Of a stretch of DNA of 64,000 bases, positions 1 to 64,000 are shown piece by piece. The stretch comes from an uncultured cyanobacterium (GTDB taxonomy: Bacteria > Cyanobacteriota > Cyanobacteriia > Thermostichales > Thermostichaceae), in contig CALFBB010000016.1 of the NCBI GenBank assembly GCA_937944885.1, positions 1 through 64,000 of the forward strand, written 5' to 3'. Under the pieces are notes generated by a model that worked only from the letters and a program-made list of their open reading frames with translations, was not told the DNA's origin and made no database searches. The translations under genes were made by a program, and so were the position numbers. Numbering within the stretch: position 1 is the stretch's first letter; the number at the start of each line of letters is the position of its first letter.

Positions 1-258
1 ATTCGTGCTCAACGCCTTTCGGCAATCAAAGGAATTTCACAAGGGATAGTCGGGATTCGTTCTCCAAAGGGCACGGGGTGCTCAACGCCTTTCGGCAATC
101 AAAGGAATTTCACATTGAAGAGGCTGTTAAAGAAGGCCAGGTCCTTTAGTGCTCAACGCCTTTCGGCAATCAAAGGAATTTCACGGGCTCAGAGGGGCTC
201 CCTCCTCTGCTTAGTGAAAATAGTGCTCAACGCCTTTCGGCAATCAAAGGAATTTCAC
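1..258 (-). CRISPR. CRISPR array of the type I (MYXAN/I-B) locus, continues beyond the left edge
   Basis: Four identical 36-base repeats lie at 5-40, 78-113, 149-184 and 223-258, separated by spacers of 37, 35 and 38 bases; bases 1-4 are the tail of a further spacer. Read on the minus strand the repeat starts GTGAAATTCC, has a GCC-GAAA-GGC hairpin with a GNRA-type tetraloop, and ends GTTGAGCAC, which would give the usual 8-base 5' handle UUGAGCAC. This supports leftward transcription, co-directional with the cas genes, with the leader at 259-510. The newest spacer would then be 185-222. The spacer at 114-148 is open in a forward frame (IEEAVKEGQVL), as expected of a piece of phage gene; that reading is inference. 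Confidence 0.97.
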
Positions 259-510
259 GCCGTGCCCTCGGAGCTCCGCCAGACAAGGCTTAGACACTCC
301 TTTTGCAAGTATATGCCAATATCATAGCCCAAGTCTATCAAAAGTGTACTCAACTTGCTAACGGTCAACTCCCCAAACTCAAGCCCAGTAAGGGATACAC
401 CTGTTGGCATGCACCTCACAGTGCCGAATATCCCGTAGGATCCCTGTCCAGTTTGCCTTTTAGCTTGGTCATTCCTGTCTAAAGTGTTCACAGTCAAGGA
501 TCCCTGTTTT
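259..510 (-). promoter_or_regulatory. putative CRISPR leader between cas2 and the array
   Basis: This 252-base stretch between the cas2 stop and the first repeat has no convincing gene and sits where the leader should be if the array is read leftward. The part nearest the array is AT-rich on the minus strand (for example CTATGATATTGGCATATAC). A weak repeat-like segment, AGTTGAGTACAC on the minus strand near 344-356, resembles the repeat end but is too diverged to call. Leader function is inferred from position only. Confidence 0.45.
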
Positions 511-804
511 TCAGAAGATTCGATAGCCACCCTGCTGTTCTGTCCAACTTTCCGCTGGGTTTATAGCAACCACTCGCTCTACGCAGCGGTTACAGATACC
601 CACAATCAACAGACCATCCTCAGGTTTAAGAATCTTCGCTAGTTGCCATCGTAGCTTCTCTCTTTCTCGTAAAGTCAACCAGCTGCGAAAGATAGAATAT
701 TGAAGTCGTTCACCGTATCCCTCCAAAAGCTTGTGGGCCTGCCGCCAGCGTTTCGGACAACGGATATCATAGCAAATAAGATAGCAAACCTTATGCTCAG
801 CCAT
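511..804 (-). CDS. cas2: CRISPR-associated endonuclease Cas2
   Basis: A 97-residue protein of normal Cas2 length. The N terminus VCYLICYDIRCPKRWRQAHK has the ferredoxin-like first strand with the conserved aspartate (YDI) and the following helix; GYGERLQYSIF is the classic second-strand motif. Cas2 dimers bridge two Cas1 dimers in the spacer-integration complex. The ATG lies 3 bases after the cas4-cas1 stop, so the two are certainly co-transcribed and form the adaptation module. It is the last cas gene before the array. Confidence 0.95.
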   Translation of the reverse strand: MAEHKVCYLICYDIRCPKRWRQAHKLLEGYGERLQYSIFRSWLTLREREKLRWQLAKILKPEDGLLIVGICNRCVERVVAINPAESWTEQQGGYRIF

Positions 805-807
805 GAC

Positions 808-2475
808 TTACCTCACCACTAACTGAGCAAAGAGCCCACCTTCACCAGTCCATTCTTTTTCCAGAAGTCGTACCTCTAACTCCAGTAATCGTCGATAGGT
901 GAGGGAATACCCTGTCACTGGATGTTTCCACTTCTCTTGCTTACGCTTCTCGTAAATAGAGATCATCTTTTTGCGCCCTTCATCACTCAGCCATACCTGC
1001 TCTCCACGTATTGTAAAATCAGCCTCTGGATCCCATTGTCCTCGGTTCACCGAAGCCATAATGGGCATATCGACCAAGGGTACCCGAAAGATTTCCATCA
1101 AATCTAAAGCTAGAGGTGGAGCCTGTGATCGGGGCTGATGATAAAAGCCTAGAGCAGGTTCTAGCCCTACTATCAAAATGGCATTCATGACATCCTTAAG
1201 TAGCAATCCATAACCAAATCCCAGCAGAGCATTGAAGCGATCTTTAGGTGGTCGCCGATTTCGACCCACAAAGCGCATTTCCTCCCTCACTGTATCTGAA
1301 AACATATGAGCTAAAGCTCCAAAGTATAGAGCGGCCAAGTTTCCCTCCAACCCCAGCAAGCTTTCACGAGAATCAGCTTTGTTCACTTGCTTGAGCACAG
1401 ATTTCATCTGTTCAATCGCTTGTTCCACCTGCGGTAGACGAGAGCAACTTGCACCGGAGCGCATCAAAAACTTGCGCTGGCTTTGTCCCCGGCAAGTTAC
1501 CAGTTGTTGAGCTAGCCTTAGGCATAGGTCCGGATCACTCAGGGCCCTGTACTGCCAGATGCGACGCTGGATACTACCCTTGCGAGGATCTAAGCTGCAC
1601 ACATAACGCCCTCCACCAGAAATAAAGTGGATCCCGATGTCAGATTCAGCACAAAAATGGATTGCTTGCGTTGAGATCTGAGAAAAGCTGTGGAGCACCA
1701 GTTGCCCTGTTTGTTGTGCAGCAATAAACTCTTCAGTTTGATCTTTATGAGTGATCTTGAGACGGGATCCACTTCGCCCTACCCGTGTTCCTGGTTCTAA
1801 AATATGCACACACTGCCGCTCATCATCCTCAGGAAACAGGCGCACCAGTTGCCATTCGCGGTCATGAGCCAGGCGTGCTTCTTCGGGCAGACACACAGGA
1901 GCCAGGGAACAACCGGCACAAAGACGCTCATTCTCGGTTACCGGAGGTCGCAGAGGAGATTGCCGTAGGAGTCTAGCTTGTTGAACAGCCTCCCGAACCG
2001 CAGCCCGCCCGGCTTCATCCAAAGGCACATGCACCAGCACATTGTCGGCATGGTAACGGATTCGCCCTTCTAAGATGGGAATGCCTAGAGCAGTTTCCAC
2101 CAAGTAGGCATAGGCCAGAATCTGGAGTCTGTCGCTCTCCCAGGCTACCGGTTGATTCTGGGGATCCCGTGCCGCACGACCCCGCTTGTGCTCGTAGGGA
2201 ATAAACTGGCCCTCACGAGTGCGCAAAGCATCCACCCGACCTCGTAAGCCCAGTTCAGCACTTTCTAGGAACAGATCTTCCCACTCCCCTTCTTCTTCGT
2301 TTTCTAACTCGACGTGTAATCGTCGTCCTGCAAATACTGCTGCGTTTTGTGTATAAAGTTCTTCGACCTCCTCCAGATAGAATAAGCGAGGGCAATAGGC
2401 TAGTGCATGTAGAGCAGATACCCGAATCAGGTCTAGATTCGCTTCAACTGTCGGATCCAATAGCATAGTCAGCAT
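808..2475 (-). CDS. cas4-cas1: Cas4-Cas1 fusion protein (MYXAN type)
   Basis: 555 residues. Residues 1-200 are a Cas4 RecB-like nuclease: Cys28 and the cluster Cys186, Cys189 and Cys195 are the expected four iron-sulfur ligands, with catalytic Asp82 (GRVDAL), the E95-H96-K97 motif and Gln118 (SDRLQILAYAYL). Residues 220-555 are Cas1: Glu377 in GLEGNLAALYF, His446 in GFYHQPRSQ and Asp458 in LALDLMEIFR fit the metal-binding triad. Cas4 trims and orients prespacers by PAM and Cas1 integrates them, so fusion couples PAM choice to integration. Fusions of this type are known in MYXAN-type and I-G systems. Separated from the effector genes by 433 bases, so probably with its own promoter. Confidence 0.95.
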   Translation of the reverse strand: MLTMLLDPTVEANLDLIRVSALHALAYCPRLFYLEEVEELYTQNAAVFAGRRLHVELENEEEGEWEDLFLESAELGLRGRVDALRTREGQFIPYEHKRGRAARDPQNQPVAWESDRLQILAYAYLVETALGIPILEGRIRYHADNVLVHVPLDEAGRAAVREAVQQARLLRQSPLRPPVTENERLCAGCSLAPVCLPEEARLAHDREWQLVRLFPEDDERQCVHILEPGTRVGRSGSRLKITHKDQTEEFIAAQQTGQLVLHSFSQISTQAIHFCAESDIGIHFISGGGRYVCSLDPRKGSIQRRIWQYRALSDPDLCLRLAQQLVTCRGQSQRKFLMRSGASCSRLPQVEQAIEQMKSVLKQVNKADSRESLLGLEGNLAALYFGALAHMFSDTVREEMRFVGRNRRPPKDRFNALLGFGYGLLLKDVMNAILIVGLEPALGFYHQPRSQAPPLALDLMEIFRVPLVDMPIMASVNRGQWDPEADFTIRGEQVWLSDEGRKKMISIYEKRKQEKWKHPVTGYSLTYRRLLELEVRLLEKEWTGEGGLFAQLVVR

Positions 2476-2908
2476 AATCTACCGATCAAATGGCGATAAG
2501 TGGAAGAATTTACCTGTAGTTATCAGGGATTAAAGAGTAAACCTTAAGGATCAGAATCCGAAAGAAAATTCAGCTGATTCTGCCTAGAAATCAGGAATGA
2601 CCTGCTCACTTTTTAAGAAATCTACTAATCAACTGGTTCAGCTCAGATTAAACACGAAATCTATTGTTCATCAGGGTAAATACCCAAACCAATTGGGATC
2701 TAGAACTAGATCAGAATAGCTTGCAACTTGTAAATCAACTTGTAAATCTTTTCTGCTGTGTTGGTGAGTGAGAGAAGTTGTATAACTAGATCAGGAGATT
2801 TGTTTTGTTAGTATGACTGCTGGGGATCTACTCAGAGACTTGACTCCCTTTCTGGAGAAAATGGAGAAATCAAGGGAGTGACGACCCACAAGTTTATTAT
2901 AGTTACTC
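2476..2908. other. 433-base non-coding gap between effector and adaptation modules
   Basis: No plausible gene on either strand. The stretch is AT-richer than its neighbours, unusual inside an otherwise overlapping operon. It holds a 12-base near-tandem repeat (ACTTGTAAATCA then ACTTGTAAATCT, around 2727-2750) and an inverted repeat at 2843-2879. It most likely carries the 3' end of the effector transcript and a separate promoter for cas4-cas1/cas2; I could not fix a single -35/-10 pair. Confidence 0.5.
2843..2879 (-). terminator. inverted repeat downstream of cas5
   Basis: ACTCCCTT at 2843-2850 pairs perfectly with AAGGGAGT at 2872-2879 around a 21-base loop, 30 bases past the cas5 stop. There is no T-run after it on the minus strand, so it may be a partial terminator, attenuator or RNA-stabilising hairpin limiting read-through from the effector genes into cas4-cas1. 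Confidence 0.4.
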
Positions 2909-3505
2909 CTAATCACTACGAATTAGTGTCCATACTGATTCTGGTAATGGTTCTGGTTGCTTTTGTAGGGAATAGCGCAACCAACGCGTGCCACTGGATC
3001 CCACGTGATCTACCCAGTAGGGTAGGGTGAGTAATCCATCTTGATCTTGAGTTAACCACTGTCCACCTTGAGGCCTATCTTTGACTCTAGTAACAGCGTT
3101 AATCAAGTCTCGACTTTCCCCTAGGCTAAGCCCACCTGAGCGTATAACACTCTCAGGATGATCAAAAGCTTCCTCTAGCCGATCCGCTAGGGATCCCTTG
3201 ACCAGCACTCGTATCTGCACATTGGTCAAGAGCTGCTGATAGTCGGGACAAGCGTTACTGGGAGCGCTAATATCCTTACTTTTGAACCGCCGGAATGTTC
3301 GAATAACAGTAGATTGTTGGGGTTGGCTCAAAAGAGCAATCGCCAGCTGGGTATCAGTGTAACGATGGCGATCCCATTCACCAATTAAGGATAGCAACAT
3401 CCCGTAAACTGTTGCCGGCGGTGGCAGAGGATAGGTCTCGGCAAACTGACGGCCTCGTGATTGCCGAAAACAAGCAACAGGTACTTCAATCTGAAGCTGA
3501 ATCAT
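2909..3505 (-). CDS. cas5: Cas5 (DevS family)
   Basis: 198 residues. The N terminus (VPVACFRQSRGRQFAETYPL then PPPATVYGMLLSLIGE) is typical of the RAMP-fold Cas5 of Tneap/Myxan-type Cascades, in which Cas5 holds the 5' handle of the crRNA and caps the Cas7 backbone. The S-G-G-L-S-L-G-E-S segment near residue 125 is the family's glycine-rich region. Its start overlaps the cas7 stop by 4 bases (ATGA), so translation is coupled. It is the last gene of the effector block. Confidence 0.92.
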   Translation of the reverse strand: MIQLQIEVPVACFRQSRGRQFAETYPLPPPATVYGMLLSLIGEWDRHRYTDTQLAIALLSQPQQSTVIRTFRRFKSKDISAPSNACPDYQQLLTNVQIRVLVKGSLADRLEEAFDHPESVIRSGGLSLGESRDLINAVTRVKDRPQGGQWLTQDQDGLLTLPYWVDHVGSSGTRWLRYSLQKQPEPLPESVWTLIRSD

Positions 3506-4431
3506 CTTTCATGTTCTCCTTTTTTCTCCTCGTTTAATTGCTCACGGATCAGCTGGATAACCTCCGTAACCGCTGCCTTAATCCCTGGCTCGACATGAGC
3601 ACCGAGAGCTTCTAGCTTCTCACCATCTTCAGTTTCGGCTGCAGCTCCAGCTACCCATAATTCAGAAGGATCAATATCACCCGCTTGTACCCGACGCACC
3701 AGATCAGGCATAGTTAAATTTCCTTCCGTATCTTCCTCAAAGCAGTAAAGAATACGTGGTGAAAAATCGTGAGTCCACCGTAGCACTAAGCTATCGGGCG
3801 CAAAATCATAGAGAAAACGAGAGTGATTACCGGCTACTTCCCCCAAAGAAATAAGACCCTCTAGAACAGCAATTACCCTATCTTGGTGATGTAGGCGGCC
3901 CGGGGTTGCGGCAAACCCATATTGATAGCGGGTGGCATGAACCTCAGTGCCGTAAAGAGAGGTGGATCCCTTTTGGCCACTCTTAGCATTAAAAGTGACA
4001 TCACCACTGTAGGGCTGGGTAGAAATTGCACGCGTGACCTCTAAAACCCCTCGACGAGCAGTGGTAGTGCCCTTTAGAGCTTGTTTACCTTTGCTCTTGC
4101 CAGCATTTTCATCAGAGGCATCTATTTTCGCTCCTTCTGCTCGCATATAGCCTAAAACATCATCATCAATGTAGCTATCAGGATCAAAGTCAGATTTCCA
4201 TTTATTATCATTGGTGATATCATCCCATTCACGATTGACCTCATAGCCATTTCCTGCTGTCTGCCAGTAGTAGCGCAAGGCCCAGCGAATGGCTTCTGCA
4301 GAAACGGTAGTATGTACCTCGTTCTTCCAGAGGATTTTCTGCAAGGTGGTGATATTGCCCTCATTCTCACCACGATTGTTGGCTGCAGTGCCATAGCTGG
4401 TCAGAATGTTGCCAAATAGATGAAAAGTCAT
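3502..4431 (-). CDS. cas7: Cas7 (DevR/Cst2 family) Cascade backbone
   Basis: 309 residues, normal length for DevR-type Cas7. Features include the N-terminal FGNILTSYGTAANNRGENEG segment, RRGVLEVTRAISTQPYSGD in the middle and GTEVHATRYQYGFAATP. Cas7 subunits polymerise along the spacer part of the crRNA and form the helical backbone that displays the seed, kinking every sixth base out of pairing. Lies 72 bases after cas8 and overlaps cas5 by 4 bases. Confidence 0.93.
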   Translation of the reverse strand: MTFHLFGNILTSYGTAANNRGENEGNITTLQKILWKNEVHTTVSAEAIRWALRYYWQTAGNGYEVNREWDDITNDNKWKSDFDPDSYIDDDVLGYMRAEGAKIDASDENAGKSKGKQALKGTTTARRGVLEVTRAISTQPYSGDVTFNAKSGQKGSTSLYGTEVHATRYQYGFAATPGRLHHQDRVIAVLEGLISLGEVAGNHSRFLYDFAPDSLVLRWTHDFSPRILYCFEEDTEGNLTMPDLVRRVQAGDIDPSELWVAGAAAETEDGEKLEALGAHVEPGIKAAVTEVIQLIREQLNEEKKGEHER

Positions 4432-4503
4432 GGTTGACTCCTTAAGTTAAGTTTGAGACGATTTTCAAACACCTGATGGAGTTCTAAGGTCAAGCCTGAT
4501 CAT

Positions 4504-6051
4504 TTATTCAAGACCGCGGATCTCGATTAGATCTTCATCTTCAGGATCAACTTCATCGAGATCCTTATCTTTTTCCTTACCTTTGTAACTAGCTAAGGCC
4601 AACAAGGCTAAATCTCGCCCCTTTCGCCATTGTTTTGGATCTGTAGCCAATCCCATTAGCTCGTTCCAATGCTCTTGTAAAGTAGGTAGTCGCCCAGCAC
4701 GAGACCAAAAATCGGTAATAAACTCTCGAAATGTCTCAGCATTTTTACAGCGACTTAAGCCGGTACGTATCCGTGTATTCTCTCGGTCAAAGTTAGTTAA
4801 TTCTCCTCGATCTCTAGTTCTTTCGGCCAAGCGTCCATAGGTAAATCTAATGGCTTCATGACAAGCTTGTATGAACCAAAGCTCTCTGGGATCTATTTCC
4901 GTCTGCATGACCATTTGATAGAGACCTCCCTTTTCGTAACTAAGTTGTTCGAATCGTTTATTGCTGTTAACCCACTCGCTAAAGTTCATGTACCAGGGAT
5001 GATCACGAGCTAGATTTTCAGCAATCATCTCACGAGCAAAACTAGTGGCTACAAAGCTACGCTCTTCTTGTTTGGATTTAGCAATCCGGTCAGGTAGCTC
5101 ATTCAAACAGACCTGATAGTTTTTACAAGCTCGGTAGCTTGCTTCAACTGTAAATAGGCCTGTGCGGGTTTTTTGCTGATTTGACCAAGATACTGTTCCC
5201 AAAGTCAAGACCTGACAGCGCGAAACCTGGAAAGTTTGGCTAGCATCAGCAATGTTTTGATAAGTTAAAAACTTCAGCCCTGCATCTCCTAGGCCTGTAG
5301 CATGAAAATCTCGGTAGCTAGCATAACGTAATTTGGGATCCATTCGATAGTTAGCATAGGTTTCCATGTTGGTAATTTCAGGGATCACCAAGGCATATTC
5401 TGCTCGTTTATCTCGTAATCGAGAGCGAAGAATGTAGTAGCAGCAAGCAACAAGGGCATAGAGTAAAACAAAAGCCAACTGAGGTGACTCCTCAAAGCTT
5501 GTATCTGAGGTAAACGCTGCATGACGTGTGGCAGCGCCAGGATATAACCATCCTGAAATATTAATAGGTTTTTTGAGTAGTTTTCCTTTATTATCACACA
5601 ACTTTTCGGCAAAGTCTTGACAAGCGTAGCTTTCTAGTGCCTTATACTCAGTAATAATTGGTGGTTTGTCCTCATCAAGGATAAAAGATTGAACTTTTTT
5701 GCCAATAGCTTTATGAGTTTTATTATGTTGTAAAAAGGTGCCTAGTATCCCTTCATGAATAATGACCTGTGAATCTTTACGCATGGATTTAGAGTCTAGG
5801 CCCCTAAGAGAGATCAGTCCATCATCTAATTGGAATGACTCTCGCAGCAGCCAGTCAAGAACTTCAAGATCATTACCTTCCCATTTAAGATGGATTTCCC
5901 GTGGTGTTAATTCCCAATTTAGGGATCCCAGACGTTGAGTCAATGAAGTTTCTTTTTCTAGTTGTTTCAAAGTCATCCAAAGTCCTGCTAACCCGGCTCG
6001 ATGTAGAAGGGTTAAACTGGGATCCCCTAAGTGAAATTTTAGTTCAGTCAT
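4504..6051 (-). CDS. cas8: Cas8 large subunit (Cas8a1/Csx13, MYXAN type)
   Basis: 515 residues. The beginning (GDPSLTLLHRAGLAGLWMTL) and the WLYPGAATRHAAF segment near residue 170 are what I recognise from the Csx13 group; cysteine pairs typical of other Cas8b proteins are not evident. Cas8 reads the PAM and recruits Cas3. The tail (KGKEKDKDLDEVDPEDEDL) is highly charged and probably disordered. The start overlaps the cas3 stop by 4 bases. Sequence divergence makes the family call less certain than for cas3 or cas7, but the position is unambiguous. Confidence 0.85.
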   Translation of the reverse strand: MTELKFHLGDPSLTLLHRAGLAGLWMTLKQLEKETSLTQRLGSLNWELTPREIHLKWEGNDLEVLDWLLRESFQLDDGLISLRGLDSKSMRKDSQVIIHEGILGTFLQHNKTHKAIGKKVQSFILDEDKPPIITEYKALESYACQDFAEKLCDNKGKLLKKPINISGWLYPGAATRHAAFTSDTSFEESPQLAFVLLYALVACCYYILRSRLRDKRAEYALVIPEITNMETYANYRMDPKLRYASYRDFHATGLGDAGLKFLTYQNIADASQTFQVSRCQVLTLGTVSWSNQQKTRTGLFTVEASYRACKNYQVCLNELPDRIAKSKQEERSFVATSFAREMIAENLARDHPWYMNFSEWVNSNKRFEQLSYEKGGLYQMVMQTEIDPRELWFIQACHEAIRFTYGRLAERTRDRGELTNFDRENTRIRTGLSRCKNAETFREFITDFWSRAGRLPTLQEHWNELMGLATDPKQWRKGRDLALLALASYKGKEKDKDLDEVDPEDEDLIEIRGLE

Positions 6052-8462
6052 GGTGTACCTACCTCTTCACTATAAGTGATGTAACCTGGCTCAGTGATAA
6101 AATAAAAACCTTTCCGCTTCCAATTCCACCATTTTGTTTCCCCACCTGGAAATCGAATAGGTATAGCCCAGGCCTGTGCTTCTTTTAGAAAGGCTTGGTT
6201 TTCAGAGAGTCTCTCTCCCTTTAATTTAGATTTTTCTAGTCGCTCTTTTGCTGCCTTATGAATTTCCTGTATATCTTCTTTAAGTAAAACAGTAATGGTG
6301 TAACTTCCCTCTCTAAGAAAATCTTGATAACTGAAATAGTTTCCTTCAATCCAAGCTGATTCAACAGATTGATAATCTTTCTGATTGAGCTGCGATGCAG
6401 CTGATGCCAGATCCTGCTGTGAAACACTTTCATGTCTCTGTAGATATTCTAAAAGTTGTTTTCCTGTTTCCAGATCAGTTTTTTTATAAGGCTGCGACTT
6501 ATTCCAGTCGTAAAAAAGAGCTAGTCGGGATCCCTCACTCTCGTCAGTCATCGTGCGATTTAAGCGACCTAGTCGTTGAATCAAAGCTGCTGCAGGAGCC
6601 ATAGCTGAGATGAGTAAGTCTGCACTCAAGTCCAGTGATATTTCACATACCTGTGTGGTTACAGCAAGAACAGGATTTCCAGACTTAAAAGCTTCAATAA
6701 CTTGCTCATGTTTTCTTACTCTATCTTTGTATCGAAAACGGCTATGGTAAATTAAAATCGACTTCTTGAACTCAGATAATTTCTTTTGTGCTAAGTGATA
6801 AATCTCAATGCAACTCGATACAGAATTGGTAACCCACAAAACCTTCTGACCTGATGCAATAGCTTCCCTTACTTTTGTCCAGATTACTTCCGACTCGATC
6901 GGATCCCCTGCTGTCTCAATTCTTTGAAGTTGATATCGTTTTAATTGCTCCAATTCTTTTGGCCCTTCAATGGGATCCCCAAGGGGCTCACCAATTTCAG
7001 CCATTACCCGTTGAATAGCTTGCAATTGCCCTGGGGTAAAGCTGGCGCTCATTAACAAGATGGGGGCACCGCGAAATACTCGCAGAAACTGTAGCAGCGC
7101 CCCAAAGAGCCGATCATCGTAGGCATGAACTTCATCAAAGACAAAAGCTGACTGCACCAGTGCTGGCCAGGCAAAGAGAGGACGACGATTGTTTTGGATA
7201 ATACCTAGAATGGAATCCACTGTACAGATGATCAACTTCTTACGCCAAGCTTGAAAAGCCTCTAATCGGAGTGGGATCCCTTCGGCATCCTCTCCTTCTT
7301 GGGTAAACAAAAGCTCTCGATCCAGATCCGCCCGTGAGTGCATCAGTAGAGACTCAATTGAGGATCCATTGGCATAGTCTAGGTAGCCCTGTGTTGCAGT
7401 ACCTGTGGTGGGATAACCGAAAAATAGACGTTTTTCTACTGCCCACCGCTGGGCCCAGGCATAGGCTCCGATGGTTTTGCCTGTACCGCAACCAGCTTTG
7501 ACTAACGTTACCCGATGAGAAGTGGCCGCAATCTGCTCTTGGAAAGGTCGCAACGAATGGTTACCCAGCCGTTGTTTAATCAACTCTTGTAGGTCTTTTT
7601 GAGTGAGTGCCAAACCTAAAGTACTGGCAAGCCAGTCTCGTAAGTTATCTTCAAGCAGCTGCACAGAGGATCCTGCTAAATCAGCGGCAATCACAGTTGC
7701 TTTTACTGCTCCCACCATCACCTGTTTTTCATAGGTAAGTGCCTGAGTAACATCTCGGAATTGCTTTTGCAGGCTCGTAAGATGATCTTCTAACTCTTCC
7801 TTTCTCCAGGCTCGATCAGTAACAACAGGTATTTCTTTGGGAAGGTCTAGTTGTTGGGAGCCCAATCTTAACACCGCCCGGAAGTCACAATGATTGGTAT
7901 AAACCCGAAGCTCGGCTCCTGCTCCGTTAGCCAGAGCTGTAATCTTTTCAGATCTTCTGTTTTCTCTATCCACCCCTGCCTTAAGGTGATGTCCTATTGC
8001 TGCCCAGACTGCTATAATCAGTTCTTCTTCCGTAAACTTTTCTAGTAGCCAATCTCTGAACTCAGGCACTTGCAGTGCCAGGATCCCACTTAGAAACTCA
8101 TGGCGAATTAGCTGTCGGGATCCATGGTCTTTCCATTTCTTAATGACTCTTTCCTTATTCTTGTCATCTAGTATAGATGAATTGATATAAACCATTTCTT
8201 GAAAATGCTGATTAGCTTTGCCCCAATCGTGTAAATAAGCTCCTAGCTTGATAATCTTTGCAAAGTAATCGCAATCTAATTTTTGTAACCCTAAGTGCTG
8301 CAGAATCTCATGTCCCAAGCTATCGACTAGCATCTCAGCTGCCAACAACACAGCCCCGATATGTCCTGTAAACTTAGCAGCACCCTTCGCCGATGCATAT
8401 TCCTGCTCCGACTGAGACTCATCCTTTTTCGGTAATGACTTTGCCAATAAGTTCTTAAACAT
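6048..8462 (-). CDS. cas3: Cas3 HD nuclease-helicase
   Basis: 804 residues from the ATG at 8462 (an upstream extension to 8504 would overlap cas6 and lacks homology-like sequence). The HD nuclease is N-terminal: His34, H78-D79 (YLHDWGK) and GHH at 157-159. The helicase follows: Walker A KAGCGTGKT at 322-330, DEVH at 442-445, the SAS motif (LMSASFT) and the QRLGRLNR arginine-finger motif. After Cascade opens an R-loop, Cas3 is recruited, nicks the displaced strand and degrades DNA 3'-5'. Single-chain HD-helicase order as in most type I systems; starts 17 bases after the cas6 stop. Confidence 0.97.
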   Translation of the reverse strand: MFKNLLAKSLPKKDESQSEQEYASAKGAAKFTGHIGAVLLAAEMLVDSLGHEILQHLGLQKLDCDYFAKIIKLGAYLHDWGKANQHFQEMVYINSSILDDKNKERVIKKWKDHGSRQLIRHEFLSGILALQVPEFRDWLLEKFTEEELIIAVWAAIGHHLKAGVDRENRRSEKITALANGAGAELRVYTNHCDFRAVLRLGSQQLDLPKEIPVVTDRAWRKEELEDHLTSLQKQFRDVTQALTYEKQVMVGAVKATVIAADLAGSSVQLLEDNLRDWLASTLGLALTQKDLQELIKQRLGNHSLRPFQEQIAATSHRVTLVKAGCGTGKTIGAYAWAQRWAVEKRLFFGYPTTGTATQGYLDYANGSSIESLLMHSRADLDRELLFTQEGEDAEGIPLRLEAFQAWRKKLIICTVDSILGIIQNNRRPLFAWPALVQSAFVFDEVHAYDDRLFGALLQFLRVFRGAPILLMSASFTPGQLQAIQRVMAEIGEPLGDPIEGPKELEQLKRYQLQRIETAGDPIESEVIWTKVREAIASGQKVLWVTNSVSSCIEIYHLAQKKLSEFKKSILIYHSRFRYKDRVRKHEQVIEAFKSGNPVLAVTTQVCEISLDLSADLLISAMAPAAALIQRLGRLNRTMTDESEGSRLALFYDWNKSQPYKKTDLETGKQLLEYLQRHESVSQQDLASAASQLNQKDYQSVESAWIEGNYFSYQDFLREGSYTITVLLKEDIQEIHKAAKERLEKSKLKGERLSENQAFLKEAQAWAIPIRFPGGETKWWNWKRKGFYFITEPGYITYSEEVGTP

Positions 8463-8479
8463 GGTGGGATCCCTGCTCA

Positions 8480-9127
8480 CTACTCCGGTAAAAAGAAACC
8501 ACAACCCATCCGTCTCCGTCCTCCTAGACCCACCTGCTGAAGTCTAATGGAGTCCTCTTCCGAGAGATGCCGCACCACGGTGCTAAAACCCACAATTGTG
8601 TGCTGCTTGATTTTGAGAGTTTTACGTAACGGAATTCCGTTTTCATCTACAAGCACCTCAACAACTCCAGGGATTCCTAGATCTGTTAATTGCTTCTGAG
8701 CTGCTTTCTGAAATCCCTCCGGCTCCAGATAGTTCTTAATTGTTACAATGCGTGCCTTTAAGGTGTGAGAACTTTTGAGCATTAAAATCTCAGGGATCCC
8801 TAAATGAATGGGATGGGATCCGATCTTGAGACTTTTTCCCGCCAGCCGTCCATACACTTGCCCTACTTGTTCTACAGGTAGCCGAATTCGCAAGTGGGAC
8901 TGAGGCGTCAATAGAATCTTGCCTTGCTTGTCTTTTATCCCGGCCACTGTCAGGATCCCAATCTCTGGATTTTGGTGTAACAGAGGCACCTGATGGGCCA
9001 TAGCCGATAGCAACCCGTACCCATGGTCGGCAGGGAGGTATGTCCCTCGTACCGGAATGCGGAGATCTACCACCAGTTGCTGTGGCTGGGCTTTTGCTGG
9101 AGAGGAGGGTGAGGTAACGAGACTCAT
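8480..9127 (-). CDS. cas6: Cas6 crRNA-processing endonuclease (MYXAN/Cmx6 type)
   Basis: 215 residues from the ATG at 9127; a GTG at 9136 would add three residues. LVVDLRIPVRGTYLPADHGYGLLSA at the start and the C-terminal glycine-rich loop GLGGRRRMGCGFFLPE are typical RAMP features of the short Cmx6-type Cas6. It cuts each repeat at the base of its hairpin to release crRNAs with an 8-base 5' handle. First gene of the operon. No clear Shine-Dalgarno sequence precedes either start, so translation may be leaderless-like or regulated by the overlapping pseudo-protospacer at 9135-9151. Confidence 0.92.
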   Translation of the reverse strand: MSLVTSPSSPAKAQPQQLVVDLRIPVRGTYLPADHGYGLLSAMAHQVPLLHQNPEIGILTVAGIKDKQGKILLTPQSHLRIRLPVEQVGQVYGRLAGKSLKIGSHPIHLGIPEILMLKSSHTLKARIVTIKNYLEPEGFQKAAQKQLTDLGIPGVVEVLVDENGIPLRKTLKIKQHTIVGFSTVVRHLSEEDSIRLQQVGLGGRRRMGCGFFLPE

Positions 9128-9134
9128 TTTGAAC

Positions 9135-9154
9135 ACATTAACTGCTTAAAGCAT
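9135..9154 (-). promoter_or_regulatory. pseudo-protospacer plus ATG PAM in the cas6 leader
   Basis: On the minus strand ATG (9154-9152) is followed by CTTTAAGCAGTTAATGT (9151-9135). The first 17 bases of the pseudo-spacer at 9301-9285 read CTTTACGCGGTCAATGT: identical at 14 positions, with mismatches only at 6, 9 and 12. Positions 6 and 12 are flipped out and not read in type I Cascades. ATG is, from memory, a known PAM of cyanobacterial type I-B effectors. The site covers the expected start of transcription and the cas6 start, so Cascade binding would block the operon. Confidence 0.65.
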
Positions 9155-9163
9155 CCGAGCATG

Positions 9164-9193
9164 AGGCTAACTGACCCTTGGTCGCCATGTCAA
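9164..9193 (-). promoter_or_regulatory. putative promoter of the cas6-cas3-cas8-cas7-cas5 operon
   Basis: On the minus strand a perfect -35 box TTGACA (9193-9188) is followed after 18 bases by TAGCCT (9169-9164), a moderate -10 box. Transcription would start near 9157, giving a 5' leader of about 20-30 bases that contains the pseudo-protospacer. Confidence 0.5.
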
Positions 9194-9200
9194 GTGTTAA

Positions 9201-9340
9201 ATGAAACGCCTGGGAAGGCAATCAGTGGTAGCGATAGGCGGAAAAGATTGGTTCCAACCTACCCGTAAAAGAGCACTTTTCCCTACATTGACCGCGTAAA
9301 GGTGCTCAACGCCTTTGGCTCTGAGCTTATCAAAGCCCTG
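9201..9340 (-). ncRNA. candidate crRNA-like regulatory RNA (pseudo-repeat, pseudo-spacer, pseudo-repeat)
   Basis: At 9302-9316 the last 15 bases of the array repeat (AAAGGCGTTGAGCAC on the minus strand) are perfectly kept, with a GCC-AAA-GGC hairpin and the full UUGAGCAC handle; upstream CTTTGAT also matches, interrupted by an insertion. At about 9201-9236 a second degenerate repeat keeps TGATTGCC and GGCGTT around a GCCT/AGGC hairpin. The 65 bases between them are a pseudo-spacer whose seed matches the cas6 leader 150 bases away. This layout is that of the CreA/CreR class of crRNA-resembling RNAs known from other type I systems. Expression is not shown by sequence. Confidence 0.65.
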
Positions 9341-9383
9341 TCAAAGACATCACCGACTTTTCTCTCCTCACTTTAACCTTGCC

Positions 9384-9413
9384 ATTCTTATCAGGGATAG
9401 GCTCCCGCTGCAA
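9384..9413 (-). promoter_or_regulatory. possible promoter for the crRNA-like RNA
   Basis: On the minus strand TTGCAG (9413-9408) is followed after 18 bases by AAGAAT (9389-9384). A start near 9377 would place the first pseudo-repeat about 35 bases into the transcript. Both boxes are only moderate matches. Confidence 0.3.
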
Positions 9414-9489
9414 GACCTACCCAGGAATCTAAGTCCAGGGGCAGCAACATTACATTGCATTTATCTGGCTAACGAGTGCATGAGTTAGC

Positions 9490-9730
9490 TCAGGGGCTGG
9501 TCTTGGGCTTCTTGTCCTCTCTAGGCTCCAGCCGTCCGTAGATGAGCAGCAACTCCGCACCTCAATTTTTAACCCATTCAGCCCCCGCGCCCCTAGGTGC
9601 AAGGTCAGGCCTCCATTGGCGTGTTCTTCAATCTGTGGGGTGGCATGCCAGCCGGATGTTGGGTACGGTCTACCCAGAGCCAGCGGCGCAGATGACACCA
9701 GCCTGTCACATAAGGGTTATCCCGAGAAAA
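9490..9730 (-). pseudogene. frameshifted fragment, possibly the C terminus of a WYL-domain regulator
   Basis: Three adjacent reading frames on the minus strand each look coding in turn. GWCHLRRWLWVDRTQ (about 9660-9710) passes to WHATPQIEEHANGGLTLHLG and RGLNGLKIEVR, then after a one-base shift near 9555 to ELLLIYGRLEPREDKKPKTSP and a stop at 9490. The order of motifs (GWCHLR, then H-x-TPQIEEHANGGLTL, then L-LEP) resembles the end of WYL-domain transcription factors, several of which control cyanobacterial CRISPR loci. The N-terminal part is gone. The family call is inference; that the segment is a decayed gene is better supported. Confidence 0.4.
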
Positions 9731-9824
9731 ATGCAGGATGCAGGGGCCGGTGTTGCGTAAAATGGCGCAAGACAGACTGACAACTCGGTGCTAGCCTAGT
9801 AAGGCTGTATTCTCATGCAGGGCT

Positions 9825-10004
9825 ATGGCTGTTCCTAAGAAGAAAACCTCCAAATCCCGCAGCCGCAAGCGCTACGCCACCTGGACCCACAAAGCGAAGC
9901 TGCAAGCACAACGGGCGATGACCATCGGGCGCTCGATCTTGACCGGTCGCAACACCGGCTTCTACTACCCCGGTGCTAAGAAAGAGGAGGAAGAAGAAGA
10001 ATAA
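9825..10004 (+). CDS. rpmF: 50S ribosomal protein L32
   Basis: 59 residues starting MAVPKKKTSKSRSRKRYATW, the universal L32 N terminus, followed by a basic core and RSILTGRNTGFYYPG. It ends in an acidic tail of six glutamates, somewhat unusual but seen in cyanobacterial L32. The zinc-ribbon cysteines of some bacterial L32 proteins are absent, as is usual in this phylum. Binds 23S rRNA in the large subunit. Confidence 0.95.
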   Translation: MAVPKKKTSKSRSRKRYATWTHKAKLQAQRAMTIGRSILTGRNTGFYYPGAKKEEEEEE

Positions 10005-10111
10005 ACCCCTTTTCAGGGTCAGCGATTACACTGGATTGGGTTAGATCTGTTTAGATTTAGATCATCAAATCAGAAAAAGCTTCTTCTCCTACTGCTGTTT
10101 CGTTGGCTAGC

Positions 10112-10510
10112 ATGCACTCGCTGACCTCCCTCACCTACTACCAACGGTTGGGCCTGTCTCCAGGGGCATCTCCTGAAGCAATCCGGCGGGCCTATCGGCA
10201 ACTGAGCAAACGCTACCATCCCGATACTTCTCCTCTGGCGCCGGAGGTGGCGATTCGGCGCTTCCAAGAGTTGCAGGAAGCCTACTTGATTCTCAGCAAC
10301 CCTCTCCAGCGAGCTATCTATGATGCCAGCTTGCGGGCAGTGCTTTCCAACTCAAGGCCGGCTAATGTCGATTCGCTAGAGCTGCGCATGGAAACCCGAC
10401 CCCTCTCAGGGGGTGAAATCTGTGCCCTACTGTTGATGGGATCCACCTTCCTCATGTGTTTGCTGCTAGCGGGTACCCTAGCTTGGCTACGGGAGAGCGG
10501 GGCAGCTTAA
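10112..10510 (+). CDS. membrane-anchored J-domain protein
   Basis: 132 residues from the ATG at 10112 (a TTG at 10103 would add three). Residues 8-70 are a J domain: YYQRLGLSPGASPEAIRRAY, the essential HPD (KRYHPDTSP) that stimulates Hsp70 ATPase, and FQELQEAYLILSNPLQRAIYD. A single hydrophobic helix near the C terminus (CALLLMGSTFLMCLLLAGTL) should tether it to a membrane with the J domain in the cytoplasm. Followed by the DUF3143 gene, a common cyanobacterial neighbour pair. The client and the DnaK partner are unknown. Confidence 0.85.
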   Translation: MHSLTSLTYYQRLGLSPGASPEAIRRAYRQLSKRYHPDTSPLAPEVAIRRFQELQEAYLILSNPLQRAIYDASLRAVLSNSRPANVDSLELRMETRPLSGGEICALLLMGSTFLMCLLLAGTLAWLRESGAA

Positions 10511-10604
10511 TGGCCGGTTTTCTCACCCTAAGTTAATAAGTTAAGTGTGGGCCCCCCAGCTGACATAACCTGACCCGCTTGTCCTCCTCGCGTTTTCGTT
10601 TGCT

Positions 10605-10868
10605 ATGCCTTTGCCCCCTGCGACTACGCCTCTCTACAATCACCCTCTGCATGCCATTGAACAATGGCTAGAGGATCTCGGCTGCACCCGTGATCCGGAG
10701 GATGTAGAGCAATGGTTTTGCGAACGCCCCCGCTGGAAAGCCTGTCTGCGCCTGGACGAGACCACCATTTGGGTGCGCTACACCTACCAGGATGGCAACA
10801 CCAGAACCCTGACTTTTCCCTATTCGCTGAGTCGTGGGGATGTGGAACAGGCCATTTTCGAGGATTAG
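10605..10868 (+). CDS. DUF3143 domain protein
   Basis: 87 residues with the pattern of the cyanobacterial DUF3143 family: [18 protein letters not shown], then [16 protein letters not shown] and the final [12 protein letters not shown]. Function unknown. It ends 2 bases before the glyoxalase II start, so the two are probably translated from one message, together with the J-protein upstream. Confidence 0.8.
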
Positions 10869-10870
10869 CC

Positions 10871-11629
10871 ATGCGCATTTTGCAATTGCCCGTTCTGAGG
10901 GATAACTACGTGTACCTGCTGCATGATCCCGAGACGGCAACAGCGGCAGTGGTGGATCCGGCAGTGGCAGAGCCGGTGCTAGTAAAACTGGCGGAGCTAC
11001 AGGCAGATCTGGTAGCCATTTTGAATACCCACCACCATCATGACCATGTGGGTGGTAACCAAGAGTTGCTAGCTCGCTATCCGCAGGCAACAGTTTATGC
11101 CGGTGAGGGGGATTGGGGACGGATCCCAGGGCAGACGGTGGGGTTAGCCGCAGGGCAGACGGTTCATTTCAACCACCACGTGGCACAGGTGTTGTTTGTG
11201 CCGGGACACACCCGTGGTCACATTGCCTACTACTTTCCCAAAAGTGGGGATCTCTTTTGTGGGGATACTCTGTTTGCGGGGGGGTGTGGGCGGCTGTTTG
11301 AGGGAACCCCTGAGCAGATGCTGGGATCCCTAGATCAATTGCGCCAACTGCCAGAATCCACACGGGTGTGGTGCGCCCATGAATACACCCTGAACAATCT
11401 CAAGTTTGCTCTGACGGTGGATGGCGATAACCCCCACCTGCAAGCTCGCTACCGGGCGGTGGAAGCTCTACGGCAAGCGGGTTCCCCGACCGTACCCAGC
11501 AGCATCGGTGAAGAACGACTGACCAATCCTTTTTTGCGTTGGGATCAGCCAGCCCTGCAAGCGTCTACCGGGATCCAGGAGCCGGTTCGGGTTTTTGCCC
11601 GCCTACGCGGCATGAAGGATCATTTTTAA
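10871..11629 (+). CDS. gloB: hydroxyacylglutathione hydrolase (glyoxalase II)
   Basis: 252 residues from ATG 10871. Metallo-beta-lactamase fold with the binuclear metal motif [10 protein letters not shown] near residue 57, the second histidine ligand in [10 protein letters not shown], the bridging aspartate in [18 protein letters not shown] and the last ligand in CAHEYT. Hydrolyses S-D-lactoylglutathione to D-lactate and glutathione, the second step of methylglyoxal detoxification in the cytoplasm. The C-terminal substrate-binding helical part ([11 protein letters not shown]) is present, so the protein is full length. Confidence 0.94.
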
Positions 11630-11739
11630 CTATCATTTTTAACTTCTGAGGGATTCGGGTAGCCATCTTGCTTGGCCTTGTTCCTTTGGGTTGACATCCT
11701 CCCTGGCCTGAGCGTCAAAGTTGGCTTGGCAAGAACACT

Positions 11740-12768
11740 TCAAAGGGTATGGATTGCCTCGAGCAACTGCGGGGTGATGACTTTGAAGGCTTGATATAAG
11801 CAGATTTGCTGTCGGCAACGGGCCAGGTTGTGGGCCTTGCGGTTAGGGTATCGTTGGGGATCCCAATTCCAGTAGGAATCTGTAAACCAATCCTGGAGAA
11901 AGCGCATGGCCAGTTCTAGGGTAATTAGTTGTACCCCTTGGAGGATCAGCTGCGGTTGTAGGGCGCGTAGTTTCCCGCTTCGGGCATAGCCGCGTAACCC
12001 GGCTAAGATGGCTTCAGCGGCAACTGTTTCCCCTTGTTTACCCCAGGAGCGCAGGGCATCTCCCAGCTCGATGTAGAGGTTGTGGTACATGAAAGTATCC
12101 AGATCCAATAGGCCCACAAATTGTCCCTGCTCATCAAACAAAAAGTTGCTGAACTTGAGATCGCCATGGATGATTTGGGTGGGGATCCCAGAGGGCAGGA
12201 ATAGAGTGGGTACGGTCTTGACGAGAAACTCCCATTCTGCTTGTACTTCGGCAGGGGGGGAGTAGCACTGTAGCTGCCGCCAAATGTGAGCCGTATCGTG
12301 AAAATGGGGGATTTGAAAGCGAAAACGATACTCAAACCGAGCCAAGAGCTGATGCAACCGCCCAACGGCTGCCCCTGCCTGCTCTAGATAACTCCAGCTA
12401 GGAGGGGTTCGATAACAGGATCCCGGTAAGCATTCCATCACCCGCCACACTCCTTCTGCCCAGGTCAAATGCAGGGATCCATCGCGGGCACGGCGAAATT
12501 GTGGAGCAGGAAAGCCCTGCTGTTTTAGCCATTGGCTGATGGCTTGACCATCCTCAGTAACGGCAGGATCAAAGATAGGGTGGAGACGCTGGGCAATGAA
12601 GGATCCCTGGGCGGTGGTGAGTTGCCAAGTTTGGTGGATGAGGCCGATGTGGATAGGTTGAGGGGGCTCGGGCTCCCCCAGTTGAAAGTGCTGAACAAGA
12701 GGATCCAACCAGGCGAGATCAGGGGATCCAGTAAAATCAAAAGGCAGTGGAGAACCTATCCCGGACAT
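11740..12768 (-). CDS. APH/choline-kinase-like phosphotransferase
   Basis: 342 residues of the aminoglycoside-phosphotransferase fold. The catalytic loop is IIHGDLKFSNFLFDE (Brenner motif HGDxxxxN) and the metal-binding motif is GLLDLDTFMYHN; the N-terminal part has IGLIHQTWQLTTAQGSFIAQ for ATP binding. Related proteins phosphorylate sugars (N-acetylhexosamine 1-kinase), homoserine or choline; the substrate here cannot be told. No resistance role is suggested by context. Confidence 0.75.
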   Translation of the reverse strand: MSGIGSPLPFDFTGSPDLAWLDPLVQHFQLGEPEPPQPIHIGLIHQTWQLTTAQGSFIAQRLHPIFDPAVTEDGQAISQWLKQQGFPAPQFRRARDGSLHLTWAEGVWRVMECLPGSCYRTPPSWSYLEQAGAAVGRLHQLLARFEYRFRFQIPHFHDTAHIWRQLQCYSPPAEVQAEWEFLVKTVPTLFLPSGIPTQIIHGDLKFSNFLFDEQGQFVGLLDLDTFMYHNLYIELGDALRSWGKQGETVAAEAILAGLRGYARSGKLRALQPQLILQGVQLITLELAMRFLQDWFTDSYWNWDPQRYPNRKAHNLARCRQQICLYQAFKVITPQLLEAIHTL

Positions 12769-12953
12769 ATCTTTGGGGTAAAGAAAGAACAGCAGTTGAG
12801 AGCCTCTCTAGCCCCCTGTTGCGTCATTCAAGTGTTTTTTTCGGTGAAGCTGCAACAGTAACATCTGAGAGGGCTACTGGGCTGAGTAGATGGGTACTTC
12901 AACAGGGAACAAGGTCATCTGCGCTAAGCTAAGGAAGTGGGTTAGCGGATTGA

Positions 12954-13142
12954 ATGATGGATGCAACGGAAATTGCTGCTTTGAAAGAGCGCATCAAGCT
13001 GATTCAGGAGCGCCGACCAGCAGTAGCTAAGCTTCTAGAAAAGCCTGGCCTAGGCAGTCTGCGCGTGGATATCAACCAAGCCCTAGAGGAGATTGACGAG
13101 TTGCTCCACGAGTTCCACCAGATTTTTGGATCCGAAAGCTAA
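12954..13142 (+). CDS. small conserved helical protein of unknown function
   Basis: 62 residues, charged and almost wholly helix-forming (EIAALKERIKLIQERRPAVAK then LRVDINQALEEIDELLHEFHQ), likely a short coiled coil. Its stop overlaps the convergent prxQ stop by 4 bases. The tight fit between neighbours and regular codon use suggest a real gene. I do not recognise a family. Confidence 0.6.
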   Translation: MMDATEIAALKERIKLIQERRPAVAKLLEKPGLGSLRVDINQALEEIDELLHEFHQIFGSES

Positions 13143-13693
13143 CCGTTAATCAGCTGTTGCAGTTGGGCTAGAACCTCAGCACTGTGACGGGAGGGGTGCA
13201 CAATCGGGTCAATCTCCCGCAGGATTCCTTCTGGGTCAATCAGAAAGGTATTGCGCAGGGCTACATCCCCCATCCAGGAACCATAGGCCTGGCTCACCTC
13301 ACCCTTCGGATCCGACAGGAGGGGAAACTGTAATCCCTCTGCTGAGCAGAAGCGCTTGTGGGAGTCTACAGAGTCCGCACTAACCCCTACAACTTGAGCT
13401 CCCATTGCCTGAAACTTAGGCAGATCCCTCTGAAAACCACGAGCCTCGATGGTACAGCCGGAAGTAAAATCCCGGGGATAAAAGTACAGCACCACCCATT
13501 CACCTCGAAAATCCGACAAATGACGTAACTGCCCTGTTTGATCCGGCAATTCAAACTCAGGTGCAGGGGAGCCAACTTCAGGCAAGGGGGTAGTTCCCCA
13601 TTGAGCCCAAGCAGGCTGAACAAGACCAAGACCTAAAATCAAACCCACAAGACTCAGCCACCGCCAAACCCTGCGCAACCCTTTGACCACCAT
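13139..13693 (-). CDS. prxQ: exported peroxiredoxin Q/BCP
   Basis: 184 residues. A basic N terminus and hydrophobic stretch (LSLVGLILGLGLVQPAWA) make a signal peptide, so it acts in the thylakoid lumen or periplasm. The peroxidatic cysteine is Cys80 in YPRDFTSGCT. The usual second cysteine five residues on is arginine, but Cys116 (KRFCSAEG) lies 36 residues further, the spacing of PrxQ enzymes whose resolving cysteine sits in helix alpha-3. It would reduce hydroperoxides with electrons from a thioredoxin. Full length for an exported BCP. Confidence 0.88.
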   Translation of the reverse strand: MVVKGLRRVWRWLSLVGLILGLGLVQPAWAQWGTTPLPEVGSPAPEFELPDQTGQLRHLSDFRGEWVVLYFYPRDFTSGCTIEARGFQRDLPKFQAMGAQVVGVSADSVDSHKRFCSAEGLQFPLLSDPKGEVSQAYGSWMGDVALRNTFLIDPEGILREIDPIVHPSRHSAEVLAQLQQLING

Positions 13694-13749
13694 CTGAATA
13701 CCTCTTTCTGGATTCTCCCATTCAGTTTACATAACTTTACGTTACCAAT

Positions 13750-14280
13750 TCAGGGTAGCCACTTGCACAACAACAATTGGGGAGACACTCCTACCCATTG
13801 CCAGAGCCGGGAGGTACGCTCAATTGGGTTGTAGTGAAGTTGGGCATAGAGTTGGCGAGCTGGGAGGTTATCTTCTAAAACGTGCAAATGCAAACTGTGA
13901 TAGCCCCACCCCTGAACAACCCCCTCAGCACTGAGCAGAAGCTGACGGGCTACCCCCTGTCGCCGCCAACCAGGTAACACTGCCAAATTGGAAAGATAAG
14001 GATGCTTGCCATGGGTCATGGTTCGGAGGGAGATTTCTACCGTACCCACCACGCGGGATTCCACTGCAGCCACTAAGCAGCAGTAATAGGGATCCCTTGC
14101 AGCCAGGCGCAACCGCAAGTCCTCACGAATACCCAGCTTGCGAATGGGGTAGATCCAGCCTTGTAGCCCCAAGGGTGGATGGAACACCTGAGCCAGCAGC
14201 TCCACCAATGGTTCCAAATCATTCGGTGTAGCCGGATAAACCACAAGAGGAGGTAAAACAGACGGGAAGGAGGCACTCAA
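13750..14280 (-). CDS. GNAT family N-acetyltransferase
   Basis: 176 residues beginning at a TTG with GGGG upstream. The acetyl-CoA loop RRQGVARQLL and the preceding strand YLSNLAVLPG are clear, and ENLPARQLYAQLHY is the usual C-terminal motif B, so this is a complete GNAT domain. The substrate (a small molecule or a protein N terminus) cannot be inferred. Stands alone between convergent prxQ and a long spacer. Confidence 0.82.
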   Translation of the reverse strand: MSASFPSVLPPLVVYPATPNDLEPLVELLAQVFHPPLGLQGWIYPIRKLGIREDLRLRLAARDPYYCCLVAAVESRVVGTVEISLRTMTHGKHPYLSNLAVLPGWRRQGVARQLLLSAEGVVQGWGYHSLHLHVLEDNLPARQLYAQLHYNPIERTSRLWQWVGVSPQLLLCKWLP

Positions 14281-14326
14281 TCATCAACCCCACGCATCTT
14301 CACCATTTTGGCAAATTATTCGCAAA

Positions 14327-14361
14327 AATAAGTGGCGACCACCCAACTGGAGCCGCCACTT
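14327..14361. terminator. inverted repeat, possible terminator of the small gene at 14598-14756
   Basis: TAAGTGGCG at 14327-14335 pairs with CGCCACTTA at 14353-14361 over 9 bases. No clear T-run follows on either strand. It lies between the GNAT gene and the leftward small gene and may end the latter's transcript. Confidence 0.35.
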
Positions 14362-14597
14362 ACTGATTCGACTTGAACTAGCCTGAAGGTTAAGGAGAAG
14401 AACCCCCTGATCTAATGCGAACTAAAACCGCATCCAAGCTCTATTCAGTTTTTCTATCTCGGAACCGATCCAGAGCCAAACAAATTGGCCCAACAATCTA
14501 GCCGACAAACAACAATAAACAGCAACCTGGTGAACTTACTCTCTGGCCTGACGCTCAGGGATAGGGGTTGCAAATGCCAGAAGTCGAGATCTAAGGC

Positions 14598-14756
14598 CTA
14601 GAACGAAGTCTCTAGATCGCTAACGTGACAGGCTGCACCGTCGATGCGATAGATATCGTCCGTAATCGGTTGGTAACCAACCTCAACCAAATCCGACTTG
14701 GCAGGAGTAAAGATGCGGACAGTTGCTCTAGCAATCTTTGATAAAAAGGCAAACAT
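14598..14756 (-). CDS. small protein with a strong ribosome-binding site, function unknown
   Basis: 52 residues beginning MFAFLSKIARATVRIFTPAK. The start is chosen because GAGGAGG lies 5 bases upstream of the ATG at 14756, the best Shine-Dalgarno sequence in this part of the window. The N terminus is amphipathic and basic, the rest is polar and acidic (SDLVEVGYQPITDD, then IYRIDGAACHVSDLETSF). A peripheral membrane role is possible but not shown. I do not recognise the family. Confidence 0.55.
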   Translation of the reverse strand: MFAFLSKIARATVRIFTPAKSDLVEVGYQPITDDIYRIDGAACHVSDLETSF

Positions 14757-15059
14757 ACAAACCTCCTCAAGCGAGAGTGAAACCATGAATTGCTAAAGCC
14801 CGCAGCTCTTACCACACTGAGCACAGATCCCAATTCACCAGAGTCTGCAGGTTGAGGGCACCTGCCCCCGAACATCGGCTTCCCACCTGTTAATCGATCC
14901 TCAATGGAGACTCGAAATAGCTAACCGAGCTTATTGAACCAGTACAACCGCTTATCCTTGCAAAGTGGAGCGATCTCTTATCCAAAGCGGCCCCTGCCAA
15001 CAAACCCAATTGCCATCTGATTTAGCTCCCATGTTCTATTAGAGGAAAACCTGTTGTAG

Positions 15060-15179
15060 ATGACAGATGCCCTGCTTGGCGAGACAATCACTTTTTGGGA
15101 AAGACTGCCGGAGCAACGGATCGGAAGCTGGGATCAAAGCGTTGGCCGACAGAGGATCTTGGACTTGATCAAGGTATAA
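15060..15179 (+). CDS. possible 39-residue protein
   Basis: Open frame MTDALLGETITFWERLPEQR followed by a similar polar C-terminal half ending LIKV. AGAGGAAAA lies 12-20 bases upstream, too far for an ideal ribosome-binding site. It is the only reasonable open frame on the plus strand before the hairpin at 15295. Real status uncertain. Confidence 0.25.
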   Translation: MTDALLGETITFWERLPEQRIGSWDQSVGRQRILDLIKV

Positions 15180-15294
15180 AGTGGTGCCTCGCAGTTGAGA
15201 TAAAGCTGAGATGTTATCCTCCTTCCTTGAATCACCACATCTATAATTTAACCTGCAGCTAACCTCTGCACAATGGCCATTAACCGTTCTTAAC

Positions 15295-15326
15295 AGGCTA
15301 TATTATTCCTTTAATTAGCCTTTTTA
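15295..15326 (+). terminator. rho-independent terminator-like hairpin
   Basis: AGGCTA-t-ATTA pairs with TAAT-TAGCCT around a 6-base loop and is followed by TTTTTATATT on the plus strand. No annotated plus-strand gene ends just before it, so it may end an unrecognised small RNA or the 39-residue frame. Confidence 0.45.
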
Positions 15327-15491
15327 TATTGTTTCACTGGGATGTTTTTGGTGGCTGTTGTTTTTCTCAGTCGAAAGGTCGGTTTTTCTTAAACATTGCT
15401 GCTCCATCTATACATCGGTGTTTGAAGCTGGGATGAGTGGGGGATCAAAGGCAAAAGTTCCCCTCTCTCGGCGACGGGATTGGGAAGCCGC

Positions 15492-16232
15492 TTATGAATC
15501 TGTTGCCGCAGGTAGGGTCTTTTGAGCGGAGCAGCGGAGAATCAGCAGCGAAAAGTAGGGGGGCCGGTAGTCTGCCAGTCCTTCTAAGGTGGGAAAAATA
15601 GCTTGCTGAGGCCGACCGGCCCAAACGACTAAGCTGGCTTGCTGTAGCCAATTTCTTTGCGCCAACCATTGCCAAACCTGGTCATACACGGGTGCAACTT
15701 TCATTAGGACCACCACCTCTGCCCAAGCGCAGGCCTGTTCTAATTCAGCTAGAGCGTACAGGGCCGGTAAAATTGCCAGTTTTTCTGCCCCCTGTACCAA
15801 GGGGGATCCCAGCAGGGCGGCGGCTGCCAGGGGGGAGGTGACCCCCGGTATGGCTTGAATCCTGAGGTTCGGGAGTCGTGCTTTCAGGGCGCGGGCCACG
15901 TAGGCAAAGGTGCTGTAAAGGCCAACATCCCCTGCGCACACAAAGGCAACATCTTCCCCCTGCTCTAGGAGGGGGCCTAGTTGTTCAGCCGCAACCGCCC
16001 AAGCTGCTTGCAGTTGATCTGGTTGGGTAACAAAGGGTAAATGCAGCGGCAGCAGGATCTGTTCCGGTTGCAGCCAGGGGCGGACAATTTCCAAGGCTAA
16101 GCCCGGCCGACCTTTAGACCCTTGTGGGCAAGCCACCCATTTCACAGTGCTGAGGAGTTTGACTCCCTGAACTGTCAGCCAATCGGGATCCCCAGCGCCA
16201 ACACTGATCCCCCAGAAGGTTCCTAACCCCAT
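15492..16232 (-). CDS. cobI: precorrin-2 C20-methyltransferase
   Basis: 246 residues from the ATG at 16232, which fits the family start GTFWGISVGAGDPDWLTVQG (an ATG at 16262 would add ten residues). GAGDPDWLT is the SAM-binding first loop, CAGDVGLYSTFAYV and IPGVTSPLAAAALLG are the other tetrapyrrole-methylase motifs. Transfers a methyl group from SAM to C-20 of precorrin-2 or its cobalt form in corrin synthesis. The stand-alone location, without other cob genes, is normal in cyanobacteria. Confidence 0.92.
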   Translation of the reverse strand: MGLGTFWGISVGAGDPDWLTVQGVKLLSTVKWVACPQGSKGRPGLALEIVRPWLQPEQILLPLHLPFVTQPDQLQAAWAVAAEQLGPLLEQGEDVAFVCAGDVGLYSTFAYVARALKARLPNLRIQAIPGVTSPLAAAALLGSPLVQGAEKLAILPALYALAELEQACAWAEVVVLMKVAPVYDQVWQWLAQRNWLQQASLVVWAGRPQQAIFPTLEGLADYRPPYFSLLILRCSAQKTLPAATDS

Positions 16233-16264
16233 TCCAGCTTCCCTGAACGAAAGGAATGGCAAGC

Positions 16265-16669
16265 CTAGGCAGGTTCTGTGGTGTCGGCTGTAGTGTCAGT
16301 GCCTGCTGCTGCCAGGTGGTCAAGGGCTTCCTGGAGAGAACTGCGCAGCGAGAGAAATTTCTCTAGGCGCACCAGCTTCACCGTTTGGGTGACGCGGGCA
16401 TTGCTGACCACTTGGAAAAGACCCGAGCGGCTCTGCACCAGCTTGGCCAACTGCACCAGGGCGCCTACGCCGGAGCTATCCACAAAGTCAATCCCTGTCA
16501 AATCCAAAATAATGTTGGGGGATCCCTCTTCTATGTACTTCGTGACAACTTTACGAAAGACAGGCTCGGAAAAGGCATCTAGAAGACCGGTCAGGTGAAA
16601 GACTTGACAGTTTTCCAGTGCCTCGTGGCTGCCGCGCAGGCTGACCGTTAAAGACAGGGGTTCCGGAAT
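16265..16669 (-). CDS. STAS-domain anti-sigma-factor antagonist-like protein, probable AUU start
   Basis: About 134 residues. The STAS core contains NIILDLTGIDFVDSSGVGAL, in which the serine pair is the site phosphorylated in SpoIIAA-like antagonists. No ATG or GTG fits the expected N terminus (PEPLSLTVSLRG): the next ATG, 117 bases upstream at 16786, would add a segment unlike the family. An ATT at 16669 has AAAAGGAG exactly 7 bases before it, so I place the start there. Probably part of a partner-switching pathway; kinase and phosphatase are not nearby. Two bases from cobI, so likely an operon with it. Confidence 0.75.
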   Translation of the reverse strand: MPEPLSLTVSLRGSHEALENCQVFHLTGLLDAFSEPVFRKVVTKYIEEGSPNIILDLTGIDFVDSSGVGALVQLAKLVQSRSGLFQVVSNARVTQTVKLVRLEKFLSLRSSLQEALDHLAAAGTDTTADTTEPA

Positions 16670-16997
16670 GGCTCTTCTCCTTTTAGATATCTTAGATACC
16701 TCGACAGGAAGGAATATCACAGGTGAGCGGCAAACAGGCTCTCTGTGATTCCCGGTGTGGTGATAGCTTAACATCCCTGCTTCCACAGCGGGATGAGATT
16801 TTTCTCCTGTCTTCTAAATTACGCCTGTAAGTCAAGATTTCTTCTCTCTCGACCCTCGTGGCAAGCCCAAAGTCCTTGAGTAGGATGGGAGCAACTTGTG
16901 TGACAGAGCAGTCACACAATTCGGGTTGCTGAGGTGGGATAGAGACCTGCTACGCGCCGCTATGGGATGAGGTACCCATGATAAAGAGGGGTAGGCC

Positions 16998-17047
16998 GTT
17001 GAGTGAAGGTGGTGGAGATAAAGTTGAGTGAAGGTGGTGGAGATAAA
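16998..17047 (+). repeat. perfect 25-base tandem duplication at the tamB start
   Basis: GTTGAGTGAAGGTGGTGGAG plus ATAAA is present twice, at 16998-17022 and 17023-17047. Each copy carries a GTG codon and a purine-rich GGTGGTGGAG stretch that could serve as ribosome-binding site, so the duplication creates alternative starts (GTG at 17003 or 17051). Confidence 0.85.
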
Positions 17048-17050
17048 AAT

Positions 17051-20000
17051 GTGCAGCAGCGCCGACTCAACCTAGCTTGGGTAGGGGCGGGTGTCGGTCT
17101 TGGCTTGACGGCTGCTTCTTGGGGAGCGGTGTGGGGTGCCGGTGCTTATCTGCAGGGGCAGCTGTTGCCTCAGTTGGAAGCAACTCTATCTCAAGCCATG
17201 CGGCGGCAGGTGGAACTGGGGCAGGTAACCTTTTTGGCGCCTTGGCGGGTGAGCTTAGGGGAAAGCCGGATTGAGCATTTGGCCACCATTGGTTCCATTA
17301 GCCTCAGCCCCGATGTCTGGACTTGGGTCCAAACCGGGGAATGGGTGCTCAACCTCACTCTGGATCAACCCCAGCTGCTGATTATGGAGACCCTAGATCG
17401 CGGTTGGGCAGATATTCAGTTTCAATGGCCTCAAGCCGAGGGAGAAGAAGGATCCCTGCCGATTCAGGGGTTGAATGTTTCCTTGCGCCGGGGATCCCTG
17501 ACGGCGGTGCCGTTAGTGGGCGAACGTCGGCAGTTTAAGCAGTTGCAGGCACAGGCACAGATTTGGTTGGCAGGGGCCCCAAAGGCTACACCAGAACAGG
17601 CGGGAGGGCGGGCCAGTTTCCAACTTTCGGCTCGGTTGCAAGACTCTGAAAGGTCGGCTGGGTATCCACTGCAGGTTAGGGGGGTGGCGGATTTTGCCCA
17701 GGCTTCCGGTTCGGTTTGGGTTTCCTCTGGGCGCGTACCGCTGGATTTGCTGCCCAGTATTTTGCCTCAGGTTCCTTTTACTGAGGTGCAGGGGCGGGCT
17801 GGTTTGCAGCTGCAAGTGGGTTGGGGTCGCAATCAACCCCTGGATTTGAGGGGGCAAGCCTATCTACAACAGGCCCGCCTGGGGCTGGAGATGCTGCCGC
17901 ATCCTTTTGCTGAGGTGAGCGGCGGGGTGCAATTTAATCTCCAGGAGTTGCAGCTGCAGCAGGTGAGTGCCAGCTTTGGTGAGTTGTCTTTGACTGATTT
18001 GAATGGCGCAATTGCTTTTGCTCCGGCTCCGGGCAGAGAGGCTGCCGGGTTTGACCTGCGGGCAACAGTTCCCCAGGCCGGTCTAGCTCAGATTCAGCAG
18101 ACTTTTGGCTTTGAGCTGCCGGTGCAGGCAGAGGCGATACTGGGTGGATCTCTAACGGTAGAGGGGGCGCTGACAGAGCCCCAAATCCGGGGTCAGCTGC
18201 AGGCACGTGCCCCGGGTCGGGTGGATCGAGTGCCGATATTCCAGTACGACTTGGATTTTCGCTTTGCTAACCAGACTTTAACCTTTGAGCACATGGACCT
18301 GGCGGCGGTGGGAGGACGGCTGCAGGGATCCGGTCAACTACAATGGGCGGCTGCTGAGGGACGGGGTCTAGAGGGTCAGTTTCAGCTGCAGGTAACCGGA
18401 GCGGATGCAGAGCAGGTGGTGGGTTTGTATGGGGGTAGCTTGCCTCGATCGGTGGGACGGGTTTCTGGTCAGGTGGAGGTGGTTCTGGTGGGATCCCAGC
18501 CCCGGGTGCAGGCAACTTGGGAGACCAGCGGGGGAGAGATCACCGGAACGGGGCAGGTACAGATTCTGCCAGCTGAAGGCGGCTGGGTGGTGGAGATCCC
18601 TCAGGCGCTTTTAACCCTGGGGGATGGCCAGGCAGTCGTATCGGGACGGTGGGCAGAAGGACAAATTCAAGGGCAAGTTGCCCCCCGAAACTTGCCCCTG
18701 TCATTTTTTAACCCGCAGTGGACGGGATCCCTTTCCGGGGATATTGCGGCCCAGGTCAATACTGCCGAAGTGTCGGAGTTGGGTTTGTTAGGAGCGTTGC
18801 GGGCGCAAGGGGCTGTGGCGCTTTCCCAACCCATGGGCGAGATCACGGGTCAGGTGGCCTGGGATGGCGCTGGGCTGGTGATCCAGCGGGGGGAAGTGCC
18901 GGGGCTTGCTCAGGTGCAGGGGCGGATCCCGGTGGATCCCAAGACCTTACAGGTGGGATCCCTGGATTTGGCGCTGCAGGCGGATGGGATCCCCCTGGCT
19001 GAGCTTGCGGGGGTGACAGGGCCTGTGCAAGGGGTACTCCGGGGCCAAGGGCGCCTGCAGGGATCCCTGGATAACCTACAGCTGGCAGGGCATGCCCAAC
19101 TGCAGGGGTTGACCCTAGGGGGCATCGGCTTTGAGGATCTCTCAGGTCCCTTCCGTTGGTCTAGGCAAGGGACAGAGGTGAATTTGCAGGGGCAAAGGGA
19201 TCAACTGGCCCTCAGCCTGGATCCCCGGTTTCAACCGCTCCAGTTTCGGGTACGTCGCGGCGAAGCAGCAGCCATGGGTCGGCGACAGGAGGATCAGTTG
19301 CAGGTTGCCGTCCAGCAGCTGCCTTTGCCTCTGATAACTGGTTGGGCAGCAGAGGGGCCCTTGGCCAGCCTGGAGGGGATCCTCAAGGGTGATCTGGCTA
19401 TTGATCTGAAGAAGGGCGCGGTGCAAGGACAAGCCTCTGTGGCGGATCTGCGCTTGGCCGGGATTGCAGTGCAAGGGCTCTCGGTGGATTTCGACTATCG
19501 AGCCAATCGCCTTACCGTTACCCAGGCGCAGCTGGATCTGTTTGAGAGCACTTATACCGCCAGCGGTACCCTGCAGCTGCTGGCAGCCCCTCTCTTGGCT
19601 GGGCTGGATCCAAGGCAGGAAACCGCAGTGCCTCAGATCGATCTGCAGATCAGCACCACCCAAGGCCGCCTAGAAGATATCATCTCCGCTTTCAAGTGGC
19701 GGCAATGGAGTGATCTCACCCGGCGTGGGTTCCGGTTACCTCCCTTGGGTCCTGCCTCTGTGCTGGAGAGCGAACCGGTGGGTTTACCGGGGCACCCGCT
19801 CCTGGAGCAGCTGCAGTACTATGCCCAGGTTTTGGCCATCCACCTGGAAACCTTGGCCAGACGCATGGATCCGTTAGTTCCACCTCCTAGCAGCTTGCGG
19901 GGTGAGTTTCAGGCCAGTGTCACCCTTGCCGGTAGCCTGAATCAGCCCGATATCAGCTTTCAACTGGATGGCCAGAATTGGCAAGCGGTTGGCGTCAGCG

Positions 20001-21844
20001 AGGCAGAGCAGGTCGAGTTTGGGGTAGAGGAGTTGACCGCCAGGGGCAGCTTTGCTGGTGGAGCTGTAATCCTAGAGACTCTACTGCTGCGTAGCGGGGA
20101 GCGGCAGGCTAGCTTCTCGGGTACCCTAGGTCTCGATGAACAGTCGGGCTCCCTGCGCATCCAGCAATTCCCCTTGGCCTTGGTGGATCGCTTTTTGCCG
20201 GATGAGCTGCAGCTGGAGGGGGATCTCAACCTGGATATGGAATTGGCAGGTAACTTGCGGGATCCCCATGTCACGGGATCCCTGACGGTGGCCAATGCTC
20301 GGATCAACCAAGTGCCGCTCCGGGAAGTGGGGGGGCAATTTGACTACAATCAAGGGCAGTTGCGCTTCAACAGCACCCTCTTGGCCAATGGGGACGAGCC
20401 CATCCGCATGGTTGGCCAGATACCTTACACGCTGCCCTTTGCCCAAGTTGAGGCCGAATCGGACCAGATTGATCTCACCTTACAAGCCCAAAATGGCGGT
20501 TTGCGCTTGATCAACCTATTTACTGATCAAGTGCGCTGGGAAGAAGGCCAAAGCCAGCTGGAATTGACTATCCAGGGCACCCTGCGAGAGCCCAGCCTAA
20601 GGGGCAACCTCAGTGTCAGGGATGGGATCCTCCGCTTCACGGCCTTGCCGGAACCGATTACCGACCTGAGCGGTCAAATTGCCTTCAACCTCAACCAACT
20701 AGAGGTGCAGCAGCTAAGTGGCCGGTTTGGCCAGGGATCCCTCTTAGCCAGCGGCATTTTACCCGTCAACTCCCGGGGAGCGTTGCAATTGGGGGAAGGG
20801 TTCCAACCCCTAAGCCTACAATTCCAGGGGGTCAACCTCAACCTGCCTAACCTCTACAGCGGCCAGTTGCAAGGGGAGGTGGTGGTGGCGGGCCTATTGT
20901 TGCAACCTCTGATCGAGGGGCGCCTAGAAGTATCGCAAGGGGTGGTGGATGTCAGCCCCCGCAACGGCGATACTCCAGCCGTAGAGAAAGTTCCTGCCGC
21001 TCCACCCGCCTGGCAGCCGCGCCTGAATGGCCTGGAACTGGCCCTGGGATCCGGTATTCAAATTGTGCGCCGCAACCTATTTGAATTCACCGCCTCCGGC
21101 ACCCTGCGTCTGTTTGGGACTCCTCAGGAGCTGCGTCCGGCAGGCGCTATCCGTCTGGATCGAGGTCGCCTCACCCTGCCCATTGCGACTTTTCGCCTGG
21201 ATCGCTCCCGCCCCAACCGGGCCATCTTTGATCTGGACAACGGCCTGGATCCCTTCTTGGATTTGCGTTTGCTAACCCAGGCCACTGAGGTCTATCGCTT
21301 CCCGCAGGACATTTCCCCCTTCAATAACAACCGCAATGTCTTGGGATCCCAGCAGAGCATCGACATTTTTGCCACGGTAAATGGGCGGGCCAGCAACCTG
21401 GGAGAAGCGGCTCCCCGCAATGGTATTTTGGCCCTTTCCAGTAGCCCCAGCCGTTCACCGGAAGAGATTGTTGCCCTCTTGGGGGGAACCGCTCTGGCCC
21501 GTCTGAACGCAGAAGTGGGGGTGGCCGGTCTTGCAGGAACCGCCCTGCTCAACGACCTGCAAGAAGCCTTGGGGGATACCTTGGGCCTAGATGAAATTCG
21601 CATCAGCCCTGTCCCCCAAATCGATACGCGTGCTCCCAACCGCTCCTCCGTAGGATTGGCTCTAGAGGTGGCTAAAGATCTCGGCCCTACTGTCTCCGTA
21701 GCGGTGCAGCGGAACCTAACGGATCCCTTCCAGCCCACCCGCTACAGCACCCGTTATCGCCTGAATGAACAAACCCTCACCCGCGCCAGTACCGATCTAG
21801 AGGGCAATAATATTATCTCCATAGAATTTCAGACCCGCTTCTAG
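17051..21844 (+). CDS. tamB: TamB/DUF490 family translocation and assembly protein
   Basis: 1597 residues from GTG 17051 (1613 if GTG 17003 is used). An N-terminal membrane anchor (WVGAGVGLGLTAASWGAVWG) is followed by a very long beta-rich region of repeated G-L-Q-G-Q and 'AEGVL'-like elements typical of AsmA-like bridges, and a conserved C-terminal DUF490 domain (GRLTLPIATFRLDRSRPNRA, ILALSSSPSRSPEEIVALLG, LTDPFQPTRYSTRYRLNEQT). Such proteins span the periplasm and carry lipids to, or help assembly at, the outer membrane with an Omp85 partner, which is not in the window. Confidence 0.9.
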   Translation: MQQRRLNLAWVGAGVGLGLTAASWGAVWGAGAYLQGQLLPQLEATLSQAMRRQVELGQVTFLAPWRVSLGESRIEHLATIGSISLSPDVWTWVQTGEWVLNLTLDQPQLLIMETLDRGWADIQFQWPQAEGEEGSLPIQGLNVSLRRGSLTAVPLVGERRQFKQLQAQAQIWLAGAPKATPEQAGGRASFQLSARLQDSERSAGYPLQVRGVADFAQASGSVWVSSGRVPLDLLPSILPQVPFTEVQGRAGLQLQVGWGRNQPLDLRGQAYLQQARLGLEMLPHPFAEVSGGVQFNLQELQLQQVSASFGELSLTDLNGAIAFAPAPGREAAGFDLRATVPQAGLAQIQQTFGFELPVQAEAILGGSLTVEGALTEPQIRGQLQARAPGRVDRVPIFQYDLDFRFANQTLTFEHMDLAAVGGRLQGSGQLQWAAAEGRGLEGQFQLQVTGADAEQVVGLYGGSLPRSVGRVSGQVEVVLVGSQPRVQATWETSGGEITGTGQVQILPAEGGWVVEIPQALLTLGDGQAVVSGRWAEGQIQGQVAPRNLPLSFFNPQWTGSLSGDIAAQVNTAEVSELGLLGALRAQGAVALSQPMGEITGQVAWDGAGLVIQRGEVPGLAQVQGRIPVDPKTLQVGSLDLALQADGIPLAELAGVTGPVQGVLRGQGRLQGSLDNLQLAGHAQLQGLTLGGIGFEDLSGPFRWSRQGTEVNLQGQRDQLALSLDPRFQPLQFRVRRGEAAAMGRRQEDQLQVAVQQLPLPLITGWAAEGPLASLEGILKGDLAIDLKKGAVQGQASVADLRLAGIAVQGLSVDFDYRANRLTVTQAQLDLFESTYTASGTLQLLAAPLLAGLDPRQETAVPQIDLQISTTQGRLEDIISAFKWRQWSDLTRRGFRLPPLGPASVLESEPVGLPGHPLLEQLQYYAQVLAIHLETLARRMDPLVPPPSSLRGEFQASVTLAGSLNQPDISFQLDGQNWQAVGVSEAEQVEFGVEELTARGSFAGGAVILETLLLRSGERQASFSGTLGLDEQSGSLRIQQFPLALVDRFLPDELQLEGDLNLDMELAGNLRDPHVTGSLTVANARINQVPLREVGGQFDYNQGQLRFNSTLLANGDEPIRMVGQIPYTLPFAQVEAESDQIDLTLQAQNGGLRLINLFTDQVRWEEGQSQLELTIQGTLREPSLRGNLSVRDGILRFTALPEPITDLSGQIAFNLNQLEVQQLSGRFGQGSLLASGILPVNSRGALQLGEGFQPLSLQFQGVNLNLPNLYSGQLQGEVVVAGLLLQPLIEGRLEVSQGVVDVSPRNGDTPAVEKVPAAPPAWQPRLNGLELALGSGIQIVRRNLFEFTASGTLRLFGTPQELRPAGAIRLDRGRLTLPIATFRLDRSRPNRAIFDLDNGLDPFLDLRLLTQATEVYRFPQDISPFNNNRNVLGSQQSIDIFATVNGRASNLGEAAPRNGILALSSSPSRSPEEIVALLGGTALARLNAEVGVAGLAGTALLNDLQEALGDTLGLDEIRISPVPQIDTRAPNRSSVGLALEVAKDLGPTVSVAVQRNLTDPFQPTRYSTRYRLNEQTLTRASTDLEGNNIISIEFQTRF

Positions 21845-21986
21845 TCGGATCCTTTCTGAGCCCGGTCCATTCAAGGCTAGAATAGAGACCTGTTCAAAGT
21901 TTTGTAACGATCCCCAGCCCATATTGTGGATTCCTGGGGAGGGAGGCGAAACTTTGATTTGTACAATCATCAAGAAACATTGAGGA

Positions 21987-22982
21987 ATGGTAATGACGCT
22001 GCTGGGCTGGGGATTGGCTATTTTAGGGGCCTTGCTGTTGGTAGGGATTGTCCTCTACCTGCGCAGCGCTCGCCCCTACCGATCGGCAGATTCCGTGGCC
22101 AAATCCTATGATGAATGGACCCGGGATGGCATTTTGGAGTTTTACTGGGGCGAGCACATTCACCTCGGCCACTACGGATCCCCGCCCCGCCGCAAAGACT
22201 TCCTGCAAGCCAAAGCTGATTTTGTCCATGAGATGGTGCGCTGGGCCGGCTTGGATCAACTGCCTGCCGGTACGCGGGTGCTGGATGTCGGCTGTGGCAT
22301 TGGGGGAAGCAGCCGCATCTTGGCCCGGGACTACGGCTTTTCGGTAACAGGGATCACCATCAGCCCCCAGCAGGTGAAGCGGGCACAAGAGCTAACCCCA
22401 CCCGAGTTGGATGTGCAGTTTCTTGTGGAAGATGCCCTGGCCATGTCCTTCCCGGATGAGAGCTTCGATGTGGTTTGGTCAATTGAGGCCGGCCCTCACA
22501 TGCCGGATAAAGCTCAGTTTGCCAGGGAGCTGCTACGCGTGCTCAAACCGGGTGGCATCCTGGTGGTGGCGGATTGGAACCAGCGGGATGCCCGTCAGAA
22601 ACCCCTCAATTGGTGGGAACGCTTGGTGATGCGCCAGTTGTTGGATCAGTGGTCTCACCCTGCCTTTGCCAGCATCGAAGAGTTTGCCGAACTGCTAGCG
22701 GCAACCGGCTGGGTGGAAGGAGAGGTGATCACCGCCGATTGGACTCAAGAGACTTTGCCTTCTTGGCTGGAGTCTATTTGGCAAGGGATCCAACGGCCAG
22801 AAGGGTTTCTCCGCTTTGGCCTGACAGGGTTGATCAAGTCCCTGCGGGAAGTACCAACAATGCTCTTGATGCGCCTAGCCTTTGGGTCAGGTCTGTGCCG
22901 CTTCGGGATGTTCCGCGCCGTAAGAGCCCGAGCCTCCTCCCGCACCCAAGATAGCTCGGCCAGTTTGGCAGCTCCCCTCTGA
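21987..22982 (+). CDS. MPBQ/MSBQ methyltransferase (sll0418-type)
   Basis: 331 residues (ATG 21993 has better spacing from GAGG and would remove two). An N-terminal membrane helix (GLAILGALLLVGIVLYL) precedes a SAM methyltransferase: motif I VLDVGCGIGGSSRILA, then GITISPQQVKRA, DVVWSIEAGPHMPDK and the C-terminal REVPTMLLMRLAFGSGLCRFGMF, nearly word for word the Synechocystis sll0418 enzyme as I recall it. Methylates 2-methyl-6-phytyl-1,4-benzoquinol in tocopherol synthesis at the membrane. Confidence 0.92.
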   Translation: MVMTLLGWGLAILGALLLVGIVLYLRSARPYRSADSVAKSYDEWTRDGILEFYWGEHIHLGHYGSPPRRKDFLQAKADFVHEMVRWAGLDQLPAGTRVLDVGCGIGGSSRILARDYGFSVTGITISPQQVKRAQELTPPELDVQFLVEDALAMSFPDESFDVVWSIEAGPHMPDKAQFARELLRVLKPGGILVVADWNQRDARQKPLNWWERLVMRQLLDQWSHPAFASIEEFAELLAATGWVEGEVITADWTQETLPSWLESIWQGIQRPEGFLRFGLTGLIKSLREVPTMLLMRLAFGSGLCRFGMFRAVRARASSRTQDSSASLAAPL

Positions 22983-23214
22983 GGCTACCTTTGGTGCTCT
23001 AGGGTAGCCTGAGCTTGCCCCACTTCTCCAGCAGAAGGCTACTCTTAGCTAGCCGGCGACTCCCTTCTAGAAAGGAGAGCCCTTCCTTCTGTTCGGTGCA
23101 GGTCTCTGAGCGGGTAGGGGTATGGAGTCCAGCCCACCCTTCTCTTTCCACCTTTCTGGGGTCCCATCTGGATGAGCGGACACTGGATGAGCGGACAAAG
23201 GGTCCAGATCGGCT

Positions 23215-23583
23215 CTACTGCAGGTAAGGGGTTACATCTTCCCCCTGCTCCGCCAGAAACGACAAGGCCCGAAACCGTAAGCTCACCACCTGGTCGTAAA
23301 GAGGGTTGAGCTTGCACATGGCGGGAATATGCATTATCCTACGGCCAAAGAGCACCACATCTCGCTCAAAGGGACACTGGGCCGGTATCCACCGACAAAT
23401 CCGATGGGCTAAGTGACGATCCCGAACTTCAAAATTGTCAAGAGTAGCTCGAAAAGGTTGTAGCGGTGCCTGCAGCCAGTCGCGCAGACGAGCCGCAGGC
23501 TTAAGATACATAGAAGTCATAGAAACCATGAGCTCCTGAGGAGCTTTGCGAGCATGTAACCAAGAAAGGGTTAGAGAACCCAT
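23215..23583 (-). CDS. Mo-dependent nitrogenase C-terminus-like family protein
   Basis: 122 residues. DRHLAHRICRWIPAQCPFERD, then ALFG-like VVLFGRRIMHIPAMCKLNPLYDQVVSLRFRAL and the end FLAEQGEDVTPYL match the cyanobacterial family named 'Mo-dependent nitrogenase, C-terminus' (PF06967). The name is historical; a nitrogenase role is not proven, since non-fixing cyanobacteria also have it. It is divergent from chlB, with a consensus NtcA site between them. Confidence 0.78.
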   Translation of the reverse strand: MGSLTLSWLHARKAPQELMVSMTSMYLKPAARLRDWLQAPLQPFRATLDNFEVRDRHLAHRICRWIPAQCPFERDVVLFGRRIMHIPAMCKLNPLYDQVVSLRFRALSFLAEQGEDVTPYLQ

Positions 23584-23779
23584 AAGTCTTCACCTCACAC
23601 CCCGAAGGAGAAATACCCCCTTCCGAATGAGCGCATCTCACGTCGGCTAAGCCCTACCTCCGGAACCGGAAGCTATCTGTCTGTATTAGGGGAAACATTG
23701 GTTATATTCTTCCCCTTAGTTAGTTTGCCCTCTCTCACCGCAAACCGGTTTGTGTAAAACAAAATCGCTGACCAATGTT

Positions 23780-23828
23780 GTAGGTCTACACATTTTGTCG
23801 CCAAAAGTTAATGTGTAACGATAGCTAC
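23780..23828. promoter_or_regulatory. candidate NtcA site in the divergent chlB/23583 spacer
   Basis: GTAACGATAGCTAC at 23815-23828 fits the NtcA consensus GTA-N8-TAC exactly. A second palindrome, GTAGGTCTAC, is at 23780-23789. The site is 315 bases before the chlB ATG and 232 before the leftward gene. I do not see a good -10 box at the canonical distance on either side. The remainder of the 559-base spacer (23584-24142) holds nothing else recognisable. Confidence 0.4.
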
Positions 23829-24142
23829 AAAGATCTCCTGCCTCCTCTTGGTCACTAGATCTCTGTTGAGGAAGGTGAGAAAGATTGCCTAGCCTCTCCC
23901 CCCTTCTATTTCTGTTATATAGTTTACAGCCGCTCTTAAAGTAGAGGGATCCCCGCAGTTGAGACTGTCTTCAATACTCTAGGAAGAATTGTCCAGAGAA
24001 GAGCTTTCTTTTGATCAGGTTTATCTTGGCTAGGGCATTACGGAGGATAACAATTGCCCGCTGCTGGCGGAAGGGCATTCTAGAATTCCAAGGGAGATTC
24101 CAACCGGGATCCCGGTTTAACCCCTTGCTTGGGAGCCTGCTT

Positions 24143-25675
24143 ATGAAACTGGCCTATTGGATGTATGCCGGCCCTGCCCATATTGGTACCCTCAGGGTGG
24201 CCAGCTCCTTCAAAAATGTTCATAGCATCATGCATGCTCCTCTTGGAGATGACTATTTCAACGTGATGCGATCCATGCTGGAGCGGCAGCGAGACTTTAC
24301 CCCTGTTACCACCAGTGTTGTGGATCGGCAGGTACTGGCGCGGGGATCCGACGAAAAGGTTATCCGTAACATCATCCGTAAGGATGAGGAGGAACATCCT
24401 GACTTGATTGTTCTCACCCCCACCTGTACCTCCAGCATCCTGCAGGAAGACTTGAACCACTTCGTCCGGCAGGCCCAGTTGGTCAGTCGCGCCGATGTGT
24501 TGCTAGCGGATGTCAACCATTACCGTGTCAACGAGCTCCAGGCAGCCGATCGCACCCTGAAGCAGATCGTCGAGTTTTACATCAACAAAGCTCGCAAAAA
24601 CGGCGAATTGAGCGATACTCTGCAAAAGACAGAACGCCCCTCCTGTAACCTCATCGGCATTTGCAGTCTTGGGTTTCACAATACCCATGATCTGCGGGAA
24701 CTGAAGGTGCTGCTACGGGATCTGGGCATTGACCTGAATTTGGTGATCCCGGAGGGGGCTAGTGTCCACGACCTCAAGCACTTGGGCCGCGCCTGGTTGA
24801 ATGTTGTGCCCTACCGGGAACTGGGGCCTCTAGCAGCTGACTATTTGCAGGAGCAATTTGGCACCCCCTCCGTTGAGATTACCCCCATGGGAGTGGTGGA
24901 AACTGCCCGCTTCATTCGTCAGGTGCAAAAAATCCTCAATCAGCAAGGGATCCCGGTGGATTATGAACCTTACATTCAGGAGCAGACCCTGTATGTTTCT
25001 CAAGCGGCTTGGTTCTCCCGCTCCATTGACTGTCAAAACCTAACCGGCAAAAAAGCGGTGGTCTTTGGGGATTCTACCCACGCTGCAGCCATCACCAAGA
25101 TCTTGGCCCGTGAGATGGGGATTCACGTGGTGTGGGCGGGTAGCTATTGCACCTACGACGCAGAGTGGTTTCAGGCGGAAGTTGGCCAGTATTGTGATCA
25201 GATTCTGATGACCGATGATCACACCCGTGTGGGGGATGCCATTGCTCAAGCAGAACCGGCGGCGATTTTTGGCACGCAAATGGAACGTCATATTGGCAAG
25301 CGGCTGCACATCCCCTGTGGTGTTATCTCTGCTCCGGTTCATGTCCAGGATTTCCCGATCGGCTACAAACCTTTCCTCGGCTACGAAGGCAGCAACCAAA
25401 TCACCGATTTGATTTACAATTCCTTTACCCTTGGTATGGAGGATCACCTGCTGGAGATCTTCGGCGGCCATGATACCAAAGAGGTGATTCACAAAGGGTT
25501 GAGTGCCGACTCTGACATCACCTGGACACGAGAAGCTCAGGCAGAACTGAGTAAGGTGCCTGGTTTTGTGCGGGGGAAGGTGAAACGCAACACCGAGAAA
25601 TTTGCCCGCCAACGGGGCTTTACCGAGATCACGGTGGAGGTGATGTACGCTGCCAAGGAGGCAGTTGGGGCTTAG
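24143..25675 (+). CDS. chlB: light-independent protochlorophyllide reductase subunit B
   Basis: 510 residues from ATG 24143, where the family start [20 protein letters not shown] begins. [18 protein letters not shown] and [20 protein letters not shown] are the nitrogenase-like motifs; the C-terminal extension [20 protein letters not shown] is diagnostic of ChlB/BchB. With ChlN it forms the heterotetramer that reduces ring D of protochlorophyllide with electrons from the ChlL iron protein, allowing chlorophyll synthesis in the dark or under low oxygen. chlL and chlN are not in the window. Convergent with dnaX, 6 bases apart. Confidence 0.97.
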
Positions 25676-25681
25676 CTCAGG

Positions 25682-27724
25682 TCAAAACGGGAGCTCTTCC
25701 TCCTCCACGGCTGTAGAGGCTTGCAGCTTGGACAAGGGGGGAACAGGAGGAGGTAAAGGAGGCTCAGCTACCTCTTCGCCAGACTCAGCGGCTGATCCGT
25801 CTACTTCTATGGTTTCTAAGGATTGAAGGGCTGGGGATCCCAGTACTCCCTCCAAATCCACTAGGCTACCGTTGAAGTGTTCGGCAAAGCGACGGGCCAC
25901 CTCCTCTAGCTCATCGATTGCGGTGAGGGCAGCAGGATGAGGCAAGGGATCCGACTTGGGCAGGGAAGTGGGGGAGCTGTGGGAGAGGGAGTCGGCAACC
26001 GCTGCTGAGGGAGCTGCTGTTACAGGTGGAGGAGCCATCGGAGGATCCAACCGTCTGGGGGCTTCTGCGCTGGAAGCAGGTGGGGATCCCTGGGGGGGCG
26101 AAGCAGGGTCGGTATCAGGATGGGGAGGGGTGGAAACGGCTTCACCAACCTGTTGTCCTCTTCCGCCGTTCGATGGGCTGCGTAGCACAATCAGGTTGAG
26201 ACGTACGGAGCGCTGCAGTAGACTTTGCAGCGCTGAGAGCAATTCTGGCTCTTTGTTGCGGACTTTTTCTACCAATCCTTTGCTAGGAAAGGCCAGTGTG
26301 ACTTCTTCTGCAGTCTCTTGGTGTAAGTGGCCGGATCCCAGTAGGGCCTTGGTAATGGGAGAAAGCCGCCTCAAAAACTCCTCCCAACGAGGCCGCAGCA
26401 GCTGCAGCGGGCGTTCTGGGGGCTTGGGTTGTGGCGGTGTTGTTGGAGTTGGGACAGGGTAGGTTTCTGGGGGCAGTGATGGAGATGCCGGGGGCTTGGA
26501 TAGAGGTTCTCTAGCATGAGTAACCGGCTTGGTAATGGGTGCAGTGGCAGGGAGGGCGACAGTTTCAGCGCTTGGTAAGCCAATTGCTACTGTTTCTACC
26601 CCTTTTGTGCTGGGCTTCCCTATACCGTGCTGTAGGCCCAACAAATCCATCAGGGCAATCTCCAGCCACAGGCGCGGTTGTCCACTTTGGCGAATTTGCG
26701 GCTCACACTGGCGCAGATGGCTTTGGGCCGCTAGGAGCATCTCCACAGAGTAGTTGGGAGCCCGTTGTCGCAGGGCTTCCCAAGTGGGATCTGTCAAGAT
26801 CACCAACTCCCGCTGGGCCGGTGCAGTTTTGATCAGTAGCAGATCCCGATAAAAGGCGGCCAAGTTTTGTACCAAAGTGAGAGGCTCTTTACCGCGCTCT
26901 AGCAGTTGCCGAACTTGCGTGAGCACCCCTGGAGCATCCTGAGCCGCTACGGCATCGAGCAAATCCAACAAGTGGCATTCCGGGATTACCCCCACCAAAT
27001 CCCAAACTGCCTCCGGTGTGATGGTTCCTTCCAAGAGGCTCAGTTGATCCAACAAGCTTTCTGCATCCCGCAGCCCCCCTTGGGAAAGTTGTGCCACCAC
27101 CTGTAGCGCTGCAGGGGTGATCGGGATCCCTTCTTGGCTGGCAATCTTTTCTAGATGCACCACCATATCCTGGAGGGGAATCCGCCGATAATCGAAGCGC
27201 TGACAGCGGGAAATCACCGTCGGTAGCACCCGTTGGGGGTCGGTGGTGGCCAGCACAAACACGACGTGAGGGGGAGGTTCTTCCAGGGTCTTCAGCAAAG
27301 CATTAAAGGCTGCACTGCTGAGCATGTGGCACTCATCAATGACATAAACCTTGTAACGGCTGTTTACCGGAGCAAACTGTGCCCGTTCGATTAACTCTCG
27401 AATGTTATCGACACCGGTGTTGCTGGCAGCATCAATCTCAATCACATCCAAGGCGGATCCGGCGCTGATGGAGCGGCACTGACTACAAACCAGACAGGGA
27501 TCCGCTGTTGGCCCCTGCTCACAATTCAAAGACTTGGCCAAAATGCGAGCACTGGAGGTTTTGCCTGTACCGCGGGGTCCACAAAACAAGTAGGCAGGAG
27601 CAATTCGACCTAGCCGGATGGCATTGGCTAGAGTTCGCACCACCGCTGCTTGACCGACTACATCGGCAAAACGTTGTGGACGATATTTTAGATGGAGAGG
27701 CTCATAGGCGTTACGCTTAGCCAT
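25682..27724 (-). CDS. dnaX: DNA polymerase III subunit gamma/tau
   Basis: 680 residues. N-terminal AAA+ clamp-loader: Walker A GPRGTGKTSSAR, the zinc cysteines in CEQGPTADPCLVCSQC, Walker B VYVIDECHMLS and the sensor 1 region FVLATTDPQRVLPTVISRCQ. A proline-rich linker (about 390-440) leads to a tau-type C terminus with acidic and proline-rich tail. Loads the beta clamp. There is no intein, unlike the split-intein dnaE or intein-bearing dnaX of some cyanobacteria. Confidence 0.97.
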   Translation of the reverse strand: MAKRNAYEPLHLKYRPQRFADVVGQAAVVRTLANAIRLGRIAPAYLFCGPRGTGKTSSARILAKSLNCEQGPTADPCLVCSQCRSISAGSALDVIEIDAASNTGVDNIRELIERAQFAPVNSRYKVYVIDECHMLSSAAFNALLKTLEEPPPHVVFVLATTDPQRVLPTVISRCQRFDYRRIPLQDMVVHLEKIASQEGIPITPAALQVVAQLSQGGLRDAESLLDQLSLLEGTITPEAVWDLVGVIPECHLLDLLDAVAAQDAPGVLTQVRQLLERGKEPLTLVQNLAAFYRDLLLIKTAPAQRELVILTDPTWEALRQRAPNYSVEMLLAAQSHLRQCEPQIRQSGQPRLWLEIALMDLLGLQHGIGKPSTKGVETVAIGLPSAETVALPATAPITKPVTHAREPLSKPPASPSLPPETYPVPTPTTPPQPKPPERPLQLLRPRWEEFLRRLSPITKALLGSGHLHQETAEEVTLAFPSKGLVEKVRNKEPELLSALQSLLQRSVRLNLIVLRSPSNGGRGQQVGEAVSTPPHPDTDPASPPQGSPPASSAEAPRRLDPPMAPPPVTAAPSAAVADSLSHSSPTSLPKSDPLPHPAALTAIDELEEVARRFAEHFNGSLVDLEGVLGSPALQSLETIEVDGSAAESGEEVAEPPLPPPVPPLSKLQASTAVEEEELPF

Positions 27725-27795
27725 TCAAGAACTCCATCCCCCACAAGTCAGGTGGCCTATTCAGGTGGTTGATTCAATTGTGGCCCAATCCAACC

Positions 27796-28389
27796 TCAAG
27801 AATAAGAGGGCAACTCTGCCGTTGCCTCAGGACCACAGGCAGGTAAAGCCAGGGGATCCCGGCGGCGTGGCCTAGCCAACCAAGGGAGCGGTAACTTGGG
27901 AGAATCCATTTGATCGATGTGGTGTAAATAGTAGCTGAGGTGATGGAGCTCCATCCGCAGTTGATGGTTTTCCGCTTGAATGGCAGCCATGCGCTCCCGG
28001 ATCGGTTGCAGACGAGCCTGCACCTGACGGCGGTAAATCTCCGGTAACTCCTGTATCAGCTGCTCCAACACCTGTTTCTCCTGGTAGAGCTGCTCGATCT
28101 CCGCCTCATAGCTGCGGATTTGTTGGTGCTGCTTCTCTTGCCGCAGCTGCATGAGATCCAGTTGGCCTTGCAAGAGGCGGTTGCGTTCCCGTTCTGTTGC
28201 TAGCGCCTGCGCTTGCTCAGCCAGCTGGGGATCCGGCTGGCTCAGTTCCCATCGTCTCAACTGTTCCCGTAAGTAGGGATCCAGTTGCTTAAGAACCTCA
28301 GCAGCGATGCTCTGAACAAGCTCCTCAATCCCTTGGTACAGGGATTGATACACAGATTCAAATCTAGCCTTGCCCCACTCATTTTGCAT
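27796..28389 (-). CDS. coiled-coil protein of unknown function
   Basis: 197 residues from the ATG at 28389; a longer reading from 28476 would overlap coaE and adds an unlikely segment. The N terminus ESVYQSLYQGIEELVQSIAAE is helical, residues 60-160 form a long heptad-rich coiled coil (LQGQLDLMQLRQEKQHQQIR), and the proline-rich tail is basic. No signal peptide or membrane segment. It lies between dnaX and coaE on the same strand. Not recognised as a named family. Confidence 0.65.
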   Translation of the reverse strand: MQNEWGKARFESVYQSLYQGIEELVQSIAAEVLKQLDPYLREQLRRWELSQPDPQLAEQAQALATERERNRLLQGQLDLMQLRQEKQHQQIRSYEAEIEQLYQEKQVLEQLIQELPEIYRRQVQARLQPIRERMAAIQAENHQLRMELHHLSYYLHHIDQMDSPKLPLPWLARPRRRDPLALPACGPEATAELPSYS

Positions 28390-28450
28390 AGACACGTTCT
28401 CAACCCACCCACATATAGCGCAAGAGGAAGGGGATCCCTTCTCCGTAACT

Positions 28451-29065
28451 CTATCCGGCCCATGGGGGTGAGACAATCCTCAGGGCTTGCTCTACCTGTT
28501 TTTCCAGATCAGCCGGCGAGCCAGAATTATCCAGCACAACATGTGCCCGTTGGATTTTTTCGCTCAAGGGCCACTGGCTGGCAATGCGGGCCTCCACTTG
28601 TTCGGGGGTTAGGTGATCTCGCTGCTGCAGGCGTTGTCGCTGTTGCTCAGGAGTACAGGTAACCACCCAAATTTCGCTCACCCAATCTTCCATGCCCACT
28701 TCAAACAACAGCGGAACCATCAAACAGACTGTTGTGGAGCCTGTCTGGGTCTCGAGAAAATACCGCAATTGGGTTTTCACAAACGGGTGAATTTGGGCTT
28801 CTAGCCACACCCTTTCGCCGGGATCCGTAAACACAATTGCTCCCAGTCGAGCACGATCCAGATCCCCCTCCCGGGTCTGTATCTCGGCTCCATAGCGCTG
28901 TAATACTTGTTCTCGAATCGGGGATCCCGGTGCAAGCGCTTGGCGCGCTAGCCGATCCGCATCGGCAACAGGGATCCCATGTTTTTCCAGGATGCCGGCA
29001 ACCGTTGACTTACCGGTGCCGATTCCGCCGGTGAGGCCGATGATGCGAGACGGTTTAGAGTCCAT
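28451..29065 (-). CDS. coaE: dephospho-CoA kinase
   Basis: 204 residues. P-loop GLTGGIGTGKSTVAGIL, DADRLAR for the CoA-binding domain, and VPLLFEVGMEDWVSEIWVV then QRLQQRDHLTPEQVEARIASQ (lid) are all as in CoaE. Phosphorylates the 3'-hydroxyl of dephospho-CoA, the last step of coenzyme A synthesis, in the cytoplasm. Starts 15 bases after clpP. Confidence 0.95.
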   Translation of the reverse strand: MDSKPSRIIGLTGGIGTGKSTVAGILEKHGIPVADADRLARQALAPGSPIREQVLQRYGAEIQTREGDLDRARLGAIVFTDPGERVWLEAQIHPFVKTQLRYFLETQTGSTTVCLMVPLLFEVGMEDWVSEIWVVTCTPEQQRQRLQQRDHLTPEQVEARIASQWPLSEKIQRAHVVLDNSGSPADLEKQVEQALRIVSPPWAG

Positions 29066-29080
29066 CGGTAAGGGTTTTCC

Positions 29081-29743
29081 CTAGGCACCGGCCGTCTGGG
29101 GACGTTTATCGGTGGGTAAAAACTGCCGCTCCAGAACCTTATCCACCAAACCATAGGCTTTGGCTTCCGCCGCGCTCATGTAGAAGTCACGGTCATTATC
29201 GGCTTTGATCTTCTCGTAGGGTTGACCGGTACGGTCTGCCATAATTTTGTTGATCTGCTCATCAATGAACAGCAGTTCCTTGGCTTGGATTTCAATATCC
29301 GTAGCTTGGCCCGTCGCCCGTCCAGAACTTTGGTGCGTCATGATGCGAGCATTGGGAAGGACCATGCGCTTACCGGGAGCACCGGCACAGAGCAAGAAAG
29401 CCGCCATACTGGCCGCCACGCCCAGACAAATAGTACATACATCCGGCTGAATGTACTCCATGGTGTCGTAGATGCCCATACCGGAATAAACAGAGCCACC
29501 TGGGCTGTTGATATAGAGGTAAATGTCGCGAGTGGGATCCTCTGCTTCCAGAAACAGCATTTGCGCAATGGCCAAGTTGGCAACATGGTCATCAATAACC
29601 CGCCCCAAAAAGACAATCCGATCCCGCAAAAGACGCGAGTAAATATCAAAAGCCTTTTCACCGCGGGAAGATTGCTCAATCACCGTCGGCACAACAATCC
29701 CTGTGCGACTGAGGTGGGGTAAGAGTTGCCCAAAGTCAGGCAT
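29081..29743 (-). CDS. clpP: ATP-dependent Clp protease proteolytic subunit
   Basis: 220 residues. The catalytic serine is in [13 protein letters not shown] and the histidine in [30 protein letters not shown] holds the aspartate, so this is an active ClpP rather than a ClpR. The oligomerisation motif [14 protein letters not shown] is present. Cyanobacteria carry several clp proteolytic genes; this one is not next to clpR or clpX, so its partner cannot be told. Same direction as coaE. Confidence 0.95.
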
Positions 29744-29873
29744 GGGTACAGGACTTCCAAACTTGAATCAGAACAAACAGCAGGGAGCCTCACCAGCCTT
29801 CCACGGCAGGCCCAGCCTGACGCCTTTATCTTTATAAAGTATAACCTGAATACCCCTGCAGCCCAAGCCACGG

Positions 29874-31547
29874 CTAGGGGCGCAGCCAGGGGATACTTGC
29901 AGCAGTTGACAAGGGAGAACTGGGGGCTAGCAGGCTGTACTCCAATCCCTCCACCAAAGCGCGGCAGGAAGCCTCAATAATGTTGGGGGACACCCCCACA
30001 GTGGTCCAGCGCTGATGGCCATCACTAAACTCCACCAGCACCCGGGTTTTGGCGGAGGTGCCCGCTTGTCCATCTAAAATTCGCACTTTGTAATCCGACA
30101 GATGAATCTGTTCGATCTGGGGATAGAACTCCTGCAGAGCTTGGCGCAAGGCCCCATCCAAAGCCGCCACCGGCCCATTGCCCTCTGCTGCACAGACCCG
30201 CGTCTGCCTCTGCACAGCAATTTTCACCGCCGCCAAGGATTGCACATCCGCTTCCCCGCTGCTGGGATCCCAATTCCTGCTACTCCAGTCGGAGCGGGTG
30301 GTGGTGCTGACATTAAAGCTGAGCACCTCAAAAGGATGGGAACGCTGCCCCAGTAGCCCGCGCACCAGCAGTTCAAAGCTGGCCTCCGCCACCTCAAATT
30401 GATAACCTTCCAGCTCCAGAGCCTTCAGCCGTTCCAAAATGGAGCGCACCTGCGGATCCGACTTGTCCAGGTGAATACCCAATCCGGCCAGTTTGCTGAG
30501 AATGTTGCTCAAACCAGCTTGCTCTGAAACCACCACCCGCCGCCGGTTGCCCACCTGTTCTGGAGCAATATGTTCGTAGGTGAGGGGGTTTTTCTGGACA
30601 GCGCTGACGTGGATCCCACCCTTGTGAGCAAAAGCAGAACGACCCACAAACGGGGCATGGTCATCTGGGGCCAGATTCACCACTTCACTGACAGCTCGGG
30701 AAACCTCCGTTAGCTGGCGCAGCTTCTCCTCCGGCAGACAGCGATAGCCCAGCTTCAGCTGCAGGTTGGGGATGACACTACACAGATCGGCGTTGCCACA
30801 GCGCTCCCCATAGCCGTTGATGGTGCCTTGCACCATAAGCACTCCTGCCTGGACCGCAGCTAGGGCATTGGCCACCGCTGTACCCGAATCATTGTGGGTA
30901 TGAATCCCCAAAGGTAGGTGCCGCAGGTGATGGGATTGTGCCAACACCGCTGCTGTGATCTCGGCAATCTCATGGGGCAGGGATCCACCATTGGTATCAC
31001 AAAGAACCAACCATTCGGCCCCAGCTTCCGCAGCAGCCACCAGGGTTTGCAGCGCATAGTCGGGGTTGTGACGGTAGGCATCAAACCAGTGCTCGGCATC
31101 GTAGATCACCCGCCGCTGCCGGGATCCCAGGTAGGTGATCGTATCGCGAATCATGGCCAAGTTTTCTGCCAGGGTGGTACCCAAGCCCTGGGTCACATGC
31201 AAATCCCAGGATTTGCCGAATACCGTTACGTAGCGGGTACCAGCGGCCAAAATAGCTTGCAACATCGGATCCTCAGCAGCGGTCCGCCCTGGTTTGCGGG
31301 TGGAACAAAAGGCCACCAACTCCGCTTGTGTCAGAGGTTCTTCTTGCAGTTGCCAGAAAAACTGCACATCTTTGGGATTGGCTCCCGGCCATCCTCCCTC
31401 GATGAAGGGAATGCCAAGCCGATCCAACAGCTTGGCAATTTGTAGCTTATCTTGTACCGACAGCGATAGCCCCTCCCGCTGCGCCCCGTCCCGCAGGGTG
31501 GTGTCGTAGAGGATAATCTGCCTTGAGCAGCCCGACTCAATCTTCAT
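29874..31547 (-). CDS. cimA: (R)-citramalate synthase
   Basis: 557 residues. The TIM-barrel start ILYDTTLRDGAQREGLSLSV and FIEGGWPGANPKD, the HTHNDSGTAVANALAAVQAG motif and GTINGYGERCGNADL are CimA-type rather than LeuA-type. The C-terminal regulatory LeuA dimer domain is present (YKVRILDGQAGTSAKTRVL). Condenses pyruvate and acetyl-CoA to citramalate, giving the threonine-independent route to isoleucine. Overlaps the upstream 123-residue gene by 11 bases, so they are co-translated. Confidence 0.93.
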   Translation of the reverse strand: MKIESGCSRQIILYDTTLRDGAQREGLSLSVQDKLQIAKLLDRLGIPFIEGGWPGANPKDVQFFWQLQEEPLTQAELVAFCSTRKPGRTAAEDPMLQAILAAGTRYVTVFGKSWDLHVTQGLGTTLAENLAMIRDTITYLGSRQRRVIYDAEHWFDAYRHNPDYALQTLVAAAEAGAEWLVLCDTNGGSLPHEIAEITAAVLAQSHHLRHLPLGIHTHNDSGTAVANALAAVQAGVLMVQGTINGYGERCGNADLCSVIPNLQLKLGYRCLPEEKLRQLTEVSRAVSEVVNLAPDDHAPFVGRSAFAHKGGIHVSAVQKNPLTYEHIAPEQVGNRRRVVVSEQAGLSNILSKLAGLGIHLDKSDPQVRSILERLKALELEGYQFEVAEASFELLVRGLLGQRSHPFEVLSFNVSTTTRSDWSSRNWDPSSGEADVQSLAAVKIAVQRQTRVCAAEGNGPVAALDGALRQALQEFYPQIEQIHLSDYKVRILDGQAGTSAKTRVLVEFSDGHQRWTTVGVSPNIIEASCRALVEGLEYSLLAPSSPLSTAASIPWLRP

Positions 31548-31908
31548 ATCGCATCAGTTTTTTGTAGAAAGCAGTGGTAAAGTCCGGTGGTTGTCCCCGC
31601 TGCACCGTAGTGACCACATCGATTAAGTAATCCACAAACTCATAGTTAGCCAGCGACAGCTGATAAGTAAGCTCAGCATCCCGTGCAAAAATCAACTGAA
31701 CCACCGTCAAGTCAGAAGGCAAGGGGGACATGTGCCAACTGGCCAAGAAATGAACGGGTTCTTCTCCCTCGATCGCCCTCTGCCCTTCTAGGCTACCTTT
31801 TTTATATAGGCCCACCGCAAGGGCAAGGTATTGCCGGCGGGCCACTGCGTAGTAAGGCTGATAGACCGCAACTTCTGGGAGACTGGCAGGTTCAAGCTGG
31901 AGAGCCAT
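31537..31908 (-). CDS. conserved protein of unknown function upstream of cimA
   Basis: 123 residues, soluble and acidic. YQPYYAVARRQYLALAVGLY and the segment NYEFVDYLIDVVTTVQRGQPPDF are distinctive; no known motif. The stop lies inside the cimA start region (11-base overlap), indicating one operon. Reminiscent of short cyanobacterial conserved proteins, but I cannot name the family. Confidence 0.7.
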   Translation of the reverse strand: MALQLEPASLPEVAVYQPYYAVARRQYLALAVGLYKKGSLEGQRAIEGEEPVHFLASWHMSPLPSDLTVVQLIFARDAELTYQLSLANYEFVDYLIDVVTTVQRGQPPDFTTAFYKKLMRYED

Positions 31909-32241
31909 ATGACTGGGCGATGCTAACGCGACAAGGGGCTAAGACAAAGGTCGGTACAAAAGCAATGGGGCGGGAGCAGAAGGGTCTTCTTTCTCTATGC
32001 TTTCTCTACAGAATATCGCGTTAAGGGGCCGGAAACCTAGGAATCAGTTACCCGATAGAGGGTCAAGGCTGAGGGATCCGATCGGTCAGCTGAAGTTGGG
32101 GGATCCCGCAGGTAATACTGGGAGGAAGCGTTGGAAAGCGCGAGAACTTTGAGAAACAATAGAAGCAGGAGTCTCACTCCCCGGCAATTTTTCTGACGAC
32201 TCTGCTTTTTTTCAGTTCCAAATCACCAACCCTTGACCCTG
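31909..32241. other. spacer between divergent genes
   Basis: 333 bases between the cimA operon and larE. It must hold both promoters, but no clear boxes stand out. A T-rich CTGCTTTTTTTCAG occurs 35 bases before larE. Nothing else is recognised. Confidence 0.4.
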
Positions 32242-33090
32242 ATGAACAGCACCCAAGCTCCTCTTGCTTCCTCTTTGCAAGATTCCACCCTGAGGGAAAA
32301 GTTTGAGCACCTAACCCAGATCTTTGCCGAGATGGAACGGGTGTTGGTGGCCTATTCCGGGGGCATTGACAGTACCTTGGTAGCCAAGTTGGCTTGGGAT
32401 CAACTGGGGGAGGGGGCTCTAGCAGTAACGGCGGTTTCCCCTTCGCTGCTGCCGGAAGATCTGGAAGAAGCGATTGCCCAAGCTCAAATCATCGGGATCC
32501 GTCACGAAATTGTTGAAACCCACGAGCTTGAGGATCCCAGCTACGCCGCTAACCCTATTAACCGCTGCTACTTCTGCAAAAGGGAACTGCATGATACCCT
32601 GCGCCCTTTGGCCCAGAGCTGGGGGTACGACTATGTGGTGGATGGCCTCAATGCCGATGATCTATCGGATTACCGACCAGGGGTACAGGCTGCTCTAGAG
32701 CGGGGGGTGCGTTCTCCCTTGGCGGAAGTGGGCCTCAGCAAGGTAGAGGTGCGGCAATTGTCCCGCCATCTGGGTCTGCCCTGGTGGGATAAACCGGCGC
32801 AGCCCTGCCTCAGTTCTCGCTTTCCTTACGGAGAGGAGATTACGGCTGAAAAATTGCGGCGGGTGGGGGCTGCCGAACGGTATTTGCGTCGTTTGGGTTG
32901 GCGACAGGTGCGGGTGCGCTCTGAGAAAGATACTGCTCGCATTGAATTGCCCCCGCAGCAGATTCGCGACTTTATCCTCAAAACAGACCTAGAAGCTTTG
33001 GTCAAAGCTTTTCAAGCGGCCGGTTATCTCTACGTCAGTCTCGACCTAGAGGGATATCAGAGTGGCAAACTGAACCGGGTGCTCAACTAA
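32242..33090 (+). CDS. larE: LarE-type ATP-dependent sulfur transferase
   Basis: 282 residues from ATG 32242. The PP-loop VLVAYSGGIDSTLVAKLA binds ATP. NRCYFCKREL gives two cysteines and PAQPCLSSRFPYG the third; a three-cysteine LarE is of the kind thought to carry a [4Fe-4S] cluster, rather than the single-cysteine sacrificial type. LarE adds sulfur when the nickel-pincer cofactor of lactate racemase is made. larA, larB and larC are not nearby, as in many cyanobacteria, so the true substrate is open. Confidence 0.85.
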   Translation: MNSTQAPLASSLQDSTLREKFEHLTQIFAEMERVLVAYSGGIDSTLVAKLAWDQLGEGALAVTAVSPSLLPEDLEEAIAQAQIIGIRHEIVETHELEDPSYAANPINRCYFCKRELHDTLRPLAQSWGYDYVVDGLNADDLSDYRPGVQAALERGVRSPLAEVGLSKVEVRQLSRHLGLPWWDKPAQPCLSSRFPYGEEITAEKLRRVGAAERYLRRLGWRQVRVRSEKDTARIELPPQQIRDFILKTDLEALVKAFQAAGYLYVSLDLEGYQSGKLNRVLN

Positions 33091-33147
33091 GGTTAAACAA
33101 GGGCGGGTCAAGAGGAAAGGTGGCCGGGATGTGGGTGCTGTCTGGGT

Positions 33148-35001
33148 ATGAAAGGCGTTCTGTTGCTATCGCTGGGTTTGGGATCGGTGTTGCTGGGGTT
33201 GGGGGCCGATGCAGCCGTTGGCCTACCAGAGATTTCTCAGGTAGTTCATTCACCTGGATCCCTTGACCCCGATACGCTCAGGACCCTTGCTGCCCGTACC
33301 CTCCAACTGCGCTCCGACCGGCAAACTTTTGACCGGCGGGCTGAGGTTTTTGAAGCCGAAGGCAACGTGGAAATGCGCCTGGGCCGCTCTGTTTTGCGGG
33401 CAGACCGGATGCGGATTGAGCTGCGGCAACGACGAGCGGTGGCAGAGGGGAATGTCTCGATTGAGCTGGATCAGCAGCGCATCCAGGGATCCCGACTGGA
33501 CTATAACTTTGAGCAGGAGCAGGGATCCCTGTTCGATGCCTTTGGACAGGTGGATATTCGTAACCTCGGGTTCAATTTGCAGAGAGGATCCCAGGCCACC
33601 GCTCTTGGCCCGGAGCGATGGGTACGTTTTCAAGCGGATCGAATTCGCTTTGATGCCAACAATTGGGAAGGAGACAACGTTCGATTGACCAATGATCCGC
33701 TGGATCCGCCTGAGTTAGAGATCCGCAGCCCGCGGGTAACCTCCCGCTTGCAAGCAGATGGTGCTAGCTTGCTGATTGCCGAGGCCGGCCAGTTGGTCTT
33801 TGATCAAGTCTTTTTTCTGCCTTTGCCGATTCGTCTGCGCTTTGACCCCTTCAACCGTCAGCCTCCCATCAGCATCTTCTACGATGATTTCGATCGGGAA
33901 GAGTTGCGGCGGGGCTTAATTCTGCAACCCAATTTTGAGCTGCTGCAGGATGCCAACGTTAGCCTGGTGCTTTCGCCGCAGCTGTATCCGCAACGCCTGT
34001 GGGGGAGTGAGCAAGGGATCCGCGACGGCATTGGGTTGCGCGCGGATTTTCGTAGGTTGCAACCGGAGCAGCAGGCCCAGACCTCCCTGTTTGTGGAGTT
34101 ACGAGGGATTGTTTTCGAAGAGTTTGCCAAGCGACTGCGGGCCCAGCTAGACCATCGAATGACCACCGGCGATGGCGGCCAAGTGACCTACAGCTACGCC
34201 TATCGAGAACGCTTCTTCAGTGGGCGATTGGGGTTTCAGATTGTGGAAAATCGCCTGGGCGCCAGCTACAGCTCACCGACCCTTCGTTTGGGGAATACAG
34301 GCTTAGATTTCAATTACCGCTTAGCGGTTGATGCTATTGATGCTCTGGGTCAAGCCGATGACATCGACACAGATCCGGATCTAGCCCTGAAAAACGCCAC
34401 CGAACGTATCCAATTAACCCGACTGCAACTGCAGGCTAGCCTGAATCGCTCCTTTCCCCTCTGGAGCCCCCGCTCAAGGGCAGCCGATCCGCCACCCCGA
34501 TTTTCTGCCCTGCCGATTGAGCAGGGGATATGGCTGAATACCGGCCTCAGCAGCAGCCAGTCACTTTACTCCAATGGCCGCACCCAGAGCTATACCTCCG
34601 GCAGTATCGGTATTGATGCGGTCATCGGGGCCTTTGTAGCCGATACCTTCGACTACACCAACCTGAGGGTCACCTACTCCAATGGCTTTTTGTCAGGGGC
34701 CTCCCCTTTCCTGTTCGACCGCATCACCACCCGTGAGCAATTGGTCTTGGGCTTTTTGCAACAACTGTACGGTCCGCTACGGGTAGGGGCAGAAACCACC
34801 CTCGATTTGCAGTCTGGTCAGCAGGTGGATACCACCTATCGCCTAGGCTACGACCGGCGCACCTACAGCTTTAGCCTCCAGTACAATCCCGTGCGTCAGT
34901 CGGGGGCCTTGGAGCTGCGGGTGGGGGGCCTGAACTGGGATCCCGCTTCCCCAAGCTCAGGAGACAGACCTCCATCCGGCTCAAGCCTCGAGGATCCCTA
35001 A
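33148..35001 (+). CDS. DUF3769 outer-membrane protein, LptD-like
   Basis: 617 residues. A signal peptide (MKGVLLLSLGLGSVLLGLGA) is followed by an OstA/LptA-like beta-jellyroll part (FEAEGNVEMRLGRSVLRADR, AEGNVSIELDQQRIQGSRLD) and a long alternating beta region ending LGYDRRTYSFSLQYNPVRQS, as expected of a barrel. The arrangement is that of cyanobacterial DUF3769 proteins, considered LptD equivalents that place lipopolysaccharide in the outer leaflet. Lpt partners are not in the window. Confidence 0.82.
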   Translation: MKGVLLLSLGLGSVLLGLGADAAVGLPEISQVVHSPGSLDPDTLRTLAARTLQLRSDRQTFDRRAEVFEAEGNVEMRLGRSVLRADRMRIELRQRRAVAEGNVSIELDQQRIQGSRLDYNFEQEQGSLFDAFGQVDIRNLGFNLQRGSQATALGPERWVRFQADRIRFDANNWEGDNVRLTNDPLDPPELEIRSPRVTSRLQADGASLLIAEAGQLVFDQVFFLPLPIRLRFDPFNRQPPISIFYDDFDREELRRGLILQPNFELLQDANVSLVLSPQLYPQRLWGSEQGIRDGIGLRADFRRLQPEQQAQTSLFVELRGIVFEEFAKRLRAQLDHRMTTGDGGQVTYSYAYRERFFSGRLGFQIVENRLGASYSSPTLRLGNTGLDFNYRLAVDAIDALGQADDIDTDPDLALKNATERIQLTRLQLQASLNRSFPLWSPRSRAADPPPRFSALPIEQGIWLNTGLSSSQSLYSNGRTQSYTSGSIGIDAVIGAFVADTFDYTNLRVTYSNGFLSGASPFLFDRITTREQLVLGFLQQLYGPLRVGAETTLDLQSGQQVDTTYRLGYDRRTYSFSLQYNPVRQSGALELRVGGLNWDPASPSSGDRPPSGSSLEDP

Positions 35002-35286
35002 ACCTTGCATCCAAATCAAGAATGGAGAAAATGTAATTCTTCTCACAGCTTACCCAAGGTTTTTATAGTGATTTTGGGGGCTCATCCCTGGGATCTCAAT
35101 GCAATTGCCTTGCCCTAAGCAAGAGAATCCTTTAAGAATGATGGAATGGTAAGTTAGGATACAAGATTGGATTTTGGGAATTGATTGAGTGGCCATCGGG
35201 ATCCTCGTATCGAAGACTACTACAGCGATCCCCAGCCGATGTTAGGGTAGTTAACAGGTTGAGCGAAGTGGGCTGGTAACCTGATT

Positions 35287-35568
35287 ATGCAAGCACTGGA
35301 TGCGATCCCCGATAAAAAACTGTCAGAGCGATTAACTTGTAGCTACATCAATGCGACTAGCTCTATTCAAGTTGTTCGTATTAGTAACGTTGAAAATTGG
35401 TACTTTGAGCGCGTGGTTTTTCCGGGCCAGCGACTGATATTTGAGGCAGTACCTGGAGCCAAGCTGGAAATTCACACCGGCATGATGGCCAGCTCTATTT
35501 TGGCGGATACAATTCCCTGTGAAAAGCTACTTGTGCGGGAAACGGAGCCTGTAATGGTGGTGGCCTAG
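35287..35568 (+). CDS. DUF1830 domain protein
   Basis: 93 residues. LTCSYINATSSIQVVRISNV, then NWYFERVVFPGQRLIFEA and the end IPCEKLLVRE are the pattern of the cyanobacteria-only DUF1830 family. Function unknown, small soluble beta-rich protein. Stands alone, with a 285-base spacer before it in which I see nothing definite. Confidence 0.82.
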   Translation: MQALDAIPDKKLSERLTCSYINATSSIQVVRISNVENWYFERVVFPGQRLIFEAVPGAKLEIHTGMMASSILADTIPCEKLLVRETEPVMVVA

Positions 35569-35762
35569 GCTTGGTTTCCGCGAATTCCACTTCTTTGTTC
35601 TCTGCAGGATGTAAAACATCAAGAGAAGCAACTCGACCGAAGCTGGCTACATTGCTTGTCGCTTCGGCGGTGGGCAATGCTTTGCCGGTAAGGGCCTAGA
35701 GGAGAGGGGAGCAGCTCAGCCCAGGCGAATGTTACAGCAGAAGCAAAGGGATGGGGAGTCCG

Positions 35763-35783
35763 CCCTGTCAAGTGATGACAGGG
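35763..35783 (-). terminator. hairpin just past valS
   Basis: CCCTGTCA at 35763-35770 pairs perfectly with TGACAGGG at 35776-35783 around a 5-base loop, directly after the valS stop. There is no T-run on the minus strand, so the terminator call rests on position and stem strength. Confidence 0.5.
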
Positions 35784-35787
35784 GAGT

Positions 35788-38523
35788 TCAGCCCAACTTG
35801 GAGAACCTCGCCCGCAGCAAGTTAAGCTGGGCCTCGAGTTCCGCCAGCTGCTGCTGATGGGACTGCACCACCTCTGGGTTAGCCCGGCTGAGAAAGTTAG
35901 GGTTCTCCAAGCGAGAGCGGATCCCTTGGGCCTCTTTTTCCACCTTGGCAATATCCTTCTGCAGCTTGGCCTGCAGCGCCTCTACATCCACCAACCCCGC
36001 CAGCGGCATCAACACCTGCACCGTACCCACCACCGCCGCTGCCACCTGTTTTGGCTCTTCCGCTAAGGAGGCGGTGATTTGCAGAGACTCTGCTTTGGTC
36101 AGCTCTTGAATATAGGCTTGGGCTGCTGTGAGGATACGTTGCTCGTTTGTATCAGTCGTAAGCAGAATAGCCTTGATTTTCTGCTGCGGTTTCAGACCGG
36201 CTTCTGCCCGCAGGTTGCGTAAGCTGCTAATGGTCTGGATCACCAGGGCAAAGTTCTGCTCCAGAGCGGGATCCACCCAGGCCGGGTCCGACTGGGGATA
36301 GGCTTGTATCGAAATGGAAGTGCTCTGCTCAGCCTGCGTCAAGATCTGCCAGATCTCTTCGGTAATATGGGGCATCCAAGGATGCAGCAGCCTGAGGATA
36401 CTCTCCAAGACGGTAGCCAGCACCTGTTGGGCAGTTTGCTTGGAAAGGGCATCTTCTCCCCGCAGACGGGGTTTCACCAGCTCAATGTACCAGTCACAAA
36501 AGTCATCCCAGATCAGGGAGTAGAGCAGACGGGCCCCTTCCCCCAGGCCATAGGTTTCCAGCTCCTCGATCACCTGCGCCGTGGTGGAATGCAGACGGGA
36601 AAGAATCCAGCGATCCGCCAGCTCTAGGTGCTCTGCCGAAAGGGATCCCAGAGGAGCAGGGAACTTCAAGTTCATCAGCACAAAACGAGAGGCATTCCAG
36701 ATTTTGTTGGCAAAGTTGCGGGCTGCCTCCACACTGGCACTTTCGCCGGTTTTGCGGTCGTAGGCCAAGCGTACATCCTGCCCTGCCCCCACCACCTCTT
36801 TCACCAAGGCATAGCGCAGGGCATCGGTGCCGTACTTGTCCAAGAGATCCAGCGGGTCAATGCCATTCCCCTTGGATTTGGACATTTTCGCCCCATGCTC
36901 ATCCCGCACCAGGCCGTTGATATAGACATCCTTAAAAGGAATCTGGCCGGTTAACTGGGATCCCATCATCGTCATACGGGCTACCCAAAAGAAAATAATG
37001 TCAAAGCCCGTGGACATCAAAGAATTAGGGTAGTAATGCTTCAGCTCCTCCGTTTCTTCCGGCCAGCCCAAAGTAGAAAACGGCCAAAGAGCAGAGCTAA
37101 ACCAGGTATCCAGCACATCCGGATCCTGCTCCACCCGTTCCACTTGCGGACCCAACTGCTCCCGAGCCTTGGCCAGAGCCTCCTGCTCATTGCGGGCTAC
37201 CACAAACACCTGGGGATCCTCAGGTAGCTGCCCTTCGATCAGCGGGTACCAAGCAGGGATCTGGTGACCCCACCACAGTTGCCGTGAGATGCACCAGGGG
37301 CGTATCTTCTCTAACCAGCCGGTGTACACCTTGGTCCAACGCTCCGGAATAAAGCGGGGGCTGCCATTGCGCTGTTCTTCCTCCAAGCAACGGGCGGCCA
37401 TCCCAGAGACATCGCAGAACCACTGAATAGAAAGCAACGGCTCAACCGGCACACCTCCGCGGTCACTGTGGGGCACCGTGTGGGTATAGTCCTCCACCTT
37501 CTCCAGCAGGCCGTGATCCTTGAACCACTCCACCACCTTTTGGCGGGCGACAAACCGATCCAAACCGGTAAAGGGATCCCCATTTTCATTCAATGTGCCA
37601 TCCTTGTTGAGGATGTTGATAAAAGGTAGCTGGTGGCGTTTGCCGATCTCAAAGTCATTGGGATCATGGGCCGGCGTAATCTTGACACAGCCGGAGCCAA
37701 AGCTGGCATCCACGTACTCATCGCCGATGATGGGGATAAAACGATTTTTAATGGGCAAGCGGATCTGCTGACCGATTAAGTGCTTATAGCGGGGGTCAGA
37801 GGGGTTAACCGCCACAGCCGTATCCCCCAGCATGGTCTCAGGGCGGGTGGTGGCTACTACCAGGTACTGCTCAGGATCCGCTGCCAAGGGGTAGCGAAAA
37901 TGCCACAGGTGCCCCTTCACCTCTTTGTCATCCAGCTCAATATCCGATACCGCCGACTGGCTAGCCGGACACCAGTTCACCAAATATTCGCCACGGTAGA
38001 TCAGCCCTGCTTCATACAGCCGCACAAACGCCTCGATCACCGCCCGGTTCAAACCGGCATCCATCGTGAAGCGATCCCGGCTCCAGTCGAGCGATAGACC
38101 CAGCCGCCGCAACTGCCCCTTGATGGTGCCCTGAGACTGCTCCTTCCAGGCCCAAGCCCGCTGCAAAAAAGCTTCCCGCCCCAGGTCAAAGCGGCTTTTG
38201 CCCTCTTGGCGCAATTGGTTTTCCAGAATTGTATGCACCGCAATGCTGGCGTGATCCGTGCCCGGTAGCCAGAGGACGTTGTAGCCGCGCATCCGCTTGT
38301 AGCGGGTGACCACATCCGGCAGGGTAAAGGCAAAAGCATGGCCCATGTGCAGATTGCCCGTCACATTGGGCGGCGGCAGCACCATACTGAACCTTTCCCC
38401 TGGCGCTTTCGGATCCGCCACGTAAAAGCCTTTCTCCTCCCAAAACCGTTGCCACTTCGGCTCGGTCTCAAAAGGGTTGTACTGACTAGGCAGGTTATCG
38501 GTCTGAAGGATCGCAGCGGTCAT
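35788..38523 (-). CDS. valS: valyl-tRNA synthetase
   Basis: 911 residues. Class I signatures: HIGH-type [15 protein letters not shown] and [12 protein letters not shown]; the CP1 editing domain contains [17 protein letters not shown]. The C-terminal coiled-coil arm ([20 protein letters not shown]) that contacts tRNA is intact, so the enzyme is full length. Charges tRNA-Val and hydrolyses mis-made Thr-tRNA-Val. Confidence 0.98.
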
Positions 38524-38614
38524 GAGAAGAAGTCAAGGGTTATGAAGAGTACAGAATCACCCTATAGAGTAACAGGCCCAACCCTCTGCCCATAGGTCTA
38601 GATACCAACTTCTC

Positions 38615-38646
38615 TTGACCTTATTCTTAGGTATAAGGTTTAGAGT
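38615..38646 (+). promoter_or_regulatory. MerR-type promoter with operator palindrome
   Basis: TTGACC (38615-38620) and TAGAGT (38641-38646) are 20 bases apart, the over-long spacing that MerR-family activators correct by twisting DNA. Inside lies the palindrome ACCTTA-N10-TAAGGT (38618-38639). It precedes the merR-like gene by 38 bases, so the regulator probably controls itself and perhaps the metallochaperone downstream. Confidence 0.7.
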
Positions 38647-38684
38647 CAAAACATCTGACTCAGGTACAAAGGAGACCAATTGGA

Positions 38685-39101
38685 ATGCCGCTCAGGGTTA
38701 GCCAAGTTGCCCGCAAGCTGGGACTCAACCCCCAAACGCTGTACTTTTACGAGCGCATCGGACTTATCCCCCAGCCGCGGCGAACAGAGGCAGGCTATCG
38801 CTTGTACGAAAAAGCAGACCTAGAGCGGCTGGCCTTCATTGGCCGCGCCAAGGCACTGGGTTTAACCCTAGATGAGATTAAGGAGCTCTTATCTCTGCAG
38901 AATGAGCAGGCTCTATCCTGCCAAGAGGTATACGCAAGACTAAGTCGAAAAGTTGAGGAAATTGATAAATCAATTGCTCGGTTACAAGAATTAAAAAATG
39001 AGCTGATGCCAATGCTCGAACAGTGTCAAAAAAGATCTTCTAGCCACGATAAAAACTCCAACTGTATTATTTTACAGGAGGGAGTCAGGAGAAGCCAATA
39101 A
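38685..39101 (+). CDS. MerR-family thiophilic-metal regulator
   Basis: 138 residues. N-terminal winged helix (VSQVARKLGLNPQTLYFYER, IGLIPQPRRTEAGYRLYEKA), then the dimerisation helix and metal-binding loop. Cys79, Cys114 and Cys127 parallel the three metal ligands of mercury MerR (Cys82, Cys117, Cys126): the 35-residue gap between the first two is identical and the second gap is four longer. This points to a soft metal (Hg, Pb or Cd) rather than Cu(I) or Zn. AAGGAGA precedes the start. Confidence 0.85.
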   Translation: MPLRVSQVARKLGLNPQTLYFYERIGLIPQPRRTEAGYRLYEKADLERLAFIGRAKALGLTLDEIKELLSLQNEQALSCQEVYARLSRKVEEIDKSIARLQELKNELMPMLEQCQKRSSSHDKNSNCIILQEGVRRSQ

Positions 39102-39317
39102 ACCTAAACAAATCTGAGTATAGGGTGGTTGCTTGGTTGCCCTGATCCATTATTATAGAAACCTGTTAAGTAAAAATCTGCCAAACCCTTCTTCTAAAAT
39201 TGCAGTAAGTTACAGATGGGGACAGCTCAGACAGAACCTTAGGAATCCAGCTAGATTGCTAGATTATCTAAATTAATCATTATCTGCTTGTTTCTCTCAT
39301 TTCTTGTCACTCAAGCC

Positions 39318-39833
39318 ATGGTAAAAGCTTCACAATCATTTGAGCAATCATCTGTTGTGGGTAAGGTATCCTCCCATCAACAGCCTCTCTGCCCTCAAAG
39401 TGGTTGGCCGGGAAAATATGTTCCGTTAATTACTCTGAAAAGCTTATTACTTCCCCATGCTTTAGAACAGCTGGATGTTACAAGTTGCTATGCATTTTGC
39501 TCGGACTCTAGCTGCCCTGTCGTTTATTTTTCTCAGGAAGGGAAAGCATTTGATATCACGGATCTCAAGGTAACCGTTTTCCAGAAGGCAATCGGTCAAG
39601 TAGCCGATGTCGACCTTCCCGTCTGTTACTGCTTTGGGTGGAGCCGCCAGCGTATTCAGAAAGAGATACAGCAATTCAAAACCGGAGAGCAGATCCTAGG
39701 TGAGATCACCGCTCACATTCAGGCAAAACGCTGTGGCTGTGAGGTCAACAATCCGCAAGGATCATGCTGTCTGAGTAATGTCAGGCGGATCCTTGCAGAG
39801 ATTGCTTCACGGGGAGGAGAACCGAAAGCGTGA
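39318..39833 (+). CDS. CopZ-like iron-sulfur/zinc metallochaperone-type protein
   Basis: 171 residues from ATG 39318. CYAFCSDSSCPVVYFSQEG, LPVCYCFGWSRQRIQKEI and the C-terminal RCGCEVNNPQGSCCLSN follow the N-terminal domain of Archaeoglobus CopZ, which binds zinc and a [2Fe-2S] cluster; the usual C-terminal heavy-metal-associated domain is missing. Proteins like this are often next to mercury or copper regulators. Ten cysteines lie in this part. Probably under control of the MerR protein upstream; the metal is unknown. Confidence 0.7.
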   Translation: MVKASQSFEQSSVVGKVSSHQQPLCPQSGWPGKYVPLITLKSLLLPHALEQLDVTSCYAFCSDSSCPVVYFSQEGKAFDITDLKVTVFQKAIGQVADVDLPVCYCFGWSRQRIQKEIQQFKTGEQILGEITAHIQAKRCGCEVNNPQGSCCLSNVRRILAEIASRGGEPKA

Positions 39834-40087
39834 ACATTCATCAAATTCATACACCAGGCCAGCGATGCCTTGATAAAGAATTGGGGCAGCAGCACTTTTC
39901 GGTCAATCCGCAGCCAACACTTTTTTCCTGGAGGGATGTCCAACCCCTTTTTGGCGGTGGTTCCGGTCAGAACCCTTGCCCTAAGCGGATCCCTGTCCAT
40001 TTAAGCGTAGGCAAAAAGATGACCATGAGGCTCTACTTTGACGATTTTAGCGACAGGGTGCCCGACCAGGCTCAAACCCTGATTTTT
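39834..40087. other. spacer before the second-family CRISPR leader
   Basis: Only weak open frames without family resemblance. Some segments look like decayed coding sequence, but I cannot assign them. Confidence 0.35.
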
Positions 40088-40243
40088 CCGTTGACCCGGT
40101 CGTTCGCGTAGCGGTGCGTAGCACTCTGTCTTGCTACATAAGGGTTTCAGACCCCTCCTCAAGCTCCCATTTTTACCAAGTTGGCCGACCCCCTCGCAAA
40201 TGGCTCTTGCATCCCTTGCCCTGACTGGGTTTTAATGGAGGCT
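40088..40243 (+). promoter_or_regulatory. CRISPR leader A (second repeat family)
   Basis: 156 bases directly before array A that recur at 62103-62257 with about eight substitutions and one missing base. The start has GCGTAGC twice (GCGTAGC-GGT-GCGTAGC). Conservation between two loci far apart, ending exactly at the first repeat, identifies it as the leader and sets the array direction to the right. Confidence 0.8.
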
Positions 40244-40428
40244 GTCCCCACTCTGTGGGGATCCCTATAAGTTGGAAACTCTACTGCTCCTTCGCAAGGT
40301 TCGGTTAGCACTAACGGAGTCCCCACTCTGTGGGGATCCCTATAAATTGGAAACACCCAAATCACCGGAGTAACCGAGTACTGAATACTCAAGTCCCCAC
40401 TCTGTGGGGATCCCTATAAATTGGAAAC
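40244..40428 (+). CRISPR. short CRISPR array A, three repeats, no adjacent cas genes
   Basis: 36-base repeats at 40244-40279, 40319-40354 and 40393-40428; spacers of 39 and 38 bases. The repeat begins GTCCCCACTCTGTGGGG, a perfect 6-bp stem (CCCCAC/GTGGGG), and ends TTGGAAAC, a typical 8-base crRNA handle of type III or I-D systems. The leader-proximal repeat has one change (ATAAG for ATAAA). The first spacer is open in frame 1 (STAPSQGSVSTNG). The repeat contains the GGGATCCC palindrome. Confidence 0.95.
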
Positions 40429-40450
40429 TGGTAACTGGGAAAAAACGTTT

Positions 40451-41338
40451 TTATTGCTCTTGCTTGGTACAGCCGGGAGCACAGGAGGGAGATAGATCCG
40501 GCAACTCCACCTGTTCCACCTGCGGCCGGAAACCCAGCCATGGGGTAGCTAGGCGGGCAAACCGCTCCGGATCGCCGCTGACGCAAAAGCGTTCTTGTCT
40601 ACCTGTTGGGGTGCCGGGGTGACGCAGGCCCCACAACCCCAGCTCTTTGGCCAGGGATCCCACCAAGGCTACGCCTGGATCCACCCGTCTGACAGAAGGA
40701 GGCAACAAAGAGCGCAGAATGGGATCCAGCAGCGGGTAGTGGGTACAGCCGTAGATGAGGGTGTCGATCCTCTGTTGCAACAATGGCTGCAAATGCGCTT
40801 CTGCCGCCCGGCGCAGGTCAGGGCTGTTTAACTCTCCTGCTTCGATGAGGGGGACAAACTCCGGGCAAGCCTGTTCCCAACACTGGGGGCATCTTTTTGG
40901 ATTGAGAGCGCTATACTCTTGAATCGCTTTCGAGTAGGCACGGCTATTGACCGTAGCAGCTGTGGCAATTACCCCGATTCGGGATCCCTGGGCCAAAGCT
41001 GCTTGGGCACCGGGCAGGATCAGCCCAAAAATGGGCAGTGCATATTCTTGACGCACTTGCTCCAGGGCCAGAGCGGAGCTGGTGTTGCAGGCCATGACTA
41101 CCAACTTTACCGGCTGCGCCTGCATCCAGGTCAAAATTTGCCGCACAAAGGTCAGGATCTCCTCGGGGGAGCGTCCCCCGTAGGGGACTCGGGCCGTATC
41201 GCCAAAGTAGAGCAGAGGTTCTTGAGGCAATTGCCTGCGCAGAGCCCGCCACACCGTTAGCCCGCCTAAGCCGCTGTCAAAGATGCCAATCGGCCAACGG
41301 GGATCCGGACCCTCCCCAGAGGCGAATTCAGGGATCAT
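40451..41338 (-). CDS. murI: glutamate racemase
   Basis: 295 residues from ATG 41338, just before IGIFDSGLGGLTVWRAL; an earlier ATG at 41377 adds 13 residues. Catalytic cysteines are in VVMACNTSSALALEQ and IYGCTHYPLL; YFGDTARVPYGGRSPEEI is the family signature. Makes D-glutamate for peptidoglycan. The C terminus ends near array A, 22 bases away. Same direction as the amidase upstream, so wall genes are grouped. Confidence 0.95.
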   Translation of the reverse strand: MIPEFASGEGPDPRWPIGIFDSGLGGLTVWRALRRQLPQEPLLYFGDTARVPYGGRSPEEILTFVRQILTWMQAQPVKLVVMACNTSSALALEQVRQEYALPIFGLILPGAQAALAQGSRIGVIATAATVNSRAYSKAIQEYSALNPKRCPQCWEQACPEFVPLIEAGELNSPDLRRAAEAHLQPLLQQRIDTLIYGCTHYPLLDPILRSLLPPSVRRVDPGVALVGSLAKELGLWGLRHPGTPTGRQERFCVSGDPERFARLATPWLGFRPQVEQVELPDLSPSCAPGCTKQEQ

Positions 41339-41445
41339 ATTCAACACTCCTCCCCACCAGGGTTTTACCGGCTGCATCCCTAATCTTTCTCAAATCTTTC
41401 TCAGTCTCAGCGATGGCTCTTCTCTTGGGCAAGTCTTGGGCAAGC

Positions 41446-43365
41446 TCAGCGCTGCGGAGCACTTTTGCGCAAAAAGGTTTCAATGCCATCGGCGATGGCC
41501 CGAGCCAGGATAGCTTGGTATTCGGCTGTGGCTAGTTTTCGCCCTTCTGTTGGATTGGTCAGGTAGCCTAACTCCAGCAGCACAGAGGGCATGCCTGTCG
41601 GGGTTTCGCGCACCATGAAAAACCGCGCTCGTCTCACCCCCCGATCGGCGGCTCCAGTTGCCCTCACTAAGCTGCGATGCAAGGTGGTGGCTAGTTCGGC
41701 GCTATCTGGCCGCAGGTAGTAGGTTTCGATCCCGTGGATACTGGAGCGATCCAGAGCATTGGCATGGATGCTCACCAACAGCGTTGCCCCGGCCTGGACA
41801 GCGGTATCCACCCGCGGTTGTAGCAAAATTTCCCGGTCATCGGTACGGGTCATCACCACTCCATAGCCGCGCTCCTGCAGCAGCTGCTGCACCTGCTTGG
41901 CAACAGACAGGGTAATGTGCTTCTCTTGGATCCCGTCCACACCAACAGCACCGGGATCCCGCCCCCCATGGCCGGCATCAATGGCAACCATTGCCCGCCC
42001 CACCGGAAACAGATCAGTGGGAGGGGAGGGGGGCGGTTGCGGCTGAGAGGTGGGCAGAGGAGCATTGAGAGGTTGTAGCTGCAGGGTGATGCGGCGGGAT
42101 CCCTGGCCGGGGTTAGGCTCAAAAACATTAAACTCCTCAGCCGGCTGTACCAGAATACTAACGGTACGGGCATCCTCTTGCACAAAGCGGATCCGCTGTA
42201 CCGGCCCGTTGGCAGGCAAACCGGGATCCGGCAGCGATTGTGGCAGACGGGCAGGGGCAACACTGATGCGGTAGCCACCACTAACGGGATCCCAGCCGGC
42301 CCGGTAAAACATGAACCCATCAGCGCTGATGATGAGTTGATTGCCCTGCAGCTGTACCGATTGCAGCGTGGCCAGCGGCCCACTGGCCCCCGAGGTGTTG
42401 GTATCGGGCAGAAGGCTGGCCTGTCTTTCACCCCCAGCCGGTTGAATCCAAATCCCCCCCCGTTGCGGGTCATAGCGAGCTTCCCAATCCCCACTAGAGG
42501 GATCCACATCCAGGACCACCCGCGCTATCGTCGGTTCAAATTGTCCGATGCGCAGGCGGGAAACCCCTAGCCGATCGATGGTGTAGGCCCGCTGGGTAAG
42601 GGTAGAGCTGAGGGAGGTTTGGAGAAAGTCCACCACCACCCGATCTGGGTCAAGAATGCGCCGCACCGTGGTGGCAGGGCTACCTTGGGTGCGGATAAAA
42701 AACCCTTCCGCTTGTGGGGATACCTCCAAGATTTGATTCAAGATTTGATTGCCGGGACGGGAGGCTGGGGCAGGAGGGAGAGCCTGGTTTCGGGGGGGTG
42801 GGGGGGACAGAGGTGCCGGTGCCGCCAATGGACTGCTGGATGAACCGCTGGAGGAGGTGGGCGGAAATACAGAGAGATTGGCCGCCTGGGTCAATTGAAC
42901 AGCCCAACGGGAAGGATTGGCGGTGAGCAGTTGCAGTTGGTTAAGGCTGAGGGGTTGATCCGGCTGTAGATGCAGCACAAAGCGAGTGATCGTATCGGTG
43001 AGCTGGCTAACCTGCAGGGATGCAACTCGACCGGGAAAGGTTTGGGTTTGGGGATCCCGGCCAAAACGGGTCTTGGGGAAATCCAAAACCACACGGGGTG
43101 GATCTTGCAAAATAAACAGGAAAGGCCGTACCTCCCCTTGGGTATTGACCTCTAGGCGCCCCCGCTCAGGGTTGTAGTGCCAGCTTTCGATCCGGGATAA
43201 GCCCGTTGTTGTTGTTTGGGCTTGAACCAGCTGAGGGGAAAACAAACCTGCTCCAGCCAGGCTCAGGAGGAGCACCCCGCCCCACAGGCCACTTTGGCCC
43301 TGCTTGAGCTGTTGCTTGCTTGCACCGGGATCCCGTCTTGCCTCTGGCTTGTCGAATTCAGGCAT
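41446..43365 (-). CDS. amiC: N-acetylmuramoyl-L-alanine amidase with AMIN domains
   Basis: 639 residues from ATG 43365. After a charged N terminus comes a membrane/signal segment (GLWGGVLLLSLAGAGLFSPQ). Two AMIN domains follow (about 50-150 and 190-380: VVLDFPKTRFGR, VVVDFLQTSL), then a proline-rich linker and the Amidase_3 domain: zinc ligands in AIDAGHGGRDPGAVG, E in GIQEKHITLSVAKQ, SIHANA and the catalytic glutamate in SVLLELGYLTNP. Cleaves septal peptidoglycan in the periplasm during cell separation. Adjacent to murI in the same direction. Confidence 0.93.
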   Translation of the reverse strand: MPEFDKPEARRDPGASKQQLKQGQSGLWGGVLLLSLAGAGLFSPQLVQAQTTTTGLSRIESWHYNPERGRLEVNTQGEVRPFLFILQDPPRVVLDFPKTRFGRDPQTQTFPGRVASLQVSQLTDTITRFVLHLQPDQPLSLNQLQLLTANPSRWAVQLTQAANLSVFPPTSSSGSSSSPLAAPAPLSPPPPRNQALPPAPASRPGNQILNQILEVSPQAEGFFIRTQGSPATTVRRILDPDRVVVDFLQTSLSSTLTQRAYTIDRLGVSRLRIGQFEPTIARVVLDVDPSSGDWEARYDPQRGGIWIQPAGGERQASLLPDTNTSGASGPLATLQSVQLQGNQLIISADGFMFYRAGWDPVSGGYRISVAPARLPQSLPDPGLPANGPVQRIRFVQEDARTVSILVQPAEEFNVFEPNPGQGSRRITLQLQPLNAPLPTSQPQPPPSPPTDLFPVGRAMVAIDAGHGGRDPGAVGVDGIQEKHITLSVAKQVQQLLQERGYGVVMTRTDDREILLQPRVDTAVQAGATLLVSIHANALDRSSIHGIETYYLRPDSAELATTLHRSLVRATGAADRGVRRARFFMVRETPTGMPSVLLELGYLTNPTEGRKLATAEYQAILARAIADGIETFLRKSAPQR

Positions 43366-43499
43366 GACACCCCACACACTCCAGCACACCTGCTGCTCTC
43401 AACTATACCAGCGTCCTCCTGGGGTGGCCTGAGGAGGAGCGCAATTTGCCCTTGTTTGCCCGATCTCCTATCCTCAGAGGTAAAGTAAGGGGTGCAACT

Positions 43500-44609
43500 A
43501 TGCCCAGCCAACCGGATCCCCTGGCGTTAGCTCAGGCCGGCCATGCCAAGGCCATTGTGCAGGTGGTGCGGGCAGAGCTGCGGCGACAAGGCTGGTGCGC
43601 TCAGCTTAGCTTCACGGATGAGCTGCTGCACATTCAACTGCTGGGATCCCCGCTTCCTCCCCACGTCACCACGGCACAGATTTGGCAGATGCTGAAGCGG
43701 TTGCGGATCCCACGCTTGGGTCAAATTGAAATTCAAGCCTACCAAGGGGCACAACTGCTGTGGCAGCGCAGTCTAAGGCTGGGATCCCGGCGCCGAACAG
43801 ATCGTTTTGCTTTCGATAGTTTAACAGTCAATATCTGGGCCTTGCCGATGGCATTTGGGGTGGCCTTGATGGTCAACACCATTAGCTTGCTGCAGCTGTT
43901 TCATTTGCCTTGGCACATCTGGATTCATGAGCTTGGCCATGCCACCATCGCTTGGTGGAGCGGGTATCGAGCTTTGCCACTGCCTTTTGGATGGACGAGC
44001 ATCAGTCTGCAGCAGGATCCCTTCGTTTATTTTGGGATCCTATTTTTGCTCAGCTTGCTATTTTGGTCGGGTTGGAAGGAAAGAATTCTCTGGCTAAAGG
44101 GATTGGCTATTCTTCTGGCTCTGCTGCAATTTTATATGACTTGGATCATGCCCAAACCCATGAAGGAGATGTTGTTTGTATTTGGTGGTGTAGGAGGAGA
44201 ATTCTACCTAAGCACCTTTTTGATAGCCTGTTTCTACTGCCGGTTTCCGGATCGCTGGCGATGGGATTTCTGGCGTTTTGTGGTGCTGGGAATCGCTGCC
44301 AGTAGCCTGTGGAAAAGCTTCTGGCAATGGCATGGGATTCAACTGGGTCTAGCAGAAATTCCCTGGGGGACCTTGTTCGGAGGGCAAGGGGATACCGGCG
44401 GTGACATGAACCGTCTCAACTACGATTTTGGTTGGAGCGCTGATCAGATTATTCAAACCTATAGTTGGTTGGGGAATCTGTGTGTTCTGCTGGTGATTGG
44501 GGTATATGGTTTCTTTTTGTTACGCATGAATAATGAGATATGGTTGGATCTTCAGACTCGATGGATCCTTTGGATCAATGATGTTAGAGGATCCGGAAAA
44601 CGTCACTGA
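43500..44609 (+). CDS. multi-pass membrane protein with an HELGH zinc-peptidase motif
   Basis: 369 residues from ATG 43500. Residues 1-95 are a soluble domain (AIVQVVRAELRRQGWCAQLS). From residue 110 there are about six to seven membrane segments. WIHELGHATIAWWSGY at 141-156 has the HExxH zinc motif inside the membrane part, as in site-2-type or other intramembrane peptidases, but I do not see the LDG-type third-ligand motif of M50; GGDMNRLNYDFGWSAD near 300 might supply ligands. Function not recognised. Divergent from amiC. Confidence 0.65.
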   Translation: MPSQPDPLALAQAGHAKAIVQVVRAELRRQGWCAQLSFTDELLHIQLLGSPLPPHVTTAQIWQMLKRLRIPRLGQIEIQAYQGAQLLWQRSLRLGSRRRTDRFAFDSLTVNIWALPMAFGVALMVNTISLLQLFHLPWHIWIHELGHATIAWWSGYRALPLPFGWTSISLQQDPFVYFGILFLLSLLFWSGWKERILWLKGLAILLALLQFYMTWIMPKPMKEMLFVFGGVGGEFYLSTFLIACFYCRFPDRWRWDFWRFVVLGIAASSLWKSFWQWHGIQLGLAEIPWGTLFGGQGDTGGDMNRLNYDFGWSADQIIQTYSWLGNLCVLLVIGVYGFFLLRMNNEIWLDLQTRWILWINDVRGSGKRH

Positions 44610-44682
44610 CTTATCCCTAGACCACTCGTAGATTGTCCTTAAGTACTTCCCCAGCTATTCCTTAGTCTTTTTAAGCTCCGAC

Positions 44683-46938
44683 CTAAGGCACTTGGGGAGG
44701 ACACCAAAAAAGATTTTGGCTGGAAATACCCAGTGAATGGAGAATATTCCTCATGATCTCTGTGCAGTACTTCCAGTGATCATGATCCGCATACATGCGA
44801 TCAGGGTTAAACTCCAGATCGTAATGAACAACATTCGGGATCCCGGCAAATTCATCAGAAGATTGTGGAGAAATAATCAAGAGCAAAAAAGGTTTGTTCT
44901 GACATTTAGCTTTTAGTTTAGCCATCAAGTCCATCACCACCTCACGCTGACACCCTCCTGTGCGAACAAACAAGAGTTTGTCGGCCTTTTCTAACACATA
45001 CTGGAAGCGTTTGGCCCTTGCACTGTAGCGAGTCCGCATCCGTTCATACACCGGTTGCATATTATGAACGGGATCATCGGTTTCTTCCACCTCATGACCA
45101 AAGGATAATCCTGTCCACTTGCTATGGTAAATACGTCTATCGCCAGGGCTGTAGTGTAAATAACGAGGATCCCACATGCCTTGAAAATCGTTTTGGATCA
45201 TATCCGCTACATCGGCCAGGTTAGTGGTGCGAGTCAAATCAAAGGGAAAGGCCGGCCCGTCATATTCCAACTTGTACAGCAGCATGCGTGCGGCACAGCG
45301 ATCCCCGAGTGGAACAATGGCCACCCGATTGATCTCCGACAACGGGCATTGATACTCCAGCCTCATCACCGAGTGGGGTGGGGCTTTAACCCGACTTTCC
45401 AGCCCCTCTTCTCCAATCATCAGGGTACGGAAAGGAGCATCCAGATTTTGCGGATCCCGATAAACCCCCGCTGGCATGGCTTTGAGGGCAGCTCGCACTT
45501 CTTTCCACATCGGGTGAATGTTGTATTCATGATCTGTGGTGTTAATGATGTAGAGACAAGGCGTGCTCTCTGCTCCTGTTCTTGACCTCTGGGATTGAAT
45601 GAGGATTAAACATCCATCATCAAAGAGGGTTTCTGCCGATTCTTGAGAGAAAAACTGTGCTGCAGGCAAGAAACTTACTTCTTTACCTGCAGGAATACTT
45701 AGAGTTGTCTTGAGCGTGCCATCTTCCCTGATCGACAGATGTAATAAAGCTACGTGATCTGGATCTTCTGCAATATAGAGTCCTGATTGCAAACCGGCTT
45801 TCTGAAGGGCTACTTGTAAAGACTGCCAGTCTGGTTTGAGGATATAGTCATAGGGAGTAGTATTGATAACTCGAAGAGAGGCTGTGATTTTGTTGATTGT
45901 GATACCAAAGCCTTGGCCATCTAGAAAAATCGGGAACTCTGCTTGGGTAAGAGTATAAGAAATTGCCGTTACGGATTGAGGCTTAAAAAGAGAAAGATCA
46001 ATAGATTCAAACATCAACTGGTGACCCTTGGAATTAGGGTGAGCTGCATCGAAAGAAAGACCTTCTTTCCAGCCTCCTTGACCATCCTCTAGAACCGGCA
46101 ACCAGTTTAAGACAGGGTATCCCCAACTCAACATACGATGATGAGTTTCCTGAAGCAAAACGCGGTGTTCAGAAGTGTAGTCTCTGTGGGGATAGACTCC
46201 ACCTAAAATTGGTAGGGCACCGATCTGTTCTGTCATTAAAATTAACTGTTTAAGTCCATTTTCAAAGCGCTTTTGAATCAGCACACGATCTTGGGGTGAG
46301 CAAAAGGCCAATCCTTCATTGCCCAAAGATAAAGCAACAATAACAATATCCGGCTTCTCAGGGGTTACAACTTGAGAAAAACGATTCAGGGTTCTTTGAA
46401 CATTAGCCCCTAGCTCAGAGAGATTGATCAGTTGATACCCATAACGCTCTTGCAAGGCTTGTTCCAAATGCCAGGCCCAACCCCGTAACAGCCAGGCACT
46501 ACAGCCCAGGGCAACAGAGCTTCCCAGAACTACAATCTTTTTATCTGAATTTCCAGGCTTGGGATTAGAAGTGGGTTGCCCATAATAGCCGTAAGGATAG
46601 CTAGGGATCCAACCAAAAGATCCGTCCTCAACAATGATCGGCTCAGGAAAAGGGTCAGGCTCCAGCGGGATCCAGCGATTGCTTCCATTGGATTCCCAGG
46701 TTATTTGGCCATCTGCTTGCATACGCAGATATTGATATTCAATGTAGGTGGATCCTGTTGCCGAATTTTCATACTTGAGATCCAATTCCACCCACCAAAG
46801 GGGATAAGTGTAAGGATCCGTCTTTAGCTGTACGCAATACCTAGGATCCCATTGTCCCATTTTGGGATGGGATCCCACCAAGGCAATAGATTCACCTGGC
46901 TGAGTAGTAGCCTGAACCTGAAACCGATATGTGCCCAT
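44683..46938 (-). CDS. four-part protein: CBM20, SGNH hydrolase, duplicated domain, DUF1796 cysteine peptidase-like
   Basis: 751 residues. Residues 1-95 resemble a starch-binding CBM20 (VGSHPKMGQWDP, IEYQYLRMQADGQITWES). Residues 133-320 are an SGNH/GDSL hydrolase: VVLGSSVALG with Ser141, GNEG with Asn207, and DAAHPN with Asp297 and His300. Two related segments follow, 355-425 and 462-530 (VINTTPYDYILKPDW and IINTTDHEYNIHPMW). Residues 536-751 are DUF1796, a papain-like family: Cys548 in PLGDRCAARM and PFDLTRT, then SFGHEVEE. No signal peptide. A role in glycan deacylation or modification is conceivable but inferred. Confidence 0.75.
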   Translation of the reverse strand: MGTYRFQVQATTQPGESIALVGSHPKMGQWDPRYCVQLKTDPYTYPLWWVELDLKYENSATGSTYIEYQYLRMQADGQITWESNGSNRWIPLEPDPFPEPIIVEDGSFGWIPSYPYGYYGQPTSNPKPGNSDKKIVVLGSSVALGCSAWLLRGWAWHLEQALQERYGYQLINLSELGANVQRTLNRFSQVVTPEKPDIVIVALSLGNEGLAFCSPQDRVLIQKRFENGLKQLILMTEQIGALPILGGVYPHRDYTSEHRVLLQETHHRMLSWGYPVLNWLPVLEDGQGGWKEGLSFDAAHPNSKGHQLMFESIDLSLFKPQSVTAISYTLTQAEFPIFLDGQGFGITINKITASLRVINTTPYDYILKPDWQSLQVALQKAGLQSGLYIAEDPDHVALLHLSIREDGTLKTTLSIPAGKEVSFLPAAQFFSQESAETLFDDGCLILIQSQRSRTGAESTPCLYIINTTDHEYNIHPMWKEVRAALKAMPAGVYRDPQNLDAPFRTLMIGEEGLESRVKAPPHSVMRLEYQCPLSEINRVAIVPLGDRCAARMLLYKLEYDGPAFPFDLTRTTNLADVADMIQNDFQGMWDPRYLHYSPGDRRIYHSKWTGLSFGHEVEETDDPVHNMQPVYERMRTRYSARAKRFQYVLEKADKLLFVRTGGCQREVVMDLMAKLKAKCQNKPFLLLIISPQSSDEFAGIPNVVHYDLEFNPDRMYADHDHWKYCTEIMRNILHSLGISSQNLFWCPPQVP

Positions 46939-47257
46939 AAGTTGCTCTCACCATTGAGGATGTAGAGGATAGCTTCAGCAGCGGCAGAAGGACTGAAAAT
47001 AAGAAATCCGGGAAGACAAACTCACACAAGCAGCAGCCAGGAAGCTGGGATCCCACCCCTGCTTTTGCTCTTTTTGAGATAATTGAGGAATACTAAAGTT
47101 GAAAGCTGAAAAGCTAGCTTAAAACCAGGAAAAAAGATGATACCTCCAGGACCCACTCTAGGACTTAGGAGCCGCCCCAAAGAAAATTACTTGTGAATGT
47201 GAAGATAAATGTAGCTTTGGCATGAAGCTAGCATATCGGTTTGGGATTGTCTGTTTT
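46939..47257. other. spacer without recognised content
   Basis: 319 bases between two leftward genes. AT-rich near 47090-47150; AAGCTGAAAAGCTAGCTT forms only a short stem. It should hold the promoter of the CBM20 protein gene, but I cannot fix it. Confidence 0.35.
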
Positions 47258-48616
47258 CTAGAACACTTTCATCTCTTCCGATTCAAGATTTTCTGAGGTA
47301 CAGAGTTCAGACTGACGCTGTGGCAAAATCACTTGAAAGGTGGATCCCTGACCAAGGGTACTTTCCACCTTCACTTGTCCCTGGTGTTGCTCAGCAATGC
47401 TTTTCACAATGGCCAGACCCAGACCGGAACCGGATACCCCATGGAGATCCCCACTGCGAGCCGGATCCACCCGATAAAAACGATCAAAGACATAGGGTAA
47501 AGATTGAGGTGGGATCCCGGCTCCGCTATCCCGCACCTGCACCCACAATTGTGGGGAGCCCGGTTTTAGCCGTTGCTCTAGGCTGACCTCCACCCGTCCG
47601 CCGGCAGGGGTATGCAGCAGGGCATTTTCAATTAAGTTGGTGAAGAGGCGGGCCAGTTGATTTTCATCTCCCCACAGGCCAAAGGGATCCCCTGGAGCAG
47701 TCTGGGGCGGGTCAGCAATGTGCAATTGCAAGCGGATCCCTTTTTGATCAGCCAACCCTTGCAATTCTTCCACTACCTGTAGCAGCAGCGCATCCAGAGC
47801 ACAGCAACGGGGCTGAAAGGGGGCTATACCGCTGTCGTGGCGAGCCAAAAACAGCAGATCATCCACCAGACGACCCAGCCGCAAACTGAGTCGCTCCACA
47901 ATTTGCCATTGCTGCCGTGTGTTCGGGTCCACCTGAGGATCGGCTAGCGCCACCTGAACAGTGGTTTGAATGCTGGCCAAAGGACTGCGTAACTCATGGG
48001 AAGCATCGGCGGTAAATTGTTTCAGTTGCTGATAGGAATGGCGCACCGGTTGCATTGCCAAACCCGATAGCACCCAACCGATTGCCCCAACACAAGCCAA
48101 ACTGGCCACTACCCACAGCGCCAGATCCCGAATCAACTGCCGGGTTGGTTTGCTCACCTCAAACCAGGGGTGACTCACCCGCAAATAGCCCAGCAGCCTA
48201 TCTCCGGCCAGTAGCGGCTCGGTAAATTGCCTAAGCCAGTAGCCGGAGTTAATACGAGCCGTATGCAAGAGGCCATCGGTTTGCAGCGGGGCAGGGATCC
48301 CATCGGGCACTGTGGACCAGATGAGCTCCCCTTGCGGGCCAAACCACTCCAGATCGATGTGGTCATCCTCCAAGGTACTGGGATCATCGCGAAAACTAGC
48401 TTCCAGGCTGTGGCGAGCCTGCTGCGGATTCAACAGAGTCTCATCCACCACCAAAGAGCGCTCGACAATTTCCACCACATGGCCGAGGGTATCATCCACC
48501 CGCTCGATCAGAGTGGCCTGCACATACCAGTAGAAGCTGCCTGCAAAGAACAACAGGAAAACTGCCGTGATCCCGGTGTACCAGAGGGCCAATCGTTGCC
48601 GCGTTGATTGGAACAT
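47258..48616 (-). CDS. sensor histidine kinase (RppB/NrsS-like), no adjacent regulator
   Basis: 452 residues from ATG 48616, chosen because the longer start at 48664 overlaps miaE. Two membrane helices (WYTGITAVFLLFFAGSFYWY; LALWVVASLACVGAIGWVLS) enclose a periplasmic domain of about 130 residues. HisKA H-box FTADASHELRSPLASIQ, N box LIENALLHTPAGG, G1 DSGAGIP and G2 GSGLGLAIV are intact. Resembles the metal- or redox-responsive RppB/NrsS/ManS type. No response regulator gene lies next to it, which is unusual for this group. Confidence 0.88.
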   Translation of the reverse strand: MFQSTRQRLALWYTGITAVFLLFFAGSFYWYVQATLIERVDDTLGHVVEIVERSLVVDETLLNPQQARHSLEASFRDDPSTLEDDHIDLEWFGPQGELIWSTVPDGIPAPLQTDGLLHTARINSGYWLRQFTEPLLAGDRLLGYLRVSHPWFEVSKPTRQLIRDLALWVVASLACVGAIGWVLSGLAMQPVRHSYQQLKQFTADASHELRSPLASIQTTVQVALADPQVDPNTRQQWQIVERLSLRLGRLVDDLLFLARHDSGIAPFQPRCCALDALLLQVVEELQGLADQKGIRLQLHIADPPQTAPGDPFGLWGDENQLARLFTNLIENALLHTPAGGRVEVSLEQRLKPGSPQLWVQVRDSGAGIPPQSLPYVFDRFYRVDPARSGDLHGVSGSGLGLAIVKSIAEQHQGQVKVESTLGQGSTFQVILPQRQSELCTSENLESEEMKVF

Positions 48617-48650
48617 CCGGCTTGAATGGGAACTGTGGGAAGATGCAGAC

Positions 48651-49241
48651 TCAGCTGTGCACACGGGGTTCAGGGTGAAGGGTCGATAGAATCTCGGTTT
48701 CTACCTGCAGCAGGGTATTCAGCCGCTCCTGCACCTGATCTGTGGGGAAGTGGGCCAAAGCCAGATCCAAGTAAAGCTGTACATGTCGCTCTTCAGCAGC
48801 CGTCAGCCACCGGTAAAACTGTTGCAATTCCGGGTCGGGGGCATGGAGGGCCAGTAAACCCAAGCGCTCGTGGCTACGGGCTTCGATAATGGCTGCCAGC
48901 AGCAGTGCATCCAACAGATGCTCCGGTTCGGAGCGGCGTAGCTGCTGATTCAGACGACTGGCATAGGGAGCAGCAGACAAGGGTTTAACCGGGATCCCTA
49001 GCCGCTGTAGGTGGCGGTGCACCCGCTCAAAATGCTGCAGCTCCTCACGGGCTAGTGGCGAGAGGGCTTCCACCAATCGGTCATGGGCAGGGTAACGAAA
49101 CAACAAACTGAGAGCATTGCCCGCTGCTTTTTTCTCACAGTTGGCGTGGTCTAGCAAAATCAGGTCGATGTGCTGCCTTGCCTGTTCAATCCAGGCATCA
49201 GAAGTGCAAGAGGCCAGTTGTAGAGTCACCAAGGCCGCCAA
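48651..49241 (-). CDS. miaE: tRNA 2-methylthio-N6-isopentenyl adenosine hydroxylase MiaE
   Basis: 196 residues. Four-helix di-iron fold with ligands in LLDHANCEKKAAGNALSLLF, REELQHFERV, IEARSHERLGLL and AAEERHVQLYLDLA. Hydroxylates ms2i6A37 in tRNAs reading UNN codons, using O2. Starts 3 bases after folB, so they are in one operon. Confidence 0.92.
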   Translation of the reverse strand: MAALVTLQLASCTSDAWIEQARQHIDLILLDHANCEKKAAGNALSLLFRYPAHDRLVEALSPLAREELQHFERVHRHLQRLGIPVKPLSAAPYASRLNQQLRRSEPEHLLDALLLAAIIEARSHERLGLLALHAPDPELQQFYRWLTAAEERHVQLYLDLALAHFPTDQVQERLNTLLQVETEILSTLHPEPRVHS

Positions 49242-49244
49242 ATC

Positions 49245-49691
49245 CTAAGGGCGAACAATTTCCAAAGTCACCCGCCCCGTCATGTCAGGAACCGGAGGAT
49301 GACACTTGGTTAATCGGATCTTAGCTCGGCTAGCCCCTGTTTCCCGCAGCACCAGTTCGGCAATTGCCTCAGCCAAACTCTCCAGCAGCACAAATGAGTT
49401 GTTTCTCACCAGCTCGGCGATCCCGGCTACTGCCGAACGGTAATCAAGGGTATCGCCCAGTTGTCCACTGAGGGCCGCCGGACGCAGATCCGTCCACAGC
49501 TCAAAATCCACCTCAAACCACTGTCCCAAAGCCCGCTCTGCCTCGTAAAAGCCAGTGTAGCCGTAGTAACGCAGACCCGATACAATCAGCCGATCCCGCA
49601 GCGGTTGCGGCGGTCGGTGAGTCACCGGAGCAGAATCCGGATCGGGTTGCTGACCGTTGTTGCCGAGAGCAGTGGGGAGCTGAGGTGCCAT
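49245..49691 (-). CDS. folB: dihydroneopterin aldolase
   Basis: 148 residues from ATG 49691 (a GTG precedes it). After a 30-residue polar extension comes the FolB fold: RLIVSGLRYYGYTGFYEAER, LGQWFEVDFELW, TLDYRSAVAGIAELV, LLESLAEAIAELVL and ending AKIRLTKCHPPVPDMTGRVT. Cleaves dihydroneopterin to 6-hydroxymethyl-dihydropterin in folate synthesis. Together with miaE. Confidence 0.9.
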   Translation of the reverse strand: MAPQLPTALGNNGQQPDPDSAPVTHRPPQPLRDRLIVSGLRYYGYTGFYEAERALGQWFEVDFELWTDLRPAALSGQLGDTLDYRSAVAGIAELVRNNSFVLLESLAEAIAELVLRETGASRAKIRLTKCHPPVPDMTGRVTLEIVRP

Positions 49692-49853
49692 CACTTTTTC
49701 CCTGCCTTGGGGCTAACTTGGGGCTAAAAGGCCAGGATACCCTTCGGACAATCACGAGAATGAGCACGATCAACCCAGTGAGTTATCCCCTTGCCTTATC
49801 CATCCCAACAGGCATGCTAAGACCACAGATCAAGGGTAGGAGCAAGTTATCCA

Positions 49854-49881
49854 AAGGGATCTGTTCCTTTTGGATCCTTTA
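49854..49881 (-). terminator. weak hairpin past argG
   Basis: AAAGGGATC and GGATCCTTT at the two ends of 49854-49881 pair with one bulge around a 10-base loop. No T-run on the minus strand. It may only reflect the GGATCC palindrome. Confidence 0.3.
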
Positions 49882-49922
49882 AGGAATCCAGAACCGACCG
49901 GGATCCAACCCGGCTGAATGGC

Positions 49923-51125
49923 TTAGCGCCGTTGTGATTCTGACCAGACACGGGTAGGCAAGCCCCAGATATAAATAAAACCTTCGGCAGCCTTGTGGTC
50001 AAACTGATCCCCTTCCCCGTAGGTGGCCAGCTCGGCATTGTAGAGGGAATAGTCAGACTGACGCCCCACACACACTGCTTGTCCCTTGTGCAGGCGCATG
50101 CGCACAGTGCCGGTCACGGTCTTTTGGGTGGCACGAATAAACTCATCCAAAGCCTCCCGTAGCGGAGAATACCAGAGGCCGTTGTAAACCAGTTGACTGT
50201 AGGTGGTTTCAATGCCGTACTTGTAGTGGGTCACATCGCGGGTCAGGGTTAGGCTTTCCAATTCGCGATGGGCCTGGATCAGCACCAGCAGCGCCGGACA
50301 TTCGTAAATCTCACGGGATTTGATCCCGACTAGGCGGTTTTCCACCATATCAATGCGGCCAACGCCGTTGTCCCCCGCCAGACGGTTCAACCGCTCAAAC
50401 AACTCCTTGGGAGGCAGGTGTTGACCATCCAGACCTACCGGGATCCCTTGCTCAAAGGCAATTTCCACATAGGTAGGATCCTCCGGGGTCTCTGGCACCG
50501 GCTTGGTGAGGGCATAAACTTCCTCCGGCGGCTCCAGGTTGGCATCCTCCAGAACCCCAGCTTCGACACTGCGGCCCAAGATATTGAGATCAATGCTGTA
50601 GGGGCTGGATTTTTTCACCGGAGCAGGGATCCCAAATCGCTCTCCGTAGGCAATGGTCTCCTCACGGGTCATGCCCCATTCTCGCGCCGGCGCCAACACC
50701 TTCAGCTTGGGGTTAAGGGCAGCAATGGCCAGATCAAAACGCACCTGGTCATTCCCTTTACCGGTGCAGCCGTGGGCCACTGCATCGGCTCCCACTTCCT
50801 CCGCCACTTCCACCAACAGCTTGGCAATCAAGGGTCGGGCCAGAGCCGTGGAGAGAGGGTAGCGATTTTCGTAGAGAGCATTGGCCTGAATGGCCGGAAA
50901 AGCATAATCGGTAATCAGCTCCTGAATGGCATCCCGCACCAGGGATTGCTCAGCCCCGGCTCTCAGGGCTTTGGCTTGAATGGCATCCAACTCCGCCCCT
51001 TGCCCCAGATCCACTGCCAGGGTTACCACCGATTCCACGCCCCACTCGTGAATCAGGTAGGGAATACAAACCGAGGTATCTACCCCACCCGAATAGGCCA
51101 GTATCACCTTCTTCGCCCGTCCCAT
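49923..51125 (-). CDS. argG: argininosuccinate synthase
   Basis: 400 residues. P-loop-like [22 protein letters not shown]-binding [34 protein letters not shown], and the citrulline/aspartate motifs [17 protein letters not shown] and [17 protein letters not shown]. Joins citrulline and aspartate in arginine synthesis. Single gene, normal length. ATP-PPase family. Confidence 0.97.
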
Positions 51126-51551
51126 GCTGCTGTGGATCCCAGTTGAAAAGTTGCTAGCCTATTATGCCTTGTGACTCGGTACCAATCGCGCACCGACATG
51201 CCTTTATCTTACGGGGTGGAGGCCTTCAAGTCGCTGGTCGTGGCAACCGGCGGCGGGCAACCCTTGGCGCAGCCCATAGGGAGCAGTCGGCTAAGAGTGT
51301 CTCAACACCTTGTCTGGGGTAGGGCGCAGCGTGAACGTTCAATCAAGATGTTCAATCAAGATGTTCAATCAAACAAAATGCCTGCGCAGATGGTCTAACG
51401 GGGGTTGGGGCAGCCCAACCGAGTTCAGAGTCTGTGAAACAGGCATCTTCAACCCTACCCGTTAGGGTTGGGGGGAGAGCGTCAAACAACTACAGCAGTG
51501 AGATAGGTCTTGAGGCGGAGCCTGGGCATTCCAAGGGGAGAATATCGACTT
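51126..51551. other. spacer with a 13-base tandem repeat
   Basis: No gene recognised. TTCAATCAAGATG is present twice in tandem at 51338-51363, with a partial third copy to 51373. It lies between argG and a convergent-side dienelactone hydrolase gene. Promoter of argG is expected at the left end. Confidence 0.4.
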
Positions 51552-52283
51552 TTATGCGGGACTTTGACTGTTACTCTGAACAGGCGGTAGACCGGAGAGC
51601 TGGGTATCTAAAAAGCTGAGCAGACGCTCCCAGGCTAGGGTTGCTGCTGCTGCATCGTACACTTCAGGGCGGGTGTCATTCATAAAGGCGTGCTGAGCTT
51701 CATAGCGATAGAGGGTGAAGGGAACCTGCCCTTGCCGCAGCCGTTCTTCTAGCTGGTCGACGAGGGTAGGGTTACACCAGTCGTCTTGGTTGGCAAAGTG
51801 AGCTTGCAACGGCATACGAATCTGGCCAGGATCCACCTCATCCAGGGGTGGAATACCGTAGAAACACACCGCTGCTTCAAACTCCAGTTGGGCACTGGCG
51901 GCAGCTAAGGTAAGGGCACCCCCTAGGCAAAAGCCGATGACCGCCACCTTTGGCACAGAAGTCTTTAGGTACTGGATGGCCCCGGCAATATCCTGCTGCA
52001 CCACCTCTTCACGGTTAAGGGATCCCATCAATTGCTGAGCTTCTGCTGCTGTTTGAGCCAATTGGCCCCGATACAGATCCGGTACTAGGGCTCGGTAGCC
52101 TGCTGCTGCCAGTCGGTCGGCGACCGTCCGGATCTGCGGATTGAGGCCCCACCACTCCTGCAGTACCACCACACCGCCGCGAGGGGAACTGCTTGGTGAG
52201 GACTCCGTCCTATGCTCGGGCTCAGCTAGGTAGGCAGGGACGGTGGCCCCATCGGGACGAGCGAACGAGATTAAACCTGTCAT
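51552..52283 (-). CDS. dienelactone hydrolase family protein
   Basis: 243 residues from ATG 52283 (the first 17 residues of the longer frame from 52334 do not fit the family). Alpha/beta-hydrolase with the cysteine nucleophile in VIGFCLGGALTLAAA, the glutamate in VVLQEWWGLNPQI, aspartate in FANQDDWCNP and histidine in AQHAFMND: the Cys-Asp-His triad of DLH. Natural substrate in cyanobacteria unknown; no chlorocatechol genes nearby. Confidence 0.88.
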   Translation of the reverse strand: MTGLISFARPDGATVPAYLAEPEHRTESSPSSSPRGGVVVLQEWWGLNPQIRTVADRLAAAGYRALVPDLYRGQLAQTAAEAQQLMGSLNREEVVQQDIAGAIQYLKTSVPKVAVIGFCLGGALTLAAASAQLEFEAAVCFYGIPPLDEVDPGQIRMPLQAHFANQDDWCNPTLVDQLEERLRQGQVPFTLYRYEAQHAFMNDTRPEVYDAAAATLAWERLLSFLDTQLSGLPPVQSNSQSPA

Positions 52284-52503
52284 GAGTTGGATATCCCAAG
52301 GGTCAATCTCAGTATAAGGATCCCGTTCTGCCAACGCGAACAGTGCATAGAATACCCCCCTGCTTCGGAAGACAGGGACTTTCTGCCGCTGATGGAGCAG
52401 GGGTAGGGAGGGTTGGGGTGATGCTCATGGTTTGGATTGCTTGAGCTAACAATTCTTGAACTCTGTATCTTACTTTATGGGAGCAACCTTCCAGAAACGG
52501 TTT

Positions 52504-53667
52504 TTATCCTAACGGTTCGCCACTTGGCGGGGGGTTCCGGTGCTCAAGGGTTGTTCTCGCTCTTACCCACTCCTCCACAAGGGCGCAGATCTGCCGGGCG
52601 GCTGTGCCATCCCCAAAGGGGTTTCGGGCTTGGGCCATGCGGGCATAGGCTTGTGGATCGGTGAGCAATTCTCGGGCTGCTTCTAGGATCCCTGTGGGAT
52701 CTGTCCCCACCAAGCGGGCGGTACCGGCTGCAATTGCTTCCGGGCGTTCGGTGGTGTGCCGCAATACCAAAACGGGTTTGCCCAGGGCTGGAGCTTCTTC
52801 TTGGATGCCGCCGGAGTCGCTCAGGATCAGAGTGCAGCGCTGCATGGCCGCTACCCAAAGGTGATAGTCTAACGGCTCCACCAAGAAAGCACGCCCATGG
52901 GATCCTAGCAAAGCCTGCAGGGGATCCCGGACCACAGGGTTACGGTGTAGCGGCAGCAGCAGGGCAGTGTCGGGAAATTCCTCTAGGATTTGCAATAGGG
53001 CCTGGCCGATCGAGATTAAGGGATCCCCCCAATTTTCCCGTCGGTGTACTGTAACCAAAAGAACTCGATAGCGATCCCAATCCAACCCGGGGATCGGGCA
53101 AGGGATCCCTTGGGAGGCCACCTGCAGCAGAGCATCAATGACGGTATTGCCGGTGTAATAGATGGATCCGACCACATCGCTGCGCTTCAGGTGTTCTACC
53201 GCTTGGGGAGTGGGGGCAAAATGAAGGCTGGCCAACTGGGAAATGAGGCGGCGATTGGCCTCTTCGGGGAACGGGTTGTAGAGATCATCGGTGCGCAGGC
53301 CCGCTTCCACGTGTCCCACCGGGATTCGTTGATAAAAAGCAGCCAGGGTAGCGGCAAAAGCGGTGGTGGTATCTCCCTGCACCAAGACCAAGTGGGGGTG
53401 GCGCTCGCTGAAATAGGCTTCTAGGCCCCGCAGAGTGGCTTCGGTAATATCCGTCAGGCTCTGGCAGGGGCGCATGATCCCCAGATCCCGATCCGCTTGC
53501 AGCTCAAACAGCTGCATCACCTGATCTACCATCTCCCGGTGTTGTCCGGTCAGAATGACCTCGGTGCGCAAGTAGCGGCTGCCCCGCAGAGCCTGGATCA
53601 CCGGCGCCAGCTTAATGGCTTCGGGCCGGGTGCCCAAAATAACCGTGACAAGAGGAAAAGAAAGCAT
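52504..53667 (-). CDS. wecB: UDP-N-acetylglucosamine 2-epimerase (non-hydrolysing)
   Basis: 387 residues from ATG 53667. PLVTVILGTRPEAIKLAPVI, LVQGDTTTAFAATLAAF, VGHVEAGLRTDDLYNPFPEE and LILSDSGGIQEEAPALGKPV are the family's signatures. Converts UDP-GlcNAc to UDP-ManNAc for surface polysaccharide. Stands without a polysaccharide cluster. A histidine-kinase fragment begins 105 bases upstream on the same strand. Confidence 0.95.
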   Translation of the reverse strand: MLSFPLVTVILGTRPEAIKLAPVIQALRGSRYLRTEVILTGQHREMVDQVMQLFELQADRDLGIMRPCQSLTDITEATLRGLEAYFSERHPHLVLVQGDTTTAFAATLAAFYQRIPVGHVEAGLRTDDLYNPFPEEANRRLISQLASLHFAPTPQAVEHLKRSDVVGSIYYTGNTVIDALLQVASQGIPCPIPGLDWDRYRVLLVTVHRRENWGDPLISIGQALLQILEEFPDTALLLPLHRNPVVRDPLQALLGSHGRAFLVEPLDYHLWVAAMQRCTLILSDSGGIQEEAPALGKPVLVLRHTTERPEAIAAGTARLVGTDPTGILEAARELLTDPQAYARMAQARNPFGDGTAARQICALVEEWVRARTTLEHRNPPPSGEPLG

Positions 53668-53771
53668 AGATGCGGGACAGGGAGAACGCCTACCCCAGCG
53701 CCTCAAAGCAGAGCCCCCGAAGATAGGGACTCCGTCCCGCTCTTGCAAACGGGATCCCCTCTCCGGGTTGC

Positions 53772-54377
53772 CTAAGACTGAAGCAGCGCAGCCATTGCAG
53801 GTGCTGATTCTTTGGGATCATGGGGTTGGGGAGGATGTTGTAGCATTAGGAACCAGAAGGTGGTTAATCCCCCTTGGCTGGTTACCCCGATCCTACCCCC
53901 CATTTGCTCTGCCGTGGTTTTCACCAGCGCCAACCCCAGCCCCGTCCCTCCTCGCTGCCAGGGATCCCCGTTCGGTACCCGGTAAAACTTGTCAAATAAG
54001 GGGGGCAGCTGCTCAGCCGGGATCTCGGCAGGATTGGAGATAGCAAAGCGAATGTAGGTTTCTTCAGGAGGACCTTCAGTAGACTGGGACGTGATCGATA
54101 GACGAATTTCCTGGCCTGGAGCCCTGTATTTACAGGCATTGTTGATCAGCTCCTGCAGAATGCGGGACAAGCGTCGGGTATCCGTCCACAGGTGAGACCC
54201 AGCAGAGTTGAGCGCCTGCTGCAGTTGTGCTGTTTGCCGCTGCACCTGCGCTTCCAGAATTGCATTCAGGTTTTTGCAGTTCGGAGGATCTGTTGTTACC
54301 TCCAGCTTATCCAGCCCAATGTCCCTAGGAATACGAGCAAAAGTACAACAGCTGGACGGTGCTCTTGGAGCCTTACC
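53772..54377 (-). pseudogene. truncated histidine kinase (ATPase domain and end only)
   Basis: From 54377 down, an open frame reads ARIPRDIGLDKLEVTTDPPN and then LWTDTRRLSRILQELINNAC (N box), FDKFYRVPN and GGTGLGLALVKTTAEQM (G boxes). The dimerisation helix with its phospho-histidine and any sensor domain are absent: upstream in the same frame a TGA (54378-54380) and unrelated sequence follow. If translated from GTG 54245 it would give a 157-residue ATPase domain alone. It is most likely a remnant. Confidence 0.6.
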
Positions 54378-54564
54378 TCAAGTAACCCATAGCCTAAATA
54401 AGCTTAGAAATCCCCTAGCCAGGCTACCACCCTGTATACAGCTTGTTGAGTAGCGTCTTGTGCACAATCAGCTTGCACAACCTCATGTTTTGCATGAAGT
54501 CAGGAAATACCATAGGCAAGAATTCAAAGCTAGGGATTGGCTTCCAGAACTTGGAAAATAGTGC

Positions 54565-54759
54565 CTAAATCCAACCCATTTCATCAAAAATAAGAGCAAA
54601 TACAGTTGCACAACTGGCCACCAGTAGCGAAATATAAATAGGTTGACCATGAGCAATACAAAGAGTGGTGGCCACCGCAGCACCCAAACCGGCTGAGAAG
54701 GTACGTCCAGCCCAGTTACCTTTGGAAGGTTTGTCAGAAGGATTAAATTTGTTAAACAT
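54565..54759 (-). CDS. small membrane protein, unknown function
   Basis: 64 residues from ATG 54759 (an upstream start at 54798 adds 13). A polar N terminus (MFNKFNPSDKPSKGNW) is followed by two hydrophobic segments (TFSAGLGAAVATTLCIAHG and YISLLVASCATVFALIF), so it probably forms a helical hairpin. No family recognised. Confidence 0.5.
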   Translation of the reverse strand: MFNKFNPSDKPSKGNWAGRTFSAGLGAAVATTLCIAHGQPIYISLLVASCATVFALIFDEMGWI

Positions 54760-54862
54760 TTTGACGCAAGAAATGGAGATATGAAAGGATGAATCCATTA
54801 GGAACCTGTCCTAGAATACCACCCTCAACCACAAGATAAAGCTATTCTCAATATTTCTTCGC

Positions 54863-55492
54863 CTAAGCTTCAATCTTTCGTAAAATTGCACTGAGATGCT
54901 CGTAATCATCCCGCAACAGAGAGCTTAACTGTCGCCCGGCTTGCAATAACCAGTGGCGATCCCGGTTGAGCATCCGATAGGTCTGGCGGATCACGGCAGC
55001 TACCAACTCATCGGCAGGGATCCCGCTCACCTGCAGCAGCGTGCGCAGAAACTCAAAAGAGCGACAAAACTCGGCTACCTGCGCTTCGGAGCAACGGTAG
55101 ACCGGCTGGTGAATTTGGGGAGGGCGGGGGGGCAGATATTGGTAGATACGCCCTTCGTTGGCAAAACCAAGGATGGCCGAGCGGAAATCGGTACGCAACA
55201 TAGCAAAAATCTGCGGCTGTTGCTCCCGCAGCTCCTGAGTGGATAGCCCAAGGGCTCTAGTGCGGTGAACCGTATCGATGGGGGTAATGGCGGCATAGCA
55301 AACCACCCCGTAGATGATGTTGCCTGTTTCCTCATCCTGCGAGCAGACCCAGCTACCAAGAGCAGGCATGGTAGGGAACGTCAACTGTTCTGGCTGGAAG
55401 CATTGGGCCACAAAGATGGTGGTGTTGGCCTCAACCACCTCCCCTAGAGCAGAAGGCGGTGAAGGAAAAAGTGAAGAAACGGCTGGCATCAT
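54863..55492 (-). CDS. conserved cyanobacterial protein with a HAS-barrel-like N terminus
   Basis: 209 residues from ATG 55492. The first half is beta-rich (VVEANTTIFVAQCFQPEQLT, GSWVCSQDEETGNIIYGVVC), like the HAS barrel of HerA/ATP synthases; the middle contains YAAITPIDTVHRTRALGLST and LPPRPPQIHQPVYRCSEAQV; the end is helical. I recall it as a widespread cyanobacterial conserved protein; function unknown. Confidence 0.65.
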   Translation of the reverse strand: MMPAVSSLFPSPPSALGEVVEANTTIFVAQCFQPEQLTFPTMPALGSWVCSQDEETGNIIYGVVCYAAITPIDTVHRTRALGLSTQELREQQPQIFAMLRTDFRSAILGFANEGRIYQYLPPRPPQIHQPVYRCSEAQVAEFCRSFEFLRTLLQVSGIPADELVAAVIRQTYRMLNRDRHWLLQAGRQLSSLLRDDYEHLSAILRKIEA

Positions 55493-55797
55493 TTTTGCAT
55501 GGGATCCCAACAGCAGGTACGGCTTAGAGGGAAATGGAGTACCTCTAAACTTTAAGACTTGTGAAGAAAAAGTATCAACTTGCCCGGTATTCTGACACTT
55601 CTGCGAAGTTTTTCTGGCATCTCCTTAAAAAAGTCAGCTTCTTTCTGCTGCAAATTGAGGTGTCAGCCCTTTTAAGACCGACAATTGCTAAGAAAGTTAG
55701 CTGCTATTGGTGGGTGTCACGTAATATATTTTTTCACACGTTCCTCGGAAGATTCGCCATCCTAAATATAGGCAGTCGGCGAGTGGAGAAAGAAGAA

Positions 55798-55977
55798 ATG
55801 AACGCCCAGCAACGTAGTCAAATCATCGCTTCTGAGTGGATGATCGACAGTCAAAATCCGGTACACTCCATTTCTCGGCTCAAGCAGCGAGCTACCTATT
55901 CTGATGTGACTCTCTGGTGGTTGGTGGTGCAGCTGAACCTGATGGAGCACACTTCTGCCCACTCAGAGCACTGCTAA
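55798..55977 (+). CDS. small protein, unknown function
   Basis: 59 residues (MNAQQRSQIIASEWMIDSQN and onwards), polar with a short hydrophobic run (DVTLWWLVVQLNLM). GGAGAAAGAAGAA precedes the ATG, a fair ribosome-binding site. The 287 bases before it are AT-rich and otherwise empty. Confidence 0.4.
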   Translation: MNAQQRSQIIASEWMIDSQNPVHSISRLKQRATYSDVTLWWLVVQLNLMEHTSAHSEHC

Positions 55978-56046
55978 AATCTGCCCGATGCTCATCCGTT
56001 CCCTACTGCAAAACCTCTCAGGTTCTAAACCAAACCTTAAAAAGAA

Positions 56047-56104
56047 AGAAGGGCTAAAGTTTGAGCCAGTTGAGCCAGACAACTCCCCAAACAGCAGCCC
56101 TTCT
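56047..56104 (-). terminator. terminator of ndhD
   Basis: AGAAGGGCT (56047-56055) and AGCCCTTCT (56096-56104) pair perfectly over 9 bases; on the minus strand the stem is followed by TTTCTTTTT. It lies 47 bases past the ndhD stop. The loop is long (40 bases) but contains a further short stem (AGTTG/CAACT). Confidence 0.6.
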
Positions 56105-56150
56105 ACAAACAAAAGACAAAGAAAATAGACAGCTAGAAGCAGGGGATCCC

Positions 56151-57734
56151 CTATTTCTCTGTTGGCAGAACCGCCACCTGAGCCGATTGCACTGGCAGGA
56201 AGAAGGGTTGTTGCACAATTTCAGTCGGCAACACACTGCGCACTTGAGAAGCTACTGCCACGGTTGTTACATCGTAGGTTTGGGTAGCCAAGCGCGGGTA
56301 GAGGCCAATGCCGATGATGGGCAACAGCAGACACAGCGCAATGGCCATTTCACGGGGACGTACGTCTCGTAGGTAGCTTTCCACCACCAAGCCTGGATCC
56401 GGCGCACCGTAGAAGATCTGCCGCAGCATCGAGAGCAAGTAAATGGGGGTGATGATGATACCAACCGCTGCTAGCACGGCAATCCCGGCTCGGAAAGCAG
56501 GTGTGTAGGCATCACTGGTGGTCAAACCCAAAAACACCGTCAGTTCACCCACAAATCCACTCATTCCTGGTAGAGCCAAGGAGGCCAAGGATCCGGCTGT
56601 AAACAAAGCAAAGGCTTTCGGCATGTGTTTGGCCAATCCACCCAACTTATCCAGGGCGAGAGTGTGGGTACGCTCGTAGGTAATCCCTGCTAGGAAAAAC
56701 AAGGCTGCTGCGATTAACCCATGGGAGATCATCTGCAGTACCGCCCCGTTGATACCTAACTCCGTGAAAGCAGAAATACCGATCAGCACAAAGCCCATGT
56801 GAGCAATGGAAGAATAAGCCAACCGCCGCTTCAGGTGACTTTCTCCAAAGGCTGCCAGCGCCCCGTAAATGATGTTCACCACACCCAGTACCGCCAGCAC
56901 CGGAGCAAAGTACACATGGGCTTCTGAGAGCATCCCGACGTTCATGCGGATTAGGCCATAGCCCCCCATCTTTAGCAGTACCCCGGCCAGAATCATGGAA
57001 ATGGGCGCAGAGGCTTCACTGTGGGCATCTGGTAGCCAAGTGTGCATCGGGAAGATGGGCAGCTTCACCCCAAAGGCAATGAAAAAAGCAGTGTAGACAA
57101 ACAATTCCAGCGCCAGCGGGTAAGACTTGCTGCTCAACTCGGCCATGTCAAGGCTGAAGCCCTCACCCTGGAAGGCCAGCGCTAGGGATCCCACCAGAAT
57201 AAAGATGGAGGCAGCTGCTGTGTAGAGGATGAACTTGGTTGCTGCGTATTGCCGCTTCGGTCCCCCCCAGATGGAGATGAGCAAGTACACCGGCACCAGC
57301 TCAATCTCCCACATTAAGAAGAAAAGCAGCATGTCCTGCGCCAGAAATACCCCCAACTGGGCGCTGTACATCAACAGCAACAGGAAGAAAAACAGGCGCG
57401 GCTTATTGCTGACATTCCAGGCCGCCAAAGCTGAGAGGGTGGTGATCAATCCCGACAGCACCACTAAGGGTAAAGAAAGACCATCTACCGCCAGCGACCA
57501 GTCAAAGCCGATTTGAGCTACCCAGGCGTAGCGCTCCACCAACTGCAAAGAGAAGTTTTGCAAATCGTAGTGGCGCCCAAAGGCGTAGATCATCAGGCCC
57601 AAATCCAGAACCCCCACGGCGAGGGCATACCAACGCACCCAACGAGTTTGGGGAATGAAAGGGATCCCGCAGGCTGCCACCATTGGCAAGAGCACCAGCG
57701 TTGTCAGCCAAGGGAACTCAAGGGAATTGCTCAT
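56151..57734 (-). CDS. ndhD: NAD(P)H-quinone oxidoreductase subunit 4
   Basis: 527 residues, fourteen predicted membrane helices. [18 protein letters not shown] holds the essential glutamate of proton-pumping Nuo M-type subunits and [20 protein letters not shown] the conserved lysine and histidine. NDH-1 uses ferredoxin-derived electrons to reduce plastoquinone and pump protons in thylakoids. Without ndhF or cup genes next to it, this is more likely the respiratory/cyclic-flow NdhD1 or D2 than the CO2-uptake D3/D4. Confidence 0.95.
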
Positions 57735-58115
57735 GACCAGGAATAAATACTTATGCTCAATACTCCAATTATATGAAGCTATGTAAACAAAAGAAAAGCG
57801 ATATTGACGGAAACGGCTGCGCTATTGCGCGGATTTTAAGAAGGATGTGCTTATGCTAAGCAGTGAGGGATCCCTATCCCTTGCTCCTCAGGGGTAGAGG
57901 GCCAACCGGCCAACCTCGGGGAGGTGTATCGCCTGATCCTAAAAATCCTGGGGGCCAGCCTTCGGTGAAAAGGAAACCCTAGCTGCAGCTGACCTAGAGC
58001 CTCTTTCAGCAGGACAGCCTGCACGGATTCATGCCCTACCCCAGATGGTAACCCTGACAAAAGCCCTGGGCTACCTCAGCAGCAGCAGCTGGGAAAAACT
58101 TGGCCGGCAAGCCAC
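57735..58115. other. spacer between ndhD and pdhA
   Basis: 381 bases. Upstream part must hold the ndhD promoter, though no clear boxes are seen. CTTGGCCGGCAAG near 58098-58110, just after the pdhA stop, is a near-perfect palindrome and might help to terminate pdhA. No gene recognised. Confidence 0.35.
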
Positions 58116-59117
58116 TCACTCGTCTTCTGCAAAAACAAAGCGGTACAGCTCATCCAAGGTAGGCTCCGGGCTATCGAGGGCAAAAGCAACAGCATCTTCA
58201 ACTGTGGCAGCGGTCTCCGCTTGGATGGCTTGAAAGTCCGCTTCGGTCATGAGCTTATGCTCTAGGGCGTAGCGCTCCAGTTGCTTGATGGGATCCCGTT
58301 GCCGCCAGAACTCTTTTTCCTCTGGGCTACGCAACTCATCTGGATCTGCGAGGGAATGTCCCCGAAAGCGGTAGGTAATGCACTCCAGAAGGGTGGGGCC
58401 TTCCCCGGCCCGGGCCCGCGCAATCGCCTGTTGGGCTGCTTCTCGCACCGCCAGCACATCCATACCATCAATTTGATAGCCGGGCATCCCAAAAGCTGGG
58501 CCCTTGCGGTAAATGTCGGTCTCGGAGGTGGCGCGCTCATGGGCCATGCCAATTGCCCAGAAGTTGTTCTCCACCACATACACAATCGGCAACTTCCAGA
58601 GGGCAGCCATGTTCAAGCACTCGTAAAACTGGCCGTTGTTACAAGCCCCATCCCCGAAGAAGCAGGCGGTCACCTGGTCGGTACCGCGGTACTTAGCCGA
58701 AAAGGCCGCTCCCGTGGCCACCGGGATCCCTTCGGCAACAAAAGCGTAGCCGCCGAGGAAGTTATGTTCTGCTGAGAACAGGTGCATCGAGCCGCCGCGC
58801 CCCTTGCTGCAACCGGTTGCTTTCCCGAAAAGCTCTGCCATCACCGCCCGCGCCGGGATCCCTGTGCTGAGGGCATGCACATGGTCCCGATAGGTGCTGC
58901 ACACATAGTCAGTGGGTTTCAGAGCCTTGATCACCCCGGTGGAAACTGCCTCCTGGCCGTTGTAGAGATGCACAAAGCCAAACATCTTGCCCTTGTAGTA
59001 CATCTCAGCACACTTGTCCTCAAAAAGACGGCCTAGCATCATATCCTGGTAGAGCATGCGAGCTTCTTCGGCAGAAATGCGAGTCGTAGCGGAAGGGGGG
59101 GTAAGTTCCTGAACCAT
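58116..59117 (-). CDS. pdhA: pyruvate dehydrogenase E1 component, alpha subunit
   Basis: 333 residues. Thiamine-diphosphate motif [20 protein letters not shown], then [20 protein letters not shown] and the phosphorylation-loop equivalent [17 protein letters not shown]. With E1 beta (not in the window) it decarboxylates pyruvate and acetylates E2 lipoyl groups. A dispersed pdh gene set is typical of cyanobacteria. Confidence 0.96.
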
Positions 59118-59380
59118 GCTGGAAAAGGACCAAGGGTGACAAATCTTTGCAGTCCATCAATTATCACATGCCCTGGCCAGATTGCAGCCTTGCTGAGGGA
59201 TCCCCTTCCCAGCAGGATACATGAGGACGCCTAAGAAGGTTAAACTGAGAGGCTAAGGCAAAAGGCTTTTCCATCGCAGCAACGGTACAGCTTTTCCCGA
59301 CTCTATGGAGGATCTGAGGCAGCCTGGAATCCTTAAAGGCCTACGGCTCACTAGCGCCAACAGACAAGGAATGAGCCCCT

Positions 59381-59545
59381 ATGAACCGCAGTAGAGATCG
59401 CTGGAAAAAGCTGTATCCAGAAAGTGATGCAACTGATGAAGCAGGGATCCTGGTCAGAGTCTATTTCCCCTCTGACAATTCTGGTTCAGAATCCGAGCAT
59501 GCTCTGAGCGGTGGTCAGCAGATTCGCGTGACCGGATGCGCATGA
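59381..59545 (+). CDS. possible 54-residue leader gene overlapping cdsA
   Basis: MNRSRDRWKKLYPESDATDE then GILVRVYFPSDNS; polar and soluble. Its TGA overlaps a cdsA ATG in ATGA form (59542-59545), a classic sign of translational coupling. There is no strong ribosome-binding site at 59381 and I know no family, so it may be a chance frame. Confidence 0.35.
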   Translation: MNRSRDRWKKLYPESDATDEAGILVRVYFPSDNSGSESEHALSGGQQIRVTGCA

Positions 59546-60357
59546 TGGCAGCACGTTGGGCCAGTGGCTTTGCGGTAATGTTGTTTGCCCTGATGGTCAC
59601 CCTGCTGGGAGGTTGGTATTTCACAGCAGCAATTGCGCTGATTATTTTCTTGGCCCAGTTGGAGTTTTTCCGCCTCGTTCAAGCCAAGGGGAATGCCCCG
59701 GCCATGCGCACCACCATGTTCTCCAGCCAAATTCTGGTGATTTTGCAGCAGGTGAAACCGGAATGGACCAGCCCTGGATTTATTGTGGCGGGATCCGTCA
59801 TCTGCTTTTATCTGCTTTTCAAACCTAAGGTGGCTACCATTGCCGATATTGCCACTTCCATCTTGGGATTGTTTTACTGTGCTCTGTTGCCGAGTTTTTG
59901 GATCCGGGTCAGGGCTTTACCCCCCTCAGAGGGAATTGGGGAGGGCCTACGCATTACTCTCCTGGCTATCGGCTGTGTGATTGCTGCCGATGTGGGGGCT
60001 TACCTCTGGGGTCGTGCTTTTGGACGAACCAAACTGTCTATCCTCAGCCCCAAAAAAACAGTAGAAGGGGCGGTGGCCGGGATTGCTGCTAGCACAACCC
60101 TGGCAGTGGTGGGGGCCTACTACTTGGGCTGGCCCTGGAGCTGGCTGAGTGGTGGGATCCTGGGGTTTTTGATCGGGCTGACCAGCCTGCTAGGCGACCT
60201 AACAGAATCTTTGATGAAACGGGATGCCGGGGTGAAAGATTCTGGGGATCTCATCCCCGGCCATGGCGGCATTCTGGATCGGGGGGATAGCTACGTCTTT
60301 ACAGCACCGTTGGTGTTTTATTGCATGCAGCTGCTCAGCGCTTACTCTGGAAACTAG
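59536..60357 (+). CDS. cdsA: phosphatidate cytidylyltransferase (CDP-diglyceride synthase)
   Basis: 273 residues (271 if ATG 59542 is used). Multi-pass membrane protein from its first helix (WASGFAVMLFALMVTLLGGW) on. The CdsA signature is KDSGDLIPGHGGILDRGDSY near the C terminus, preceded by LSPKKTVEGAVAGI. Makes CDP-diacylglycerol from phosphatidic acid and CTP for phosphatidylglycerol synthesis. Confidence 0.93.
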   Translation: MRMMAARWASGFAVMLFALMVTLLGGWYFTAAIALIIFLAQLEFFRLVQAKGNAPAMRTTMFSSQILVILQQVKPEWTSPGFIVAGSVICFYLLFKPKVATIADIATSILGLFYCALLPSFWIRVRALPPSEGIGEGLRITLLAIGCVIAADVGAYLWGRAFGRTKLSILSPKKTVEGAVAGIAASTTLAVVGAYYLGWPWSWLSGGILGFLIGLTSLLGDLTESLMKRDAGVKDSGDLIPGHGGILDRGDSYVFTAPLVFYCMQLLSAYSGN

Positions 60358-60487
60358 CAAAAAACCCTACCCCATCTGCCGTCATACACATCAGGTTCGC
60401 AGCATATCCATAGCAAAATTTGCAAGTAAGATAAAAAGAGAGCTTTCAGCTTCAATAATCACCCTAAGTTTAGCTGGAAAGGGGGCT

Positions 60488-60562
60488 TTTTAAGCTGTTT
60501 TATTATTTTAAGCTGTTTTATTCTTTTATTCTATTAACAGAATGATTCTAACAGAATGATTC
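60488..60562 (+). repeat. two adjacent tandem duplications upstream of the CARF gene
   Basis: TTTTAAGCTGTTTTATT recurs with an 18-base period (60488-60504 and 60506-60522), and TAACAGAATGATTC recurs with a 14-base period (60535-60548 and 60549-60562). The stretch is very AT-rich and ends 14 bases before the ATG, whose ribosome-binding site AGGAG lies 4 bases upstream. It probably contains the promoter. Confidence 0.8.
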
Positions 60563-60576
60563 ACTTTAGGAGTTGA

Positions 60577-61671
60577 ATGGTGCAACCCGTTTTGATGGTG
60601 TCCTCGTGTGGCACCAGTACTTTGACCTTTAACGTTAATGAGGATTTGCGCAAGCTATTGAATACCACTGCTAATGCCAAAGAGACTGACTTGAATCCTC
60701 AAGAGCGGCAGCAGGTTCAGGCTCATATCGAGGGACGGCGGCAAATGATCTTGGCTGCTCCTCCCCATCAGGTAGTCAAGCTCAGTGCAGAGCTAAACGG
60801 GATCCTGACCTATTTTGATCATCAGTTGCCCGGCCCCCCCTCGGAGCATATTCTGCTTGCTACTGATACTTTCCAGGGGCAGGCTACAGCTCAGATCGTT
60901 TTGAGTTGGCTACAGCAGCAGGGAGTAGCAGGGCGGGTAGAGCGGATCACGGATATGAGTGTCAGGACCTTGGATGAGTTTCGCCTCAGCATGGGAGCTT
61001 TGGTGGAGTGGGGGGAGCAGACCTTAAGCAGCTACCAAAAGCAAGGTTTTCGGGTGGTGTTTAACCTGACTGGGGGATTCAAGAGCACCAATGGTTTTTT
61101 GCAGGCGATGGGGATGTTTTATGCGGATGAATGTGTCTATATCTTTCAGGAATCCTCAGAGTTGTTGCGGATCCCTCGCCTGCCTCTGAAGCTGGATCCC
61201 GATGGCGTGGTGGGGGAACATATGCAGACTTTTCGGCGGTTGGCTCAGGGGTACAATCTGGCGGTGACGGAGTGTGCCGGGATTCCGGAGACTTTGTTAT
61301 ATGAGGTGGAGGGGCAGGTAACCCTGTCGGAGTGGGGGCGACTGGTATGGGAACGGTGCCACGAGATCTATTACAAGAAACGGGTTTGGGATCCCGTGAG
61401 TGCCAAGGTGCGGTTGAATCCAGAGTTTATCAGAGAGGCAGAGAATCTTGGGCCGGACAGACTGGCCCTGGTGAATCGACAGTTGGATAGGTTGGGACGC
61501 TGCCTGGAGTCTGATCAGACTTACAACCCCCGCTCGCTGCATTTTCATAAGGTGGAGGGCTACGAAGATTGGTATGAGTGCTATGCCTGGAGCGATCTGG
61601 ATGCAAGGCGGATCTATGGTCGCTTTCGGGATGGGGTGTTTGAGGTGGAGCGGTTGGGGCAGCATTTGTGA
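60577..61671 (+). CDS. CARF-domain CRISPR accessory protein with RelE-like C terminus
   Basis: 364 residues. The N-terminal CARF domain (about 1-205) belongs to the APE2256/Csm6-like group: VLMVSSCGTSTLTF with the G-T-S loop at 12-14, and RVVFNLTGGFKSTNGFLQAM at 159-178 plus FYADECVYIFQESSELLRIP, which shape the cyclic-oligoadenylate pocket. A helical linker (TLSEWGRLVWERCHEI) follows. Residues 275-364 look like a RelE/ParE fold: RSLHFHKVEG, ECYAWSDLDARRIYGRF, DGVFEVERLGQHL. RelE toxins cut mRNA in the ribosome, and CARF-RelE fusions have been catalogued. No Cas10 is in the window. Confidence 0.8.
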   Translation: MVQPVLMVSSCGTSTLTFNVNEDLRKLLNTTANAKETDLNPQERQQVQAHIEGRRQMILAAPPHQVVKLSAELNGILTYFDHQLPGPPSEHILLATDTFQGQATAQIVLSWLQQQGVAGRVERITDMSVRTLDEFRLSMGALVEWGEQTLSSYQKQGFRVVFNLTGGFKSTNGFLQAMGMFYADECVYIFQESSELLRIPRLPLKLDPDGVVGEHMQTFRRLAQGYNLAVTECAGIPETLLYEVEGQVTLSEWGRLVWERCHEIYYKKRVWDPVSAKVRLNPEFIREAENLGPDRLALVNRQLDRLGRCLESDQTYNPRSLHFHKVEGYEDWYECYAWSDLDARRIYGRFRDGVFEVERLGQHL

Positions 61672-61678
61672 TGTTTGA

Positions 61679-62060
61679 TTGACACTCCCACGCCTGAAGG
61701 CAGTGGGATTCTTGGTTCAGCGAGTCCACTTACCAGAGTTGGTTTCCCTCCTCTGCCAGAGATGGTGCTCTCCCCAAGCGTTTTACCCCATTTCAGAGGC
61801 CAGTTTCGACGTGCCCCGCCGTACTGTAGAAAACCCAAAACTAGGATCTCTGTGCTTGATGCTTGAAGTTTTTACCTGTGCAAGCCTTCCTGCACAGAAC
61901 CCCATAACTTCAATTTTCAAGGTGCGCTGCCTTGCGGCGACTGGGTTTTTTAAGTGGTTGATTACCCTAGCCACTAATACAATTTTACCAGAAACTGCGG
62001 CTAAAGCCGCAGGGCCCTACATTCCACGCTTGAAAGACGTGGGCTTTGCTTGCATCACTG
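61679..62060 (-). mobile_element. internally deleted IS200/IS605-family element
   Basis: The right end on the minus strand matches what I know of cyanobacterial IS605 ends: GGGAAACCAACTCTGGTAAG, CTGAACCAAGAATCCC, then a CCCAC...GTGGG hairpin and GTGTCAATC. The frame RGGKPTLVSGLAEPRIP, a common TnpB C-terminal tail, is kept. The left end (62021-62045) has a CCACG...CGTGG hairpin, and TGCGGCTAAAGCCGCA forms another. tnpA and nearly all of tnpB are missing. The kept segment includes where TnpB guide RNA (omega RNA) is normally made. Confidence 0.65.
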
Positions 62061-62102
62061 TAACTTGCAACCGTTCCAGAAAACAGCTGAAACAACCTAT
62101 CC

Positions 62103-62257
62103 CCGTTGATCCACTCGTTCGCGTAGCGGTGCGTAGCACTCTGTCTTACTACATAAGGGTTTCAGACCCCTCCTCAAGCTCCCATTTTTACCAAGTTGGC
62201 CGCCCCCTCACCAATGGCCCTTGCCTCCCTTGCCCTGACTGGGTTTTAATGGAGGCT
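62103..62257 (+). promoter_or_regulatory. CRISPR leader B (second repeat family)
   Basis: 155 bases nearly identical to leader A, including the doubled GCGTAGC and the final GGTTTTAATGGAGGCT just before the first repeat. Confidence 0.8.
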
Positions 62258-62366
62258 GTCCCCACTCTGTGGGGATCCCTATAAATTGGAAACCAGTGCT
62301 TCTCCGGTAGCTTCTCGCACGATTTGGCCGGTCCCCACTCTGTGGGGATTCTTATAAATTGGAAAC
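62258..62366 (+). CRISPR. short CRISPR array B, two repeats plus decayed distal copies
   Basis: Repeat 62258-62293 is identical to the array A repeat; after a 37-base spacer the copy at 62331-62366 has two changes (ATTCTT for ATCCCT). At 62501-62536 a third copy matches 26 of 36 bases (GGGATCCCTATAA intact), after a 134-base gap that may hide another lost repeat near 62431-62466 (CATAACTCGAAAG). The single good spacer is open on the minus strand (GQIVREATGEAL). Direction right, from leader B; decay rises away from the leader. Confidence 0.92.
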
Positions 62367-62554
62367 TTGTCAACATCTTCAAGTTGCAAAGCCCTGGTCA
62401 GAAAGCGAACAGAGCGAGGGCTGACTCCCTCGTCAAAATAAATCAAAAGATTCATAACTCGAAAGTTTATTCTAAGAATCTACCAGCCTCAAAGGGAGTT
62501 ATCTCTACTTTGCAGGGATCCCTATAACTCGGCAAAGGACAGCCTCTTGACAAT

Positions 62555-62627
<73 letters not shown>

Positions 62628-62734
62628 TTAAGCAACCAGTCTTAACATCATACCAGAGCAAGGTAAGCTTACACGAGTCTTTTGTCAGGGGCAGACGCCA
62701 GGTCTGAGGGGCAGGCCCACCTTGAGGACAGGTT

Positions 62735-63829
62735 TCAGTACCCTTGCAAAACCGGAATCCTCTCATTGGGGTTAGCTTGAGGCTGGGCTGGGCTCTGTTG
62801 CAGTTGCCGGATTAGCTCTGGTACCACCTGATAGAGATCCCCAACAATGCCGTAATGGGCAAACTTGAAGATGGGGGCAGAGCTATCTTTGTTGATGGCA
62901 ACGATGGTTTGGGATTTATCCATGCCCACGCGGTGTTGAATTGCCCCAGAAATTCCACAGGCGATATAGAGGCGTGGGCGGACAGTTTTGCCGGTTTGAC
63001 CCACCTGGTGATCATAGGGGATCCAACCGGAATCCACCGCCTTACGGGAGGAACCGACAGCGCTATTGGGAAAACAAGCTGCAAGCTGCCGTATCAAGTC
63101 AAATCCATCGGGTGAACCCAGCCCGTAACCTCCAGAAACAATCACCTCCGCCCGCGCCAAATCTACCGCTTGAGAAAGATTGCGCACCGTCTCCACGATT
63201 TGCAAACTCAAATCACAGGGATCCAGTTGAACCGGCACCTGAAACACTTCACCCCGCCGGGATCCATCCCAAGGCAAAGGTACCATCACTCCTGGGCGCA
63301 CCGTAGCCATTTGGGGGGTTTTCCAGGGGCCAAGAATACGGGCTTTCAGGGATTCTCCAAAGCTAGGCCGAATTGCATACAAGCAATCGGAGAAGAAACC
63401 GGATTTACTGGGATCCTTGCTGTTGGAATACTCAAAAGGGCCGATATCCAGCTCGGTGCAATCGGCGGTCAGGCCGGTTTCCAGGTGAGCCGCCAAACGC
63501 GGCGCCAAATCCCGACCGGTGGTGGTGGATCCCAGCAAAATGATATGGGGAGGCTGTGGCCAGCTTTTGATCAAATCAATCATCACCCGGCGATAGGGCA
63601 AGGTGCGGTATTGAGCCAGTTCGGGATGATCCGCCAGAAAGACTTCATCGGCTCCATGGCCAATCAGAATAGGGGGCAGATGGGCAATAGCGGATCCCAG
63701 CACCACTGCGCTTAGGGTACCCTCCAACTTATCGGCCAGGGTACGACCTGCACCCAATAGCTCCAGAGCAATCGGCTGCAATTCTCCATCAATCTGTTCG
63801 GCGAAAATCAAAACCCGCTTCTGAACCAT
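62735..63829 (-). CDS. etfA: electron transfer flavoprotein subunit alpha (EtfA/FixB)
   Basis: 364 residues. The C-terminal FAD domain shows VIVSGGYGLGSPDGFDLIRQ, GSSRKAVDSGWIPYDHQVGQTGKTV and LYIACGISGAIQHRVGM; the N-terminal domain starts VLIFAEQIDGELQPIALELL. Pairs with EtfB upstream in the same direction to carry electrons between dehydrogenases and a quinone oxidoreductase, or in a FixAB bifurcating complex supplying nitrogenase in diazotrophs. No fixC or fixX is visible, so the route is undecided. Confidence 0.93.
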   Translation of the reverse strand: MVQKRVLIFAEQIDGELQPIALELLGAGRTLADKLEGTLSAVVLGSAIAHLPPILIGHGADEVFLADHPELAQYRTLPYRRVMIDLIKSWPQPPHIILLGSTTTGRDLAPRLAAHLETGLTADCTELDIGPFEYSNSKDPSKSGFFSDCLYAIRPSFGESLKARILGPWKTPQMATVRPGVMVPLPWDGSRRGEVFQVPVQLDPCDLSLQIVETVRNLSQAVDLARAEVIVSGGYGLGSPDGFDLIRQLAACFPNSAVGSSRKAVDSGWIPYDHQVGQTGKTVRPRLYIACGISGAIQHRVGMDKSQTIVAINKDSSAPIFKFAHYGIVGDLYQVVPELIRQLQQSPAQPQANPNERIPVLQGY

Positions 63830-63878
63830 ACCCCTTCCCCTAGATGGATATTGAGCTGAATAACTGTGAAGTTTGCAA

Positions 63879-64000
63879 TTACCGAGCTGTTACGTAGCTA
63901 GGGATGGAAGCCGCTTCCGTCAGGCTCTTGACCAGGTTGGGCACCGATTGCCCCTGAAAGACTTGACAGTTGCCACCCATTTCTCCTACCTTTTCAGTCG
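63879..64000 (-). CDS. etfB: electron transfer flavoprotein subunit beta, C-terminal end (cut by the window edge)
   Basis: About 40 residues on the minus strand ending MGGNCQVFQGQSVPNLVKSL and then TEAASIPSYVTAR before the stop. The Q-G-Q-S-V-P-x-L-V-x-x-L tail and the position directly upstream of etfA (49-base gap) identify EtfB. The start lies beyond the right edge. Confidence 0.75.
   Translation of the reverse strand, partial: TEKVGEMGGNCQVFQGQSVPNLVKSLTEAASIPSYVTAR

What the first reader, a model, noticed from the sequence alone, without database searches (positions are those of the whole stretch)
60577..61671. CARF-RelE-like effector beside an orphan CRISPR array
The N-terminal half has the APE2256/Csm6-type CARF motifs for cyclic oligoadenylate; the last 90 residues look like RelE. 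A ribosome-dependent mRNA cleaver switched on by the type III second messenger would shut down translation during infection. CARF-RelE architecture has been catalogued, but I know of no detailed study of a cyanobacterial one.
Basis: partly seen in the sequence, partly recalled or inferred. Interest (0 to 1): 0.7.

Follow-up and report, generated by a model that had tools for sequence, protein, structure and literature searches.

The report
Orphan cyanobacterial CARF-RelE CRISPR effector gene
The gene is a real CRISPR accessory protein, a sensor for the infection alarm molecule cyclic oligoadenylate fused to a RelE-like toxin domain; it belongs to a catalogued family whose Synechocystis member has already been purified and shown to destroy that alarm molecule, so it is a largely ordinary new member stranded away from its usual CRISPR neighbours.

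Summary
ORF 60577-61671 (364 aa) is a CARF7/APE2256 protein and matches PADLOC's CARF7--CARF_RelE model end to end (5.7e-114). No RelE sequence profile hits the C-terminus confidently. An AlphaFold model of that domain, folded alone, matches RelE, YafQ and YoeB toxins at the top of the PDB; the full model matches Cami1 best. The adjacent array is a leader, two intact repeats and one decayed repeat.

The claimed gap in knowledge is wrong. The Synechocystis Sll7062/SyCsm6 orthologue (43% identical, full length) was characterised in 2022: it cleaves cA4 and cA6 but showed no RNase activity in vitro. Cami1 (CARF-RelE, A. vinosum) is known to cut mRNA on the ribosome. The window protein keeps the three ring-nuclease residues (S14, E72, K169).

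Relatives usually sit in or beside type III loci. Here the gene is apart from a III-B locus on another contig, whose cas10 carries a frameshift at GGDD and whose csx1 carries a stop codon; four congeners have both intact. The gene and array form a roughly 2.2-kb species-specific insert, partly shared with a MAG in a sister genus.

Most likely: a cA4-gated, self-limiting translation inhibitor. Verdict: new member of a known kind.

The parts
60577..61671 (+). CARF-RelE gene, 364 aa
   Evidence: full-length orthologue of Synechocystis Sll7062, 43% identity
60577..61206 (+). CARF7 domain (about residues 1-210), with S14, E72 and K169 at the positions of the SyCsm6 residues S12, E70, K167
   Evidence: Foldseek hits to ring nucleases Sis0811 and Sso1393
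61207..61380 (+). middle segment (about residues 211-268) joining CARF and effector domain
   Evidence: model secondary structure; conserved PETLL and LSEWG motifs
61381..61668 (+). RelE/YafQ-like C-terminal domain (about residues 269-364); D340, D342, R345 invariant in the subfamily, H363 near the C-terminus
62102..62257 (+). CRISPR leader, shared with the arrays at window 40.1 kb, contig C10 and contig C46 and, more diverged, with the SM2_3_2 MAG
62258..62293 (+). CRISPR repeat 1 (GTCCCCACTCTGTGGGGATCCCTATAAATTGGAAAC)
   Evidence: Rfam RF01371
62294..62330 (+). only regular spacer (37 nt)
   Evidence: its 24-nt core has no exact match in viral contigs
62331..62366 (+). CRISPR repeat 2 (94% identical)
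62501..62536 (+). decayed repeat (72%), 134 bp after repeat 2
62554..62627 (-). tRNA-Pro(CGG); synteny with two congeners resumes at its 3' end

Best explanation
The gene encodes a type III CRISPR ancillary effector of the cyanobacterial CARF-RelE subfamily (SyCsm6/Sll7062 group). Proposed working: (1) a Cas10 that has found its target RNA makes cyclic oligoadenylate, most likely cA4; (2) a dimer of the protein binds it through the CARF domains; (3) this frees the C-terminal RelE/YafQ-like domains, which cut mRNA on the ribosome and stop translation, as Cami1 does; (4) the same CARF site slowly cleaves the ring, so the shutdown is self-limiting and also quenches a co-encoded Csx1. Shown here: the architecture, the conserved ring-nuclease residues, the RelE-type fold of the model, and the type III linkage of relatives. 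Shown elsewhere for an orthologue: dimer by gel filtration, cA4 and cA6 cleavage. Inferred: steps 1 to 3 in this organism. In this genome the gene has moved away from, or was acquired apart from, a III-B locus whose cas10 and csx1 look damaged, so it may depend on a partly failing partner.
For: PADLOC CARF7--CARF_RelE 5.7e-114 end to end, with the Synechocystis and Gloeomargaritales relatives on the same model. Foldseek of the full model: Cami1 first (7e-15, 373 columns), then Sis0811 ring nuclease. C-terminal domain alone: RelE (M. jannaschii, E. coli), YafQ and YoeB. SyCsm6 ring-nuclease biochemistry with the K167A loss of function (PMC9676260); S, E and K at the equivalent positions are invariant in 12 relatives. 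Cami1 is a cA4-activated ribosomal A-site mRNase (PMC11229360) and is stated to have ring-nuclease activity (PMC12409355). Linkage: CARF-RelE lies next to or inside type III loci in Gloeomargaritales, G023, G084, G082, G254 and Synechocystis. Purifying selection between the window and SM2_3_2 copies, omega 0.20 over the whole gene.
Against: SyCsm6 did not degrade total RNA with or without cA4 or cA6. The window copy and SM2_3_2 have Y333 and R349 where the other ten relatives have His. Constraint on the C-terminal domain is weaker (omega 0.44 against 0.14 for CARF; small counts). Own cas10 is frameshifted at GGDD and csx1 has an in-frame TGA. The model rests on 4 sequences (mean pLDDT 79 full length, 74 for the domain).
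Confidence: 0.62

Rival explanations
1. Mainly a ring nuclease: the protein's job is to destroy cOA and switch off Csx1, and the RelE-like domain of this lineage is catalytically weak or serves as a structural or ribosome-docking part.
For: SyCsm6 showed only ring-nuclease activity; the three ring-nuclease residues are invariant; two family histidines of the C-terminal domain are lost in this lineage; weaker constraint on that domain.
Against: A ring nuclease needs no 95-residue RelE domain, yet the subfamily keeps D340, D342, R345 invariant and a His near the C-terminus in all twelve. RelE-type toxins need ribosomes, which the SyCsm6 assay lacked. Gloeomargaritales loci also carry a Csx3-like gene next to it, a candidate separate ring nuclease.
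Confidence: 0.25
2. A stranded remnant: the gene and mini-array are a leftover or recent acquisition with no working Cas10 in this organism, so the effector is silent.
For: 2.2-kb segment absent from the five congeners; cas10 frameshift and csx1 stop in the own III-B locus; two intact repeats only.
Against: The ORF is intact and shows purifying selection. The gene-leader-array order is kept in the SM2_3_2 MAG. The G9 frameshift may be an assembly error; only the csx1 stop is a substitution.
Confidence: 0.13

Closest known systems
SyCsm6 (Sll7062), Synechocystis sp. PCC 6803, type III-D CRISPR2 locus (PMC9676260)
   Same: Full-length homology (43% identity), same C-terminal domain type, same S/E/K ring-nuclease residues, same PADLOC model
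   Different: Sll7062 is the last gene of an intact III-D operon; the window gene stands alone beside a mini-array and has Tyr and Arg in place of the His of THEC and of GHF
Cami1, Allochromatium vinosum (PDB 8phb, 8phj)
   Same: CARF7 plus RelE-type domain; best fold match over 373 columns
   Different: About 20% identity; C-terminal sequence not alignable; scores best on a different PADLOC model (PDLC01939 CARF_RelE_like); sits at the head of a cmr operon
Sis0811 / Sso1393 (Crn1 ring nucleases)
   Same: CARF fold and ring-nuclease residues
   Different: No RelE-like domain
RelE / YafQ / YoeB type II toxins
   Same: Predicted fold and strand order of the C-terminal domain
   Different: Fused to CARF rather than paired with an antitoxin; the E. 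coli RelE active-site lysines are not evident

Membership tests
CARF7 CARF-RelE type III effector (PADLOC PDLC01934; SyCsm6 group) | End-to-end match to the family profile | tested here: met
   5.7e-114, residues 5-364
CARF7 CARF-RelE type III effector (PADLOC PDLC01934; SyCsm6 group) | Ring-nuclease/ligand residues equivalent to SyCsm6 S12, E70, K167 | tested here: met
   S14, E72, K169, invariant in 12 relatives
CARF7 CARF-RelE type III effector (PADLOC PDLC01934; SyCsm6 group) | C-terminal RelE-type fold | tested here: met
   Predicted structure only; Foldseek top hits RelE, YafQ, YoeB; sequence profiles silent or weak
CARF7 CARF-RelE type III effector (PADLOC PDLC01934; SyCsm6 group) | Encoded in or beside a type III locus (typical of the family, not obligatory) | tested here: not met
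   Own III-B locus is on another contig, C49; most relatives examined do meet it
CARF7 CARF-RelE type III effector (PADLOC PDLC01934; SyCsm6 group) | Binds or cleaves cA4/cA6 | not testable with these tools
   Needs protein; shown for the orthologue
Cami1 | Same protein family by sequence over both domains | tested here: not met
   phmmer to 8phb covers residues 91-261 only; Cami1 prefers PDLC01939
Cami1 | cA4-activated, ribosome-dependent mRNA cleavage with stalk recruitment | not testable with these tools
   Known for Cami1; not assayed for this subfamily
RelE/YafQ type II toxin | Match to a RelE/YafQ sequence family | tested here: inconclusive
   No toxin hit for the window protein; one of 12 relatives hits PF15738 YafQ at 0.13; hhalign against YafQ 19.0, above nine control profiles (eight column shuffles and one reversed, maximum 16.7) but weak
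RelE/YafQ type II toxin | Paired antitoxin gene next door | tested here: not met
   Neighbours are cdsA upstream and a leader-array downstream, from reading the ORF list only; no dedicated antitoxin search was run
Active CRISPR array | Leader plus several near-identical repeats with regular spacers | tested here: inconclusive
   Leader and two intact repeats with one 37-nt spacer, third repeat decayed

The most novel reading that the evidence does not exclude
The gene plus leader-array pair is a mobile, self-contained accessory module that works in trans with a distant type III complex, and this lineage's RelE-like domain has a remodelled active site (Y333, R349), giving a CARF-RelE effector with a different target or cleavage chemistry from SyCsm6 and Cami1.
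Probability: 0.12. Interest if true: 0.5.

Novelty: new member of a known kind. Interest (0 to 1): 0.27.

Why it matters
CARF-RelE is a common type III effector, but in the papers found here ribosome-dependent cutting is shown only for Cami1; the cyanobacterial subfamily has a different C-terminal sequence and a published ring-nuclease activity without RNase activity. This gene is one more member with which to settle whether the subfamily is a toxin, an off-switch or both. The locus also shows an effector living apart from its type III complex.

Tried and rejected
Profile search of the PDB with the C-terminal alignment: only chance hits. hhalign with shallow alignments against YafQ: better than controls but not convincing. 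Search for relatives in viral contigs: none confirmed. Exact search of the spacer core and of the repeat in viral contigs: none. An array between CARF-RelE and csx1 in Gloeomargaritales, which would have explained the window array as an ancestral neighbour: none found. A second type III system (III-D) in the own genome: the RAMP search found only the C49 locus. The Cas10-like hit on C33 is a GGDEF response regulator. A sigma-70 promoter upstream of the gene: none found, and the scan's hit rate is at chance.

Full report
Observation. The ORF at 60577-61671 is intact, 364 codons, ATG start. Residues 68-202 match Pfam Cas_APE2256 at 2.3e-31 and NCBIfam TIGR02619 at 9.2e-11. PADLOC's CARF7--CARF_RelE model covers residues 5-364 at 5.7e-114, so the architecture was already catalogued.

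RelE domain. Sequence methods do not prove it: no Pfam toxin hit for the window protein; one of twelve relatives reaches YafQ_toxin at E 0.13; an hmmsearch of the PDB with the C-terminal family profile gives chance hits only; hhalign against a YafQ alignment scores 19.0 against at most 16.7 for nine control profiles. Structure is clearer. A model of the whole protein from four sequences (mean pLDDT 78.8, pTM 0.62) finds Cami1 first (E 7e-15 over 373 columns), then the Sis0811 ring nuclease, and further down E. coli RelE. A model of residues 270-364 alone (pLDDT 74.2, pTM 0.67) finds M. jannaschii RelE (4.1e-4), E. coli RelE (9e-4), YafQ and YoeB; the first 24 hits are all toxins of the RelE/ParE superfamily. 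The order helix, helix and four strands fits. TM-scores are moderate (mostly 0.5-0.65) and alignment depth was low, so this is good but predicted evidence.

Family. tblastn against plasmids gives Synechocystis pSYSA at 43% identity over the full length; the gene there is the last of a III-D operon followed by a divergent csx1/csx2. That protein, Sll7062/SyCsm6, was purified by Ding et al. 2022 (PMC9676260): dimer by gel filtration, no degradation of total RNA with or without cA4 or cA6, cleavage of cA4 to A2>P and also of cA6, lost in K167A; the authors suggest the RelE domain may act on translated mRNA. The window residues equivalent to S12, E70 and K167 are S14, E72 and K169, invariant in the twelve-member alignment. 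[quoted passage not shown] PDB 8phj is its complex with the 70S ribosome.

Subfamilies. Among 386 genomes of the phylum, 24 have a match. Some relatives match over the whole length (group A, with a C-terminus like THECDAWSDxDAKRIFGHFE...GLH); others match over the CARF part only and have a different C-terminus (HFRVTQG.RVSC). PADLOC puts both on one model and Cami1 on another. In group A, D340, D342 and R345 are invariant and a His lies within the last few residues of all twelve. The window copy and SM2_3_2 alone have Tyr at 333 and Arg at 349, where the ten others have His. By analogy with RelE-superfamily RNases (from general knowledge, not tested), R345 and the terminal His are the best active-site candidates.

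Neighbourhood. In Gloeomargaritales and G023 the gene lies between a Csx3-like gene and csx1-cas10-cmr3-cmr4-cmr5-cmr6, the same type of III-B locus as in this genome; in G084 it is inside a cmr operon; in G082 and G254 it is next to csx1 and cas10. In this genome it is alone. The type III-B locus is on C49. There cas10 is open up to YGGG and continues in another frame with GGGDDVLAY: a run of nine G gives the +1 shift. csx1 has an in-frame TGA and no evident start. Four congeners (G001, G003, G004, G005) have csx1, cas10 and cmr genes as full ORFs with GGDD intact. Whether the lesions are real cannot be settled from an assembly; the poly-G shift may be an error.

The insert. Congeners keep cdsA, and most keep pdhA next to it, but similarity to the window stops at about 60351, the end of cdsA, in all five; in G005 and G002 similarity resumes at 62553, the 3' end of tRNA-Pro, at a different locus. 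None of the five has the CARF-RelE gene. So roughly 60.36-62.55 kb is specific to this species within the genus sample. The nearest relative, an 88%-identical gene in the SM2_3_2 MAG of a sister genus, also has a related leader and repeat (GTCCCCACTCGCTGGGGATCCCTATAAATTGGAAAC) downstream, running off the contig. The gene-leader-array arrangement is therefore older than this species or moves as a unit.

The array. Repeats at 62258-62293 and 62331-62366, a decayed third at 62501-62536; Rfam CRISPR-DR58. The same leader and repeat occur at window 40.1-40.4 kb, on C10 and on C46, those on C10 and C46 not beside cas genes as far as probed. It is a set of dispersed mini-arrays, not a single orphan. 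The spacer core had no exact viral match.

Selection. Between the window and SM2_3_2 genes omega is 0.20 overall, 0.14 for CARF, 0.29 for the middle and 0.44 for the C-terminal domain (Nei-Gojobori). The last rests on 7 synonymous and 11 nonsynonymous differences and should not be over-read.

Conclusion. A cA4-gated, self-limiting RelE-type effector is the best reading (0.62). The main alternative is a ring nuclease with a weakened RelE domain (0.25), then a stranded remnant (0.13). The finding is sound but ordinary in kind, and its novelty claim fails because the Synechocystis orthologue and Cami1 are already studied.

Noticed in passing
G000 contig C49 about 41277 (L023 about 11278): A run of nine G at the codons for the Cas10 GGDD motif puts cas10 out of frame; the four congeners checked have no such run. 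Could be an assembly error, a real lesion, or a slippage-prone switch.
   Followed up: partly
L023:7430-8656: csx1-like CARF-HEPN gene upstream of cas10 carries an in-frame TGA and lacks an evident start; full-length ORFs in four congeners.
   Followed up: partly
window 40244-40428; L041 about 8839-9231; L042 about 1908-2083: Three further mini-arrays with the same repeat and leader, no cas genes seen beside those on C10 and C46.
   Followed up: partly
window 62554-62627 and C10 about 45252-45327: Two of the mini-arrays end next to a tRNA gene; G005 has a leader-like fragment beside what reads as a tRNA as well.
   Followed up: no
window 1-9136: A type I CRISPR system with a Cas4-Cas1 fusion, Cas5, Cas7, Cas8-like, Cas3 and Cas6-like genes and its own, different repeat array at 1-259; gene names from reading the sequences, except Cas1 (Pfam).
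   Followed up: partly
window 60536-60562: A 13-bp near-tandem duplication (AACAGAATGATTC) just upstream of the gene.
   Followed up: no
L066:1486-2424 and L065: A second, 312-aa copy in G082 lacks the RelE-like end; G210 has a short ORF matching residues 196-318 only.
   Followed up: no
L031, L051-L063: A second cyanobacterial CARF7 subfamily with a different C-terminal sequence (HFRVTQG..RVSC), whose fold was not tested.
   Followed up: no
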